This document shows positions 1-64,000 of a stretch of 64,000 bases of DNA, piece by piece. The position numbers were made by a program, and so were the translations under genes. Source of the stretch: Bifidobacterium coryneforme (lineage in GTDB: Bacteria > Actinomycetota > Actinomycetes > Actinomycetales > Bifidobacteriaceae); assembly GCF_000737865.1 (NCBI RefSeq), contig NZ_CP007287.1, positions 1,268,252 through 1,332,251 of the forward strand, in the 5' to 3' direction. The notes under the pieces are model-generated. The model was not told the DNA's origin and did no database searches. It saw only the letters and a program-made list of their open reading frames with translations. Every line of letters starts with the position of its first letter. Position 1 is the first letter of the stretch.

Positions 1-24
1 GGTCGTGGTCTACGGACCGGAAGG

Positions 25-1938
25 ATGGGAAAGCTGACAGGCATGGGTACACTTCTCGATGGAATCGACTCCCCTCAGGACCTGAAAAACCTGACCGGGG
101 ATGAGCTGGACCGCCTGGCCCAGGAAATCCGTACCCTGTTGATCGATTACTGCAGACGATACGGGGGGCACCTCGGATCCAATCTGGCCGTCGTGGAGGC
201 CACCATCGCCCTGCACAGGGTCTTTGACCTGCCCCATGATCATCTGGTCTTCGACGTCTCCCACCAGGCCTACACCCACAAGATCCTGACCGGTCGGAAG
301 CAGGCCTTTACCAACCCTGAGCACTTTGGCAGCGTCTCCGGCTTCACATCCCCGGAGGAAAGCGAATACGACGACTTCGTTCTTGGACACACCGGAACCT
401 CCATCTCCCTGGCCTGTGGCCTGGCCAAGACCCGAGACCTTGCGGGAGGCACGGGAAACGTCATCGCCCTCATAGGCGACGGCGCTCTGAGCAGCGGCCC
501 GGCCTTTGAAGGCCTGAACTGGGCGGCCGAACAGGGCGGCAACCTGATCATCGTGGTTAACGACAACGAAATGTCCATCGCCGAGAACCACGGCGGACTC
601 TACCGGTCACTGGCCGCCCTGCGGGCCACCGGCGGCCAATCCGAGCGAAATCCCTTCCGGGATCTCAACCTGGACTACCGATATGTGGAGGAAGGCAATT
701 CCATAGGCCCCCTGGTGCAGGCCTTCTCGGAAGTCAAGGACATCGACCATCCGGTGGTGGTCCATATCCACACCCGCAAGGGGCTCGGACTCGGACAGGG
801 CAGGAGCGAAGAACCCGGAGCCGGGGCGGATGAACCCACCCTGCCGGCACTGCCGGCCGAGGGACAGGTGGAGGCCAACCACTGGCAGAACGGCATCAAG
901 GCCAACAGTAAGGCAGCCAATTCCCGTAAGGTCTACGGGAGGATGGCCATGCAAGCCCTCCAGCCCCGGTTCCAGAACGAACCCGGACTGGTGATCATCT
1001 CCCCCGCAACCCCCCTGTCCAATGGCATCGATCCCGAATTCCGCAGCGAGGCGGGGCGGCATTATCTGGATGTCGGTATCGCCGAATCACACGCCGTGGC
1101 CTTCGCGGCTGGACTGGCCAAGGCTGGCGGAACCCCCGTCGTAGCGACCTCATCCACCTTCTTCCAACGGGCCTACGACCAGATCGAGCAGGAGATGGCC
1201 ATCAATGGGAGTGCCGTCACCCTGCTGAACTTCTCCGTCGGAATATCCGGGACCGATGCCACCCACTCTGGGGCCAGCGACATCGCCATGATGAACTCCA
1301 TACCCGGACTGACCTGCCTGGCACCCGGGAGCGGCGCCGACTTCCTCCGGATGCTGGCCTGGGCCACCGGCCCCGCCCGTCGCCCGGTCGTCATTCGAGT
1401 GCCCGGAGAGCGCATCCTAGCCTCCGAACGCGCGGCCGGACTGCCCGATACCCTGGAGGGTCGGCTGTCCATGGAACCCGGGATGGCACCAGGTTCCAAC
1501 CATCCCGGAACCGGCACCGACTCCCAGGACCCTTGGGATTCCTACGGAGTGCTGCGAAAGGGCGATACCGTGGCAATCCTGGGGCTGGGCGACATGCTTC
1601 CCCAAGCCTGCCAGGTTGCCGATTCCCTCCGGGAGCGGGCCGGCATCAATGCGACGGTCATGGACCCTCATCAGTATTCGCATCCCGACTTGATCACCCT
1701 GCAAGCACTGGACCGGAACCACCGTCTGGTGGTGACCATTGAAGATGGGCAGCTCCTGGGCGGATGGGGACAAGGAATCGCAGCCAGCCTCGAATCCAAC
1801 ACCATCCAAGCCCTCACCTTCGGCGCCGACAAGGAAATCAATGACCGGGTGCCATTGACCACCCTCAATCAGCGGTACAGGCTGAACACGGAGGATATGA
1901 CCGATTCCATCATCTCGGCGCTTCACGGCAAAGACTAG
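25..1938 (+). CDS. dxs: 1-deoxy-D-xylulose-5-phosphate synthase-type transketolase
   Basis: Thiamine-diphosphate enzyme of the DXS family, which condenses pyruvate with glyceraldehyde 3-phosphate to DXP, the entry to the MEP isoprenoid pathway. 637 aa, normal length. Visible motifs are GGHLGSNL (TPP-contacting His), the TPP/Mg motif GDGALSSG...VNDNEMSIAEN, and IAESHAVAFAAGLA with the catalytic Glu. It is divergent: the stretch that reads DRAG in typical DXS is FSVG here, so one phosphate-binding Arg appears to be Ser, while the following Asp and His (GTDATHSG) and a later Arg (VIRVPG) remain. The linker carries NHW in place of the usual YHG. Some DXS-like proteins of lactic bacteria diverge in this way, so true DXS activity is likely but not certain. 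A second ATG at 43 fits the usual DXS N-terminus (MGTLLDGIDSP) and may be the real start. Confidence 0.85.
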   Translation: MGKLTGMGTLLDGIDSPQDLKNLTGDELDRLAQEIRTLLIDYCRRYGGHLGSNLAVVEATIALHRVFDLPHDHLVFDVSHQAYTHKILTGRKQAFTNPEHFGSVSGFTSPEESEYDDFVLGHTGTSISLACGLAKTRDLAGGTGNVIALIGDGALSSGPAFEGLNWAAEQGGNLIIVVNDNEMSIAENHGGLYRSLAALRATGGQSERNPFRDLNLDYRYVEEGNSIGPLVQAFSEVKDIDHPVVVHIHTRKGLGLGQGRSEEPGAGADEPTLPALPAEGQVEANHWQNGIKANSKAANSRKVYGRMAMQALQPRFQNEPGLVIISPATPLSNGIDPEFRSEAGRHYLDVGIAESHAVAFAAGLAKAGGTPVVATSSTFFQRAYDQIEQEMAINGSAVTLLNFSVGISGTDATHSGASDIAMMNSIPGLTCLAPGSGADFLRMLAWATGPARRPVVIRVPGERILASERAAGLPDTLEGRLSMEPGMAPGSNHPGTGTDSQDPWDSYGVLRKGDTVAILGLGDMLPQACQVADSLRERAGINATVMDPHQYSHPDLITLQALDRNHRLVVTIEDGQLLGGWGQGIAASLESNTIQALTFGADKEINDRVPLTTLNQRYRLNTEDMTDSIISALHGKD

Positions 1939-2013
1939 TTCATGCCATCAGGCCCGACACCGGCCCTCGCGCACCGACCGTCTGCCGGTAACTCGCCGGG
2001 CTGGCCCTGTGGG

Positions 2014-2019
2014 TACAAT
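2014..2019 (+). promoter_or_regulatory. -10 box of tRNA-Arg promoter
   Basis: TACAAT lies 10 nt upstream of the mature tRNA 5' end and matches a sigma70-type -10 box. No convincing -35 box is visible 16-18 nt further upstream. Confidence 0.35.
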
Positions 2020-2029
2020 GGTAACGTTT

Positions 2030-2103
2030 GGCCCCGTAGCTCAGCTGGATAGAGCAACTGACTTCTAATCTGTAGGTCGCCGGTTCGAATCCGGCCGGGG
2101 TCA
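2030..2103 (+). tRNA. tRNA-Arg (anticodon UCU)
   Basis: The cloverleaf can be drawn directly: acceptor GGCCCCG pairs with CGGGGTC (one G-U), D arm GCTC/GAGC, anticodon loop CTTCTAA with anticodon TCT, and T arm GCCGG-TTCGAAT-CCGGC. The anticodon stem has one U-U mismatch. The 3' CCA is not encoded. It reads AGA codons, which are rare in high-GC genomes. The 3' side borders an AT-richer accessory block. Confidence 0.96.
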
Positions 2104-2110
2104 CCGGCCT

Positions 2111-2142
2111 AACCCCTACTCCCAATAGAAAAAGTAGGGGTT
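2111..2142 (+). terminator. Terminator after tRNA-Arg
   Basis: A perfect 10-bp inverted repeat (AACCCCTACT / AGTAGGGGTT) with a 12-nt A-rich loop starts 7 nt after the tRNA. The trailing sequence is TTCTGCTT, a weak U tract. It probably ends the tRNA transcript. Confidence 0.65.
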
Positions 2143-2317
2143 CTGCTTATCAGCTCAACCAGCCAATCACCCACAGTTTGAGTGCCATATGTGTGCCAAA
2201 CCCATAAAAAAACGAACTATCCTTCATTTGTGCTCCAGATTCCTGGCCTCGTTCTCCCCGATCCCTCCTGCAAAATCCGACAGTAGACACACCCGGCATA
2301 ATCCGCCGGCACCACCA

Positions 2318-2327
2318 GGGGGGGGGG
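2318..2327. repeat. G10 homopolymer tract
   Basis: Ten consecutive G residues lie between the tRNA-Arg terminator and the 3' end of the GIY-YIG/DUF2075 gene. Such tracts are prone to slippage. It is not inside a recognisable gene. The rest of 2143-2405 holds no gene or RNA that I can support. Confidence 0.9.
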
Positions 2328-2405
2328 TAGGCAAGTTCAGATATCTACTGAAATGGCGACACCCACAAGAGCAGAGCATCGAAATTACCACCTATGGCAG
2401 GCACT

Positions 2406-4628
2406 TCAGTCGGCAATATTGCCGACCGCCTCTTTTAGCTTCGCCTGCAAAGCCGGGTCGACCGCGAAAAGATACAGCCCATGAACCCCACGCTTTAACA
2501 GCACATTGAGTTCATTCCTGAGATTGGTTTCAGAAAAATCATGGCTATTCTTACCTTCATGCCGCCTATTCGTCGCCAAGTAATTCGCACTGGCATCTCT
2601 GTCGAATTTGATTTTCCCATCACGATATTTGACCGACGGCCCGATAATCAGCCCGGCAAAATTCAAGTCGAACCCTTGTATGGTGAAGGTCGACCCTATC
2701 TCATCAATCGTGTGCCTCTTTTCCGCCCAAGCTTTATTGCCATCAACCCGTTGATTCCTCGGCACGATCTCCCGGATTTGATTGTTCCAAGGCTTGCAAA
2801 AGAACTCATCACTCAGCACGCCCACTTGTTTATCCCGTTTGGCTCGATCCGTCTTTTTGCACAGCCTTGCTCTCACCTCGGCCATTTCGGCATCACCAGC
2901 TTGCAGAGGGATCCAACGATCGCCATCCCGATAGAGGCTGACGTTCCAATACCCTAAAGGATCATCTGTATTCGGTGATCCTTCCGTATACTTCCAGTCG
3001 TATGTAGCCAAAATACGTGATAGTCCTCTGCCCCTCCAACCATCAGTACCCTCGCAATCCTTTTCTTTGATGGCCTTAAACAAATCTACCGGAGAGTCGA
3101 AAACTCTGATTTCATAAGGCTCCCGTATGCACGTTCCATCTTTGTCCACCTCGCCCGGATCACTAGGAAGAGTCCCTATAACACCTTCAGATATGATATT
3201 GTCCAACCATTCAACGATTCCGTCGCTGGCAGCTATGCGGAACTGCTGCTTTAAACGAATATGAGCCACTTCGACAGTTTCCTTGGGCAGTCCGAGTTCA
3301 GGACCAAATTCAGCCCTCCTGAAATCGCTCATATGTCCAGCAGGAACTGTTTGAATCTGACCATCTCCCTCTATTGGCCCCAGGACCTTTTTAAGTAGAT
3401 CAGAGTTCAATTGTTGTCGAGCTTGCAGAATCTGAAATGGGTCAAAAACCGCTATCACAACTCGTGCCCGTCGGATGATGTCATAGAGCTGACTGCGGCC
3501 ACTATATGCCTGATAACCCTGAGTCATCAATAAGTGGGCTTCATCAATGAGTACCACGTCGGCTTTCCCTGTAACCGTTCCCAAATTAGGACGACCGTTG
3601 CCCAGTTTTCCACTATGCCTGGCTATAAAAGCATTTGGCTTCAGGACAATTTCCTTAGACTCCCTTTGCAAGCCCAGCTTAAGAGCAATCTGGTCATAAA
3701 CAGCTACTTGTTCAGACTGGTTGACAACAAGGTAAGCCGACATGCTCCCCTGCTGGGCATCCGAGGATTCTCCTGAATGGTCTAGCACCTCTTCGCCGAG
3801 CACCTCGAGAACAGGGGCAGAACTCGATACCTCTGTCATAATCCTGTAGAACAAATGGCTGAGCAACACGGTTTTACCCGTTCCGGCCAAACCATGAACG
3901 AAGATTAATTTAGGGATACTTTTCCCTTGCGTCCCGTCATCTTGCTGCAATATCGGAGCTATTTCAGACAGGATATCCTCCTCCGCCTCTTTTTGCTCTT
4001 GACTGAGTTCATGGAAGGGCGAGGCTTTGAAAAGAGCCGAATCTCTAACAACCTGTTCCGTTGGGAAGAGGACCGGATTTTCCTCATGCAGGGTATGCCA
4101 GATTTGAGAGAAAATGCCCTCGAACTTATCCGATGTGTAATACCGTCCTTGGGGATTGGCACGTCTGTTCTGCAGTTGAACCACTGAATCCGTACTGAGC
4201 AGATAGCTCATTAAACGGTTCTCAACATCCAACGTGAGAGATTTGTTGAACAGTGGATGAGAAATGACATATTGCCAGAATGCCTCGGGGTTGTCGGCCA
4301 CTGCTTGAGCTACCTCGAGCCAGTCAGCACGTGCCCCCAAACCAGTACCCAGGTGCTGTTGAGTACGGCGGATGATATCGTTGGTTTCTCCGACATACGC
4401 TCGGTACCGGTATTGTGATTGAGCCGGATTCTTCGATTCCTCGGCTGCGTAAACCACGTAGACGGTAGGGTAATTCAGCAGATACTGGGTATAATCCTCC
4501 AACAGAGACTGGCTCGAACGCATATCGGCACTGTCTAGTTGGTTTTGGACAGCCGATCGGAAGGAATCCGATTCACATCTGCCATATGGCAGGTTTACGA
4601 TAATTGGCTCCGTAGTCTCAGCAGTCAT
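2406..4628 (-). CDS. GIY-YIG nuclease-like / DUF2075 P-loop ATPase protein
   Basis: A 740-aa two-part protein. Residues ~55-150 look like a GIY-YIG nuclease domain: VYVVYA (56-61), YVGETND (78-84), RRTQQHL, and a candidate catalytic Glu in DVENRLM (E136). Residues ~240-740 form a DUF2075-type P-loop ATPase related to superfamily 1 helicases, with Walker A GLAGTGKT (246-253), DEAH (362-365), FDPFQ and LKQQFRI. A role in cutting or unwinding nucleic acid is inferred; the substrate is unknown. The gene is visibly less GC-rich (about 45% in sampled stretches) than its neighbours and lies alone beside a tRNA, suggesting horizontal acquisition. No Shine-Dalgarno is evident before the ATG; CATAAT lies just upstream, so the transcript may be leaderless. 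Defence against foreign DNA is possible but unproven. Confidence 0.85.
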   Translation of the reverse strand: MTAETTEPIIVNLPYGRCESDSFRSAVQNQLDSADMRSSQSLLEDYTQYLLNYPTVYVVYAAEESKNPAQSQYRYRAYVGETNDIIRRTQQHLGTGLGARADWLEVAQAVADNPEAFWQYVISHPLFNKSLTLDVENRLMSYLLSTDSVVQLQNRRANPQGRYYTSDKFEGIFSQIWHTLHEENPVLFPTEQVVRDSALFKASPFHELSQEQKEAEEDILSEIAPILQQDDGTQGKSIPKLIFVHGLAGTGKTVLLSHLFYRIMTEVSSSAPVLEVLGEEVLDHSGESSDAQQGSMSAYLVVNQSEQVAVYDQIALKLGLQRESKEIVLKPNAFIARHSGKLGNGRPNLGTVTGKADVVLIDEAHLLMTQGYQAYSGRSQLYDIIRRARVVIAVFDPFQILQARQQLNSDLLKKVLGPIEGDGQIQTVPAGHMSDFRRAEFGPELGLPKETVEVAHIRLKQQFRIAASDGIVEWLDNIISEGVIGTLPSDPGEVDKDGTCIREPYEIRVFDSPVDLFKAIKEKDCEGTDGWRGRGLSRILATYDWKYTEGSPNTDDPLGYWNVSLYRDGDRWIPLQAGDAEMAEVRARLCKKTDRAKRDKQVGVLSDEFFCKPWNNQIREIVPRNQRVDGNKAWAEKRHTIDEIGSTFTIQGFDLNFAGLIIGPSVKYRDGKIKFDRDASANYLATNRRHEGKNSHDFSETNLRNELNVLLKRGVHGLYLFAVDPALQAKLKEAVGNIAD

Positions 4629-4854
4629 ATATTAATTATGCGCTTAGCAACGGAAAATGGGATTCCGCTGTAACTCTGGGACCTTCCCAACTGCAATCTC
4701 ACGAACGGGTAATTTCACAACCCTCAAAACAAGATGACCAATCTGCCGCAAACACAAATTCTCTCGAATACAACATCAACCAAGAACCCACTATCGAGAT
4801 GGAATCTCGGCTCCACCAAGCGGCATCATCGATACGCGATTACGCTGCCATCGC

Positions 4855-7554
4855 TCATGAGACCCGCAAGAGTCCGTGTGCGCCCTTTTCGGCCAGGCTC
4901 ATTGTGTGATTGACCATGGGGTAGTCACCCGGCTGGTCAACCCTGAATTCCACGAAGCCGCCCTGGGCGGGCAAGAGGGGCAGGACCTGGGCCCCGGCAG
5001 AGGCCGATACTGATGGGTCTGCAGCAGCCGTTCCGCCAATCAGATAATGCCCCTCGGTCCAGACCGTATCGAACTGGGTACCGACCACATGAAAGGCCAG
5101 GGGCTGATTGGGACCGGCGTCCAGCACCCATATGCGGACCCGTTCGCCAGCCTTGAGCCCGAGCGGGTGGGCGTCATATTGGAATGCCCGACCATTGAAG
5201 GCCATGATGTCGGGGTTCATGGACGCCACCTTGACGGAATCGGCCGTTCCACCCTTGGCACCCAGATATGTTTCCGACTGTACCAGGACATACTCGGCAT
5301 CAACGGCCGGCAGGGTGCCATCATCCACGACCACCGCCCCATACATACCGTTGGCTATGTGGTTGGACATGGGTTCACTGCTGCAGTGGTACATCCAAAT
5401 ACCCGCGTGCTCTGCTTTGAAGGTGTACCGAAGGTCCTTGCCAGGCTCGATGTTGCGCATCATGACCTGCGGCACAGCGGGGCCGGCATGGAAATCGATG
5501 GAGTGGCTCATACTGCCCTTGTTTCGAACGGTCACTTCGAAGGTGTCGCCCACATGCCCCCTGAGTACCGGTCCCTGGGCGCGGGGGCGCGAATCCGAAT
5601 CACGTGGGTCATCGGCGTCATCGAAGCTCCACACAGTCCGTTCGAGCCCGGGAGCCACCTTTTCCTTGCGCTCCTTGATGCCCAATACATATTGCCGGAC
5701 TCCCGCCCGGTTTCCGTCCTTCAGGGGCGTAAGGGCCGCTGATGCGGGATTGGACTTCTCAGCCTGGGCCTTGAGCTTGGCGGCTGTCGGAACGGAAGAG
5801 TCCGCAACATCACCAGACCCCATCGCCGCCATACCCTCCATGTGGTGGTCGCCGGCCGTGGATGCCGCCCCCTTGGCCCTGACCTTCAGCTCCATACCCA
5901 TTTGACGGTGCCCCGCCAGGGAGCACCAGCCAAGGGTATCGGCCCCGATTACGCCAACATCGATACGCGCGGCCCCATCGACAGGAACCACACCTGTCTC
6001 CTTACCGTTCGCAAAAACCAGATCATGCCTTTGGTCGCCGGTGTTGCGGAAGTCTACGACCAGACGGTCGCCTGCCGGCACGGTGATTGCGTCAGGAACG
6101 AAAGCCATACCCTTCACCCCCACCGTCACCTGGGTGACATGTCCGGTGGGTTTGACGTTTTCCGCCGGCATCACGCCGTATTCCACCGCGTGGACAGAAC
6201 TGTTCCCGATACCGGATGTGTCTCCTGCCGACTTGACCAGCCCGGGACGAATCACCATCAGAACCATTCCAGCGACCAGGAGCAGGACGGTAATGGCGGT
6301 AAGGACCAAATCGTTGCGCAGCACAATCGCCTCGGGCATTCCGTCTACCGAATCCTCACCCTGCCGGCGGTGCTGCCGCTTGGATGCCAGAATCCGTTTC
6401 CCGCAGGCGGCCAGGTAGACCACGGTCATCATCATGGCCAGCATCCCCACAACATTCAGGGCATTCCCCACCTTCCACATGGGCGTGAAGAGCCGAATGG
6501 TACCCAGGAGCCGAATGAGGAGTCCGGCCTGCATGAATCCCCAGGCCACCCAGAGCAATGGGTGGAAGGGCAGGGGCCTGCGGATGACCGAGGGGACGAT
6601 CATACACACGTGGGCGATGACCATGGTCAGGATGAACCCTATGGCCAGGGCATGCAGAGCCATGTCTCCCCAATAGGTCTGCGAATCCAACGGGGCGACC
6701 ATCCAGATCAGAGCCGCCAGCAGACCCCATCCGTAGGCGGACATCATGCAGGTTCCCATGAATCCAGGCAGTCCACCATGTCGGAAGGTGGTTTTGGCCA
6801 CATCGTGACCAGCCATAACCAGAAGAAGCAGGGCCAGGGACAATCCCAGAAGCGGATACCCAACCTGGGGAGCCATACACTGGGCAGGCAACATCAGCAC
6901 CAGCAGGAGGCTCAAACCGAGTATCCCCGATTCCAGACGAACACTCGAAAAAGCGGCCCTGGCCAGTTCAACCCGCTCCCCCACTATGGTCAGTACCAGG
7001 AAGAGCAACCAGGAGGGAGAAAGAACGGCGGAGTCCAATCCAGCCACCCAACCGGCGGCCCCGACCAGACCCAACAAGGACGCAAGCGTTTGTATCAGCA
7101 CTTCAGCCGATGCCTGACGGCGCCATATGGCCGCATACACAGCCGTCAAGGCCAACATGGACAGGGTCCAGGGAATACCTGCCAAGAGCTCAATCCTGAG
7201 AACCCCGGACTGGGCACCCAGAGCGGAAGCCACCAGGACCATGATGCCCAGGAGCGATCCAAGCAGACCCATGGCCGGAGCCAGGAATCCCCAGCGCGGC
7301 TTGCCGGGACCGCCAGAGCGAAAGGCCACTGCCCGTTCCAGGCCTATGGCCGAGCCCAGAAACCCGTAGACCATCAAGCCTCCATGCAGGTCAGCCAGGG
7401 GGACCCTGCCGGAGGGATGAATCAGGTCGGCACGAATCAGCGCCGCAACCAGACCGAGAAGGGCCGCCAGTCCCGCACCGACCAGGAGAGCAATCCTTGC
7501 TTTGGGCAGGGCAGCCTTGTCTCCGGTCCTGCGCGTCGTCTTGTCATCCTGCAT
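4855..7554 (-). CDS. Membrane-anchored multi-domain copper nitrite reductase
   Basis: An 899-aa fusion. Residues ~20-440 are an array of about ten membrane segments resembling NnrS-type heme/copper membrane proteins (HGGLMVYGFLG, ALHALAIGF). Residues ~470-560 are a cupredoxin with type-1 copper ligands H510, C544, H549 and a Met in WCSLAGHRQMGM. Residues ~610-899 match copper nitrite reductase, which reduces nitrite to NO: type-1 ligands H684, C724, H732, M737; type-2 ligands H689, H723, H883; catalytic Asp687 and His822. The ligand spacings agree with AniA/NirK. The electron donor is not apparent. The ATG at 7554 has AAGGTGG 8 nt upstream; an in-frame GTG at 7566 lacks a good site. It is divergent from a cysteine-rich regulator gene. 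An alternative is a multicopper oxidase of other specificity, but the catalytic pair favours nitrite reduction. Confidence 0.87.
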   Translation of the reverse strand: MQDDKTTRRTGDKAALPKARIALLVGAGLAALLGLVAALIRADLIHPSGRVPLADLHGGLMVYGFLGSAIGLERAVAFRSGGPGKPRWGFLAPAMGLLGSLLGIMVLVASALGAQSGVLRIELLAGIPWTLSMLALTAVYAAIWRRQASAEVLIQTLASLLGLVGAAGWVAGLDSAVLSPSWLLFLVLTIVGERVELARAAFSSVRLESGILGLSLLLVLMLPAQCMAPQVGYPLLGLSLALLLLVMAGHDVAKTTFRHGGLPGFMGTCMMSAYGWGLLAALIWMVAPLDSQTYWGDMALHALAIGFILTMVIAHVCMIVPSVIRRPLPFHPLLWVAWGFMQAGLLIRLLGTIRLFTPMWKVGNALNVVGMLAMMMTVVYLAACGKRILASKRQHRRQGEDSVDGMPEAIVLRNDLVLTAITVLLLVAGMVLMVIRPGLVKSAGDTSGIGNSSVHAVEYGVMPAENVKPTGHVTQVTVGVKGMAFVPDAITVPAGDRLVVDFRNTGDQRHDLVFANGKETGVVPVDGAARIDVGVIGADTLGWCSLAGHRQMGMELKVRAKGAASTAGDHHMEGMAAMGSGDVADSSVPTAAKLKAQAEKSNPASAALTPLKDGNRAGVRQYVLGIKERKEKVAPGLERTVWSFDDADDPRDSDSRPRAQGPVLRGHVGDTFEVTVRNKGSMSHSIDFHAGPAVPQVMMRNIEPGKDLRYTFKAEHAGIWMYHCSSEPMSNHIANGMYGAVVVDDGTLPAVDAEYVLVQSETYLGAKGGTADSVKVASMNPDIMAFNGRAFQYDAHPLGLKAGERVRIWVLDAGPNQPLAFHVVGTQFDTVWTEGHYLIGGTAAADPSVSASAGAQVLPLLPAQGGFVEFRVDQPGDYPMVNHTMSLAEKGAHGLLRVS

Positions 7555-7582
7555 GGAATCGACCACCTTGCCGTGGTTTCAT

Positions 7583-7610
7583 ATTTAATTGGATAGTTAT
7601 ACAATTTAAT
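7583..7610. promoter_or_regulatory. Inverted repeat in divergent nitrite reductase/regulator promoter
   Basis: ATTTAATTG (7583-7591) and CAATTTAAT (7602-7610) form an imperfect inverted repeat (8 of 9 positions) with a 10-bp spacer in an AT-rich gap of under 60 bp between divergent genes. TATACAAT overlaps it and could be the -10 region of the regulator, whose ATG follows within 10 nt, implying a near-leaderless mRNA. The arrangement suits an autoregulated operator. Confidence 0.5.
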
Positions 7611-7612
7611 CG

Positions 7613-8359
7613 ATGAGTCAGGAAATTCAAACCCCTTCCAGCGGAAACGAGACCCCCGCCAAACGACGAAACGGGGAAGCTCTGCGTTCCGCAATCCTCG
7701 ACCGCATTCAGAGGGAAACCCGCTCCGGCGCCCCGGGCCTCTCCGCATATCAAGTCGGGATGATCTTCGGCATCCATCCGACAACAGCCCGCTTCCATCT
7801 CGAACATCTGGTGAAGCAGGGCAGGTTGATTCGCCACCAAGCGGAGACCGCCGGAGCGAATTCTCCGAACAGCCACAAGAGCGGCCGCGGAAGGCCGAGT
7901 ATCATCTACACTCCGGCAGACCAGGAGCAGGCAAGGGAGGACATGATTGCCTCGCTCTGCATAGCCCTGGAATCATCCATCGCCGACCCTCAGGCCAGAG
8001 TCGAGTCCGCCCTTGAAGCAGGGAGAACCTGGGGCCGGCACCTGTCCAATCGGGAACACCGATCAGCCGGCGGATCTTCACCGTCAAACCCTTCCGGACC
8101 GCCACTGAACGTCCTGGAGAACCTGGGGTTCAGGCCGGAACCCATCGGAGAAGATCAACGAAGCTGCTATCTGACGGCCTGCCCCTTCATGGATGACGCC
8201 CTAGCCCACCCCATCATCTGCACCATCCACCTGGGCATGATCCAGGGGATCATGGCAGGCAGGGGACTTCGGACAAGGACCCGATTGGAGCCCTTCGCCT
8301 CCCCGAAAGGATGCCTCCTGGAGGTGCAGACTTCCAACAAGGCCATCGACAAGGATTGA
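7613..8359 (+). CDS. Winged-helix regulator with SufR-like cysteine cluster
   Basis: 248 aa. Residues ~20-80 form a winged helix (YQVGMIFGIHPTTARFHLEHL, read here as the helix-turn-helix and recognition helix, followed by KQGRLIR). The C-terminal half carries four cysteines spaced C-X4-C-X12-C-X30-C. The C-X12-C spacing is the one found in SufR-type Fe-S cluster repressors, and the CPF...HP...C arrangement is common in actinobacterial members of that group. A redox- or NO-sensing Fe-S regulator is therefore inferred. It is divergent from the nitrite reductase gene across a short gap containing an inverted repeat, so it probably controls that gene in response to NO, nitrite or oxygen. A generic ArsR/DeoR-like regulator is the alternative. 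Confidence 0.8.
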   Translation: MSQEIQTPSSGNETPAKRRNGEALRSAILDRIQRETRSGAPGLSAYQVGMIFGIHPTTARFHLEHLVKQGRLIRHQAETAGANSPNSHKSGRGRPSIIYTPADQEQAREDMIASLCIALESSIADPQARVESALEAGRTWGRHLSNREHRSAGGSSPSNPSGPPLNVLENLGFRPEPIGEDQRSCYLTACPFMDDALAHPIICTIHLGMIQGIMAGRGLRTRTRLEPFASPKGCLLEVQTSNKAIDKD

Positions 8360-8424
8360 GACGTCGAACCGGACCCGTCCACGGTCATTCCGGGCACTCC
8401 GGTTTACTGCGTCCTTGAACCGAC

Positions 8425-9672
8425 TCACCCTTTGATGAAGTGGGTCTCCATACGCCTCTGGAACCGCGTTGCCGCAAGGATGACCGCCGCCACCAGGGAA
8501 ATCACGAGCATACCGGCGAAGCTGCCGGTCACCGGATTCAGATCCAAAAGTCCGGAAAGACCCTTGAAGGCCCAGGTAGACGTGGTGAATCCCAGACTGG
8601 TGGTGGCCGAGAAGATACCCATCACCAGCGGGTACCGCCTGGGAGAGGTCAGATTGGACAGAAGGAAGGGGCAGGTGGCCATGATGATGGCACTGCCCGA
8701 CCCCACCAGGAAGGCGGACAGACAGACCAGGGGGAATGAGCGGGTGACCAGGAAGAGGATCGCACCCACGGACATCAGGGCAAAGGCGGCGGGAATCGTC
8801 CATTCGCGGAGCAGACGCCGGATCCCGTTGATGCTGAGACCTATCACGACGGACGACCCCGTATTGAACATCAATGCCAGACCTGCCGCACCGGTATCTC
8901 CCAGGCCGTAACGGGTTATGTAGACCGCCAGCTTGTTGTAAAGAACGGCCACCAAAAAGATGCTGAGGAATCCTATCAGTACGCAGGAGACGATACCCCA
9001 CCAGTATTGCTGTCCAACTTCGGATGTGGGGGAATCCGAATGGTAGGTTTCCGTTTCGTCCTCCTCGACCGTGCCCACATTGGGAACCAGGAAGAAGACC
9101 ATGATCAGGGCAGGCAGGGCAAGTAGATACAACCAGTAGTTATGGAGCCACCCGCCCTTGGCCAGGAAACCGCCCAGAGCAAGGATGAGCATGGATGAAC
9201 CATCCTGGACAGCCAGAACCACCCCCATGAGTCCGGCCAGCCGATCCCCCCTGAAGAAGCGCGCCGAAAGGCTGGGAAGGATCGTCGTCGTGATGCCCAC
9301 ACCGAACCCAACCACCAGGGCGAAGACGAGAAGCTGGTTGACGTTGTCATGGATGAACAGGGGAAGCAACCCGCCTAGAGCGATGCAGAAACAGCTGATG
9401 CAACCGGCGGTCCTGAACCTCATCCAGGTCATGAGCTGACCAAAGAGGAGGGCGGAAACGATCGCGGCCGACGCCCCTACCGACACCACCGATTCCACCG
9501 TGGATGGGTCGGCGTGAGGGAAGGAGGCCTGGATGGCTGCGACCGAGGGCGAGATGACGGAATCGAACCGCGACATGACCGCCAAGGCCATGATTCCTGC
9601 AAGAATACCCAGATTCCGACGGGTAAACACCCTGCCCGACACGTCCCCCGACGTCCGTTTCCCCTCGCTCAT
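8425..9672 (-). CDS. MFS transporter
   Basis: 415 aa with about twelve hydrophobic segments in two halves joined by an acidic hydrophilic loop (~residues 195-220, EEDETETYHSD). The N-terminal half (SRFDSVISPSVAAI, then GVGITTTILPSL) is typical of the major facilitator superfamily. The substrate cannot be read from the sequence; it lacks the nitrate signature motifs of NarK. The ATG at 9672 has GGAG 6 nt upstream and is preferred over a TTG at 9684. It converges with the regulator gene on its left and lies 134 bp downstream of the HAD gene on the same strand. Confidence 0.8.
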   Translation of the reverse strand: MSEGKRTSGDVSGRVFTRRNLGILAGIMALAVMSRFDSVISPSVAAIQASFPHADPSTVESVVSVGASAAIVSALLFGQLMTWMRFRTAGCISCFCIALGGLLPLFIHDNVNQLLVFALVVGFGVGITTTILPSLSARFFRGDRLAGLMGVVLAVQDGSSMLILALGGFLAKGGWLHNYWLYLLALPALIMVFFLVPNVGTVEEDETETYHSDSPTSEVGQQYWWGIVSCVLIGFLSIFLVAVLYNKLAVYITRYGLGDTGAAGLALMFNTGSSVVIGLSINGIRRLLREWTIPAAFALMSVGAILFLVTRSFPLVCLSAFLVGSGSAIIMATCPFLLSNLTSPRRYPLVMGIFSATTSLGFTTSTWAFKGLSGLLDLNPVTGSFAGMLVISLVAAVILAATRFQRRMETHFIKG

Positions 9673-9806
9673 CACCTTCTCCAATCTCAGCTTGCCCGAG
9701 ACAGTCTACCCCAGGGCCAGAGCCGGTCCCAGGGCGATGCGGAAACAGTTGGTTGCAGAAGGTGATGGACCTGCAGATCCGTCCATCAGGCCTTGCTGTC
9801 ACCCGG

Positions 9807-10610
9807 TCAGGGATGCAGCCCGGAACCCCTGCCTGCCACGAAGGCACCCAGATCGTTCGGGCCGAGGCCGACGTAGCTGTCAATGGAGGCGAATTGCGGG
9901 CCATCGACAAGTGGATTGGGGGTGACTCCGGTGAAGGCGATCGTTGTGACACCGGAAGCGACCGCCGAGCGAAGGCCCGTCGCCGAATCTTCGAAGGCGA
10001 TGCAGGCGGACAGGCAATCGGCTTCTTTTATACCCACAAGTTTCGCCGCATGCAGATAAGGGGCCGGATCAGGTTTCTGGGCCAGCCCATCATCGCCACA
10101 GACGAAGTCCACAAATGCACCTCGGGGCGCCTGCTCAACCACCGCCCGGGCCATGCGCCGCGGTGATGTGGTGACCAGGACAGAGGGGACGCCGGATTGC
10201 GACAGGGCCTCCAAGAGGTCGAACACCCCACTGATCCAAGGCATGCGTTCCTGCTCCTTGCGGGCGACACCGTCGATGAGCATACCGGGGATATCCTCCT
10301 CGGGAACCTGTAGCCCATGCTCCCTGAGAAGGCGCGCAACCTGGGGAAGCGGTTTCCCTGACACCTGCCACCCCATCTCGTCGTTCCAGTACCCGCCATA
10401 CTGCTGCGTCAGCTCTATCTCCACCTGGTGCCAGTAAGGCTCCGAATCAATGAGGGTACCGTCCATATCCCAGAAGACAGCCAGAGGGAGCCCATCCCCG
10501 TCCATCCTGCCAGAGCAGCGGGTACCGCCCCTTGGCGAATCGGAGATTTCACATGCTTCTACAGCCTCGCCGCCGGATATAGGCACTTCGCTCTGCCAGT
10601 CGTTTTCCAT
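9807..10610 (-). CDS. HAD-superfamily phosphatase
   Basis: A haloacid-dehalogenase-like hydrolase of the beta-phosphoglucomutase/GPH type. Motif I is DMDGTLID (nucleophile Asp), motif II is the Thr/Ser of VLVTTSPRR, motif III is the Lys of AQKPDPAPY, and motif IV is FEDSATGL. A helical cap lies between motifs I and II. It probably removes phosphate from a small metabolite; the substrate is unknown. The first ~35 residues precede the domain and resemble no family sequence, so a start at ATG 10505 (MDGDGLPLAVFWDMDG) is equally possible. It lies downstream of dnaG in the same direction. Confidence 0.8.
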   Translation of the reverse strand: MENDWQSEVPISGGEAVEACEISDSPRGGTRCSGRMDGDGLPLAVFWDMDGTLIDSEPYWHQVEIELTQQYGGYWNDEMGWQVSGKPLPQVARLLREHGLQVPEEDIPGMLIDGVARKEQERMPWISGVFDLLEALSQSGVPSVLVTTSPRRMARAVVEQAPRGAFVDFVCGDDGLAQKPDPAPYLHAAKLVGIKEADCLSACIAFEDSATGLRSAVASGVTTIAFTGVTPNPLVDGPQFASIDSYVGLGPNDLGAFVAGRGSGLHP

Positions 10611-10705
10611 ACTGACAGCTTATCGACAGGACTCACCACCACCCCGGACCCGGTCCGCTCCCTTTTTCAAGCAAGGATGCAAACCGGACCACTACCATTC
10701 CTCAG

Positions 10706-12802
10706 TCAGTTGACGTTGCCGAACACCTGGTTGCTGAGTTCCTTACGGAGGGTTTCATACTCGGTGATCTTGCCCAGAAGGTCGAACTTCTCCTGACCAT
10801 CCGGAAGTCGGTTCATCTGGTGACGGGCGGCGGAAATCAACCGCATATAGGTGGCATCAAGAAGCCTGGCCAGAAGTTCCGAGGCGTATTGCCGCTCTTC
10901 TGCGGTGGCCTCTCTGAGCTGTATGGCCGCAGCGTTTGCGGCAGGCTCCGCTTCCTGACCGGCACCCGGACCACCGGCAGGACCGACGCGGCCCGATACC
11001 GGAGACTGCGCATCCTTGTCGGGAGCAGCCAAGGGCAGGGGCATGACCGCCAGCTCATTGATGGCGGACTCCAGCAAGGGCCCAGCCTCCTTGCTCAGAT
11101 TGTGCATCCACAGACCCTGTGGGGTGTCTGCGGCTGGCAGCCCGCCTGCGGCTTCCACGGCCTGATAGAGGGTGCGGAAGATGGGAACCACGAAGCTGTC
11201 GACGCTCAGTTGGCTATACACATCACGATTGACGGCGCGAGGTATCTGAATCAACAGGCCCATGAACTGCTGCTCGCAGATAAAAACGGAATCGTCAATC
11301 CTGTAGTATCCCTGGTCGGCCGCATCCTTCTTCTCCAGCTCCCGGCGACGCGCAGACTCCTCATAGGGATTACGGTCGGACGGTTCCCTTCCGGCATTGC
11401 CGTACCGGGACTGCCTGATCGCATAGGCGCTCTGGTCGTGTATGCGCATACTCCGCCGAGCGGCACTGACCTCCTGTTGAAGCAGGTCCAGATCCACACC
11501 GATTCTGCGTGCAGCCTTCCGGGTATAGATGCCCACCAGCGACCGGTCCCTGATCTGGGCGATGATAGGCGCCACGGCCTTGACCGCCCCCATCTGCCCG
11601 GTCGTGTATTGGGTATCGAACATATCAACGGCCGAATCAATCACAAAATCATAGAGGGGCCTCGCCTCATCCACCAGGGACTTGACGGCCTGATCTCCAT
11701 GCTGGATACGCAGATCACAGGGATCCAGGTTGTCCCGCGCCACAGCCACGAAGGTCTGGGTGAGGAAGCTGCCGTCAAGCCCGAAGGCGTGGAGGGCGGC
11801 CTTCTGCCCCGCTGCGTCCCCGTCAAAGGTGAAGACCACACGGGAGCCCCGGACGGGCCCCACCAGCTGAATCGCCCCCAGGGCATCGTCGGAAATGAGC
11901 CGGCGGACTATCTTGGCATGGTCCTCGCCAAAGGCCGTTCCGCAGGTGGCCACAGCAGTATCGACACCGGCAAGGTGGCAGGCCATGACATCGGTGTACC
12001 CCTCGACGATGACCACCTGGCGCTTCTTGACGATGGCATCCTTGGCCAGGTCGATACCGTAGAGAACCTGGTTCTTCCGGTAGAGCTGGGTATCGGGGGT
12101 GTTGATGTACTTGGCGCCGATGCTGTCGTCCTCGAAGAGCTTGCGGGCTCCGAACCCCAGAGTGCGGCCCGTCGAGTCACGAATGGGCCAGGTCACCCTG
12201 CCGCGGAAGTAGTCATAGATACCGCGCTGCCCCTGTCTGGCCAGTCCCGCATCCAGCATCTCCTGCTGAGTGAATCCCTTGGTGGAGAGGTGACGAACGA
12301 GGTTGTCCCAGCCGCGAGGAGCGTAGCCACACCCGAAATGGGTGCTGTCGGCCTGGGTGAAGGTTCGTCCTGCCAGGAGTTTGCGGGCGGCCAGGGCCTC
12401 CTTGGTCATGATCTGTGAGACGAAGAACCGCTGGGCCTCTTCGTTGGCCTCCAGCAGGCGGGCCCTCTTGGACCCCTTCCGTTGTTCCCTGCGGTCATTG
12501 TCGTAGTGAAGCTCGATGTGGTACTTGTCCGCCAGGATTTCAACCGCATCACCGAACTCTACGTTCTCTTCCCGCTCGACGTAGGTGAAGACATCCCCAC
12601 CCAAGCCGCAACCGAAGCAATGCCAGACCCCCATGGAGGGTCGGACCGAAAAGGAGGGGGACTTCTCATCGTGGAAGGGGCACAGACCCACGTATGTTCC
12701 CGAACCCGAGGGCTTCAAGGTCACGCTCTCGGATACGATTTCATACAGGTCGGCCTTGGCCCGCACCTTCTCGATGTCGTCTTTCTTGATCAGTCCTGGC
12801 AT
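10706..12802 (-). CDS. dnaG: DNA primase
   Basis: Synthesises RNA primers at the replication fork. 698 aa. The N-terminal CHC2 zinc finger has CPFHDEKSPSF followed by HCFGCGLGGDV, giving the Cys-His-Cys-Cys set. The RNA-polymerase core with a TOPRIM fold follows: VIVEGYTDVMA, then FDGDAAGQKAA with the metal-binding acidic residues. A C-terminal helicase-interaction region with a low-complexity Pro/Gly/Ala linker ends the protein. The start MPGLIKKDDIEKVR at 12802 is preceded by GGAG and matches DnaG N-termini; the in-frame extension to 12919 is discarded. It follows the dGTPase-like gene by about 76 bp, a frequent pairing in actinobacteria. Confidence 0.95.
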   Translation of the reverse strand: MPGLIKKDDIEKVRAKADLYEIVSESVTLKPSGSGTYVGLCPFHDEKSPSFSVRPSMGVWHCFGCGLGGDVFTYVEREENVEFGDAVEILADKYHIELHYDNDRREQRKGSKRARLLEANEEAQRFFVSQIMTKEALAARKLLAGRTFTQADSTHFGCGYAPRGWDNLVRHLSTKGFTQQEMLDAGLARQGQRGIYDYFRGRVTWPIRDSTGRTLGFGARKLFEDDSIGAKYINTPDTQLYRKNQVLYGIDLAKDAIVKKRQVVIVEGYTDVMACHLAGVDTAVATCGTAFGEDHAKIVRRLISDDALGAIQLVGPVRGSRVVFTFDGDAAGQKAALHAFGLDGSFLTQTFVAVARDNLDPCDLRIQHGDQAVKSLVDEARPLYDFVIDSAVDMFDTQYTTGQMGAVKAVAPIIAQIRDRSLVGIYTRKAARRIGVDLDLLQQEVSAARRSMRIHDQSAYAIRQSRYGNAGREPSDRNPYEESARRRELEKKDAADQGYYRIDDSVFICEQQFMGLLIQIPRAVNRDVYSQLSVDSFVVPIFRTLYQAVEAAGGLPAADTPQGLWMHNLSKEAGPLLESAINELAVMPLPLAAPDKDAQSPVSGRVGPAGGPGAGQEAEPAANAAAIQLREATAEERQYASELLARLLDATYMRLISAARHQMNRLPDGQEKFDLLGKITEYETLRKELSNQVFGNVN

Positions 12803-12878
12803 ATACTCCAGCCTAGCCGTGGCGCGGGAACTGATTCGATCAGACAGGGAAACAGTAGGGGTCCCTGGCCTGTCGAAC

Positions 12879-12983
12879 CTATTGGCAGATGATGGAATGG
12901 AGCGACAGGGCCGAACCATCGGTCAGCGAGGCCACCTGATCGACAGCCACGCGGAGACGTTCATAGTCGGATCCAGCCTTCAA
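12879..12983 (-). pseudogene. dgt: Displaced C-terminal coding segment of the dgt-like gene
   Basis: Read in the +1-shifted frame, this stretch continues the Dgt protein as LKAGSDYERL, then RVAVDQVASLTDGSAL and SLHSIICQ before a TAG at 12879-12881. The VDQVASLTDGSA block is the conserved C-terminus of this family in actinobacteria. Joining the frames requires removal of one base near 12984-12986. Confidence 0.8.
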
Positions 12984-14157
12984 CCCAGTCCTCCAGGAAG
13001 ACCGTTTCCAGCGCATCCGAGGGGTTGGGAGAATCAGCCATCATCACCTCCACCAAGTCGGTGATGATTTTCAGTTGTTCTTCATGGAAGGGCTCGTGTT
13101 CCCTGGGTTCCATGGCGAAGTAGACGGCGATCCCCTTCAGCGCCACGATTTCGTAGGATGTTCCCTCAGGGATGACTACAGTGGCCGAATATCGCGTAAG
13201 AGGGCCTTGCCCATATTCCTGGCGGGTGGCGGCCTCAACGGACCCCGCAAACCGTCCTATCAGGGCACTGGTCATGTTCTTGAGCTGGGCCAGGGACCGA
13301 CGCGAACCGTTGAAATGCAGGGGAAGCATGGATTTCATTCTCCCCAAGGCCTGCACAAGCAAATCCGCATCCCAGCGCTCACCGTACCAGGACCGAGCAG
13401 CAGCGACCACCCCATCCATGACCCTCGGGTCGGCCAGGGCAAGTGGATCGAATGAGCCCATGACGATGGCATCCTCCACATCATGCACGCTGTAGGCGAT
13501 GTCGTCGGACAGATCCATGACCTGGCATTCCATCGGTGTCGTATTGACGGGCGCGTCCCGCTTGAGCCAGGCAAAGACCTCCTCATCATCGGGATAGACA
13601 CAGTACTTGGCAGACCGCTCCCCCTTGGGATGCTTGGCCGCGTCGGCCAAGGTCCAGGGATACTTGACGGCGGCATCCAGGGCCGCCCTGGTCAGGTTGA
13701 CACCGGCACTGCGGCCATCAGGATGAAAGACCTTGGGTTCCAGTCTGGTCAAGAGTCGCATGGTCTGGGCGTTTCCCTCGAATCCCCCGATGGAGGAGGC
13801 GATGGAGGAAAGCGCCCGCTCCCCGTTGTGCCCAAAGGGCGGGTGACCCAAATCGTGCGCCAGGCAGGCACAATCGACCACATCGGGGTCGCAACCCAGC
13901 ATGGTGCCGATTTGGCGCCCTATCTGGGCGACCTCCAGAGTATGGGTCAGACGGGTCCTGACGAAATCATCGGTTCCCGCCACCAGAATCTGGGTTTTGG
14001 CTCCAAGGCGGCGCAGGGCGGAGGAATGGACCAGCCTGGCACGATCACGCTCGAAGGCTGTACGGGAGTTGGATTTTGGAGGCTCCGGAGCCCAGCGCTC
14101 CTCATCGAAGGCCGTGTAGCCCTCATCACTGAGGCGCTGCCTTCCACTGATTGCCAT
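12961..14157 (-). CDS. dgt: dGTP triphosphohydrolase-like protein, frameshifted 3' end
   Basis: HD-domain dNTP triphosphohydrolase family, which hydrolyses dGTP to deoxyguanosine and triphosphate. The metal-binding signature is visible (RLTHTLEVAQIGR, AHDLGHPPFGHNGE, and a later SDDIAYSVHD). The ATG at 14157 has AAGGAGG 9 nt upstream. As read, the frame ends at 12961 with EDWVEGWIRL. One base out of frame the expected family C-terminus continues (see 12879-12983), so a single extra C in the CCC at 12984-12986 explains the truncation. The repaired protein would be 425 aa. Whether this is a true mutation or a sequencing slip cannot be decided here. The catalytic core is intact. The gene precedes dnaG. 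Confidence 0.88.
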   Translation of the reverse strand: MAISGRQRLSDEGYTAFDEERWAPEPPKSNSRTAFERDRARLVHSSALRRLGAKTQILVAGTDDFVRTRLTHTLEVAQIGRQIGTMLGCDPDVVDCACLAHDLGHPPFGHNGERALSSIASSIGGFEGNAQTMRLLTRLEPKVFHPDGRSAGVNLTRAALDAAVKYPWTLADAAKHPKGERSAKYCVYPDDEEVFAWLKRDAPVNTTPMECQVMDLSDDIAYSVHDVEDAIVMGSFDPLALADPRVMDGVVAAARSWYGERWDADLLVQALGRMKSMLPLHFNGSRRSLAQLKNMTSALIGRFAGSVEAATRQEYGQGPLTRYSATVVIPEGTSYEIVALKGIAVYFAMEPREHEPFHEEQLKIITDLVEVMMADSPNPSDALETVFLEDWVEGWIRL

Positions 14158-14385
14158 CTGGGTGGGCCTCCTTCCGAACCAAAACAACCGTCAATCTTTT
14201 GCGAGCCGGCAGAAACATCACCTGCCCAATCCCCTACCGATGTTCCAATTGTCCCCCATCCGGTACGGGAACCACAACTCCAGAACCAGATGGCGCTCCC
14301 TTGGCGAGGGCTACCTGCCGAAAGGCGGGGCCGCCGTCCATTACTGGGTACTTTGAAACTTGGGGGTCTTGATCAGTCCCAGAAT

Positions 14386-14844
14386 TCAGTCCAGCGAATC
14401 AACGACCACCAGTTCAGTGGGAACATTGCCCGCTGTGGCCTTGGAATAGGGGCAGAGTTCCTGGGTCCTGTCAACCAGGCGCTGGGCCGTCTCCTTGTCA
14501 ATGCCGGGCAGGGCCACCTCGATTCTGGCCTTGATGCCGAAGGATTCACCCTCGTCACCCAGGGAGATATGGACCCTGACCTTGCTCTGGGCCAGCTTGG
14601 TGGCCGCCACCCTCAGTTCCTTGCCGGCCAGTCCCATGGCGCCCTGGAAGCACGCACCCCACCCTATGGCAAATAGCTGCTCGGGGTTGGTTCCGTTTTC
14701 CTGGCCTCCCATGGCCTTGGGAGTGTCCAGGTCCAGGGTGAGATCAGGGTTGTGACTGACCGCATGCCCATTACGGCCTCCGGTGATGTCGGCAACCGCT
14801 GTGTACGAAATGCTGCTTGGTTCCTTACCTGCATATGTGCTCAT
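14386..14844 (-). CDS. ohr: Organic hydroperoxide resistance protein (OsmC/Ohr)
   Basis: Thiol peroxidase that reduces organic hydroperoxides. 152 aa, the normal length. Both catalytic cysteines of the family are present: GACFQGAM (peroxidatic) and ELCPYSKATAGN (resolving). The Gly-rich N-terminal strand (TGGRNGHAVS) and the ENGTNPEQLFAIGW segment are typical of Ohr rather than OsmC. The start MSTYAGKEP agrees with family N-termini. It stands alone upstream of the dgt-dnaG pair, separated by a 228-bp gap in which I recognise nothing. Confidence 0.92.
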   Translation of the reverse strand: MSTYAGKEPSSISYTAVADITGGRNGHAVSHNPDLTLDLDTPKAMGGQENGTNPEQLFAIGWGACFQGAMGLAGKELRVAATKLAQSKVRVHISLGDEGESFGIKARIEVALPGIDKETAQRLVDRTQELCPYSKATAGNVPTELVVVDSLD

Positions 14845-15037
14845 GTCCTCATCTCATCACGCAGACGGGAGCTTGGCAAGGATATCAGGGAACGATTCTC
14901 CCGTCCGGGTAAGGAGTGTGGGACATCTCACCAAATCAGGATGGCTCAGCAACAATCGATCCGCCCCGGACACCACCGGCTGGTCATCTTTCCCAGGTGG
15001 GAGATTCGAGCCGGATCATCAGGCATGACGGTAAGCC

Positions 15038-16396
15038 TCAGAGGACGGTGTCCGGGTCCAAGAGGTGCATATCCTCAGGGCGGATGACTTCGGAGGCATG
15101 CAGATAGAGTCGGGGTATCCGGTTGCGCAGACAGGTGAAGATCTCATAACTGATGGTCCCCGCCGCCCTGGCCCAGTCGTCGGCAGTGGGCTCACAGAAG
15201 GGCTCACCCCTCCCGGGTCCGAACAGGACCACCGTGTCACCCTCCTCAACCCCCAGGGTCGAGGCTTTTCCCTCCAGGTCCAGCACGCACTGGTCCATGC
15301 AGACCCGACCCGAGACGCGCACAAGACGTGGCCCCTGCTTGGTCATCAGTCGAACCGGACCACCTTGGTGGGTGGTTCCGGTGGAACCCTCGACATCGAA
15401 TCCTGATGCGGATCGGTGAATGCCATCCGCGTACCCCAGGGGCAGGATGGCCGTGGAGGTATCGGAGCTGGTCAAATAGGTGCGACCGTAGGAGACCCCG
15501 TGCCCGGCCTCCAGATCCTTGACCGTACTCAGCTGAGCCTGGAGGGTCATGGCGGGCTTGAGACCATAGTCAGCGGACCTGCCCATGGATGGGTCAGGCT
15601 CGTACCCATACATACCGATACCAGGGCGGGTCAGTTCGTAGTGGATATCGGGACGGCTCAGGGTTGCGGCGGTATTGGCCAGATGACGAATCATCGGCCT
15701 CATTCCAGCCGCGGTCAGGCGACGGACGAACTCCTCGAAGAAGGCGATCTGAGCATCGGTCGAGGCAACGAACTCAGGGACGTCCGGCATATCGGCCACT
15801 GCCAAGTGGCTGAAGAGCCCGACGACGTCGAGGACACCCTCGGCAGCCAGGGGGCCCAGCTCTTCCAGGGCCGAGTCGAAGGTTTGCGGCGTGAACCCAT
15901 TACGGCCGAAGCCTGTATCGACTTTCACATGTATCCTGGCCGGCATGCCGACCCGCCTGGCCGCCTCCTCCACCCGATCGATGATGTGCAGGGAACCGAC
16001 AGCCAGATCGATGTCGGCGCGAATGAGGTCATCCAGGGGGGCCTTGTCGACGTTGTACATCCAGGTCAGTATCCGGCACCTGTCCGGACCGATACCCGCC
16101 CTCCGAAGATGAAGGGCCTCACGGGGCTGGGCGGTTCCGAGCCATGTGGCACCTCCCGCGAGCGCGGCCAAGGCGGCCGGTATCAGACCGTGACCGTAAG
16201 CATCGGCCTTGACCACACCCATGACCTGCGCACCGGACCCGGACTCCCCGACCCTGCTGACCAGCTCCCCCATGTTGGCCTTGAGGGTTGCAAGGTCGAC
16301 GATGACCTGGCCGGGATAAGCCTCCAGGGCCTTCTCGTAGTTATCTCGGCCGGCATCCGAAGAGAAGTCCCAGGACGGTGCTGCATTCAAACTCAT
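15038..16396 (-). CDS. alr: Alanine racemase
   Basis: PLP-dependent fold-type III enzyme converting L-Ala to D-Ala for peptidoglycan. The PLP lysine is in GVVKADAYGHG and the opposing catalytic tyrosine in GVSYGRTY. The N-terminal TIM barrel and C-terminal beta domain (RVSGRVCMDQ, GDTVVLFG) are complete. The start is uncertain: ATG 16396 (MSLNAAPSWDF) gives a 452-aa protein, slightly longer than the usual 370-400 aa, and no strong ribosome site is seen. In-frame ATGs exist further upstream at 16438 and 16456. Confidence 0.93.
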   Translation of the reverse strand: MSLNAAPSWDFSSDAGRDNYEKALEAYPGQVIVDLATLKANMGELVSRVGESGSGAQVMGVVKADAYGHGLIPAALAALAGGATWLGTAQPREALHLRRAGIGPDRCRILTWMYNVDKAPLDDLIRADIDLAVGSLHIIDRVEEAARRVGMPARIHVKVDTGFGRNGFTPQTFDSALEELGPLAAEGVLDVVGLFSHLAVADMPDVPEFVASTDAQIAFFEEFVRRLTAAGMRPMIRHLANTAATLSRPDIHYELTRPGIGMYGYEPDPSMGRSADYGLKPAMTLQAQLSTVKDLEAGHGVSYGRTYLTSSDTSTAILPLGYADGIHRSASGFDVEGSTGTTHQGGPVRLMTKQGPRLVRVSGRVCMDQCVLDLEGKASTLGVEEGDTVVLFGPGRGEPFCEPTADDWARAAGTISYEIFTCLRNRIPRLYLHASEVIRPEDMHLLDPDTVL

Positions 16397-16587
16397 GGGA
16401 CCATTGTGCGACAGGCCTGAGTCAAAACGTGCCGGCATGGTCCATACCCTGACCATACCGGCACTTGCCGTCCCGTGGACCACAGACCCTCCGGGAGAGG
16501 AGGGGGGACCGTGATTCTCTTGCTTTACACCGTCCACGACTTCCGCTTATCGGGGCATGAACGGCACATCATCCTTGCTGCCTTCGT

Positions 16588-17226
16588 TTATACGGAAAGC
16601 AGTTGCCTGGCTGTGTCCTTCGGACCACAGGCGGTGCCGTCCGTAACGTCATGGCGCTGATACGCAAGCCTCACCTGGTCGATATCCTTGTTCTGCGGCA
16701 TGACGATGTTTCCGCACTTGGTGAATCCGTGGGTCTCAAGGATGTGCTGCATGGCATAGTTCTTCATTCCGGTATCAGCACGAACGTTCTCGAAATGGCG
16801 CATACTCCAGCTCAGCAGGTCGTGGGCTGCATGACGTCCCAGACCGGAGGAGGCCACCCGGTGGATGGTGGTGTAGGGCTGGTCATCCAACCACTCCCCG
16901 TCGATGACCCTGTAGTCAGGATCCTCGTCATGGAAGATGGCGAAGACACCGATGATGCGCTCGTGCTCGCCGCGATGCTCGTCCAGCTCAGGTTCCGGGT
17001 AGTTCGGATCCTCGGGAGGGTCGGCCAGGGCCGCCGCGTCATCCACCAGGAGGAGGGTGTGCCCTCCCTCGATGTCCGCCTGGATACGTTCGGGCAACGG
17101 ATACTTGTCGCCCCACTGGCGTGGGTTGCCTGTTTCGGCCATCTTTTTGCGGGCATAGGCATAGACCGACATGATGGCATCGAAGTCATCCATGGTGGCA
17201 TGGCGAATCCAACGAGCCGTTTCCAT
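16588..17226 (-). CDS. GNAT family N-acetyltransferase
   Basis: 212 aa with a GNAT fold. WIRHATMDDFDAIMSVYAYARK is the N-terminal strand-helix unit, and ASSGLGRHAAHDLLSW is in the acetyl-CoA binding region, where the usual R/Q-x-x-G-x-G/A loop is degenerate. NYAMQHILETHGFTKCG is the late helix-strand that packs on CoA. An acidic insertion (DPPEDPNYPEPELDEHRGEHE) lies before the core strands. The acceptor substrate is unknown. ATG 17226 is used; an in-frame GTG at 17241 has a better ribosome site (AAAGAGG at about 8 nt) and may be the true start. Confidence 0.78.
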   Translation of the reverse strand: METARWIRHATMDDFDAIMSVYAYARKKMAETGNPRQWGDKYPLPERIQADIEGGHTLLLVDDAAALADPPEDPNYPEPELDEHRGEHERIIGVFAIFHDEDPDYRVIDGEWLDDQPYTTIHRVASSGLGRHAAHDLLSWSMRHFENVRADTGMKNYAMQHILETHGFTKCGNIVMPQNKDIDQVRLAYQRHDVTDGTACGPKDTARQLLSV

Positions 17227-17496
17227 TTCGTACCTGCGCACTCTTGGCACCTCTTTCCTAACCTGAGAGGCAGGGGTTTCCAGGCCCCTGCGCTTTGCCG
17301 ATGTACGAGTGTAACCAATGGCACGTCGCGGGAAAACCACTACGCATTGAGCGAATCGGGGAATAGTCCGGCTCATTCCGTGTTCCAATGTCCTGCGGAA
17401 AGACCTGGAATGACCGGCATTCAGAACAAGCCCGCAACCGCATACTCCGGCTTAGCGCAGTGCGAAGAGGCATACCCCATATCTGTCATCAGCCAT

Positions 17497-17526
17497 AAAA
17501 AAAACCGGGACCGTCGATGGTCCCGG
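17497..17526 (-). terminator. Terminator of luxS
   Basis: On the minus strand, 20 nt beyond the luxS stop, an 8-bp stem (CCGGGACC / GGTCCCGG) with a 6-nt loop is followed by eight U residues. This is a textbook intrinsic terminator. The rest of the gap to the GNAT gene (17242-17496) shows nothing recognisable. Confidence 0.9.
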
Positions 17527-17545
17527 AATCAAATCACTGTCGAAG

Positions 17546-18028
17546 TCAGACCAGCTTGCGATCGTAGGGGTCGGAGCTGATACCGGCGTCCACGATGTCA
17601 CGGCTCCACTGCTTGGCGGAGAAGAGGGAATGGTCACGGTAGTTGCCGCAGGAGGTGATTTCCGTGCCGGGCACATCATCCCAGGTGGCTTTCTCCGCGA
17701 TGAACTCCAGGGACTCCTTCAGCGCCTTGGCGACTTCCTCGGTGGAATGACGACCCCAGGCCAGGAGATGGAATCCAGTGCGGCAACCGAACGGTGAGCA
17801 GTCGATGTAGCCGGGAATCCGTTCACGCAACAGCACGGCGATGGTGTGCTCGATGGTGTGGAGGCCTCCGGTCGGTATGGCGTTCTCGTTGGGCTGGACC
17901 AGGCGCAGGTCATAGTTGGAGATAATGTCGCCCTTGGGGCCCTCCTCCTCGTCAATCAGACGGACATAGGGGGCCTTGACCTTGGTGTGGTCAAGTTCGA
18001 AGCTCTCGACTACAGGCTTGTCGTCCAT
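17546..18028 (-). CDS. luxS: S-ribosylhomocysteine lyase (AI-2 synthase)
   Basis: Cleaves S-ribosylhomocysteine to homocysteine and DPD, the precursor of autoinducer-2, in the activated methyl cycle. 160 aa, full length. The metal ligands are H57 and H61 in HTIEH (with E60 catalytic) and C127 in SCGNYRDHS. The catalytic Cys82 lies in [20 protein letters not shown] precedes the ATG. It lies downstream of recQ on the same strand with a 114-bp gap holding its own palindromic element, and a strong terminator follows. Confidence 0.97.
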
Positions 18029-18075
18029 ATTCGTTTCCTTTCCTGCCAGCCGCCCCCAAATGGAAGGCGAGTCTG

Positions 18076-18096
18076 ATGAAATCGTATACGTTTCAT
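18076..18096. promoter_or_regulatory. Near-perfect palindrome upstream of luxS
   Basis: ATGAAA and TTTCAT flank the core CGTATACG with one extra base on one side, giving a 21-bp almost symmetrical element about 50 bp upstream of the luxS start. It has the shape of a dimeric repressor operator. The cognate regulator is unknown. Confidence 0.45.
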
Positions 18097-18142
18097 GGTA
18101 GGCCGACCGGTCTATCTGCCTCTTCGTCCATCTCTGCGTCTC

Positions 18143-20188
18143 TTAACCCTCAACCCCGCCTTCGGTGGAGAAATCGGCGATGGCCTTCATGAACCGGGTA
18201 CCATACTGCTCCAGCTTGTGCTGCCCCACACCGTTGACCGCCAGGAAGGCCGCATCATCGGTGGGACGGAGCCGGCACATATCTCGCAAGGCCTTGTCGG
18301 AGAAGACGATGTAGGGAGGTTTCCCTATTTCCCTGGCTATGACGGTTCGCAGATCGCGCAACTTCTGGAAGAGTTCTTCATCAGCGGGGCTGACATCGCC
18401 GACCCCGGCCTGGTCGAGGCCGTCCTCCCCCATCATCGAGGAGGGGGCATCGCCCAAGGAGGAGCCGGCGCCGTGGACCCTGCCGGTATCCTGGTCGTCC
18501 ACGGCAACAGCCACTCCCCTCCGCTCCGTCCGCTTGATTTCATAGTGGAAGTGGGGAGCGACCGTCTGCGCGGCCTTGGGGCCGAAGTGGACCATGGGCA
18601 ACCGGCCTTCGGTGATATTCAGGTACCCGTCCGAGGCCATCTGGTTGAGCACATCGCGGATTCGCGCCTCCGGAACTGAGGAAAGGGCCCCGTAGCTGGG
18701 GCATCGATCAAGTCCACGCCGAAGGAGGTCCTGCGACCGCGACCCCCGCAGTATCTGGGTGATCTTCCCCGATCCGAACCCCTGGTTGACATCATGCACA
18801 CACCTGCTGATGGCGCGGGCCACGTCGCTGACATCGATGGTCTCGAAGGTGCTCAGACAGTTGGAGCAATTACGGCAACCATCCTGGCCTGACCCTTCTT
18901 CACCCTCCTCGCTCCCCGCTCCGGAGCGTCCGACCTGGGCGGATTCCCCCTTGTCGGCGGCGGCAGGCGACGGACCGGCGGCGGCCTGTGCCATCTCCTC
19001 ACCGAAGTACCGCAGCATGTACTGGTGCAGGCAGCCGGTGGTCCGGCAGTATCCGATCATGACATTGAGCAGACGCCGGTGCTCGGCCCGGACCGCTTCG
19101 GCCTGGTCACCGGTCAGGCGGTCATTCCCGCTGTCCATGTCGAGCAGCCGCCTGCGCGTGACTATGTCACTCTCATTCCAGAGCAGGGAGCATCTGGCGG
19201 GCTCCCCATCGCGTCCGGCCCTGCCCGCCTCCTGGTAGTAAGCCTCGATGCTCTCCGGCATATTGTGGTGTATCACATATCGCACATTGGACTTGTCAAT
19301 GCCCATACCGAAGGCGTTGGTGGCTACAACCACCTGCACCTTGTCGTTGACGAAGTCCCGTTGCGCTCGCTCCCTGTCCTGGGCATCCATGCCTGCGTGG
19401 TAGCTGACGGCACTAATGCCGACCTTGGTCAGGTCATCGGCCAGGGCTTCGGTCTCCTTACGGGTGGCGCAGTAGACGATGCCCGATTCGTCCTGGTGCT
19501 TCCGGGCGTACCGGGCAACCCAACTGTTCTTGTGTTTGGTCTCCAGCTTGATCACATCAAAGAAGAGGTTGGGACGATCGAACCCCGTCACCGCCACATA
19601 AGGGTCGTTCAGGCCCAGCATGTATACGATGTCGCGACGCACCTTCTCGGTGGCCGTGGCGGTGAAGGCCGCAACCGTCGGCCTCTGCGGAAGGGACCTG
19701 ATGAAGTCGCCGATACCCAGGTAGGAGGGACGGAAGTCCTGTCCCCACTGGGATACACAGTGGGCCTCGTCCACAGCCAGTAGGGATATCCTCACACGCT
19801 GGGCGAAGTCCCTGAACCTGGGGGCGTCCAACCGTTCGGGGGCCACATACAGGATCTTGCTCCGCCCCTGTGCCGCCCGGGCCAGAGCGAGGGCCTGCTC
19901 ATCCATATCCTGGGTGGAGTTGACGAATGAAGCCTGAATGCCGGCATCCTCCAGCCCATCCACCTGATCCTTCATCAGGGAGACCAGGGGCGATATGACG
20001 ATGGTCAAACCATCCAGCAGGGTGGCTGGAATCTGATAACAGATGGACTTGCCGGCCCCGGTCGGCATAACACCCAGGCAGTCCTGCCCACCCAGGATGG
20101 CCTTGACCAGGTCCCCCTGACCCGGCCTGAAGGACTCATACCCGAAATATCGCTTCAGCGCCCGTCCTGCATCCTCTATGTCCACCAT
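18143..20188 (-). CDS. recQ: ATP-dependent DNA helicase RecQ
   Basis: 3'-5' superfamily 2 helicase for recombination and fork repair. 681 aa. The helicase motifs are in order: GVMPTGAGKSICYQ (Walker A), VDEAHCVSQWGQDFRP (DEAH and aromatic loop), FTATATEKV, AFGMGIDKSNVR and YYQEAGRAGRDG. The zinc-binding region is CRTTGC...CRNCSNC, interrupted by a low-complexity insertion (Ala/Gly/Ser/Glu-rich) between the Cys pairs. Winged-helix and HRDC domains (FQKLRDLRTVIAREIG) complete it. A 14-bp palindrome lies about 50 bp upstream of the start. Confidence 0.96.
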   Translation of the reverse strand: MVDIEDAGRALKRYFGYESFRPGQGDLVKAILGGQDCLGVMPTGAGKSICYQIPATLLDGLTIVISPLVSLMKDQVDGLEDAGIQASFVNSTQDMDEQALALARAAQGRSKILYVAPERLDAPRFRDFAQRVRISLLAVDEAHCVSQWGQDFRPSYLGIGDFIRSLPQRPTVAAFTATATEKVRRDIVYMLGLNDPYVAVTGFDRPNLFFDVIKLETKHKNSWVARYARKHQDESGIVYCATRKETEALADDLTKVGISAVSYHAGMDAQDRERAQRDFVNDKVQVVVATNAFGMGIDKSNVRYVIHHNMPESIEAYYQEAGRAGRDGEPARCSLLWNESDIVTRRRLLDMDSGNDRLTGDQAEAVRAEHRRLLNVMIGYCRTTGCLHQYMLRYFGEEMAQAAAGPSPAAADKGESAQVGRSGAGSEEGEEGSGQDGCRNCSNCLSTFETIDVSDVARAISRCVHDVNQGFGSGKITQILRGSRSQDLLRRGLDRCPSYGALSSVPEARIRDVLNQMASDGYLNITEGRLPMVHFGPKAAQTVAPHFHYEIKRTERRGVAVAVDDQDTGRVHGAGSSLGDAPSSMMGEDGLDQAGVGDVSPADEELFQKLRDLRTVIAREIGKPPYIVFSDKALRDMCRLRPTDDAAFLAVNGVGQHKLEQYGTRFMKAIADFSTEGGVEG

Positions 20189-20234
20189 GATTCTCCAGTC
20201 TATTGCCTCGCCGGGAGTGACGCAGTGGGCGAAA

Positions 20235-20248
20235 TGACCATGTGGTCA
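20235..20248. promoter_or_regulatory. 14-bp perfect palindrome between oppF and recQ
   Basis: TGACCA-TG-TGGTCA is perfectly symmetrical and lies in the 143-bp gap between the end of the peptide transporter operon and the recQ start. It could be an operator for recQ or a chance palindrome. Confidence 0.3.
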
Positions 20249-20331
20249 ACCTCCATCGGGACGGATCCCTGAGCGGCTGCCCGCCAGCGTCCCGCCAACT
20301 CACGTATGGACGGAATCTCGGGCGGAGACAA

Positions 20332-21237
20332 TCACATGGTCGCCGCAGCAACGAGCTGCCGGGTATAGGACTCTCCGGGATGGGCAAGTATGGCCTCCAC
20401 AGGCCCCTCCTCCACAACCACTCCCCGACTGAGCACCATGACCCTGTCCGCTATGTGCTGGACCACGCCCAGGTCGTGGGAGATGATAATCATCGCCATC
20501 GCGTCGGATGAACCGGACTGCTGCCTGGACTCGGCCATGACCGATTGGAGCGTGTGAAGAATCCCCACCCTGGCCGAAACATCAATGGCGCTCATCGGTT
20601 CATCGGCCAGAAGGATTCGCGGCTTCGCGATCAAGGCTCTAGCCACGGCAGCCCTCTGGGCCTGTCCACCGGAAAGGTCCGCCGGGTAGGCGGCCATGAC
20701 CCGGGCCGGATCGAGCCGCACCCGGGACAGGACATCGGCAACCTCATCGACGACGTTCTCTTCGACACGACGGCGACCCCAGCCGGGCCCACCATCCCTC
20801 CTTTCCGCAGCCAGAAGGGGTTCCGCAACCGAGCGGCCGATGGTCCACCGGGGATCAAGGGAGGTGAAGGGGTTCTGGAAGACGAGGGCGGAGTCCCGGG
20901 CGAGGGACCTGGCGGACGACGACCCATCCTGGACGGGCACCCCCCGGTATGTCACCTGTCCCGCATCCGGCCTCAACTGGCCCAGAAGAAGGCGGGAGAG
21001 GGTGGTCTTGCCCGAACCTGACTCACCGATGACCGCCAGACACTCCCCGGGGGAGAGGGAGACATCGATTCCCGACACCGCGGCCTTCCCGACCTTCCCA
21101 TGACCGACCGAGGGATATGTCTTGGTCAGCCCGCTCCCAACCAGAATCGGATCAGGAGTGGAGGAGACAGAGGGCGAAGACCTGACAACCTCGGAATCTG
21201 CCATACCTGACAAGCCCGCTCTTTCATGCCTGTCCAC
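20332..21237 (-). CDS. Peptide ABC transporter ATP-binding protein (OppF-like)
   Basis: Second ATPase of an Opp/Dpp-type importer. 301 aa. Walker A GESGSGKTT, Q-loop VFQNPFTSLDPR, signature LSGGQAQR, Walker B ILLADEP and switch His ISHDLG are all present. The GTG at 21237 has AAGGAG 6 nt upstream and overlaps the oppD stop by 14 nt; ATG 21204 lacks a clear site. It is the last gene of a five-gene unit (binding protein, two permeases, two ATPases). Confidence 0.88.
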   Translation of the reverse strand: MDRHERAGLSGMADSEVVRSSPSVSSTPDPILVGSGLTKTYPSVGHGKVGKAAVSGIDVSLSPGECLAVIGESGSGKTTLSRLLLGQLRPDAGQVTYRGVPVQDGSSSARSLARDSALVFQNPFTSLDPRWTIGRSVAEPLLAAERRDGGPGWGRRRVEENVVDEVADVLSRVRLDPARVMAAYPADLSGGQAQRAAVARALIAKPRILLADEPMSAIDVSARVGILHTLQSVMAESRQQSGSSDAMAMIIISHDLGVVQHIADRVMVLSRGVVVEEGPVEAILAHPGESYTRQLVAAATM

Positions 21238-22081
21238 GGCTGTCTCCTTCCCCGACCGGGACCACAGCGATACCTGGCCCGGGTTCGGGCTTATCGCCGA
21301 GTCCGCTCTCACCCGTACCGAGAGTCAGCTCTTTGGCCGCCTGCACCAGGGCCATGCCCTGATGGCTGGAGGGGTTGCACAGGACACTTCGGGTTTCTCC
21401 CTCTTCGACCACACGACCGGCATCCAGGATGTAGCAGTAATCGGCAACCCTGGTCAGGACGGAGAAGTCATGGGTGATGAAGAGGAGGGAGGCCCCGCTC
21501 CTCTCGGCCAGGGAGACCAGGAGGTCCACAATCTGCCGCTGGGTGATGGCATCCAGGGCCGTGGTCGGCTCGTCAGCCAGAATCAGTCGCGGTCTGGTGA
21601 CCAGGGCCGTGGCGATGGCCACACGCTGCTGCTGACCACCGGACAGCTCATGCGGATACGAGCCGGCCAACGATTCATCCAACCCGACCTCAGTCAGCAC
21701 CTCCGCGACCCGCCTGCGTCGTTCCCCTGCATTCAGACGGTAGTGACGACGAAGGGGGAGCTCGATTTGAGTGCCGACCGGCCTGACCGGGTTCAGGGCC
21801 GTCGATGGGTTCTGGAAGACCATCCCCACTCGTGATCCACGCATGTCCGCTAGTGAGAGATCATCCGAACCCACAACCTGGAATCCGTCTACCAGGATGG
21901 AACCCGACAAGGATGCCGTCAGGGGCGCGGTCCCCAGGATGCTCCGGGCAATCATCGATTTCCCTGAACCCGAGGAGCCGATCAGTCCCACCCGCTGCCC
22001 GTCCGCCACCTTGAGATCCACCCCGTCAAGGATGGAATGCCCGTTGATGGACATGGTGAGACCTTCAATCTTCAGCGACAT
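21224..22081 (-). CDS. Peptide ABC transporter ATP-binding protein (OppD-like)
   Basis: First ATPase of the importer. 285 aa. Walker A GSSGSGKSM, Q-loop VFQNPSTALNPV, signature LSGGQQQR, Walker B LILADEPTTALD and switch His ITHDF are all present. The ATG at 22081 has AAGGAGG 5 nt upstream and overlaps the end of the preceding permease gene by 17 nt, consistent with translational coupling. The C-terminal Gly/Pro-rich tail is short compared with OppD proteins that carry a long peptide-transporter extension. Confidence 0.9.
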   Translation of the reverse strand: MSLKIEGLTMSINGHSILDGVDLKVADGQRVGLIGSSGSGKSMIARSILGTAPLTASLSGSILVDGFQVVGSDDLSLADMRGSRVGMVFQNPSTALNPVRPVGTQIELPLRRHYRLNAGERRRRVAEVLTEVGLDESLAGSYPHELSGGQQQRVAIATALVTRPRLILADEPTTALDAITQRQIVDLLVSLAERSGASLLFITHDFSVLTRVADYCYILDAGRVVEEGETRSVLCNPSSHQGMALVQAAKELTLGTGESGLGDKPEPGPGIAVVPVGEGDSRGQA

Positions 22082-23135
22082 CACAGCCTCCTTGGGAGGA
22101 GTGGTCGGCACGCCCGTCATGGACGGCCGGCCTGGGGGTCGAGTCGGCATGGACGTAGCCTTCAGGGGCCTCCCAACTCCTGGACCGGTGGAGGGGCCGG
22201 TTGGCGGAGGCCACGGCAGCCCTGAGGCCGGGGTTGGTGACCGGATCGATGGCGTCACGCAGGGCATCACCGAAGAGATTCAGAGCCACCACGACCATGG
22301 TGACCACCAGCCCGGGCCAGACCACGGTCAGGGGGAAGATGTCGATGAACCTGACCGACGTAGACAGCGAGTGCCCCCAAGATGGCAGACCCGATGGAAC
22401 GCCCACACCAAGATAGGTCAGACCCGACTCGGCCAGGACAGATGTCCCCGCCGACATGGAGAGCTGAACGCAGAGAACCGGGACAATATTGGGCACCAGA
22501 TGGGTGAAGAATATCCTGACAGACCCCACCCCGCTGTGCCTGGCGGATTGCACATAATCCGATCCTGCCACCAGAAGGGCCTGCGGTCGCACGATTCGAG
22601 CCAGATTGAGTCCGTAGCCGATTCCGCAGGCCACAATGACGACAGCCATACTGGGCCCCAGGGGGACCGCCAGAATCAAGGCCAGGAGGACCGTGGGCAG
22701 GGAAATCAAGGCATCCACCAGGACCACGACCGCCTGGGAAAACCCCGAATGGCGTGAAACCATGGCCATGACCAGGCCAAGCCCCAGCACACCCGACAGG
22801 AGAACCGACAGGAGGCTGATGACCAGGTTGGTCGCCGACCCCGCCATCAACCAGGAGAGGATGTCGGCCCCGGTGCCATCCGTGCCAAGGAGATGGGCAC
22901 TATTTGGGGTCTGCCAGATTCGGTAGCCGTCAGTGGCCCAGACAGGGACCGGTGTCCAGAATCGGGAAATCAAGGAAACAAGAGCCCAGATTACCAGGAC
23001 AATCAGGGAATACCGCCCCGAGGCCTTCTTCCACATAGTGCCCAGAACAACCCGGGTCCGTCCGGAAAAGCCCAGATGACCGGGAAAGACGGAGGTCCTT
23101 CCACAGTGTCCCTTGCCTGCATATTCCGCCTTCAT
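22065..23135 (-). CDS. Peptide ABC transporter permease (OppC-like)
   Basis: 356 aa with six predicted membrane segments beginning SLIVLVIWALVSL. The EAA-loop coupling region follows the family pattern: ARIVRPQALLVAGSDYVQSAR...GVGSVRIFFTHLVPN. The LLGTDGTGADILSW motif is typical of OppC/DppC. The start codon shares one base with the oppB stop (TGATG). The hydrophilic C-terminal ~60 residues (rich in R, P, S, H) extend beyond the last membrane helix and overlap the oppD start; their function is unclear. Confidence 0.9.
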   Translation of the reverse strand: MKAEYAGKGHCGRTSVFPGHLGFSGRTRVVLGTMWKKASGRYSLIVLVIWALVSLISRFWTPVPVWATDGYRIWQTPNSAHLLGTDGTGADILSWLMAGSATNLVISLLSVLLSGVLGLGLVMAMVSRHSGFSQAVVVLVDALISLPTVLLALILAVPLGPSMAVVIVACGIGYGLNLARIVRPQALLVAGSDYVQSARHSGVGSVRIFFTHLVPNIVPVLCVQLSMSAGTSVLAESGLTYLGVGVPSGLPSWGHSLSTSVRFIDIFPLTVVWPGLVVTMVVVALNLFGDALRDAIDPVTNPGLRAAVASANRPLHRSRSWEAPEGYVHADSTPRPAVHDGRADHSSQGGCDVAED

Positions 23136-24118
23136 CAGGCATCCACCTCCTGCCTGACCGCGCCTCGCAGCCGCGGATCAATCAATCTATGGGCAACATC
23201 CACCAGCAATCCCAGAAACAGGAAAAAGACCGCCAGGAGGAAGAGCTCCGACTGGACGGCCGGAAGATCACGATTCCCGACATCGGTGACCAACATGGAA
23301 CCCAGCCCCGGCAGGGCGAACAGGTTCTCGCTGACCATGACCCCGGTAATCATCTCGGCCATGGTCAGCCCCACAACGGAAACCAGCTGCGGCGAAGCCA
23401 CCCGCAGACCGATACGGAGGGCGGCCTGGGTCCGTGTCATCCCACAGGCCATACCCATGTCCACATATCCGGAGGAGAGCATGTCACCCAGGAGGGAGCG
23501 CGTGTATCGCATAATGCCGGCACCCACGATGATGCCCGTTGACAGGGCAGGAAGGATGAGGGATTCCAGGGCCCGTCCCGGCTGGCCCCAACCCTGGATG
23601 GGGAAGCCCTGGGATGGAAGGAGACCGACCAGACCGCCCCCCTTGGAGAAGAGCATGGTGAGAAGCAGGCCGGACCAGAGGGCCGGAACGGCTCCCCCTA
23701 CGATGGCGACCATATGGCTGATGGACCTCATCCTCGGACTCCGTGCCAAGGCCGAGGCACAACCCAGGGGAATACCCAGCGCAAGGGCGACGACCAGACC
23801 GCACAGGATGAGCGGAAAAGTGACCTGGGCCCGCTCCCCTACCTGGGCGGCGACCGGACGACCAGTCAGAAGGGACCGCCCAAGGTCCCCATGAATCAGC
23901 CCGTTCGCCCAATCCAGGTATTGCCTGGGATAGGAATAATCCAGCCCCATCTGTTGCCTCAGCATCTCCACCCGCTCGGGAGGGGCATTCAGCCCGGCCA
24001 TCACGGATGCCACATCGCCCGGCAGGATACGTAGCGCGGCGAACACCAGGATGGAGATGAACACCAGCGCCAGGGCAAAAAGGGCCAGGCGCCTGACCAG
24101 GAATCGCATCATGATCAA
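23135..24118 (-). CDS. Peptide ABC transporter permease (OppB-like)
   Basis: 327 aa with six membrane segments. The N-terminus FLVRRLALFALALVFISILVF and the following FAALRILPGDVA are the classic OppB/DppB signature, and the coupling loop reads MRYTRSLLGDMLSSGYVDMG. The ATG overlaps the upstream binding-protein stop by four bases (ATGA). It forms the transmembrane channel with the OppC-like partner. Confidence 0.92.
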   Translation of the reverse strand: MIMMRFLVRRLALFALALVFISILVFAALRILPGDVASVMAGLNAPPERVEMLRQQMGLDYSYPRQYLDWANGLIHGDLGRSLLTGRPVAAQVGERAQVTFPLILCGLVVALALGIPLGCASALARSPRMRSISHMVAIVGGAVPALWSGLLLTMLFSKGGGLVGLLPSQGFPIQGWGQPGRALESLILPALSTGIIVGAGIMRYTRSLLGDMLSSGYVDMGMACGMTRTQAALRIGLRVASPQLVSVVGLTMAEMITGVMVSENLFALPGLGSMLVTDVGNRDLPAVQSELFLLAVFFLFLGLLVDVAHRLIDPRLRGAVRQEVDA

Positions 24119-25788
24119 TCCCTCCGATAGGTCAGGTCCGAGAGGGGCAGGAGGGACTGGTTCAGATTGACCGGGAACCCCTTAAGACCCTGATGCCAGG
24201 CTGTGGTGATCCGGTAGTTGAAGAGCCAGTCGGCCGCAGCATCCTCGCTGACCTTGCGCGCAGCCTGGGTCAGAAGTTCTTGCGAACGTTCCTGCGAGAC
24301 CGTATCCATGGCCTGGTCGTAGAGCCGGCGCACTTCGGGCGAATCGTAGTTGTAGTAATAGGTCGGCGTGGCCCATTGATAGAAATCGTGACTCTCACCG
24401 TGGTCGACCAGGGAGAGATCGTAGTTCTTGTTGGCATGGACATCCTGGAGCCAGACCGAGAACTCCACCACCCTGACGTCCAGCTCGATGCCGACGACCT
24501 TGAGCTGCGAGCGCAGCTGATCTCCCAGCTCGGTTCCGTAGGTATTGGCATACGTCAACCGCAATCGCAGAGGATGCCCCGGCCCGTAACCGGCCTCGCC
24601 CAGCAACTGGCGGGCCTTGTCGGGGTCATGGGGGAAAAGGCCTGTCAGATCCTCATATCCCGGGTCCAGGGAGGGGATCGGCCCTCCCATGGCCTTGTCG
24701 ACACCGCCACGGGAGGCAATCAGCTGCTCATGGTCGATGGCATACCGGATGGCCTGACGGACCCTGATATCGGAGGTCGCCTCCCCCTTGCCGTTCATGG
24801 CCAGGACGAACTTGTCCGTGTCCTCCCCCGTCCGAACTTGGAAGGAAGGGTCTGACCGGAAGGAGCCGGCCAGATTGGCGGTGATGGGTGCCAGAGCCTG
24901 CACATCCCCGCTTCGCAGGGCGTTGACGGCGGCATTGTCATCGGTCAGATACCGTATCCGGATGGTCCTGGTCTTGGGTTTCCTGTCCCCCCAGTAGTGG
25001 GGGTCTGCCTTGAGAAGGACCGAGTCGTTGGGGCGGAAGGTCTCGATCAGATAGGGACCTGATCCCTGGGCTGCGGTCTTCATGTCATAGGTGGCCTGGC
25101 GGTCGAAGACCAATCCCGCCCGTCCGCTCAACTCCCAGAGCAGGTATTGGTATGGCCGGGTCAGCCGCAGTCTGACCGTTGTGGCATCGACCCGCTCGAT
25201 GGACCTGTAGTTCTTGAGCATTTCGCTGCCCTGGTAGTGGTGGTTCATGAGCTCCTGCAGGGACCAGACCACGTCATCCGCATCAAGGGTGTGGCCATTT
25301 GAAAAGTGCATCCCCTTGTGCAGGTGGAAGACGTACTCCAGCCCGTCCTCGGAGATGTCCCAGTCCTTGGCCAGACCGGGAATCACCTTGTTGTTCGAGT
25401 CCCGGGCGACCAGGCCTTCATAGACGTTCCCAATCAGGAGCTGGTCCAGGGCGGTCCCCGATTGGTTGCGGATGTCCAGGTTGCCGGGCGCCAGCTTCAA
25501 ACCGATGCTGATCGAATCGGCCAGGCCCCCCTTGGTCCGGTCCATGCGCCCCCCGCTATGACCGGTCCAGAGCGAGACCATCAGGGCCAGCGCCAGGACC
25601 AGGCTGAGCAGTTTCCAGGGCAGAGGATTGCCGTAGGACGACATGGGCCGGTACGCCTCGTTCAGGGTCGGATCGGTGCTTGGGCCCGGACGACTCTCGG
25701 CACCCGTCCCCCGACTTAGCGGGTCATGGTTTTTATCTGCTTCGGTCGCGCTGCCAGGAGCATGCACGCCGGGTTCATCTGGTCTCAT
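24115..25788 (-). CDS. Peptide ABC transporter substrate-binding protein (OppA-like), membrane-anchored
   Basis: 557 aa, family 5 extracellular solute-binding protein. The fold signature region (GLAKDWDISEDGLEYVFHL, then FSNGHTLDADDVVWSL) is clear. The only export element is one hydrophobic helix (LLSLVLALALMVSLWTG) about 65 residues in, preceded by a hydrophilic Pro/Ser/Asp-rich segment; no lipobox Cys follows. It is therefore predicted to be held by an N-terminal helix rather than a lipid, or cleaved after SG. ATG 25788 has AAGGA upstream and is preferred over the in-frame start at 25887. It is the first gene of the operon. Confidence 0.88.
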   Translation of the reverse strand: MRPDEPGVHAPGSATEADKNHDPLSRGTGAESRPGPSTDPTLNEAYRPMSSYGNPLPWKLLSLVLALALMVSLWTGHSGGRMDRTKGGLADSISIGLKLAPGNLDIRNQSGTALDQLLIGNVYEGLVARDSNNKVIPGLAKDWDISEDGLEYVFHLHKGMHFSNGHTLDADDVVWSLQELMNHHYQGSEMLKNYRSIERVDATTVRLRLTRPYQYLLWELSGRAGLVFDRQATYDMKTAAQGSGPYLIETFRPNDSVLLKADPHYWGDRKPKTRTIRIRYLTDDNAAVNALRSGDVQALAPITANLAGSFRSDPSFQVRTGEDTDKFVLAMNGKGEATSDIRVRQAIRYAIDHEQLIASRGGVDKAMGGPIPSLDPGYEDLTGLFPHDPDKARQLLGEAGYGPGHPLRLRLTYANTYGTELGDQLRSQLKVVGIELDVRVVEFSVWLQDVHANKNYDLSLVDHGESHDFYQWATPTYYYNYDSPEVRRLYDQAMDTVSQERSQELLTQAARKVSEDAAADWLFNYRITTAWHQGLKGFPVNLNQSLLPLSDLTYRRD

Positions 25789-25824
25789 ACCTGTGTTCCT
25801 TGCGAATTCCGGTTGACCGCCATA

Positions 25825-25846
25825 CTGGTCGATCACCACTGACCAG
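25825..25846. promoter_or_regulatory. Inverted repeat between opp operon and coaX
   Basis: CTGGTC (25825-25830) and GACCAG (25841-25846) form an inverted repeat with a 10-bp spacer about 40 bp upstream of the oppA-like start, in the divergent promoter region shared with coaX. It may be a regulator site. Confidence 0.3.
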
Positions 25847-25990
25847 CATAGCCCCGAAACCCGGCGGGAACAGGATTGCGGCGACATGACCGCACCGTCC
25901 CCCTATGATGGAATCGGAACCAGGGGATGAAGCCGTCCAAGAGGTCGGCACCCGTTCAGGGAATCCAACCGAGTGGCAAGGGAGACGAGC

Positions 25991-28877
<2,887 letters not shown>

Positions 28878-28942
28878 TCATCGCTGCACTGTCCGGGCTC
28901 CTGATAACCATCCCACGACCCCATCCTCAGGGTTTGGCATGG

Positions 28943-29743
28943 TCACGACCTTGTATCGGATGCCACCCGTTCATTATGACCTGAGTTTGAGACGAAGCCG
29001 AGCGGTACGCTGGAGAAGAACAAACGCTCATGACCTGAGTAAGGATCGACAAAAGCCAGGGAGCGCGCAACCAGCTGAAGAGGGTTGCTGAAGTCGTCGT
29101 AAGGGCGCTCCAGGACGCGGGGATACAGGTCGTCACCGACGATGGGAAGTCCCAGGGAGTTCATATGAACCCTCAGCTGGTGGGTCTTTCCCGTTCGCGG
29201 ATGGAGGGTATAGGCACCCACCAGTCCGGATGATGACCGGAACACCGGCCCCTTGTCAGCGGCCGACTCGATACGGGTCTCGGCATTGACCCTGCCGGGC
29301 ACCTCGAAGGCTTGGAGCCGACCACGATCCTTGACGATGTGCGACCGGCGCAGGAGGGGAAAGGGACGGGGCCGGTTCAGACCGGTCACGGTTCCGGTCA
29401 CCGGCCGGCGGACCGGACGGACCGGGGCAAGGCACTCATAGGTCTTCCTGACGCGGTGCTCCTGGAACAGCATCTGATAGGCCCCTCGGGCCGCAGGGTC
29501 CCGGACGAAGACCAGGACCCCGGCCGTTGCCCGGTCCAGGCGGTGGGCCGGAGTGATACTGTTCTCGCCGCTCATCTCCCTGAGTCTGATGAGAGCCGTG
29601 CTCCTGTACCACATCCCCCGTGGGGTGGTGGCCAGGAAGTGCGGCTTGTCGACAGCGATGATTCTGGAATCCTCATAGAGGATAGGCATGTCGAAGGGAA
29701 TATCCGGTTCGTCCAGAACCCACCGATGGGGCCGCTCGGGCAC
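28943..29743 (-). CDS. RluA-family pseudouridine synthase
   Basis: 266 aa. The catalytic Asp lies in AHRLDRATAGVLVF, the RluA/RluC signature, followed by RKTYECLAP and HPRTGKTHQLRVHM. There is no S4 domain. It converts uridine to pseudouridine in rRNA or tRNA; the target site cannot be assigned. The GTG at 29743 has GGGAGG 7 nt upstream and starts 13 bp after the glmS stop, indicating co-transcription with glmS. Confidence 0.9.
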   Translation of the reverse strand: MPERPHRWVLDEPDIPFDMPILYEDSRIIAVDKPHFLATTPRGMWYRSTALIRLREMSGENSITPAHRLDRATAGVLVFVRDPAARGAYQMLFQEHRVRKTYECLAPVRPVRRPVTGTVTGLNRPRPFPLLRRSHIVKDRGRLQAFEVPGRVNAETRIESAADKGPVFRSSSGLVGAYTLHPRTGKTHQLRVHMNSLGLPIVGDDLYPRVLERPYDDFSNPLQLVARSLAFVDPYSGHERLFFSSVPLGFVSNSGHNERVASDTRS

Positions 29744-29756
29744 CGGATGACCTCCC

Positions 29757-31649
29757 TTACTCGACGGTGACGGACTTGGCCAGGTTCCTGGGCTTGTCCA
29801 CGTCCAGACCCTTGAGTTGGGCCATGTCCAGTGCAAAGAGCTGGAGGGGGACCACATCGACCAAGGGGCTCATCAGGGTCGGGCACTGGGGCCTGCGGAA
29901 GACCACATCCGCATACCGTCCGGCATCCTCGTCACCCTCCTCGGCCACGGCGATGGTAAAGGCGCCACGCGCCTTGACCTCCTCGATGGCCGAAATGACC
30001 TTGCTGTGGAGGACATCCCGCCCGCGCGGACTGGGAACAATCACCACGACCGGCTCCCCCGGCTCGACAAGGGCGATGGGGCCATGCTTCAATTCCCCGG
30101 CCGCGAATCCCTCGGTGAAGGTGTAGGCGATCTCCTTGAGTTTCAGGGCACCCTCCATGGCCACCGGGTAGCCCACATGACGACCCAGGAAGAGGAAGGA
30201 ACGGGCATCGATCATCCGCGCAGCCGTCTCCTGCACCTTCTCCGACTGGGTGTCGAGGACCCACTGGATCTTGGAGGGCATGGCCTTGAGGCTGTCGATG
30301 GTCTGATGGATCTCGTCGCGGTACATGGTCCCTTTGACCTGGGCCAGGTAGAGACCCAGGAGGTAGGCAGCGACGATCTGGGCCAGGAAGGCCTTGGTGG
30401 AGGCCACGGCCACCTCGGGCCCGGCATGGGTATAGAGCACGGCATCGGATTCCCGGGGAATCGTGGACCCCTGGGTGTTGCAGATGGCCAGGACCCTCGA
30501 CCCTTGCTCCCGGGCGTGCCGCAGTGCCATCAGGGTGTCCATGGTCTCTCCGGACTGGGAGATGGCCACGACCAGGGTTCGTGACGTCAGAATCGGGTCC
30601 CGGTAGCGGAACTCATGGGCCAGCTCCACCTCCACCGGTATCCGAACCCAATGCTCGATGGCGTACTTGGCCACCAGTCCGGCATAGGAGGCCGTGCCGC
30701 AGGCCACCACGATGATCTTGTCTATCTGGCGGAAGACGTCGGCATCGATGTGAACCTCGTCCAGGTCCAGGTGCCCCTTGTCGTCATACCGTCCAAGGAG
30801 GGTGTCGGACACGGAGGCCGGATCCTCATGGATCTCCTTGTCCATGTACGACTCCCAGCCACCCTTATCGGCAGCCGAGGCATCCCAGTCGACCGTATAA
30901 CGGCGAGGTTCGGGGACGGGCTCCCCCATGAAATCGGTGACGATGACCGAATCGGCGCTGATGCAGACCGCCTGGTCCTGGCCCAGCTCCAGGGCCTCCT
31001 TGGTGTAGGCGACAAAGGCGGCCACGTCGGAACCCAGGAAGTTCTCCCCGTCTCCCAGGCCCACAACCAGCGGAGAGTCGTGCCGGACCCCGACAACCAG
31101 GTCGGGTTGCCGACTGTCGACGACCAGGATGGTGAAGGCTCCCTTGAGCATCCGGGCCACACGACGGGTGGCCTTGAAGATGTCCGGAACCCCCTCGGTA
31201 TCGATGATCTCCTGGGCGGCCTTGCCGATGAGCTTGGCGGCCACCTCGGTGTCGGTGGCGGAGACGAACGTGTACCCTTCGGTCTGCAGGTCCAGACGAA
31301 GCTGCGAGGCGTTTTCGATGATCCCGTTATGGATGATGGCGACCTTGCCGTCCCGGCTCTGGTGGGGGTGGGCATTCAGGTCGGTCGGTTCACCGTTGGT
31401 GGCCCAGCGGGTGTGACCGATACCCACGGTCGCGTCAGGCAAAGGGGATTTCTCGATATCCGCAAGGAGGTTCTTCAACCGCCCGGCCTTCTTGCGCACC
31501 TTGACCTTTTCCATACCGGGGGCCGCCAGGGCCACACCGGTGGAGTCGTATCCACGGTATTCAAGGCGCCCAAGGCCATTCAGACAGACTTCAAGCGGCC
31601 TTCCGCAGGCCGCATGAACCGATCCGGCATATCCAACGATTCCGCACAT
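29757..31649 (-). CDS. glmS: Glutamine--fructose-6-phosphate aminotransferase (isomerizing)
   Basis: Makes glucosamine 6-phosphate for peptidoglycan. 630 aa. The N-terminal glutaminase has the nucleophile Cys2 (MCGIVGYAG). Two SIS domains bind the sugar phosphate (VVACGTASYAG, AISQSGETMDT, LGRHVGYPVAMEGALKLKE), and the C-terminus ends in DKPRNLAKSVTVE, the conserved catalytic tail. TAGACT lies just upstream of the start as a possible -10 box. No glmS ribozyme core was recognised in the short leader. A pseudouridine synthase gene follows. Confidence 0.97.
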   Translation of the reverse strand: MCGIVGYAGSVHAACGRPLEVCLNGLGRLEYRGYDSTGVALAAPGMEKVKVRKKAGRLKNLLADIEKSPLPDATVGIGHTRWATNGEPTDLNAHPHQSRDGKVAIIHNGIIENASQLRLDLQTEGYTFVSATDTEVAAKLIGKAAQEIIDTEGVPDIFKATRRVARMLKGAFTILVVDSRQPDLVVGVRHDSPLVVGLGDGENFLGSDVAAFVAYTKEALELGQDQAVCISADSVIVTDFMGEPVPEPRRYTVDWDASAADKGGWESYMDKEIHEDPASVSDTLLGRYDDKGHLDLDEVHIDADVFRQIDKIIVVACGTASYAGLVAKYAIEHWVRIPVEVELAHEFRYRDPILTSRTLVVAISQSGETMDTLMALRHAREQGSRVLAICNTQGSTIPRESDAVLYTHAGPEVAVASTKAFLAQIVAAYLLGLYLAQVKGTMYRDEIHQTIDSLKAMPSKIQWVLDTQSEKVQETAARMIDARSFLFLGRHVGYPVAMEGALKLKEIAYTFTEGFAAGELKHGPIALVEPGEPVVVIVPSPRGRDVLHSKVISAIEEVKARGAFTIAVAEEGDEDAGRYADVVFRRPQCPTLMSPLVDVVPLQLFALDMAQLKGLDVDKPRNLAKSVTVE

Positions 31650-31804
31650 GGTCCACTAGTCTAGCCAGGTGCCTGGGCGGCCCCGCCGTCAAAGGGTCTT
31701 CTTGCCTGAATTTCTACAAGCCCCACCAGGTCAAAGGCATCGAAATAAGAACCAGCCCGGAACCGCGCATGGAACGACCAAACCGCTTAGCGGTCCCCTC
31801 TTCC

Positions 31805-32677
31805 TTACAGAACGGTATCGAGGAAGCTCCGGAAGCGATCCGTGGCAGGGTGGTCGATGATCTTCGGCCCGCCCTGCTCAACCACCACTCCCTCGTCCAT
31901 GAACACGATCTGATCGGCCACCTCACGGGCGAAGCCCATTTCATGAGTGACCACAACCATGGTCATCCCCTCGCCGGCGACCTGGCGCATGACGCCCAGG
32001 ACCTCCCCGACAAGCTCGGGATCCAGGGCACTGGTTGGTTCATCGAAGAGCATGATGTCAGGGTGCATGGCCAGGGCCCTTGCAATGGCCACCCTCTGCT
32101 GCTGACCGCCTGACAGTTGGGCGGGATAGTAGTCCATGCGGTCACCCAGACCGACCCGGTCCAGCTGGACCTCGGCCTCCTCACGCGCCTTGGCCTTGGA
32201 AACCCCTCCGACATGGACGGGAGCCTCCATGACGTTGCCCAGGGCTGTCATATGGGGGAAGAGGTTGAACCGTTGGAACACCATGCCAATCCTGGCCCGT
32301 TGGCGGGCGATGGCCTTATCGTCCAGAGTCTGCAGGACCGGGCCATGTGACGACTCCACCTGCCTGTATCCGGTGAGCTCCCCATTGACGTAGATTTCAC
32401 CGGCGGTCCTGGTCTCCAGCTGATTGATCATCCTCAGAAGGGTGGACTTGCCCGACCCCGAAGGGCCCAGGATGGCGGTCACCGTGCCCGGCATGACCTC
32501 CAGGCTGATTCCCTTGAGCACGTGAAGGTCACCGAAGGCCTTGTGCACGTCCCTGATGATGATGGCCGGCTTTGAAGAGTCCGGCTGCTTCCGATCCTCG
32601 CTTTGATCCGTTTTCACGACCGGTCCTTCCGTTTCCTCTGGGTCTTTCCTCATACCCGGCTCCGCTCCCCTGCTCAT
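31805..32677 (-). CDS. Polar amino-acid ABC transporter ATP-binding protein
   Basis: 290 aa, GlnQ/HisP type. It has an extra hydrophilic N-terminus of ~35 residues before [17 protein letters not shown]. Walker [14 protein letters not shown]-loop [13 protein letters not shown], signature LSGGQQQR, Walker [15 protein letters not shown] and switch His [12 protein letters not shown] are present. The start overlaps the permease stop by four bases (ATGA). Third gene of the binding protein-permease-ATPase unit. Confidence 0.92.
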
Positions 32678-33639
32678 GCGTTCAACCCCGCCATCAGGAC
32701 CTGGTTGATCTTGTCAACATCCTGACCGTCTTCACTGCCGTCGGTCCCCTTGGGGGACTTGCTGGCCAGAGGCCGTGAATCGAATCCCTTGCCATAGTGC
32801 TTTTCAAGCTGGGCCTGGACGACCATAAGCACCGACGTGATGACCAGGTACCAGATGCTGGCCACAATCAGGAGGGGGATGGTCTTGTAGATGCGGTTGG
32901 CGATGGCATTGGTGGCGAACTGGAGCTCCAGGGTGAAGGGGACGGCCAGGGCCAGAGAGGTTGTTTTGAGCATGCCTATGGTCTCGTTCCCAGTGGGCGG
33001 CACGATGATGCGCATGGCCTGGGGAAGGACGATTCGACGCATGATCATCGAGGGGGGCATGCCCAGGGCTTTGGCAGCCTCGCTCTGCCCGGGGTCAACT
33101 GCCTCGATGCCGGCACGGACAATCTCGGAAAGGTAGGCGGCCTCGTTGAGTCCCAGACCCAGAATCGTGGCCACGGTTGCGTTCAACACAGTCTTGGTGT
33201 CTATGCTCCAGAATTCGGGTCCGAAAGGTATCCCGATGGCCAGCTTGGGAATCAGAACGGAAAGAAGGCCCCAGAAAACCAGCTGGGTGTATACGGGCGT
33301 GCCCCGGAAGAACCAAATGAAGAACCAGCTGACCCAGCGCAGGACCGGATTGGACGATTTGCGCATGACAGCCAGGATGATGGCCAGAACCGTGGCCAGA
33401 ACCATGGCGTAGATGGTCAGAAGGAGGGTCCACTTGATACCGTCCAGAACGTGCTCATTGAAGAGGTACTTCCAGACCGTGGGCCAGTCGAACTTGGGGT
33501 TGGTCACCATGCCATGAATCAGCATGGCAACGAAGATGGCCACGATGACGGCAGCCACGATCGGTCCCGGCTTGCGCACAGGCCGGGCCTGTATCCGGTC
33601 GGGAATCCGAACCGATTCCGTCCTCTTCTTGGTTTGCAT
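32674..33639 (-). CDS. Polar amino-acid ABC transporter permease
   Basis: 321 aa with about five membrane helices. The HisMQ-type coupling motif reads [21 protein letters not shown], read here as [18 protein letters not shown] plus [10 protein letters not shown], and [16 protein letters not shown] is typical of amino-acid permeases. The C-terminal ~35 residues are hydrophilic. It probably functions as a homodimer, since only one permease gene is present. A hairpin-rich 169-bp gap separates it from the binding-protein gene. Confidence 0.92.
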
Positions 33640-33727
33640 CGTGCGCTTCCTTCCGAACGGCTGGCATGATTAAGGTCCAGCCTACTGCTGTGGAGGGGGC
33701 GGGCATCGCCCGCTTCTCACCATTGAA

Positions 33728-33764
33728 GGTCCGGCAGCGGGGTGCGTGAACCCATTGCCGGACC
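33728..33764 (-). terminator. Intercistronic hairpin after the binding-protein gene
   Basis: GGTCCGGCA / TGCCGGACC form a 9-bp stem enclosing a smaller GGGT/ACCC stem. A second hairpin (GCGGGC-N3-GCCCGC, 33699-33713) follows on the minus strand. There is no U tract, so it may stabilise the upstream mRNA or attenuate transcription, giving excess binding protein over permease. Confidence 0.5.
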
Positions 33765-33808
33765 ATGTGTGTATACAGGGTCAGTTGTTGACGACCCCCG
33801 CGACCTTC

Positions 33809-34753
33809 TCAGTCGGAGACTGCGGGGTTGGTTTCAGCCTTCTCGACGGCACCGCTCTGGACCCCCCAGTTCTTGAGGATCTTGGCGTAGGTGCCGTCAT
33901 CGATCAGCTTCTGCATGGCCGCCTGGGTGGCCTCGGCCATACCGCTGTCCTTCTTCAGGGCCGCACCCTGCAGGACGATATCGGTATCCTTGCCCAGCTT
34001 CTCCAGCTGTCCACCGGTCTGCTTGATGGCGTACCCCGTCACCTGGGAGTCTGCGTAGAACACGTCGATCTTGCCGTTGACCACCGCAGTGGCGGCATCG
34101 GTCTGCTGCTTGTACGACTGCACATCCACAGGCTTCTTGCCCTTGGCCTTGCAGTCGGCGGATATCGTGTCGGTGGCCTGCTGCTCTTCTATGGTGCCGG
34201 TCTGCACACCGACCTTGGCGCCGCAGATATCTTTCGGATCAATCTTGGAGGGGTTGCCCTTCTTGACGGCGAAGGCCATGCCCGCCTTGAAGGTGGAAAC
34301 AAAGTCGACCGACTGCATCCGCTCCTTGGTGATGGTGAAGCTGGAGATGCCGGCATCATACTTGCTGCCGATGGCGGGGATGATGGTATCGAAGGAGGCG
34401 CTGACCATTTCGCCTTCGAGCCCCATGACCTTGGCGATGGCCTTCGACAGGTCCACGTCGTAGCCGATAGGGGTCTTCCCGTCCTCATCCATGAACTCTC
34501 CGGGCGCATACGTGGTCTCCATGCCCACGGTCAGCTTCCCGTCCTTGGCCACCGACTCGGGCACCATGGCGGCGATTGCCGGGTCCTTCTGTATGCCGCT
34601 GACATCGAAGGCTGCTGGGTGGGAGCTTGTTTCGGTATTCCCTCCCTGGCTGGTCTTGTCGGCCTCATCCGTCGTTCCGCAGGCTCCGACCGATGCCAGA
34701 AGGGCCACGCTCAGTGCGGCTGCAGCCGCTGCTTTCATCTTCGCCATCATCAT
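33809..34753 (-). CDS. Amino-acid ABC transporter substrate-binding lipoprotein
   Basis: 314 aa, family 3 solute-binding protein. A lipoprotein signal peptide ends in LLASVGAC with the lipid-modified Cys, followed by a Thr/Ser/Gln linker. The binding domain begins at DGKLTVGMETTYAPGEFMD and includes PIGYDVDLSKAIAKVMG and AKVGVQTGTIEEQQA. The amino acid bound cannot be fixed from sequence; an ARG-box-like array upstream hints at arginine or a related amino acid. GGGAG precedes three in-frame ATGs; the first is used. Confidence 0.92.
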   Translation of the reverse strand: MMMAKMKAAAAAALSVALLASVGACGTTDEADKTSQGGNTETSSHPAAFDVSGIQKDPAIAAMVPESVAKDGKLTVGMETTYAPGEFMDEDGKTPIGYDVDLSKAIAKVMGLEGEMVSASFDTIIPAIGSKYDAGISSFTITKERMQSVDFVSTFKAGMAFAVKKGNPSKIDPKDICGAKVGVQTGTIEEQQATDTISADCKAKGKKPVDVQSYKQQTDAATAVVNGKIDVFYADSQVTGYAIKQTGGQLEKLGKDTDIVLQGAALKKDSGMAEATQAAMQKLIDDGTYAKILKNWGVQSGAVEKAETNPAVSD

Positions 34754-34814
34754 TCAGCTCCCTCTCCGAAGACAGCCACCTGACAGCTGTCTCCACATCC
34801 GTCCTTACTTAGCA

Positions 34815-34848
34815 TGCACCATTATGCACTTTTTTGCATTTTTATGCA
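34815..34848. promoter_or_regulatory. Phased TGCA array resembling tandem ARG boxes
   Basis: TGCA occurs four times at exactly 10-bp intervals (34815, 34825, 34835, 34845). On the minus strand this gives TGCAT-AAAA-ATGCA and TGCAT-AATG-GTGCA, centred 20 bp apart. The Streptomyces-type ArgR operator has TGCAT-N4-ATGCA halves and usually occurs as tandem boxes about 21 bp apart. The array lies 60-95 bp upstream of the amino-acid binding-protein start, overlapping a likely promoter. The rest of 34754-35070 holds no gene; one further half-site-like ATGCATAAATAT lies near 34969. Confidence 0.55.
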
Positions 34849-35070
34849 CTTCGATACAGTGAGATGACCGCACTCTTCCTTCTCTTCCCTTCCCACATTT
34901 TCCGCACAGTTTCAGTATTTATCGGGCAAATTTCCAGTTCAGCCGCATGTAATACTCGGGCGTGTCGTATGCATAAATATCACCGTTATTCATACCAGTA
35001 GATGAATTAGGGATTGCAGGGAATCTCTGCAGATTGTGCCGGTCAGGGGCTATGCAACACCCTCAACAGG

Positions 35071-35547
35071 TCAGCGACGCCTGTTCTTGTAGCGCATGAC
35101 CCTCAGAGCCTCGCGCTTGTCCTGCTCCTCACGGAGGGACTGACGCTTGTCGTACTCCCGCTTGCCCCTGGCGACGGCAATTTCCACCTTGACCCTGCCG
35201 TCCTTGAAATAAATGCTCAGGGGAACAATGGTATACCCCTTGGCCTGAACCTGTCGCTCCAGATTGACAATCTGCCGGGAGTGCAGCAGGAGCTTCCTCT
35301 TGCGCTTCGGGGCATGATTGTTCCAGGTGCCGTTCAGATACTCCGGAATGTTGGCGTTCTCCAACCAGACCTCATGGCGCCTGTCAATACTGACGAAAGA
35401 CTCAACCAGGGAGGCCCTTCCCTCGCGGAGGGATTTGACCTCGGTTCCGGTCAAGGCGATGCCGGCCTCAAACCTGTCCTCGACCTGATAATCGTGACGG
35501 GCCCTTCTGTTCTGCGCAATCAGGGTCGTTCCGGTCTCCTTAGCCAT
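35071..35547 (-). CDS. smpB: SsrA-binding protein SmpB
   Basis: Binds tmRNA and delivers it to stalled ribosomes for trans-translation. 158 aa, normal length. The OB-fold motifs are IAQNRRARHDYQVED, AGIALTGTEVKSLREG and LNGTWNNHAPKRKRKLLLH, and the basic C-terminal helix ends in NRRR. The tmRNA gene itself is not seen in this window. It is the last gene of the prfB-ftsE-ftsX-CHAP-smpB series, after a terminator. Confidence 0.97.
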   Translation of the reverse strand: MAKETGTTLIAQNRRARHDYQVEDRFEAGIALTGTEVKSLREGRASLVESFVSIDRRHEVWLENANIPEYLNGTWNNHAPKRKRKLLLHSRQIVNLERQVQAKGYTIVPLSIYFKDGRVKVEIAVARGKREYDKRQSLREEQDKREALRVMRYKNRRR

Positions 35548-35607
35548 GGCATCCTCCTTCCGTCTTGGTCATTGCTCCAGGGCTATGCTGCACCGAGAAT
35601 AGCACAA

Positions 35608-35633
35608 AGGCGCCTCCCTAAAGGAAGGCGCCT
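35608..35633 (-). terminator. Terminator of the CHAP hydrolase gene
   Basis: The stem AGGCGCCT / AGGCGCCT extends through CC/GG around a short TTTA-type loop and is followed on the minus strand by TTTGTGCT. It lies about 40 bp after the CHAP stop and before smpB. Confidence 0.8.
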
Positions 35634-35674
35634 GCAACAAACTGCGGTTCCCGACCGAATTCAGAAGCAGGAAA

Positions 35675-37126
35675 TCAGTAGTGCACGTACTGGTAATTAC
35701 TGGCCCCATAGACTCTCTCCTGGGCGGGGAAAGAGGCGAAGCCCGTCCCGCCCTCGGAAATCTCCACTGAACCATCAGCATTAACACGCTCCACTATTGC
35801 AACATGTCCATAGGTCCAGTCGGCATTCCAGTACCCCACGCGCTGACCCCTGGCGAAGACCATGACGGCACCCCGGTGCGGGGTGTTGTTGACCAGATAG
35901 CCCAGCTTTCGACCACTATCTGCCCATTGGAACCCATGTCCCATGTATGAACCAACAGGCAGGCTGAGCTGCGAACGACGGATGTACGCCCATAAGGTGC
36001 ACTGGCGGTCGTCATAGGCGGAACCGCCAACGGTGTTCCCGGTGGAGTGTCCGTAGCAGTATCCCGATCCTGCAGGGCAGTTACCGGGAACGGCGTAGTT
36101 CATACCGCTGGCCCAGCCACCACCACCGTTACCGCCCGTATTACCGCCACCACCGGAGGGAGGAGTAGTTGCAGGAGGACGCGCCCCGCCGCCTCCGATC
36201 TGCTGGGCACCACCCGCCGAAGGGTTCGCGGACCCACCTATACCTGGCTGGTTCAGGGATTGGATCATCGACTCGGTGGCCACAATGTCAGCAGCTTCAC
36301 GGGCAGCCTGGGTTGTCAACATACCCTTCTGACTTTCCAGCTCAGCCCTGACCTGGGCACCCTGATCACGCAGGGCCTGGAGACTGTCCTGCTTGGCCTG
36401 GGCTTGGGCCGCAGCCTGCTGCGCCTCGGCGGCCTGCTGGTCGGCTTTTGCTTTTAGACTCGTGATCTGCTTCTCGATGGCCTCCAATCGCTCCTTGCGG
36501 TTCATGGAGGAATTCAGTGCATTGGCCGCATCGTTCGCCGCGTTGGTCTCGGATCTGGTTACTGCCGCGTCGGACTGCATCTTATCGACGAAATCCTGAG
36601 TACTGGACGACTTGGTCACGATGTCCATGACCTGGGAGGCATCGGACCCATGGAACCCCTTGCGGGCCATCTGGGCCACGCCGTCCTTGGCATCGTCATA
36701 ATCAATGCCGGTCTGTTTGATCTTCTTTTCCAGGTCAGCCTTGTCTCGCCTGGCCGCCTCAAGACGGTCATTGGTGGCCTGGGCCAGGCTATTGGCCTGC
36801 TCCGCATTCTGCTGGGCGTCCTGGGCTTCCTTCTGGGCTGCGGGAATCTGGTTGGAGTTCAGATCGTTCAAACTGAGAATCTGGTTGGCCAAATCCTCGT
36901 TCACGCCGGCCAGCTGGCTCTTCAGAGCCTCATTGTTCCGCACCTTCTGCTGGAGGTCATACCAGGTCGGGGCGGCCTGGGCCTGCGGCACCTGGTTGAC
37001 ATACCCAAAGGCCAGGGTGCCCACCAGGGTCGACAGAGACAGCACGAGACCAAGCGCCGTGTCAATCCGTTTCGCACGCTTCATGTTCATGGGCCTTTCA
37101 TTCACTTCCAAGTAATCAGTAGACAT
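35675..37126 (-). CDS. Secreted coiled-coil CHAP-domain peptidoglycan hydrolase
   Basis: 483 aa. A signal sequence (LGLVLSLSTLVGTLAFG ... AQAAPTW) is followed by a long heptad-rich coiled coil (~55-290: many Ala, Gln, Lys, Glu), a Gly/Pro/Ser-rich linker (~295-340), and a C-terminal CHAP domain with Cys376 in DRQCTLWAYIRR and His441 in YGHVAIVE. This is the architecture of PcsB/RipC-type hydrolases that FtsEX activates at the septum, and the gene lies directly downstream of ftsEX. Cleavage of septal peptidoglycan is inferred. Internal ATGs at 37090 and 37084 are possible alternative starts. Confidence 0.93.
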   Translation of the reverse strand: MSTDYLEVNERPMNMKRAKRIDTALGLVLSLSTLVGTLAFGYVNQVPQAQAAPTWYDLQQKVRNNEALKSQLAGVNEDLANQILSLNDLNSNQIPAAQKEAQDAQQNAEQANSLAQATNDRLEAARRDKADLEKKIKQTGIDYDDAKDGVAQMARKGFHGSDASQVMDIVTKSSSTQDFVDKMQSDAAVTRSETNAANDAANALNSSMNRKERLEAIEKQITSLKAKADQQAAEAQQAAAQAQAKQDSLQALRDQGAQVRAELESQKGMLTTQAAREAADIVATESMIQSLNQPGIGGSANPSAGGAQQIGGGGARPPATTPPSGGGGNTGGNGGGGWASGMNYAVPGNCPAGSGYCYGHSTGNTVGGSAYDDRQCTLWAYIRRSQLSLPVGSYMGHGFQWADSGRKLGYLVNNTPHRGAVMVFARGQRVGYWNADWTYGHVAIVERVNADGSVEISEGGTGFASFPAQERVYGASNYQYVHY

Positions 37127-37181
37127 TATGTCAGTTTCTCTTTCCGGCAGGAGATTCCGGGGAATCTCATCACAAGACCTC

Positions 37182-38105
37182 TCAGGTCTTGAGATACCGG
37201 CGCAGGGAGATGGAGGACGCCAGAGTGGAAAGGACCATGGCGCCCAAGATCAGGGCCGGGGCCATGACCATGACCGTCGTCCGGTTGATATACGGCATCC
37301 ATTGAACGGTTTGAGCCAGCCAATCGGTGATGAAGATCTTGACGATGGCACTCAGGGCCCCCACAGCCAGGAGGGATCCCAGGAAGGAGGCAACGACACC
37401 TTCGAGGATGAAGGGAAGGCGGATGGTCCAGTTCGAAGCACCGACCAGACGCATGATCTCCGTTTCATTCTTTCTTGAGGCGGCACTCATTCTGATTGTG
37501 GTACCGGTGAGGAGGATGGCCACCACCACCATGACCACGGCCAGGACCAGAGTGACCACGGTCGCCCTGTTCAGGATCTTGAACACCGGGTCGAATATCT
37601 GCCGCTGGTCGGAGACCTCCTCGACCCCGTCACGCCCATTCAGCACCTCGGAGACCACCTGATACTTGGTCGGATCCTTCAGTTTCAGACGGAGGGAATC
37701 CTGCATATCGGCCGCCGTCAGGGTTCGGCCTTCATAGGTCCCGTTGGGGTACTGCTTAAGGAAGGTGTTCTTGAAGAACTCATCACGGCTCTGGTAGGTG
37801 ATTTTTGCCACCGAGTCATGAAGTTCGTTGCGAATCGTGGTTTCCAACTTGACGATCTCGTCCTTTGTCGGAGCCTTGCCGGTAGCGCATGATGTAGCCT
37901 GGCTGGTCCCGTCCGGGCAGAGCCAGACAACGACCTCGACCTGTTCGTACCAGTCCCCTTTGGCCTTGGTGATCTGGGCCTGCATCAGACCTGAGGCCCC
38001 GATGAAGAGGAAGGATATGAAAGTCACCAACATGACGGATAGAATCATGGACCCGTTCCGTCGGAGGTTATCCCAGGTGCTGGAAAGAATGAACCGAAGT
38101 CTCAT
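37182..38105 (-). CDS. ftsX: Cell division protein FtsX
   Basis: Permease-like partner of FtsE. 307 aa: one N-terminal membrane helix (MILSVMLVTFISFLFIGA), an extracellular domain of ~150 residues containing a Cys pair (LCPDG...SCATG), then three membrane helices with SRKNETEIMRLVGAS, the conserved cytoplasmic motif. The ATG overlaps the ftsE stop (ATGA). With FtsE it transmits ATP hydrolysis across the membrane to a hydrolase, probably the downstream CHAP protein. Confidence 0.96.
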   Translation of the reverse strand: MRLRFILSSTWDNLRRNGSMILSVMLVTFISFLFIGASGLMQAQITKAKGDWYEQVEVVVWLCPDGTSQATSCATGKAPTKDEIVKLETTIRNELHDSVAKITYQSRDEFFKNTFLKQYPNGTYEGRTLTAADMQDSLRLKLKDPTKYQVVSEVLNGRDGVEEVSDQRQIFDPVFKILNRATVVTLVLAVVMVVVAILLTGTTIRMSAASRKNETEIMRLVGASNWTIRLPFILEGVVASFLGSLLAVGALSAIVKIFITDWLAQTVQWMPYINRTTVMVMAPALILGAMVLSTLASSISLRRYLKT

Positions 38106-39538
38106 TGCCTATCGTCCTCCTGAACACGTTCCTTTGCCGCCCCTGGTTGCGAAGGCGGGGACGGAGGGGCGGGCGGCGCCTGGACAGGGACCGTGCCCGC
38201 CTTGCCTGCGGATTTCACCTGGTGCCCGGAAGTTGGATGCGGAGCCTTGGCGGAGTCACGCACAGCGGCCTGGCTCGGCCCGCCGGCTGAGACGACCGGC
38301 CGTTCCGTGGATGGCCTGAAACGGTCATAGGCGGCATTTGGTTCCACCCCGCTTCGAGAAGCGGGCGATTCTTGGGCCATGCCACCGGTCTTTTGGGTCC
38401 CGTCCACCTGCGCGTCCATTTTCCTGGATCCCGCATCGGCCTGCCCATCGGACGAACTGCTCCCCTGGCGGGACTCAGCACCCGTTTCCGCCTCCTGGGC
38501 CTGTCCGGCCTCATCCAGATTCTTGATTCCCTTGCCCCAGGTAAGGGTGTTCTCCACGGAGGTGAAGACCTCCCCATAGCGTCCGGTCCGACCTGAGTGA
38601 ACGGAATTCGCCAGGCGGGCTATTCCTTCATCCCCGTACTGCGAATCATGGACGGCTTCAGCCACGGCCTCAACCACCTCGACGGCCCCCTTGGTCCCAT
38701 CGCTTATGGGTTTGTTTCTTGGAGCCTCAACCCTGATGCGCACCTTTGGGCGTGCTCCCTGCCGGGCATCATCGAGGGCATCCCCGTCATTCGGGTCTCC
38801 GATGGCATGGTGGGCCTTGGCCTCCACCTCAGCGTCGGGGAAGAACTTCGAGGAATCATATGAGCCGTGCGCCTGGTCACGCATGATCTTGCCGGCATGG
38901 AGCTCCACCACCCGCTTGCGCATGGAGTTGACGATCTCCTCGTTGTGGGTTGCCATGACCACCGTGGTCCCCGTGCGATTGATGGCATCGAGGACCTCCA
39001 TGATGCCCAGGGACGTGGTTGGATCCAGGTTGCCCGTAGGCTCATCGGCCAGAAGAATCTGCGGATGGTTCACATAGGCGCGGGCCAGGGCCACACGCTG
39101 AGCCTCACCGCCGGACAGCTCGTGAGGATAGTTGTCCTCCTTGCCGGTCAGCCCCACCGTCTTCAGCACCTGCGGCACCAGGGTCTTGATGGTGGAACGA
39201 CGGGCACCGATGACCTCCAGGGTGAAGGCGACATTCTGCCACACCGTTTTGTTGGTCAGGAGCTTGTAATCCTGAAAAACGAAACCAATGGAACGCCTAT
39301 AACCGGGGACCTCGCTGTTGCGCAACCTCCGTAGGTCGTTCCCCGCCACTCTGATCTCACCCTCGGTGGCCTCCTCCTCATGCAGGAGAAGACGGAGAAG
39401 CGAGGTCTTGCCGGAACCGCTGGCGCCCACCAGGAAGACGAAGTCTCCCCGATCGATTGCCAGACTGATGTTGTCCAGGGCAGGGCGGGACCCCCTTGGG
39501 TAGATCTTGGTCACGCCATCAAGTGAAATCAGCGCCAT
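38102..39538 (-). CDS. ftsE: Cell division ATP-binding protein FtsE with long C-terminal tail
   Basis: 478 aa, about twice the usual ~230. Residues 1-230 are a complete FtsE ATPase: Walker A GASGSGKTS, Q-loop FVFQDYKLL, signature LSGGEAQR, Walker B ILLADEPTGNLDP and switch His ATHNEE. Residues ~231-478 form a hydrophilic, low-complexity tail, first acidic and basic, then rich in Ser, Gln, Gly and Pro, ending PPAPPSPPSQPG...VQEDDRQ. The tail is predicted disordered and cytoplasmic. ATG 39538 has GGAGGG just upstream; a GTG at 39553 is less likely. It precedes ftsX with a 4-bp overlap. Confidence 0.95.
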   Translation of the reverse strand: MALISLDGVTKIYPRGSRPALDNISLAIDRGDFVFLVGASGSGKTSLLRLLLHEEEATEGEIRVAGNDLRRLRNSEVPGYRRSIGFVFQDYKLLTNKTVWQNVAFTLEVIGARRSTIKTLVPQVLKTVGLTGKEDNYPHELSGGEAQRVALARAYVNHPQILLADEPTGNLDPTTSLGIMEVLDAINRTGTTVVMATHNEEIVNSMRKRVVELHAGKIMRDQAHGSYDSSKFFPDAEVEAKAHHAIGDPNDGDALDDARQGARPKVRIRVEAPRNKPISDGTKGAVEVVEAVAEAVHDSQYGDEGIARLANSVHSGRTGRYGEVFTSVENTLTWGKGIKNLDEAGQAQEAETGAESRQGSSSSDGQADAGSRKMDAQVDGTQKTGGMAQESPASRSGVEPNAAYDRFRPSTERPVVSAGGPSQAAVRDSAKAPHPTSGHQVKSAGKAGTVPVQAPPAPPSPPSQPGAAKERVQEDDRQ

Positions 39539-39664
39539 GGACCCTCCGTTCACCGGTAATCACACCGACATTATCAACTAATACGACCTTACTCACCGGA
39601 GAGGCACCCAATTAGGCCCGAGGGGCGAAATCATGGCATCATCTCCACGTCGTCGAGCCGGAGT

Positions 39665-40804
39665 TCACTCTCCGGCAGCCTCGCGCTCCTCCTGCTGCTC
39701 GCGACGCTGTTGGTGGCGCCAACGTATGCCGGCCTCGATGAAGGCGTCGATGTTTCCATCGAAAACCCCCTGGGTATCCGAGGTCTCATAGCCAGTGCGC
39801 AGGTCCTTGACCATCTGATAGGGATGGAGCACATAGGAACGCATCTGGTCGCCCCAACTGGCCTTGATGTCGCCGGCCAGTTCCTTCTTCTTCTTGGCCT
39901 CCTCCTCGTGACGGAGAACCAGAAGACGGGACTGGAGGACGGCCATGGCGGCCGCCCTGTTCTGGATCTGACTGCGCTCATCCTGCATAGTGACCACGAT
40001 ATTGGTGGGTAAGTGGGTGATACGGACCGCCGAATAGGTGGTGTTGACACCCTGTCCGCCGGGTCCTGAGGAGCAATACGTATCCACACGGATGTCCGAA
40101 TCCGGAATATCGATGTGATCGGTGGGCTCCACCAGGGGGATGACCTCGACTGCCGCGAAGGAGGTCTGCCGACGGCCCTGGTTGTCGAAAGGAGAGATGC
40201 GGACCAACCGGTGGGTGCCGCCCTCGACCGAGAGCCTACCGTAGGCGTAGGGAGCGTCCACCTGGAAGGTGGCCGACTTGATACCGGCCTCCTCTGCGTA
40301 GGAGGTGTCCATGATCTTGGTCTTGAATCCGTGCCGCTCGGACCACCTCATGTACATACGCAGAAGCATTTGCGCCCAGTCGGCTGCATCCACGCCACCC
40401 GCTCCGGAGCGGATGGTCACCACGGCCGCACGCTCGTCGTACTCGCCGTCGAGGAGTGTCTGAATCTCCATGTCAGCCAGGTCGGAATTCAGGGATTCGA
40501 CCTCCCTGTTGGCCTCCGCCAGGACATCCCGGTCATTCTCCTCGCGCCCCAGCTCCTCCAGGGTCTCCACATCATCCAGCCTGCTGGAGGCTGACTCCAG
40601 GTGCTTGAGTTGGGACTGAAGGGAGGAGAGTTTGCTGGTGACCTTCTGGGCGTTCTCCTGGTCGTCCCAAAGCCCGGGGGCACTGGCCTCCTTTTCGAGA
40701 TCGGCAATCCGCGAGCGCAGACCTTCCGGGTCCAGTGCCTTGGCGATCATCTCGTACTTTGCCCGGGCCTGAGCCAGAGCCTGTGAAAAATCAACTTCTG
40801 CCAT
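39665..40804 (-). CDS. prfB: Peptide chain release factor 2
   Basis: Terminates translation at UGA and UAA. 379 aa. The codon-recognition tripeptide SPF lies in [12 protein letters not shown] and the catalytic GGQ in [17 protein letters not shown]. The whole protein is in one frame, so the programmed UGA frameshift common in other prfB genes is absent. It is followed by ftsE about 125 bp downstream on the same strand. Confidence 0.97.
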
Positions 40805-40981
40805 GCTGTTTCACCATTCCAAACGTCGGCACCGAACCATGCCGACCACATACGTTTTCATACCTGTTTCATTCGGATACGGTCATCCCGACCGCCCATT
40901 ACCGGAGCAGCGCCGATCCCACCAGGCACTCTCCCCACTCCCCCGACAGCGGACCCTGCGGGGAGACCGACAAGCGTGGTG

Positions 40982-41113
40982 TCAAAGACCACTGAAAAGC
41001 GCGGGAACGAGCAGGGAACCCAGGAGTGCGACGGCTATGACGAGGCAGACCACCCGGGCCACATTCCTGCGTCTGCGCTCGCGGCGCTCACGTTCGTCCC
41101 TGTACTTGTTCAC
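40982..41113 (-). CDS. Small single-pass membrane protein
   Basis: A 43-aa reading frame starting with GTG: NKYRDERERRERRRRN followed by one hydrophobic helix (VVCLVIAVALLGSLLVPALF). A strongly charged N-terminus and a single helix indicate a cytoplasm-in membrane protein. The ribosome site is weak. It lies between prfB and the divergent dapD; similar tiny basic-plus-helix proteins are often missed in annotation. The remainder of the 438-bp gap (40805-41242) holds nothing else that I recognise. Confidence 0.45.
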   Translation of the reverse strand: MNKYRDERERRERRRRNVARVVCLVIAVALLGSLLVPALFSGL

Positions 41114-41242
41114 AGGGCACCATCTTAGCCAGGACCGGTCCCAAGCTCCAAGACCGCCCGGAACCCTGAACCGATCCTGTTCTATCCTGAGTGGAGCACA
41201 CGAGGACCGGATGGCCCACCGAACGACAGGTAAGGAGTCGCG

Positions 41243-42238
41243 ATGACAGCAGCAGCTACAGGATGGGGCTGGGGTCTGGCCAGCATAGACGCGCAGGGCA
41301 GGACCCTGGATGTCTGGTATCCCAAGGCGGAGATATCAGCCCCACCCAGTCCGGAGAATCGTCCGGCACACGGGCTCGGGGACCTTGCGCAGGACCAGCC
41401 TGATGCCCGCGGTGTCCGCAGGCAGCCCGTCTTTACAGTGTCCGAGCTTGACAAGCCCATCAAGGACGCGGCCGATGCCTACCTGCGCCTCCACCTGCTC
41501 AGCATGCGTCTGTCCAAGCCCAACTCGATGAATCTCGATGGGATCTTCGAAAAGCTGACCAATGTGGTCTGGACCAACTACGGCCCCTTCGCCCCGGAGG
41601 ATTTCACCCTGCGCAAGACCGACCTGCTCGGGGCCGCCGCCCGGTCCATGCCGGGGATTCCTGTAACGGACGTGACCGTACTCGCCATCGACAAGCTTCC
41701 CCGGATGGTGGACTATGTGGTTCCCTCGGGCGTTCGCATCGGCAACGCCGACAGGGTCCGTCTGGGTGCCTACCTCTCGCCCGGCACCACGGTCATGCAC
41801 GAGGGGTTCGTCAACTTCAATGCAGGTACGCTTGGCACCTCCATGGTCGAAGGGCGCATCTCCCAAGGGGTCGTGGTGGGTGATGGTTCCGACATCGGCG
41901 GTGGGGCCTCCATCATGGGCACCCTCTCCGGAGGTGGCAAGCACCGGGTCTCCATCGGAGAGCACTCCCTCCTGGGAGCCAATGCGGGCATCGGCATATC
42001 CCTGGGCGACAACTGCGTGGTGGAGGCCGGTCTCTATGTCACCGCCGGAACGAAGATCACCCTGGGTGCCGAAAGCGAGGCGGCCAAGTTCCTGGGAATA
42101 AGGAAGGACACGGTCAAGGGGTCCGAACTCAGCGGCAGGGACCACCTGCTCTTCATCCGCAACTCCCAGACCGGACAGGTCCAGGTCCGTCTACGGACCA
42201 AGGGCATCGAACTGAACGAAAGCCTCCACGCGAACTGA
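41243..42238 (+). CDS. dapD: Tetrahydrodipicolinate N-succinyltransferase
   Basis: Succinyl-CoA-dependent step of the lysine/diaminopimelate pathway. 331 aa, the actinobacterial DapD form. The C-terminal half is a left-handed beta-helix of hexapeptide repeats ([53 protein letters not shown]). AAGGAG lies 5 nt before the ATG. It is monocistronic, ending at a bidirectional terminator shared with gltA. Confidence 0.96.
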
Positions 42239-42255
42239 GCCCGCCTCACCACAAA

Positions 42256-42291
42256 GGACCGGCTGAAGTGATTCGATTCCTTCGCCGGTCC
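42256..42291. terminator. Bidirectional terminator between dapD and gltA
   Basis: GGACCGGC / GCCGGTCC form an 8-bp stem extended by GAAG/CTTC around a loop, flanked by AAA on the left and CATTT on the right. It lies between convergent genes. Confidence 0.75.
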
Positions 42292-42306
42292 ATTTGCATG
42301 CCCTGA

Positions 42307-43599
42307 TCACCGGCGTTGCTCGATGGGAACGAAGTCCCGCTTGCCCGGCCCGGTATAGACCTGACGGGGCCGTCCGATTTTCGAGGTGGGATCGTTCATC
42401 ATCTCGTGGTACTGGGCTATCCATCCAGGTATGCGCCCCAAGGCGAAGAGGGTCGTGAACATCTGGGGATCGAATCCGATGGCCCGATAAATCAGCCCGG
42501 TATAGAAGTCCACATTGGGGTAGAGATGCCGCTCGATGAAGTAGTCATCATGAAGGGCCATGTCTTCCAACTCCAGGGCCACGTCGAAGAGGGACCTGTC
42601 GGCTGAACCCAGCTGGCCCACCTCATCGTCCATGACGGCATAGAGCCATTTCTTGGCGATTGCGGCCCTGGGGTCATAGGACTTGTATATCCGATGTCCC
42701 AGGCCCGAAATCCTGCTCCCCTCCTTCTTGGACTCCTCGACAAAGGCGCGGACGCCAAGTCCCGAGTCCCGAATCTCCTCCAATTGTCGAAGCACCTCTT
42801 CATTGGCACCACCGTGCAGGGGCCCCGAGAGGGCGTTTATACCCGCCGCCACAGCCGAATACAGGTTGGCATGGGCGGATCCTGCCACCCTGACGACCGA
42901 GGTGGAGCAGTTCTGTTCATGGTCCGCATGGATGATGAGGAGCTTGTCGAGCGCCTGGACCATAAGCGGGTTGACCTGGTATGGCTCGTAGGGAATGGCG
43001 AAACTCATCCTGAGGAAGTCCTCCACGTAGCCACGGGTCTCATCCGGGTAGAGGAGCGGTTCGTTCCGACGACGACGGTGGATCAGGGAAACGATGGTGC
43101 GGACCTTGGCCATGATGATGGCACAGGCCTCCTCGAACCCGTCGGGGTCGCCGAATCCGCAGGTATCCGGATGGAAGGTGGCCAGGGCGTTGACCGCCGA
43201 GGCCAGGACACTCATCGGGTGGGCGCTCCTGGGGAAGGAGGAGAGGAGATTACGGAAGTCCTCCCCGACAAAGGTGTGGTGGAGTATCCGCTCGCGAAAT
43301 TCGTCATACTGCCTCTTGTCGGGCAGGTCCCCATGAATCAGGAGCCAGGCCACCTCCAGGAAGTTCGACCCCTCGCAGAGCTCCTCGATCGGATATCCCC
43401 GGTAGCGCAGGATGGAACGTCTGCCGTCAATGAAGGTTATGGCCGACTCGCACTGGGCCGTGGTCAGGAACCCCGGGTCCAAGGTGACCCAACCATCGTT
43501 ACGGAGGGAGGAGACCAGGATGCCCTTGGGTCCTTCAGTGGATTCGACCAGAGGGAGATCGAACTTCGCATCTCCGACAACCAAATGGGCTGTTGACAT
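42307..43599 (-). CDS. gltA: Citrate synthase
   Basis: Condenses oxaloacetate with acetyl-CoA. 430 aa, hexameric-type citrate synthase. Catalytic residues are visible in LIIHADHEQNCSTS (His), GPLHGGANEEVL (His) and the late Asp of LFDVALELED; GLGHRIYKSYDPR follows the family. Bifidobacteria have an incomplete TCA cycle, and this enzyme probably supplies 2-oxoglutarate for glutamate. ATG 43599 has GGAGG 6-7 nt upstream. Confidence 0.96.
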   Translation of the reverse strand: MSTAHLVVGDAKFDLPLVESTEGPKGILVSSLRNDGWVTLDPGFLTTAQCESAITFIDGRRSILRYRGYPIEELCEGSNFLEVAWLLIHGDLPDKRQYDEFRERILHHTFVGEDFRNLLSSFPRSAHPMSVLASAVNALATFHPDTCGFGDPDGFEEACAIIMAKVRTIVSLIHRRRRNEPLLYPDETRGYVEDFLRMSFAIPYEPYQVNPLMVQALDKLLIIHADHEQNCSTSVVRVAGSAHANLYSAVAAGINALSGPLHGGANEEVLRQLEEIRDSGLGVRAFVEESKKEGSRISGLGHRIYKSYDPRAAIAKKWLYAVMDDEVGQLGSADRSLFDVALELEDMALHDDYFIERHLYPNVDFYTGLIYRAIGFDPQMFTTLFALGRIPGWIAQYHEMMNDPTSKIGRPRQVYTGPGKRDFVPIEQRR

Positions 43600-43790
43600 C
43601 CGACACCTCCATCTGCAACCGACGGACCGTCTTGCCGGTACAGCCACCAGGATCCTGGCGACGATGCGGTGTTTCCCTATACCGGCGCGGAATTTCGGTC
43701 ATACTAACAGACGGAATCACTCCTTCCGTTACCGGAAGATGATGTCAAATCGTGCGATGCGAAAGTCCTGCAACATGGTGTGGAGGGAGT

Positions 43791-44567
43791 TCAGTCCCGA
43801 CTGGTCAGGATGACCGGCCCGTCCTCGGTGATGGCGATGGTGTGCTCGCTGTGAGCACCGCGGGAACCATCGGCTGAGCGCAGGGTCCAGCCGTCCTTGG
43901 GATCCTGGAATATCTCGTCGGTGGTTGCCAGGAACCAGGGTTCGATGGCGATGACCAACCCGGGACGCAGCTTGTATCCGTGATGCGGGGTGCCGTCATT
44001 GGGGACATGCGGATCTCCGTGCATGATGCGCCCCACGCCGTGCCCGCCGAAGTCCAGGTTGACGCTGTAGCCGTTTTCGTGGGCCACCTCGCCGATTGCA
44101 GCGGATATGTCTCCCAGACGATTGCCGGGCTGGGCCTGGGCTATACCGGCCGCCAAGGCATCCTCGGTGGTCTTGATCAGACGAAGGTCCTCGGGGTCGG
44201 CATCATCACCCACCACAAAACTGATGGCTGAATCGCCGACCCACCCGTCGACATTGATAGCCAGGTCAAGGGAAAGCAGGTCACCGTCCTTGAGGTCATA
44301 GTCGAAGGGAACCCCGTGCAGGACCGCGTCATTGACCGAGAGGCAGATGTAGTGGGCGAAGGGGCCGGTGCCGAAGTCGGGCGCATAATCCACGTAGCAG
44401 GACGTGGCCCCCTTGCGGGACTGAATGCGCTCCTTGACATGGTTGTCCAGGTCGAGCAGATTGACCCCGGGCTTACTCATAGCCTTGAGTTCCTTGAGGA
44501 TACGACCGACGAACCTGCCGGCCGGCTTCATCTCCTCGATCTCCTGCTTGGTCTTCAGCTCAATCAT
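43791..44567 (-). CDS. map: Methionine aminopeptidase, type I
   Basis: Removes N-terminal Met from new proteins. 258 aa. The five metal ligands fall in LAINVDGWVGDSA (two Asp), GGHGVGRIMH (His), VIAIEPW (Glu) and SEHTIAITEDGP (Glu); the substrate-binding His is in FAHYICLSVND. There is no zinc-finger extension. ATG 44567 has AAAGGA upstream. Confidence 0.96.
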   Translation of the reverse strand: MIELKTKQEIEEMKPAGRFVGRILKELKAMSKPGVNLLDLDNHVKERIQSRKGATSCYVDYAPDFGTGPFAHYICLSVNDAVLHGVPFDYDLKDGDLLSLDLAINVDGWVGDSAISFVVGDDADPEDLRLIKTTEDALAAGIAQAQPGNRLGDISAAIGEVAHENGYSVNLDFGGHGVGRIMHGDPHVPNDGTPHHGYKLRPGLVIAIEPWFLATTDEIFQDPKDGWTLRSADGSRGAHSEHTIAITEDGPVILTSRD

Positions 44568-44708
44568 GCCTGTACATCCTTTCGGGTTCTCCGCACACTC
44601 GCCGCCCTTGATTCTGCGGCTACCAGGTCTGAGTGGCCGTTGCTCCGCCCGGCCCACCCATGCTCTGGTATCAGTCTTATCCTGCAATAGGGACCGATGG
44701 GACGAGGG

Positions 44709-45392
44709 TCATCGTCTACCGAACGAAAACGCCCTGATGATGGAGACGATGCCCAGAACCAGAAGGGCACATCCACTGAAGATGACCAGGAACATGACCG
44801 AACCCAGCGGATAGATCATGACGCAGATACCGGCCAGGATCGACACGACTCCGGAGAAGATGGCCCAGCCGGAGTGAGGCGTACCCCAGGAGGCTGCCAG
44901 GCTCATGACGCCCTCCATGATCCAGCCTATGCCGACGATCATCGTAACCAGAATCGTCAGGGCCGATGCCGACAGGGCCGTGTTCTTGATGATGACGATG
45001 CCGCCAATGGCAATCAGGGCGCCGAAGAGAATCCCCAGAATGCGCCATCCTCCCGGCAGACCCTGGGCCACGATGGAGGTGGCCAACCTGACCACACCGG
45101 AGATGATGAAGTAGATACCGAGAATAACGGTCAGGGCAATCAGGGTCTTATCGAGCCAGAGCAGCAGAGCCAGGCCCAGGACCACTCCAAGGGCGCCCAT
45201 GGCCCCGAGCACGATGCGTATGGCCTTCATGGTTCCGCCGGCCATGTCCTCGACAATCAGTCTGAAGGGGTCCATGGTGGGCATGGACCCCGACCGCGGG
45301 TATCCGCCCTGGGGATTCCCGTTGCCGTACGGACCCTGGTATTGCCCGTCGCTGTACCAATCCGGATCCTGGCCCTGGTTGGGATCTGACAT
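44709..45392 (-). CDS. HdeD/DUF308-family membrane protein
   Basis: 227 aa. A hydrophilic, Gly/Tyr/Pro-rich N-terminus (~55 residues, GQYQGPYGNGNPQGGY) is followed by six membrane helices in pairs (IRIVLGAMGALGVVLGLALL, IGWIMEGVMSLAAS and so on), the DUF308 repeat pattern of HdeD. In enteric bacteria HdeD relates to acid resistance; the function here is unknown. AAGGGG precedes the ATG. It is divergent from pepO across 199 bp. Confidence 0.85.
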   Translation of the reverse strand: MSDPNQGQDPDWYSDGQYQGPYGNGNPQGGYPRSGSMPTMDPFRLIVEDMAGGTMKAIRIVLGAMGALGVVLGLALLLWLDKTLIALTVILGIYFIISGVVRLATSIVAQGLPGGWRILGILFGALIAIGGIVIIKNTALSASALTILVTMIVGIGWIMEGVMSLAASWGTPHSGWAIFSGVVSILAGICVMIYPLGSVMFLVIFSGCALLVLGIVSIIRAFSFGRR

Positions 45393-45591
45393 GATGCCCC
45401 TTTCAGATGGTGTTGGCGCACCTGTACAGGTGCACGCTCCTATGTTCAGTCTAGGCGCGACAGAAGCTCCGACCGCGTTTTTCATCCCTACGCTCACACC
45501 GCGCAAGGCTATGCAGCCCCCGAATCGACCAGGCCCAGGCATCGATGGGCATTATGGCCCATGTCATAAAAAACAGTTAGGCTTGCAAGGT

Positions 45592-47685
45592 ATGAGACAC
45601 GCAGCACAATCACCTGTCAGGTCCGGTCTGGACCCAACATCCTTTTCTTCCGTCATCCGACCCCAAGACGACCTCTTCCGTTATGTGAATGGGCCCTGGA
45701 TCGATACCTACACCCTTCCCGAGGACCGCTCCCGGTTCGGGTCCTTCGACAAACTCGCCGAGGATGCCGAAAGTCAAATCAGGGACATCCTGGAGGACTC
45801 AGACAGTCCCGCCACCAAATCGGCCATTCTTTACCGGAGTTTCCTCGACACCCAGGCCATAGAGGCGGCGGGGCTGGACCCGATTCGCTCCGATCTGGCA
45901 GCCATCGACGCCACCAGGGACAAGACCGCGCTGACATCCCTCCTGGGGCGGCTCAATCCCACCGGCGGCCCCGATTTCTTCGGAATAGCCATCTACGGCG
46001 ATCCGGGCAACCCCGGCACCAACGTGGCCCACATCGAGCAGGCCGGACTGGGGCTACCCGATGAGGCCTATTACCGCGAATCCAACTATCAGTCGGTCCG
46101 CCAGGAGTACAAGGAGATGGTCGCCAGGCTCCTGAGGCTGGCGACCTATGCCCCTGACCAGAGCCAGGCCATGGACCAGGCCGACAGGTTCCTGGATCTG
46201 GAGACCCGCATCGCCTCCTATCACTGGGACAACATATCGACCAGGGACGAGGACAAGACCTACAACCCCACTGACATGGACCAGCTGCAGGAGACCCTGT
46301 CGGATTTCAACCTCTCCGCCTGGATCAAGGCCTGGCAGGCGGCCTACGATGCCAGCACGGCGTCGGCCTGGCAACCCGTAGACATCGCAGCAGCCCTGGG
46401 CCACACCATCGTCCATGAGCCGACATTCCTGAAGGGCCTCAACGGGTTCTGGAAGGAGAGCGACCTTGAGGATCTGAAACTCTGGTCCCGGGTGCACGTC
46501 CTGATTGAATGGGCCAGCTTCCTGACCGAGGACTTCGACACGGCCCGCTTCGATTTCTACGGAAAGGTCCTTTCAGGCACCACCCAGATGCGTGATCGGT
46601 GGAAGCGCGCCGTCTCCCTGGTAAACGGAATCAGCGGCGAAGAGGTAGGCAAGGAATACGTCAGGCGCCACTTCCCCCAGTCCAGCAAGGAACGTATGGA
46701 GGAGCTGGTCGGCAATCTGATACAGGCATACCGTATCTCGATTTCAAGCTCGGACTGGCTGGGTGAGGAAACCAAACTCAAGGCCCTAACCAAGCTCGAC
46801 AAGTTCTCTCCCAAAATCGGTTACACCGACAAGTGGCGTGATTACTCGGCGCTGCGCGTGTCGGAGGATGCAGGGTTGGTGGAGAACGTACGCCAGGCCA
46901 ACCTGTACGAGTCCGGATATCAGTTCGGCAAGGCCGGCAAGCCCGTCGACAATGACGAGTGGCTGATGAACCCACAGACCGTCAACGCCTACTATGAACC
47001 GACCCTGAACGTCATCGTCTTCCCTGCCGCCATCCTGCAGCCCCCCTTCTTTGACCCCGCAGCCGACGATGCCGCCAACTATGGGGGCATCGGGGCCGTA
47101 ATCGGACACGAAATCGGGCACGGATTCGACGACCAGGGCAGCAAGTACGACGGAGACGGCAGACTCAACGACTGGTGGACCCCTCAGGACAGGGCCAACT
47201 TCGAAAAGCGAACCAAGGCACTGATAGAGCAGTACAACGGATTCGTTCCCGAACAGTTGGCGGAGAAGTACGCGGACGAACCCGATAAGGCACCGCATGT
47301 CAACGGGGCCCTGACCATCGGCGAGAACATAGGCGACCTGGGCGGGGTAAACATCGCCATCAAGGCCTATGCCCTGGCCCTGCAAAACGGGACGGGGAAC
47401 GATATCGACACCAGCGCCCGGGGGATGGACGAGGCCCTGGAGCAGGCGCCGTATCTGGACGGCTATACCGGCCTGCAACGGTTCTTCCTCTCCTACGCCT
47501 CCATCTGGCGAACCAAGAACCGGGACCAACTGGCCGAGCAGTATCTCCAGATCGACCCCCACTCCCCCGCCGAATTCCGAACCAACGGAATTGCCAGAAA
47601 CGTCGACAAGTTCTATGACGCTTTTACCGTGCAGACCTCAGACGGCATGTGGCTGGAACCGAAAGACCGGGTCCATATCTGGTAG
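45592..47685 (+). CDS. pepO: M13-family zinc metalloendopeptidase (PepO-like)
   Basis: Neprilysin-family oligopeptidase. 697 aa. The zinc site is VIGHEIGHGFDDQG (HExxH) with the third ligand Glu and the Asp in ENIGDLGGVN. The substrate-binding NAYYEPTLN motif and the C-terminal W (SDGMWLEPKDRVHIW) are present. No signal peptide or membrane helix is visible, so it is intracellular. ATG 45592 is used because the following SGLDPTSFSSVIRPQDDL matches bacterial PepO N-termini; the ribosome site is poor. Its terminator hairpin lies within the 3' end of the convergent ssb gene. Confidence 0.94.
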   Translation: MRHAAQSPVRSGLDPTSFSSVIRPQDDLFRYVNGPWIDTYTLPEDRSRFGSFDKLAEDAESQIRDILEDSDSPATKSAILYRSFLDTQAIEAAGLDPIRSDLAAIDATRDKTALTSLLGRLNPTGGPDFFGIAIYGDPGNPGTNVAHIEQAGLGLPDEAYYRESNYQSVRQEYKEMVARLLRLATYAPDQSQAMDQADRFLDLETRIASYHWDNISTRDEDKTYNPTDMDQLQETLSDFNLSAWIKAWQAAYDASTASAWQPVDIAAALGHTIVHEPTFLKGLNGFWKESDLEDLKLWSRVHVLIEWASFLTEDFDTARFDFYGKVLSGTTQMRDRWKRAVSLVNGISGEEVGKEYVRRHFPQSSKERMEELVGNLIQAYRISISSSDWLGEETKLKALTKLDKFSPKIGYTDKWRDYSALRVSEDAGLVENVRQANLYESGYQFGKAGKPVDNDEWLMNPQTVNAYYEPTLNVIVFPAAILQPPFFDPAADDAANYGGIGAVIGHEIGHGFDDQGSKYDGDGRLNDWWTPQDRANFEKRTKALIEQYNGFVPEQLAEKYADEPDKAPHVNGALTIGENIGDLGGVNIAIKAYALALQNGTGNDIDTSARGMDEALEQAPYLDGYTGLQRFFLSYASIWRTKNRDQLAEQYLQIDPHSPAEFRTNGIARNVDKFYDAFTVQTSDGMWLEPKDRVHIW

Positions 47686-47743
47686 GTCGTGCGGTTCCGG
47701 TCATGACTGCGGTCAACTCGCAGGCAGGACCTGACGCGTAGGT

Positions 47744-48304
47744 TCAGAAGGCATCCACAGGTTGTGTGGATGCCTTCGCCTTTTCATTTGCGGTATCCGA
47801 CCCCGCCATCCCTTGTCCTGGAGAACCCCCTCCCCCGGTGCCGGCTCCAAGGGCTTCCGAATCATCGCAAGTGCTCCCTGCCCCCAAATCGGCCCTATCG
47901 TCCCAGGGGTCTTTGCGCCCCGGAGAATCAACCTCTTCCGGTTTGACCCTGGTGAAGGCACCCTGTCCCAGATTCAGATCATGACCCACCCCGTCGGCTT
48001 CCAGAACCAGAGCCGAATGCAACTGCCCCTCCTTGGTCCACTCCTCGGTAACCAGGCTGCCGGTCACCATGACGGGATCGCCCTTGTGAAGAGAGTGGAA
48101 CAGGTTCACAGCCAGGTTTCTGAAAGCCTTGACCGTAATCCAGGTGGTGGGCCTTCTGATCCACGCCCCCTTGGCTGCGTCATAATAGGCCGGGGTGGAA
48201 CCCAGCCTGAATGTACACACCGGAGCGGATTCCGGCTGCCCGATTCGCACAGGGGCCTTCCCCACAAATCCGAACATGCTGACCTTTGATTCATTGGCTG
48301 CCAT
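47744..48304 (-). CDS. Single-stranded DNA-binding protein
   Basis: 186 aa. An OB-fold domain occupies residues ~5-115: VSMFGFVGKAPVRIG, FRLGSTPAYYDAAKGAW, TTWITVKAFRNLAVN and HKGDPVMVTGSL. A Gly/Asp/Ser-rich tail ends in QPVDAF, a degenerate form of the acidic SSB tip, which normally ends DDDIPF. It is therefore probably the accessory SSB (competence- or repair-related) rather than the replicative one. AAAGAGG lies 6 nt before ATG 48304. Confidence 0.85.
   Translation of the reverse strand: MAANESKVSMFGFVGKAPVRIGQPESAPVCTFRLGSTPAYYDAAKGAWIRRPTTWITVKAFRNLAVNLFHSLHKGDPVMVTGSLVTEEWTKEGQLHSALVLEADGVGHDLNLGQGAFTRVKPEEVDSPGRKDPWDDRADLGAGSTCDDSEALGAGTGGGGSPGQGMAGSDTANEKAKASTQPVDAF
47747..47777 (+). 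terminator. pepO terminator inside the ssb 3' coding end
   Basis: GAAGGCATCCACA / TGTGGATGCCTTC form a perfect 13-bp stem with a 5-nt loop, followed on the plus strand by GCCTTTTCATTTG. The same DNA encodes the last residues of the convergent SSB protein. Confidence 0.75.
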
Positions 48305-48661
48305 CTCTTGCCTCTTTCGCTGTAACCGGGTATCCCCGTTGAATGCCACTCGATGGGCCCTGACCGGAAGAACCGACTGCCAGAGCGGGGGAAGGGGACA
48401 CGGCCTCCGTTCCGGGTGCATCCCATCAAGTGGTAGACCCATCATGGGCCCGGAAGGACCTTTCGCTCCCTGCAGCCAGACCATGTGGTCGAACATCACC
48501 TCAGCCATGACTTGTGAACAAATCGACTACCTGTGCGAACGAGCAGAACATCAGTAAGTCCGGCCCGGCAGCCTACAGAGCAAAGCAGGCCCCGCTTGAA
48601 GGCAACGACGATAGACTGAGGAAAACAGACAGTGAATACCGGCACGGAAGGATCATCACTC

Positions 48662-49516
48662 ATGGTGCACACACTGGTCAGCTGGAACATCGACTCCCTC
48701 AACGCAGCCCTGCTCGGCAACAGTGCCCGCGGGTCCCTCTCTCTGAACGTAGTGGAATCCATCAGGGACCTGAACCCCGATGTTCTGGCCATCCAGGAGA
48801 CCAAGCTCAATGATGACCGGAAGAAGACCGATACGATACTCAAAGCCCTGATGCAGTACTTCCCCGATTATGAGGAAGTCCATCGGATTTCCGAGCCGCC
48901 GGCCCGGCGCGGATACGCCGGCACGATGATGCTCTATAGGAAGGACCTGCCGAAACCCGAAGTCACCTATCCGAAGATTGGCGCTCCCGACACCATGGAT
49001 GACGAGGGTAGGATGATCACCCTGGAGTTCCCCGACTGCTTTGTCACCACGGTCTACACCCCCAACGCCGGTTCCGGACTGGTGCGCCTTGAGCCCCGCG
49101 GCCACTGGGACGACTGCTACCGCGCTTATCTGAAGAAACTGGATGTCAGCAAACCGGTCCTGGCATGCGGCGATTTCAACGTAGCCCACGAGGAGATCGA
49201 CATCGCCAACCCCCAGTCCAACCACCACTCAGCAGGTTTCACCGACCAGGAGCGCAGCAAATTCGGGCAACTGTTGGATGCAGGTTTCACCGACACCTTC
49301 CGGAAGGTGCATGGCCAGGCGGCGGGTTTCTTCGATAATCAGCGAAGCATCTATACCTGGTTCGCCCAGCGGGCCATGACCAGCAAGGCCAACAACTCCG
49401 GCTGGAGAATCGACTATTGGCTGACCTCCGACCGTCTGGCCGACAGGGTCCAGGCCTGCGAACCGGTCGATACCGGCTCACGCAGGGACCACTTGCCCAT
49501 CCTGCTCAGAATCTGA
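48662..49516 (+). CDS. xthA: Exodeoxyribonuclease III
   Basis: AP endonuclease/3'-exonuclease for base excision repair. 284 aa. The metal and catalytic motifs are SWNIDSLNAAL, LAIQETKLND, YTPNAG, ACGDFNVAHEEID, GWRIDYWLTS and RRDHLPI (catalytic His; the usual form is SDHCP). ATG 48662 has GGAAGGA 9 nt upstream; a GTG at 48632 is less likely. A 13-bp terminator follows. Confidence 0.93.
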   Translation: MVHTLVSWNIDSLNAALLGNSARGSLSLNVVESIRDLNPDVLAIQETKLNDDRKKTDTILKALMQYFPDYEEVHRISEPPARRGYAGTMMLYRKDLPKPEVTYPKIGAPDTMDDEGRMITLEFPDCFVTTVYTPNAGSGLVRLEPRGHWDDCYRAYLKKLDVSKPVLACGDFNVAHEEIDIANPQSNHHSAGFTDQERSKFGQLLDAGFTDTFRKVHGQAAGFFDNQRSIYTWFAQRAMTSKANNSGWRIDYWLTSDRLADRVQACEPVDTGSRRDHLPILLRI

Positions 49517-49583
49517 TTTGAATCAACCAGCCTCTGGTGCAGGCGATGAACCGGGCTGGCCCCCGGTCTTCATATACAAGCGG

Positions 49584-49620
49584 GCGGCCCGGGTCATGCT
49601 CGAAAGCTGACCCGGGCCGC
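49584..49620. terminator. Terminator between xthA and proS
   Basis: GCGGCCCGGGTCA / TGACCCGGGCCGC form a perfect 13-bp stem with an 11-nt loop between convergent genes. The U tracts are weak, so it may act as a barrier rather than a canonical intrinsic terminator. Confidence 0.75.
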
Positions 49621-49658
49621 TCCTCATTCACAGCTCCGGCAAAGTGCCCTGATTCACA

Positions 49659-51473
49659 TCAGCCCAGGGTGGCAATCCTGTCCATGATGACCTGGGCGGC
49701 CTGATCAACAGGCACTGAGACCGAGTCGGAACCGTCGCGATTGCGGATTTCAATGGTCCCGTTCTCTATGGTGTCACGGCCGGCAATGGCGACCAGAGGC
49801 ACACCAATCAGCTCGGAATCCTTGAACTTGACCCCGGGCGATACCTTGGGGCGATCGTCGTAGAGCACCTCAACCCCTTGCTCCTCCAGCTGGGAGACCA
49901 GTCCTTCGGCGGCCTGGAAGGCCTCCTCCTTCTTACCTGTAGCCAGCACGTGGACCGCTGCCGGGGCCACCGCCAGGGGCCAGGCCAGCCCCCGCTCGTC
50001 GTGGTGCATCTCGGCGATGCAGGCCAGGACCCGCGAGATCCCTATGCCGTAGCAGCCCATCCACACAGGGACCGCCTTGCCGTTCTGATCCAGGACCTTG
50101 AGGTCCAGGGCCTGGGAGTACTTGAGCCCCAGCTGGAAGACCTGTCCAATCTCCACCCCCCGCTCAAAGCTCAGAGGACCCGAACCGTCCGGACTCATGT
50201 CGCCATGACGGACCTCCGCCGCCTCGACCACACCGTCAGCCTGGAAGTCGCGCCCGTAGACGGCATGAACAAGGTGCTTCCCCTCAACATCGGCCCCGGT
50301 TGCCCATTCGGAACCGGAAGCCACATGGGCATCAATCAGATACCTCACATGGGCGGCGGACTCGGTGTCATCACGCTGCGGTCCCAAGACTCTGGGTCCG
50401 ATGTATCCCTTGACGAATTCCGGATGGGATGCCAGGTCGACCTCGTTGGCCTCCTCGATTTCCGCCGGGGCGAATTGCGCTTCAAGCCGCTTCATATCGA
50501 CCTTACGGTCTCCGGGCAGACCTATCGCCACAAGCTCCCGCCATCCGTCAGGATGGTCATCATCGGCCGGATGCCTGACGGCGATGATCAGATTCTTCAG
50601 GGTGTCCTCGGCGGTCCACTCGCGCCCATCACTGCGGGGATGGAGTTCGTTCAGCCGGCCCACCATGCTCTCGATGGTCTTGGAATCAGGCGTATCCACT
50701 TCCGCCACATCAGGGGTGGCCGAGAAGTCGATCCCCTCGGGCTCGGGCGTGGTCAACGCCTCAACATTCCAGGCCTTCCCCGAAGGAGCCAGGGCGAAGG
50801 TGTCCTCGCCGATGGGCAGAGGGGCGAGGAACTCCTCGGACTGGGATCCGCCCATGGGACCGGAGACGGCATGGACAATCACGTAGTCCACGCCCAGCCG
50901 CTTGAAGATGCGTTCATACGCCCCACGTTCGTCCTGGTAGGCCTTCTGCAGCCCCTCCTCATCCATCGTGAAGGAGTAGGCATCCTTCATAACGAACTCA
51001 CGGCCACGAATCAGCCCTGCGCGTGGACGGAACTCGTCACGGTACTTGGTCTGAATCTGGTAGAGGGCCACGGGAAGGTCCTTGTACGAGGAGTACATGT
51101 CCTTGACCAGGAGGGTGAACATCTCCTCGTGGGTGGGAGCTAGGAGGTAATCGGCCCCGTGCCTGTCCTGGAGGCGGAAGAGGTTCTCGCCGTACTCCTC
51201 CCAGCGATGGGTGGCCTCGTACGGCTCTCGCGGCAGGAGGGCCGGGAAGTGGACCTCCTGTGCCCCGATTCCATTGATCTCCTCACGGACAACATCCTGG
51301 ACCTTTTCGAGCACCTTCAGTCCCAAGGGGAGCCAGGTGAAGATGCCGGGCGCGACCTTGCGCACGTATCCCGCCCTCTGCAGGAGTTTGGCCGAGTCCA
51401 CATCGGCATCGGCGGGGTCCTCGCGAAGGGTCCTCAGGAACAGTGTTGACATGCGCATGGCTTTGGTTTTCAT
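49659..51473 (-). CDS. proS: Prolyl-tRNA synthetase
   Basis: Charges tRNA-Pro. About 604 aa, the bacterial type with an inserted editing domain between class II motifs 2 and 3. Motif 1 and its surroundings read [21 protein letters not shown], motif 2 [19 protein letters not shown], motif 3 [14 protein letters not shown], and the anticodon-binding domain is C-terminal. The exact start is uncertain: ATGs at 51473, 51458 and 51452 are all in frame, and the last ([13 protein letters not shown]) matches homologues. No T-box was recognised upstream. Confidence 0.96.
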
Positions 51474-51594
51474 ATCCTCAAAGATATTCGCGCAAAGGGA
51501 CATACCCCTTCGAATATAAGCCTCATCTGCACAGCAACCCGGAACAACTCCGCATTCCCGCCCACCCTTGAATCAGGAAAGCTGCGGCATCGGG

Positions 51595-53001
51595 TCAGAA
51601 GAGCTGGTCCTGGGAGAACTCATCCTCAGGAGCCTGACCGACCGCCCGCTTGGTGAAGGACCGGGCACCCTCATCCTCCAGCCGGGCACAGGCGGCCTTG
51701 GAATTGGCTCTGAGGTCCGCGTCCAGGACAACGGCATCCGGTGAAACCAGGAAGGCGTGTTCATTGATGCCAGCCAGGTATAACCCATCCAGACCCTCCA
51801 CACGAGAGAGCGCCACATACCCCATACCGGGGGCGAAAGTGCGTCTGAGGTCCATGACTGCCCGGTCAAGGGTCATACCCTGGGACTTGTGGATGGTGAT
51901 TCCCCAGGCGCACCTCAGGGGAACCTGGTTGACGGCGGCCAGAACCGTGTCCCCGTCCATGGTCTCCCAAGCCGCCGGCTTCATCGTGACTTCGTTCCCG
52001 TTCTGGAAGGACACAATCGGCCAGCCCCCCTTGGCCTGGCTGGTGAACCCCTTTACCGTGCCTATCGAACCATTGACATACTGATGATCCTGGTCATTGC
52101 GCAGGGCCATGACCGCAGCTCCGGTCTTCAGCGTCAGGTCATCCGGGGCCAACATATTCTTCTTCAACCGCTCGACCAGCTTGGTTTCACCCCGCGATGT
52201 GGCCTCGTAGTGATGGGCCTCCTCGCCTATGGCCGCCAGACGCTGATCGTTGAGGGCATCGGCCTGCCTGTTGACAGGGAAGAGATGCACCGCCACCGTG
52301 CCTGGCGCCGGTACTGCACCCACCCGTGTGGCAAGGACATCATGGTCCTCCTGGGTGACCCCGCCCTCCCTGATGTCGGTCAGCACGGTCAGCAACTGCC
52401 CATCATCCTGACGGTGCTGTTCCGTCAGATAGCAAACGACCGGATCAAGGTCGTTCCAGACCAGGGATTCCGTGACGAACCCCTCCGGGTCCTTACCCGT
52501 CTGGGCGTAACGCTCCCGCGATACCTGGAATTCAGGCCCGGGAATCATTCCACCCACATGGTTGGGCCGGGTCACCGGCGGCAATTGGAAGAAGTCCCCT
52601 GAAAGAACCACCTGGATTCCCCCGAATGGTTCGGGGCTGTGGCGAACGGCCCTACAGGCCTGGTCCACCATGTCAAAAAGCCAGGCGTGCATCATGGAGA
52701 CCTCGTCGATGACCAGGATGTCGGTTCCTTCGATCTGCCGACCGCGCCGGGTCTTGATGCGGCGCAACAGAGACTCCGTCATGGAGGTGGAGATGCCCAC
52801 CCCGCTCCAGGAGTGGATGGTCTGACCATTGATGTGGGTGGCCGCTATGCCCGTCGAGGCGGTCACGGATACGGCCGCCCCGTTCTTGCGGGCCTGGCTG
52901 ACGAACTCGTTCAGAACATAGGTCTTGCCCGCCCCGGGGGCACCGGTGAGGAAGACGTTGGCCCCCGCGTTCAATATGGTCAGGGCTTCGGATTGCTGCA
53001 T
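51595..53001 (-). CDS. PIF1-like ATP-dependent DNA helicase
   Basis: 468 aa, superfamily 1B. Walker A is LTGAPGAGKTYVLN, motif Ia SVTASTGIAATHI, Walker B ILVIDEVSMM, motif III LSGDFFQLPPV, and the C-terminal motifs include AWGITIHKSQGMTLDRAV and YVALSRVEGLDGLYL. PIF1 helicases unwind DNA 5'-3' and resolve G-quadruplexes and stalled forks. The gene follows orn by 60 bp on the same strand. Confidence 0.92.
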   Translation of the reverse strand: MQQSEALTILNAGANVFLTGAPGAGKTYVLNEFVSQARKNGAAVSVTASTGIAATHINGQTIHSWSGVGISTSMTESLLRRIKTRRGRQIEGTDILVIDEVSMMHAWLFDMVDQACRAVRHSPEPFGGIQVVLSGDFFQLPPVTRPNHVGGMIPGPEFQVSRERYAQTGKDPEGFVTESLVWNDLDPVVCYLTEQHRQDDGQLLTVLTDIREGGVTQEDHDVLATRVGAVPAPGTVAVHLFPVNRQADALNDQRLAAIGEEAHHYEATSRGETKLVERLKKNMLAPDDLTLKTGAAVMALRNDQDHQYVNGSIGTVKGFTSQAKGGWPIVSFQNGNEVTMKPAAWETMDGDTVLAAVNQVPLRCAWGITIHKSQGMTLDRAVMDLRRTFAPGMGYVALSRVEGLDGLYLAGINEHAFLVSPDAVVLDADLRANSKAACARLEDEGARSFTKRAVGQAPEDEFSQDQLF

Positions 53002-53061
53002 GTCTCCATGGTGCCACGCCTGAGGTACATGGGTCGTACCCGGACTCGGACAGAACTGTGG

Positions 53062-53763
53062 TCAGTAGTCGGTCTTCTCGGGACTGCCAGCGTCCTCGAT
53101 CGGGTTGCCGGACTCTTCGTAATGCCGGAGCAGGCTGGTCCGCTCGATCTCCGCCGCGCCGTCCTTGGACCGGGCTGCATCCGGGCCGGGAGCGGGTGTG
53201 AAGAACATGGAACGGTAGTACCGCAACTCGTCCATGGACTCGATGATGTCGGCCAGGGCCCTGTGACCACCGTGTTTGGCCGGCTTGTTCTTGTAGACAT
53301 CGGGATACCAGCGGCGCGACAACTCCTTCAAGGTACTGACGTCGATGACCCTGTAGTGCAGCAACCCCATCAGGTCGGGCATGTACCGGTCTAGGAACTT
53401 CTTGTCGGAGCCTACCGAGTTCCCCGCCAGATGGGCCTTGCCGTGCTCGGGAAGGAAGGGGGTGATGTACTCGATGACCTGGCGCTGGGCCTCGTCCAGG
53501 GTCAGACCGGTCTTCATCTCCTCGATCAGCCCGGAAGAGGTGTGCATGTGTCTGACGAAGTCATCCATATGGTCCAGGGCCGACTGGGAGGGCTTGATGA
53601 CCAGGTCGATGCCCTTGTCCAGGACTTTCATGTTGAAGTCGGTGGGAACCACGGAGACCTCGCACAGCTCGTCATGGAAGATATCCAGACCGGTCATCTC
53701 GCAATCAATCCAGATCATGCGGGATTCCTCGGCACTGAAGGTCAGATCATTCTTGTCGCTCAT
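53062..53763 (-). CDS. orn: Oligoribonuclease
   Basis: 3'-5' exoribonuclease that degrades nano-RNAs and pGpG. 233 aa; the DEDDh residues are in [10 protein letters not shown] (Asp, Glu), [18 protein letters not shown] (Asp) and [14 protein letters not shown] (His, Asp). The last ~35 residues (rich in Ala, Pro, Asp, Glu) extend beyond the usual 180-200 aa. AAAGGTGAG precedes ATG 53763. The 250-bp gap to guaB contains the guaB terminator and no further gene. Confidence 0.95.
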
Positions 53764-53954
53764 CTGCTCACCTTTCAGACCCGGATGGCATCCCGGGTCA
53801 CTCCTTCCGCCGCCTTGGACGGAACATTTCAAGATACCGCCAGGACATGACCGGAAACGGATTTCCTGCGGCGATTCCATTTTTCCCGGCAATACCTACG
53901 CGTCACGGAATCCGCAACGCCGGAAATCGACCAGATGGATGCACGGTTATGCAA

Positions 53955-53988
53955 AACGGCGCAGGACCACCTAAGGTCCTGCGCCGTT
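53955..53988 (-). terminator. Terminator of guaB
   Basis: A perfect 14-bp stem (AACGGCGCAGGACC / GGTCCTGCGCCGTT) with a 6-nt loop is followed on the minus strand by TTTTGC. It lies 25 bp after the guaB stop. Confidence 0.9.
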
Positions 53989-54013
53989 CATCTCCGGAGT
54001 GGAAATGCGTCAC

Positions 54014-55570
<1,557 letters not shown>

Positions 55571-55597
55571 CTACAGACCCTGGTTGACCGGGAATAC

Positions 55598-56776
55598 TCA
55601 GTCTTCCCGGTCCGAATCATCATGACGAACAAGGTCCCCGGCATGACCGGCCCCTTGCGCCTTGAGGCGGGCGTTTTCCTGCCGGATTTCAGGAATGCGC
55701 CTGCGGTAATAGGGATACAGGGTGGCAAAGGTCAGAATGAGTGTGGCAATCAGGAAGCCTATGCCCACATAGAGCGGACGATAGAAGAGGATGAAGAGGG
55801 ACCCGAACGATATCAGTGCCGCCCAGCCCCAGAGAATCAGGACGGCGGAGCGGACGGAATGACCGATGCGCAGCATCCTGTGGTGAAGGTGCATCCGGTC
55901 GGGATGCATGGGCGACTGACCGTGACTGAGTCTGCGGACAATGGCCAGGCACATATCGAGCACCGGCAGGAAGAGGACCAGGATGGGCAGGAGGATGGGC
56001 ATGAAGGCCGGCAGATAGATGCTGGTATGGATGGTGGCTGGATCCAGACGACCGGTGACCACGATGGAGGCGCAGGTGATCAGGTATCCCAGAAGCATGG
56101 ACCCCGAGTCTCCCATGAAAAGCTTGGCGGGGTGCCAATTGTGGAGGAGGAATCCCACGCAGGTCCCCACCATGGCAACATCGATCAGGGTGGCCAGGGA
56201 GGCATAGTCCGGCGAGATACGGGCGATGATGTAAGAGTAGATGGCGAAGGCGATGCCACCGATGGCCACAATCCCCGCCGCCAGGCCGTCCAGACCGTCC
56301 ACGAAATTCACGGCATTGATGGAGGCCACAATCAGGAAGGCCGTGATGGCCATGGAAAGGCTGGGCGAGGCTGCCACCAGGGAGCCCAGCGGAAGGGAGA
56401 TGATCTGCACCCCTCCCCAGGAGACGAATACCGATATGAGCAGCTGACCAGCCAGCTTCAGCATCCAGTCCAGGTCCCATAGATCATCGGCCATGCCCAG
56501 CAGGCAGATGGCTACGGCCCCGCCGAGGATGACCCAGGCCTGGTGGCCGGTCTGGAAGAGACCCGTAATGAACGGTATTCGCGAGGCAAAGAACATGGCG
56601 ACGGCAAACCCGATCAGCATGCCCAGGCCACCCAATCTGGGTGTCGGAACCGTATGCACATCGCGAGCGCGGACCTCCCCCACCGCTCCGATACGGATGG
56701 CGATGTGCCGAACCATGGGCATGACCAGCCAGGTGGCCCCGCCAGCGATTGCAGCGATGAACAGATAGACCCTCAT
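55598..56776 (-). CDS. WecA/TagO-type undecaprenyl-phosphate GlcNAc-1-phosphate transferase
   Basis: 392 aa polyprenyl-phosphate sugar-1-phosphate transferase with about eleven membrane helices. The active-site motifs are GMADDLWDLDW (Asp pair), NAVNFVDGLDGLAAG, GFLLHNWHPAKLFMGDSGSMLLG, and the cytoplasmic HPDRMHLHHRMLRIG typical of WecA/TagO and unlike MraY. It starts cell-wall glycopolymer or exopolysaccharide synthesis. The start overlaps the end of the sua5 gene by four bases (ATGA), and the gene is last in the rpmE-prfA-prmC-sua5 series. Confidence 0.92.
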   Translation of the reverse strand: MRVYLFIAAIAGGATWLVMPMVRHIAIRIGAVGEVRARDVHTVPTPRLGGLGMLIGFAVAMFFASRIPFITGLFQTGHQAWVILGGAVAICLLGMADDLWDLDWMLKLAGQLLISVFVSWGGVQIISLPLGSLVAASPSLSMAITAFLIVASINAVNFVDGLDGLAAGIVAIGGIAFAIYSYIIARISPDYASLATLIDVAMVGTCVGFLLHNWHPAKLFMGDSGSMLLGYLITCASIVVTGRLDPATIHTSIYLPAFMPILLPILVLFLPVLDMCLAIVRRLSHGQSPMHPDRMHLHHRMLRIGHSVRSAVLILWGWAALISFGSLFILFYRPLYVGIGFLIATLILTFATLYPYYRRRIPEIRQENARLKAQGAGHAGDLVRHDDSDRED

Positions 56777-57432
56777 GCCCGACCGCCTTCCGCAGCGACT
56801 TCCCTGATGACCTTGCGCAGGGCCGCCTGGTCAATCACTCCCTGACGAAGGATGCGTATGCCCTCGGGATCGTCGGCATCCGCCTCAACGACCGTGCTGG
56901 CCACCGAACCGGGGGTCGGCCCACCATCCAGGTAGCACGCAACCGAGTCCCCCAACTGTTCGCGGGCCTCTTCAGCGGTGCGGACACTGGGGTTGCCGGA
57001 CCTGTTGGCGCTGGAAGCGGCCAGGGGCCCGGTCATCCCAAGGAGGGAGCGGCACACGTCGGAATCAGGCACCCTTACGGCCTGTGTCCTGCAATCCGAT
57101 TCCTGGCGGGGGGTGCAGAGCCCACACCCCTCCCCGACCAGGCAAATCGGCGAAAATGGACCAGGCAGAAAGCGGTCGGCCAGGATATCCAAGGGACTGG
57201 GCAGGCTCAGCTTCAGGGCGGGTATGGCCTCGACGGAATCGAGCAGCACCTGTATCGACTTGGTTCTTGCCCGCTGCTTGGCAGCGAAGAGTCTGGCAAT
57301 GGCCTGGTCGTTGCAGGGGTCGCAGACGATGCCGTAGACCGTATCCGTCGGGACAACCGCCAATTCCCCCCTGCCGATGACCTCTGCCAGACGCAGCAAG
57401 GAATCATGGCTGCAATCCAGCACCTGACTCAT
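56773..57432 (-). CDS. L-threonylcarbamoyladenylate synthase (Sua5/YrdC/YwlC)
   Basis: Makes threonylcarbamoyl-AMP for the t6A modification of tRNA. 219 aa. The YrdC fold motifs are VVPTDTVYGIVCDPCN, RLFAAKQRARTKSIQVLL, FLPGPFSPI and GPLAASSANRSGNPSV. ATG 57432 (MSQVLDCSH) is used; AAAGGG lies upstream. It is located downstream of prmC, as in many actinobacteria. Confidence 0.93.
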   Translation of the reverse strand: MSQVLDCSHDSLLRLAEVIGRGELAVVPTDTVYGIVCDPCNDQAIARLFAAKQRARTKSIQVLLDSVEAIPALKLSLPSPLDILADRFLPGPFSPICLVGEGCGLCTPRQESDCRTQAVRVPDSDVCRSLLGMTGPLAASSANRSGNPSVRTAEEAREQLGDSVACYLDGGPTPGSVASTVVEADADDPEGIRILRQGVIDQAALRKVIREVAAEGGRA

Positions 57433-57556
57433 CCGATTCACTGCCCTTTCCGCTTCTGCCGACCAATCGGCACACCACAAATCCACCGCCCGTCGAAGGG
57501 CGATCTCGGTCGTACCTCACTATTGTGCCCCATGGTCAGGGCCGTTGCCAGTCCAA

Positions 57557-58492
57557 TCATATGACCTGAGCCAGGAGATACCGATCCAGACCGGCGAGGT
57601 CCTGCCCTGTTGAGACATTCACGTACCCAGCCTGCCTGGCAATACTGCGCAGTGCCCTCCCCTGGCTGCAGTCGTGCTCCATGACCAGAAGGCCCCCGGG
57701 GCGGAGCAGATCCGCCGACCGCCTGATGATGCCCTCCGGTATCAGGCATCCATCGGGAGAGCCTCCGTATAGGGCCAGTGCCGGGTCCCAGTCCCTGACC
57801 TCAGGCTGGGTGGGCACCCGATCCATGGGGATGTATGGGGGGTTGCTGATGACCAGGTCAACACGACCGTCAAGTTCGGCGAGCACCGTCCCGCTGGTGG
57901 CATCACCGTGAACCAGGTGATATGAAGAGCCGGACCGAGCGAGGGCCTCAGACTGTGCATCAGCATTCCTGCGGGTCCAGACAGCCGCTTCATCCGAAGC
58001 CTCCACAGCCCAGACCCGGGCCCCGCCGACCTCGGTGGCGACCGAAAGTCCCACAGCCCCACTGCCGGCACAGAGATCGACCACTACCGGTTCCGACAAC
58101 CCCTGGGCGGCAATCCAATCCAATCCCGCCTGGACCACGGTCTCGGTCTCGGGCCTGGGAATGAAAACGCCTGGCCCCACGGCCAAGTCAAGCATCCTGA
58201 ATGCCGTATGGCCGAGGATGTACTGAAGAGGCTCACGTTCAGACCGCCTCTGCAACCAGCTGCGGTAGTCCCCTAGAGCCTGCGCCGCGTTCCTTGTCGG
58301 GACTGCCAGCTGGTCAAGGTCCCACCCGAGCAGAAGTCCCTTGTCGAGATCGTGCAGGTCCACACCGGCAGCTTCGGCAAGGAGAATCCTGGCATCGTGC
58401 TCGGCAGCCTCCAAACCGGCGGCGCGGAGCATGCTGCGCCCTTCCTGTATCAGGGCTGGGAGGCCCTGGGGGTCGCCGCCTGCGGAAGTCAC
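57557..58492 (-). CDS. prmC: Peptide chain release factor N5-glutamine methyltransferase
   Basis: Methylates the Gln of the GGQ motif in RF1 and RF2. 311 aa. The N-terminal helical domain is followed by FIPRPETETVVQ, the SAM-binding VVDLCAGSGAVGLSVA and the catalytic LVISNPPYIP. The GTG start overlaps the prfA stop by four bases; an internal ATG at 58432 has a better ribosome site (GGAAGGG). The pairing with prfA fits its substrate. Confidence 0.95.
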   Translation of the reverse strand: MTSAGGDPQGLPALIQEGRSMLRAAGLEAAEHDARILLAEAAGVDLHDLDKGLLLGWDLDQLAVPTRNAAQALGDYRSWLQRRSEREPLQYILGHTAFRMLDLAVGPGVFIPRPETETVVQAGLDWIAAQGLSEPVVVDLCAGSGAVGLSVATEVGGARVWAVEASDEAAVWTRRNADAQSEALARSGSSYHLVHGDATSGTVLAELDGRVDLVISNPPYIPMDRVPTQPEVRDWDPALALYGGSPDGCLIPEGIIRRSADLLRPGGLLVMEHDCSQGRALRSIARQAGYVNVSTGQDLAGLDRYLLAQVI

Positions 58493-59577
58493 TCCTGGGA
58501 GGCCATTCTCTGGGCCTCATCGGCCTGGATATCCGAATCGATGACGGCCTGGAGATCCCCGTCCAGCACCTGCTCCAGGTTATAGGCCTTGTACCCGGTA
58601 CGGTGATCGACAATCCTGCTCTCTGGGAAGTTGTAGGTCCGAATCCGCTCGGACCGGTCCAGGGAGCGCACCTGGGAGTGGCGCATGTCGGCCGCCTGGG
58701 CGGCCTCCTCCTCATGCTTCATGGCCAGGAGCCGGGACTTGAGCACCCGCAGGGCCGCCTGACGGTTCTGTATCTGCGACTTCTCGTCCTGCATGGAGAC
58801 CACGATTCCGGTGGGAATATGGGTCATGCGGACGGCGGAATATGTCGTGTTGACGGACTGACCGCCCGGCCCCGAACTCATGAAGATATCAATCTTCAGG
58901 TCCTTGGGGTCGATCTGAATCTCGTCATCGTCCTCGTCGGCCTCGGGAAAGACAATCACACCTGCCGCCGAGGTCTGGATCCGCCCCTGGGACTCGGTAA
59001 CGGGGATACGCTGGACGCGGTGGACCCCGCCCTCGTACTTCATGGAGGCCCACACCCCATCGGCAGGGGCCACCTGTCCCCTGGCACGGATAGCCATTTC
59101 GGCGTCCTTGACCCCACCCAGTTCGGTGCGGTTCTCATTCATGATTTCAGTGGACCATCCGCGCTTTTCGGCATAGCGGATGTACATACGCATCAGATCT
59201 CCAGCGAAGAGGGCGGCCTCCTCGCCACCGGTTCCGGCCTTGATCTCCATGATGGCATCCCGGGAGTCATCGGGATCGCGCGGAATCAGGGCAGTCCGCA
59301 GGCGTTCCCGGGCGGCGGGAATCCGGTCGGCCAGGTCCTTGGCCTCCTGGGCGAACTCCGGGTCTTCACCAGCCATGGTCTGGGCGGCTTCATGGTCTTC
59401 GAGAAGACCCTTATATCTGCGATATGCCTCGACGATAGGTGCAAGCTCGGAATGGCGACGCCCCAGCTTACGAATCTGGGCCGGATCCGAAGCCGCCTCG
59501 GGCTGGCTCATCTGATGCTCCAGGCGTTGGTACTCCTCCAGGGCGACCTTGGCCGCCGGGAACTCTTCATCACTCAT
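58489..59577 (-). CDS. prfA: Peptide chain release factor 1
   Basis: Terminates translation at UAA and UAG. 362 aa. The codon-recognition loop contains the PVT tripeptide in QRIPVTESQGRIQTSA, and the catalytic GGQ lies in [20 protein letters not shown] 59577 is chosen (MSDEEFPAAK); AGGA lies 4 nt upstream. It is followed directly by its methyltransferase prmC. Confidence 0.97.
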   Translation of the reverse strand: MSDEEFPAAKVALEEYQRLEHQMSQPEAASDPAQIRKLGRRHSELAPIVEAYRRYKGLLEDHEAAQTMAGEDPEFAQEAKDLADRIPAARERLRTALIPRDPDDSRDAIMEIKAGTGGEEAALFAGDLMRMYIRYAEKRGWSTEIMNENRTELGGVKDAEMAIRARGQVAPADGVWASMKYEGGVHRVQRIPVTESQGRIQTSAAGVIVFPEADEDDDEIQIDPKDLKIDIFMSSGPGGQSVNTTYSAVRMTHIPTGIVVSMQDEKSQIQNRQAALRVLKSRLLAMKHEEEAAQAADMRHSQVRSLDRSERIRTYNFPESRIVDHRTGYKAYNLEQVLDGDLQAVIDSDIQADEAQRMASQE

Positions 59578-59612
59578 CGAATCCTGCCCTCTCTGGCCGA
59601 TTTGCATAGAAA

Positions 59613-59664
59613 AACGCCAGTTCCAAACCGGGCATAGCAGACGACCCGGGTCGGGACTGGCGTT
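59613..59664 (-). terminator. Terminator of rpmE
   Basis: AACGCCAGT / ACTGGCGTT form a 9-bp outer stem around an inner GACCCGGG-type structure. On the minus strand it is followed by TTTTTC. It begins 6 nt after the rpmE stop, upstream of prfA. Confidence 0.75.
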
Positions 59665-59670
59665 GAAATG

Positions 59671-59883
59671 CTACTTGTTCTTCTTGCCGTAACGGGCTTC
59701 GAACCTTGCCACACGCCCACCGGTGTCCAGAATCTTCTGCTTGCCGGTGTAGAAGGGGTGGCAGTGCGAGCAGACATCAACCGTCATATGATCGCCAGAG
59801 GCGGTCGAACGGGTAATGAAGGTGTTGCCGCACGAGCACGTGACCTCTACGGGATGGTAATCGGGATGAATTCCCTGCTTCAT
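59671..59883 (-). CDS. rpmE: 50S ribosomal protein L31, zinc-binding form
   Basis: 70 aa. The zinc ligands are in VTCSCGN and [14 protein letters not shown], so this is the C+ (type A) L31. The start [14 protein letters not shown] is the canonical N-terminus. It is upstream of prfA on the same strand, separated by a terminator. Confidence 0.97.
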
Positions 59884-60061
59884 ATTGGACTCCTAGGAGA
59901 CAAAGGGCACCGGGTCGCCGACCCCTATGGTCAACGTGAACCGGAACCGGAGACAATTGTAGCGCACCTTCAGGAGAACCGAACCTATTGCGCCACACGC
60001 CGAACGGCTTCCCCGAGATTCCAGTACCCCGTACCTATAATCAAACAACCAGACCACCTGA

Positions 60062-60865
<804 letters not shown>

Positions 60866-60892
60866 CTACAGGGCTGTGCAGCCCCCTGTCGC

Positions 60893-62104
60893 TCAAGCGT
60901 TGAAAACGTACCTGTCCAGACGCTCCATGGCCTCCTCGACCCGGCTCAGCGGCAGGGCGAGGTTCATGCGGACGGCACAGGGGGCCTTGAACTGCCGTCC
61001 ATCCTGGATTGCCACGCCGACATCCCAGGCTCGCTTCTCCAGCTGGTCCAGGCTGATGCCGTGGGACTCGCACCACTGCGAACAGTCCGCGAAGAGCATG
61101 TAGGTTCCCTGGGGCTTGGAAACATCCACCCCCTCGAAACGCCTGCAGATGTAGTCACACGCATAGTCCACATTTCCGGTCAGGACCTGACGCAGTTCAT
61201 CGACCCATTCCTGCCCCTCCGGCTTATAGGCTCCAATCAGGGCATGCATGGACAGGACGTTCATATCGTTGTAGTGGGCCTTGGAGCCCTTGGAGACCAC
61301 CCTGTCGCGAAGGTACTTGTTGTAGATGATGTGGTAGGAGCCCACCAGACCGGCCAGGTTGAAGGTCTTGCTTGGTGCGTAGAAAGCGGCCGTCCTGTTC
61401 CTGGCATCCTCGCTCACCGACTGGGTGGGGGTGTGCCTGTTACCGGCCAGTATGAGATCGGACCAAATCTCATCGGAGATGACCACGCAGTCGTTCTCCT
61501 TGTATACCTCCATGGCCTTCTCGATCTCCCACTTCTCCCAAACGCGCCCACAGGGGTTGTGGGGGTTGCAGAAGACAGCCACATGGATGTTGTTCTCTTT
61601 GAGCTTGCGGTCCATGTCCTCGAAGTCCATCCGCCAGACACCCTGCTCATCCTTCTTCAGGGGGCTGTGGACGATATGGTATCCGTTGTTCTCGATGCAG
61701 TTGGTGAATCCCACATAGGTCGGACTATGCAGGAGGACCTTGTCTCCAGGCGCTGCGAATGCCGTCAGGGTGGATACGACACCACCCAGAACCCCGTTCT
61801 CATAACCGATGTCTTCAGCGGTCAGACCTTCCACACCGTTACGGGCACGCTGCCAATCGATGATGGCATCGTAATACTCATCAGTCGGATCAAAGTACCC
61901 GAACGCCGGATGCTTGGCACGTTCGATTATTGCCTCCTGGACCGTGGGCACGGTCGGGAAGTTCATGTCGGCCACCCACATGGGAATCACATCGAACCCG
62001 TCCTTGGGGGGATCAGGGGCGAAACCGGGCTCCGTACCCAGCCCGTCCACCGCTATGGAATCCCTGCCATGCCTGTCCATAATCGTTGTGAAATCGTACT
62101 TCAT
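60893..62104 (-). CDS. PatB/MalY-type cystathionine beta-lyase
   Basis: PLP-dependent fold-type I C-S lyase that releases homocysteine from cystathionine or thiols from Cys conjugates. 403 aa. MWVADMNFPTVPTVQEAI is the family N-terminus; FCNPHNPCGRVW, VVISDEIWSDLI (PLP Asp) and YAPSKTFNLAGL (PLP Lys) follow, with the substrate-binding Arg in CAVRMNLALP. AAAGGA lies upstream of ATG 62104. Together with luxS it would feed homocysteine for methionine, but the two genes are not linked here. Confidence 0.92.
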   Translation of the reverse strand: MKYDFTTIMDRHGRDSIAVDGLGTEPGFAPDPPKDGFDVIPMWVADMNFPTVPTVQEAIIERAKHPAFGYFDPTDEYYDAIIDWQRARNGVEGLTAEDIGYENGVLGGVVSTLTAFAAPGDKVLLHSPTYVGFTNCIENNGYHIVHSPLKKDEQGVWRMDFEDMDRKLKENNIHVAVFCNPHNPCGRVWEKWEIEKAMEVYKENDCVVISDEIWSDLILAGNRHTPTQSVSEDARNRTAAFYAPSKTFNLAGLVGSYHIIYNKYLRDRVVSKGSKAHYNDMNVLSMHALIGAYKPEGQEWVDELRQVLTGNVDYACDYICRRFEGVDVSKPQGTYMLFADCSQWCESHGISLDQLEKRAWDVGVAIQDGRQFKAPCAVRMNLALPLSRVEEAMERLDRYVFNA

Positions 62105-62333
62105 CGTTTTCCTTTCCCTCGGATGACAGGCCGGCATCCACCAGTTGCAATCAGAGGACGGTAGCCGTCGCCGGAACGGTGTCCATCCTGAATTCTACCG
62201 GGAGCCCTCTTTACGCACACGCTCTTGATCAAAGCCCGGCCTGCCCATTCCATCTTGAACAGGTCCTGACCTCAGCAGCTTCCCCATCATGCCGGATGTC
62301 CGACCATATGAATCGGGAATGCGCCTTGCCCTT

Positions 62334-62361
62334 TTGACACCGATACGGGCGGGTGTATGCT
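62334..62361 (+). promoter_or_regulatory. Strong sigma70-type promoter with no assigned gene
   Basis: A consensus -35 box TTGACA (62334-62339) is followed after 16 bp by TATGCT (62356-62361). Transcription would start near 62368 and run rightward. No recognisable protein gene lies on the plus strand between here and the window end. Confidence 0.55.
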
Positions 62362-62455
62362 GTAAACCAGAGAATATCTCTATACGGGGGAAAACGTATA
62401 TACGATAGTTTCGCTTGAGAATCTGCCTTATGCAGAGTCTCAGTATGGAGAGCGC

Positions 62456-62572
62456 ATGTATCAGTTTTTCCCATCTGTGCGGCTATATACCGCAATCACT
62501 ATCAGACTGTGTCTGGGATCAGGCATATCTCTTCCCCTATGCCCAGTCGATATACAGCTTTTTGGTCGCTAG
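62456..62572 (+). CDS. Possible 38-aa peptide within the candidate RNA
   Basis: ATG at 62456 with GGAG 5-6 nt upstream opens a 38-codon frame (MYQFFPSVRLYTAITIRL and onward, ending VDIQLFGR). It is moderately hydrophobic with two Cys and matches no family I know. Its stop codon sits in the loop of the TTGGTC/GACCAA hairpin. It could be a leader or regulatory peptide, or chance. Confidence 0.2.
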   Translation: MYQFFPSVRLYTAITIRLCLGSGISLPLCPVDIQLFGR

Positions 62573-62742
62573 ACCAATCCCGAACCATGCCCATCACCCC
62601 GTTCACCTGGCAGCCGCAGGCCGGAAAGTGGAGTGGTTGGTTCGATAAAAGTAAACGCGCCTAGCTCCATTTCCCCCGGCTGCCATGTTCGTCGACCCAT
62701 ATGGAATCGGCACACAGCATGGTGCTAGAGCTAGGCCGCGAT

Positions 62743-62775
62743 AGGACGGACCGCGAACCACTCACGGTCCGTCCT
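62743..62775 (+). terminator. Terminator-like hairpin ending the candidate RNA
   Basis: AGGACGGACCG / CGGTCCGTCCT form a perfect 11-bp stem with an 11-nt loop, followed by TTCAATAA. The U tract is modest. It is consistent with termination of a transcript started at ~62368. Confidence 0.6.
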
Positions 62776-62922
62776 TTCAATAAGCCTAGCAACAACCAGC
62801 GGTTCCAGGGCAAAGTCCCCACATGAACATCTCGCCACGGCACATAGGGCAATCGGTCTTGCTTCAATCCTTCAGAACTTGCCCGTCACAGGACCGAGAG
62901 ATTTGCTGACAGGAAGAAACAG

Positions 62923-62958
62923 AGAACCCCCGCAGGCTTTGTGCCTGTAGGGGGTTCT
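62923..62958 (-). terminator. Terminator after tRNA-Met
   Basis: AGAACCCCC / GGGGGTTCT with an inner GCAGGC/GCCTG stem forms a long hairpin immediately after the tRNA 3' end on the minus strand. Confidence 0.75.
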
Positions 62959-62959
62959 T

Positions 62960-63036
62960 TGGTGGGGCCTCAGGGGCTTGAACCCTGGACCGAACGATTA
63001 TGAGTCGTTTGCTCTAACCGACTGAGCTAAGGCCCC
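62960..63036 (-). tRNA. tRNA-Met (anticodon CAU)
   Basis: On the minus strand the acceptor GGGGCCT pairs with AGGCCCC, the D arm is GCTC/GAGC, the anticodon loop CTCATAA has a CAU anticodon, and the T arm is CCAGG-GTTCAAG-CCCCTG with the GTTCAA loop (one imperfect pair). The discriminator A is followed by an encoded CCA. The stem ACGA/TCGT resembles both elongator Met and the lysidine-modified Ile(CAU) tRNA; elongator Met is favoured but not certain. It lacks the C1-A72 mismatch of initiator tRNA. Confidence 0.93.
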
Positions 63037-63106
63037 GCGCCGATCACATCGGCCAGAGTCATGGTATCAAAACGACTCGTCATCAGCCAGGTACGGTTCG
63101 TCGAAC

Positions 63107-64000
63107 CTACTTGGTGACCTGGTTGTAGACCGGCAGACCCATGTAGCCGAAGGGAACCTGACGAACCTGCTTGCCGGCCACTGCGGAGACCTTCCTGTAC
63201 CAGAGCGGCAGCACCGGAAGATCCCTGAGGAGGACGGCCTCGGCCTGGCGGTAATCCTGCATGGCTTCGTCCTGGTCGGTCTTGGAGGCGGCTTGGGCAA
63301 GAAGGGTGTCATACTCCGCACTCTTGTAGTCCCCGTTGTTCAACCCCTTGCCGTCCGCCTGACTGGAGGCATATCCCTGAACAAGGTAACCCTCGGGATG
63401 GGGATAGTCCGAGGTGATGCCGGAATTGAAAATACTGTCGACCTGGCGATTATGAACCGCCGTATTGAACTCCTTGCCAGTCGGGAAGATGTTCGACTCC
63501 GTCTTGATGTTCAGAACCTGGGCGTACTCGTGCAGAACCGCATCAACCCAGTCCTTGTCGGTCCCGTCGGCACTGTAGGCAATGCGGAGCGTACCTTCCC
63601 ATGGAGAGATGGCGTCAGCCTCCTCCCAGAGGCTACGGGCCTGGTCCGGATCGTGGTCCAGCACTTTCCTGCCTCCGATGTCGGAGGCGTTCCCTCTGAT
63701 GGTGGGGGCAAGGAAATCGGTGGCTGGAGTGACCGAACCGGCGAAGACCTTGTCGGCTATTTCCGCACGATCAAGGGCATACGACAGGGCCGCCCGGCGC
63801 AGGGCGCCTTCCTGCCCTTGGAAATGCTGCAGGCCTTGCGGGATGGTCAGGGACCGGAAGGCCGGCCCCGGCTTGACCAAGGGATGCAGGCCCGAATCAG
63901 TATGGAACGTTTTCAGGCGGGAAACCGGAACCGTATCGAGCACATCCAGGTGTCCGGCCTGAACATCCGCATAGGCAGCATCAAGACTCTGGTAGTCCCT
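63107..64000 (-). CDS. Peptide ABC transporter substrate-binding protein, 5' end outside window
   Basis: C-terminal 297 codons of a family 5 (OppA-like) solute-binding protein; the frame stays open to the window edge, so the N-terminus and signal peptide are missing. Visible features are ALRRAALSYALDRAEIADKV (the conserved helix before the peptide pocket), DPDQARSLWEEA and EYAQVLNIKTES. It ends GYMGLPVYNQVTK. It differs clearly from the OppA-like protein at 24115-25788, so this is a second peptide or oligopeptide binder. Its transporter partners would lie beyond the window. tRNA-Met follows 70 bp downstream. Confidence 0.9.
   Translation of the reverse strand, partial: RDYQSLDAAYADVQAGHLDVLDTVPVSRLKTFHTDSGLHPLVKPGPAFRSLTIPQGLQHFQGQEGALRRAALSYALDRAEIADKVFAGSVTPATDFLAPTIRGNASDIGGRKVLDHDPDQARSLWEEADAISPWEGTLRIAYSADGTDKDWVDAVLHEYAQVLNIKTESNIFPTGKEFNTAVHNRQVDSIFNSGITSDYPHPEGYLVQGYASSQADGKGLNNGDYKSAEYDTLLAQAASKTDQDEAMQDYRQAEAVLLRDLPVLPLWYRKVSAVAGKQVRQVPFGYMGLPVYNQVTK

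Follow-up and report, generated by a model that had tools for sequence, protein, structure and literature searches.

Long copper nitrite reductases (NirK) of about 900 aa, in which a transmembrane domain, a cupredoxin, and a copper nitrite reductase module (CuNIR) are joined, have already been described from Propionibacterium (Cutibacterium) acnes and Corynebacterium (PMC4770552, PMC5338063). The proteins of P. acnes and Corynebacterium pseudotuberculosis (~880-900 aa) carry a polytopic membrane region, a cupredoxin with the motif CX4HX4M, and the CuNIR in one chain. The membrane domain of 400 aa found in actinobacterial NirK has been described as having no known function (PMC4770552). Actinobacterial NirK belong mostly to one clade, and many organisms with a NirK of this clade or of those related to it are without an NO reductase (PMC10999283). 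Enzymes of the Hyphomicrobium denitrificans type also have an N-terminal cupredoxin on the CuNIR; in H. denitrificans NirK this cupredoxin is reported to lie too far from the core for electron transfer and to be dispensable for catalysis (PMC4770552).

The protein analyzed here is encoded in a 64,000-nucleotide window of the genome of Bifidobacterium coryneforme, a bifidobacterium of the honeybee gut, the window being the whole stretch of DNA that was analyzed. It has the same layout as the long NirK of P. acnes and C. pseudotuberculosis, and unlike the Hyphomicrobium type it includes a polytopic membrane module. The three-module long NirK is itself already known, and the novelty lies in the identity of the fused membrane module. 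The window protein fuses a module that we call A (its N-terminal 405 residues), whereas the actinomycete loci that we examined usually fuse a second membrane module, B, and encode A separately; the P. acnes and Corynebacterium enzymes are known here by description. B-fused actinobacterial NirK share with the window protein the CX4HX4M cupredoxin followed by the CuNIR, with module B replaced by A in the latter. The initial annotation had missed that the fused module is, as judged from sequence comparison, different from the usual actinomycete one.

Architecture of the fused nitrite reductase

The coding sequence at 4855..7554 (-) was defined by its open reading frame and profile matches. The full frame (4855-7566, minus strand) encodes 903 aa from a GTG at 7566, or 899 aa from an in-frame ATG at 7554, and residues are numbered here along the full frame. 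From N- to C-terminus the protein consists of a polytopic membrane module, an anchor helix, a type-1 cupredoxin, and the CuNIR module. Module A (6340..7554, minus strand) spans ~405 residues with ~12 helices in a low-confidence prediction. The separate anchor helix before the cupredoxin (6250..6306, minus strand) occupies residues 421-439, and a similar N-terminal helix is found in the stand-alone NIRs of relatives. AlphaFold2 models reached a pLDDT of 40 for the cupredoxin-NIR part (3 sequences) and 45 for module A (2 sequences), too low for the models to serve in searches by fold or in an analysis of the copper sites.

The cupredoxin domain (5872..6141, minus strand) matches Cupredoxin_1 (PF13473) over residues 476-537 with an E value of 1.4e-9 and has a complete type-1 site formed by H514, C548, H553, and M558, bearing out the earlier claim of a fused cupredoxin. 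The catalytic module (4861..5700, minus strand) matches the copper nitrite reductase model TIGR02376 over residues 623-902 (E 1.3e-36), and the best PDB matches of the protein are all CuNIRs (1.8e-39), in agreement with the full CuNIR module claimed in the initial annotation. Every ligand and catalytic residue that had been claimed is also present: H688, C728, H736, and M741 at the type-1 copper, H693, H727, and H887 at the type-2 copper, and the catalytic pair D691 and H826, all aligned with those of PDB CuNIRs. These residues and the cupredoxin ligands are invariant in 49 distinct relatives, save for M741 (Leu in 2) and H887 (Pro in 1). The spacing from Cys to His in the NIR is eight residues, as in the clade II enzymes of the PDB alignments. 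It is thus very likely that the window protein turns nitrite into NO as an enzyme of the CuNIR type.

Module A and its relation to NnrS

The initial annotation had described the N-terminal region as an NnrS-like membrane domain. The membrane domain stands, while the NnrS label finds weak support. Module A scores 8.2 bits against a Pfam NnrS gathering cut-off of 28 bits; a profile of A aligned with an NnrS alignment gave P 9.4e-5 and a probability of 58.8% in hhalign, over the C-terminal half, in a region that includes HALAIGF / HVLTVG. The NnrS side of this comparison was built from sequences encoded on S. meliloti pSymA and on further plasmids; in five plasmid records the nirK neighborhoods contained no annotated NnrS. 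NnrS is the only Pfam family matched by more than one A sequence (5 of 38, best E 0.097), module B has no NnrS similarity of the kind seen for A, and a search of solved structures with the A and NnrS profiles returned no match. NnrS (PF05940) and module A are alike in having ~12 helices, and their profiles may be distantly similar, aligning weakly but in the same order and with a His region in common; they differ in that A falls below the Pfam cut-off, is fused to a NIR, and does not conserve the WHxHE motif as such. Module A is possibly a remote relative of NnrS, and we do not treat it as NnrS.

Three histidines stand out in an alignment of 38 A sequences: His61 and His319 are present in all of them and His305 in 36. 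The two in which His305 is replaced are A genes from Bifidobacteriaceae genomes without a detected NIR part (L040, 7225-8544, and L041, 7121-8647). Since His305 is lost only where the NIR is lost, it appears tied to a NIR-associated role. In both of these sequences the equivalent of Asp301 is gone as well, and His61 and His319 are kept.

Exchange of membrane modules A and B

Homology between modules A and B was rejected, as none was detectable (hhalign probability 0.7%). The usual actinomycete gene order is a regulator, gene A, and then one gene for B + cupredoxin + NIR. In the wider class, 31 of the 394 genomes carry gene A, and 16 of the 20 actinomycete loci examined have A directly followed by the single gene B + cupredoxin + NIR. 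The other 4 comprise 1 at a contig edge, 2 with A away from the NIR, and 1 with a fusion of A to the NIR. In the window protein, A takes the position of B. The cupredoxin-NIR of Actinocrinis puniceicyclus (L021) is 45% identical to that of the window protein and is fused to B, not A.

Module B was not found in the window genome, its genus, or its family, except in five Bifidobacteriaceae genomes (G138, G142, G162, G163, and G164) where A, B, and an anchored cupredoxin-NIR are each encoded by a gene of their own, one after the other. Outside the family, B is present in 27 of the 27 A-bearing genomes tested. B is therefore missing from 26 of 31 NIR-bearing Bifidobacteriaceae versus 0 of 27 A-bearing genomes outside, counts that come from related species and are not independent samples, so that a Fisher test on them overstates independence.

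A tree of 48 NIR domains places the Bifidobacteriaceae on one side of a branch with an SH-aLRT support of 100, and the A-fused forms of the family make up one group (86). The A + cupredoxin + NIR fusion outside the Bifidobacteriaceae (L111, 4458-7037, genome G356, which has a stand-alone B on the same contig) falls apart from this group and is apparently a second, independent fusion of the same kind; L111 and L021 are long branches whose exact placement is unsure.

Distribution and genomic setting

The initial annotation had taken the host to be a probable bifidobacterium, and this is correct: the gene is 99% identical in the chromosome of Bifidobacterium [indicum] DSM 20214. The survey of related genomes that it had proposed found nirK in 17 of the 27 genomes of the GTDB genus, where one copy (in G001) is broken and the others are 73-99% identical. 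The NIR part occurs in 31 of 189 genomes of the family Bifidobacteriaceae. In the broken copy (L051, 6341-9123) the frame changes within A, and the match ends before the last type-2 His, close to the C-terminus. Another genome of the survey has an extra nirK fragment covering residues 767-821, ~5 kb from its intact gene (G007:C1:1301284-1301448, L019).

Contamination of the assembly with DNA of another actinobacterium, which the initial annotation had raised, was not seen. The gene lies in independently sequenced genomes, and its presence in 17 of 27 genus genomes excludes contamination. The window genome is a single contig of 1,755,151 bases with 99.86% completeness and 0.34% contamination, and the G+C content of nirK is 61.4% versus 60.4% for the window. 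With the DSM 20214 copy in addition, we reject this origin as extremely improbable.

A divergent gene at 7613..8359 (+) encodes a regulator with a winged HTH and a C-terminal domain with three Cys that are conserved among its homologs; in 15 of 20 actinomycete loci, the gene immediately upstream of A encodes a homolog. The three-Cys domain may sense NO through Fe-S, a reading about as likely as not, and the regulator would then act on the nirK promoter alone. Between the two genes lies a 26-bp element (7585..7610, no strand assigned) that is conserved in the genus and is a candidate operator or promoter; a genome-wide search for its 18-bp core at ≤3 mismatches gave this single site.

An MFS transporter gene at 8425..9684 (-), identified by a profile match, is a conserved neighbor within the genus. 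In relatives, genes for the ferredoxin FdxA and a 3-methyladenine DNA glycosylase (MPG) come after the regulator or the NIR. They lie beside nirK in L052 (9646-10688), L053, L051, and L035-L037 and do not adjoin it in the window. An MPG in this position could repair nitrosatively deaminated bases. Elsewhere in the window, the large protein encoded at 2406-4628 (-) contains a Schlafen group 3 helicase domain (E 3.7e-73) and has weak similarity to the Nhi and AbiO defense models, and an L31-Actinobacteria ribosomal protein leader lies at 59906-59950 (-).

Respiratory context and proposed mechanism

CydA is encoded in 24 of the 27 genomes of the genus, and every one of the 17 with nirK is among them; cyd and menaquinone genes have been reported in B. 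asteroides (PMC3447821). Searches of the same 27 genomes for PF00115 (heme-copper oxidase/NO reductase) and PF00384 (molybdopterin oxidoreductase, including nitrate reductase) found neither in any of them, and the controls matched. With cytochrome bd present and both of these families missing, NirK would be a lone nitrite-to-NO step; nitrite would have to come from outside, and NO would not be reduced by a known NorB-type enzyme.

We consider it rather probable that the window protein is a membrane-anchored, NO-forming CuNIR of the actinobacterial clade to which its partner A has become covalently fused while B was lost. Under this model, the formerly separate membrane protein A would have joined the cupredoxin-CuNIR chain with loss of the usual fused B. 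Electrons from the membrane, supplied by menaquinol or by a putative heme of module A, would pass to the type-1 copper of the cupredoxin, then to the type-1 copper of the CuNIR, and on to its type-2 copper. Nitrite would be reduced to NO there, outside the membrane, with Asp691 and His826 as the proton relay, and the NO would be released or handled by other means, as no NO reductase homolog was found. Expression of nirK is probably under the control of the three-Cys regulator encoded divergently from it. The sequences themselves show the modules, the ligands, their distribution, and that B was lost; electron entry through module A, in line with the built-in delivery suggested in the initial annotation, is about as likely as not. 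The reportedly dispensable cupredoxin of H. denitrificans counts against an obligatory role for the fused cupredoxin.

That the protein is instead a multicopper oxidase acting on another substrate, such as a copper oxidase, is very improbable. It has Cu-oxidase Pfam matches and, at 126.6 bits, misses the NCBIfam equivalog cut-off for NirK (TIGR02376, 296.3 bits). The separate-gene relative L035 (142.1 bits) and the B-fused Actinocrinis L021 (139.8 bits) miss it as well, so the cut-off, a naming threshold, does not cover this clade. The Asp/His pair and the type-1 and type-2 residues are the set used to tell NirK from laccases (PMC4770552). The CuNIR-specific type-2 His set and Asp/His pair, conserved in the 49 relatives, led us to reject a laccase identity, and the best PDB matches likewise argue against an oxidase. 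It is also improbable, if less so, that this is an ordinary ~900-aa NirK like that of P. acnes, without any distinguishing feature. The same length and the same order of TM region, CX4HX4M cupredoxin, and CuNIR (PMC4770552, PMC5338063) speak for such a view; against it, the usual fused module in the examined loci is B, which has no detectable homology to A and is missing from the window genome.

The main rival concerns what module A does. Rather than an electron conduit, it may be an NO-handling or NO-tolerance module, a role that has been proposed for NnrS, tethered to the enzyme that makes NO in cells that lack NO reductase, which we regard as unlikely but more probable than the preceding alternatives. 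The distant resemblance of its C-terminal half to NnrS, with HALAIGF / HVLTVG aligned, and the standing of NnrS as the sole Pfam family matched by several A sequences are consistent with it, as are the place of nnrS in NO-responsive regulons (PMC1274295) and the lack of a PF00115 protein in the 27 genomes. The function of NnrS is itself unsettled, however, and the Pfam threshold is missed; the loss of His305 along with the NIR agrees with a function tied to turnover of the NIR and does not separate the two roles.

Implications

A fused A module acting with the CuNIR predicts that insect-gut bifidobacteria would form NO enzymatically from nitrite. This is absent from the papers on bifidobacterial respiration consulted here (PMC3447821, PMC4319941), neither of which mentions "nitrite" or "copper", and within the literature library that we searched there was no paper on nirK in bifidobacteria or on nitrate respiration in the bee gut. 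We tentatively extend the model, with less than even confidence, to propose that A is an unrecognized obligate partner of actinobacterial NirK, and that bifidobacteria made A covalent and dropped B, giving a single-polypeptide membrane-to-nitrite reductase that would act in the bee gut as an isolated source of NO. Since the function of the membrane domain was left open (PMC4770552), the comparison of A with B makes the question testable. With A kept and fused and B dispensable, the bifidobacteria would amount to a natural experiment that asks which of the membrane modules is required by NirK.
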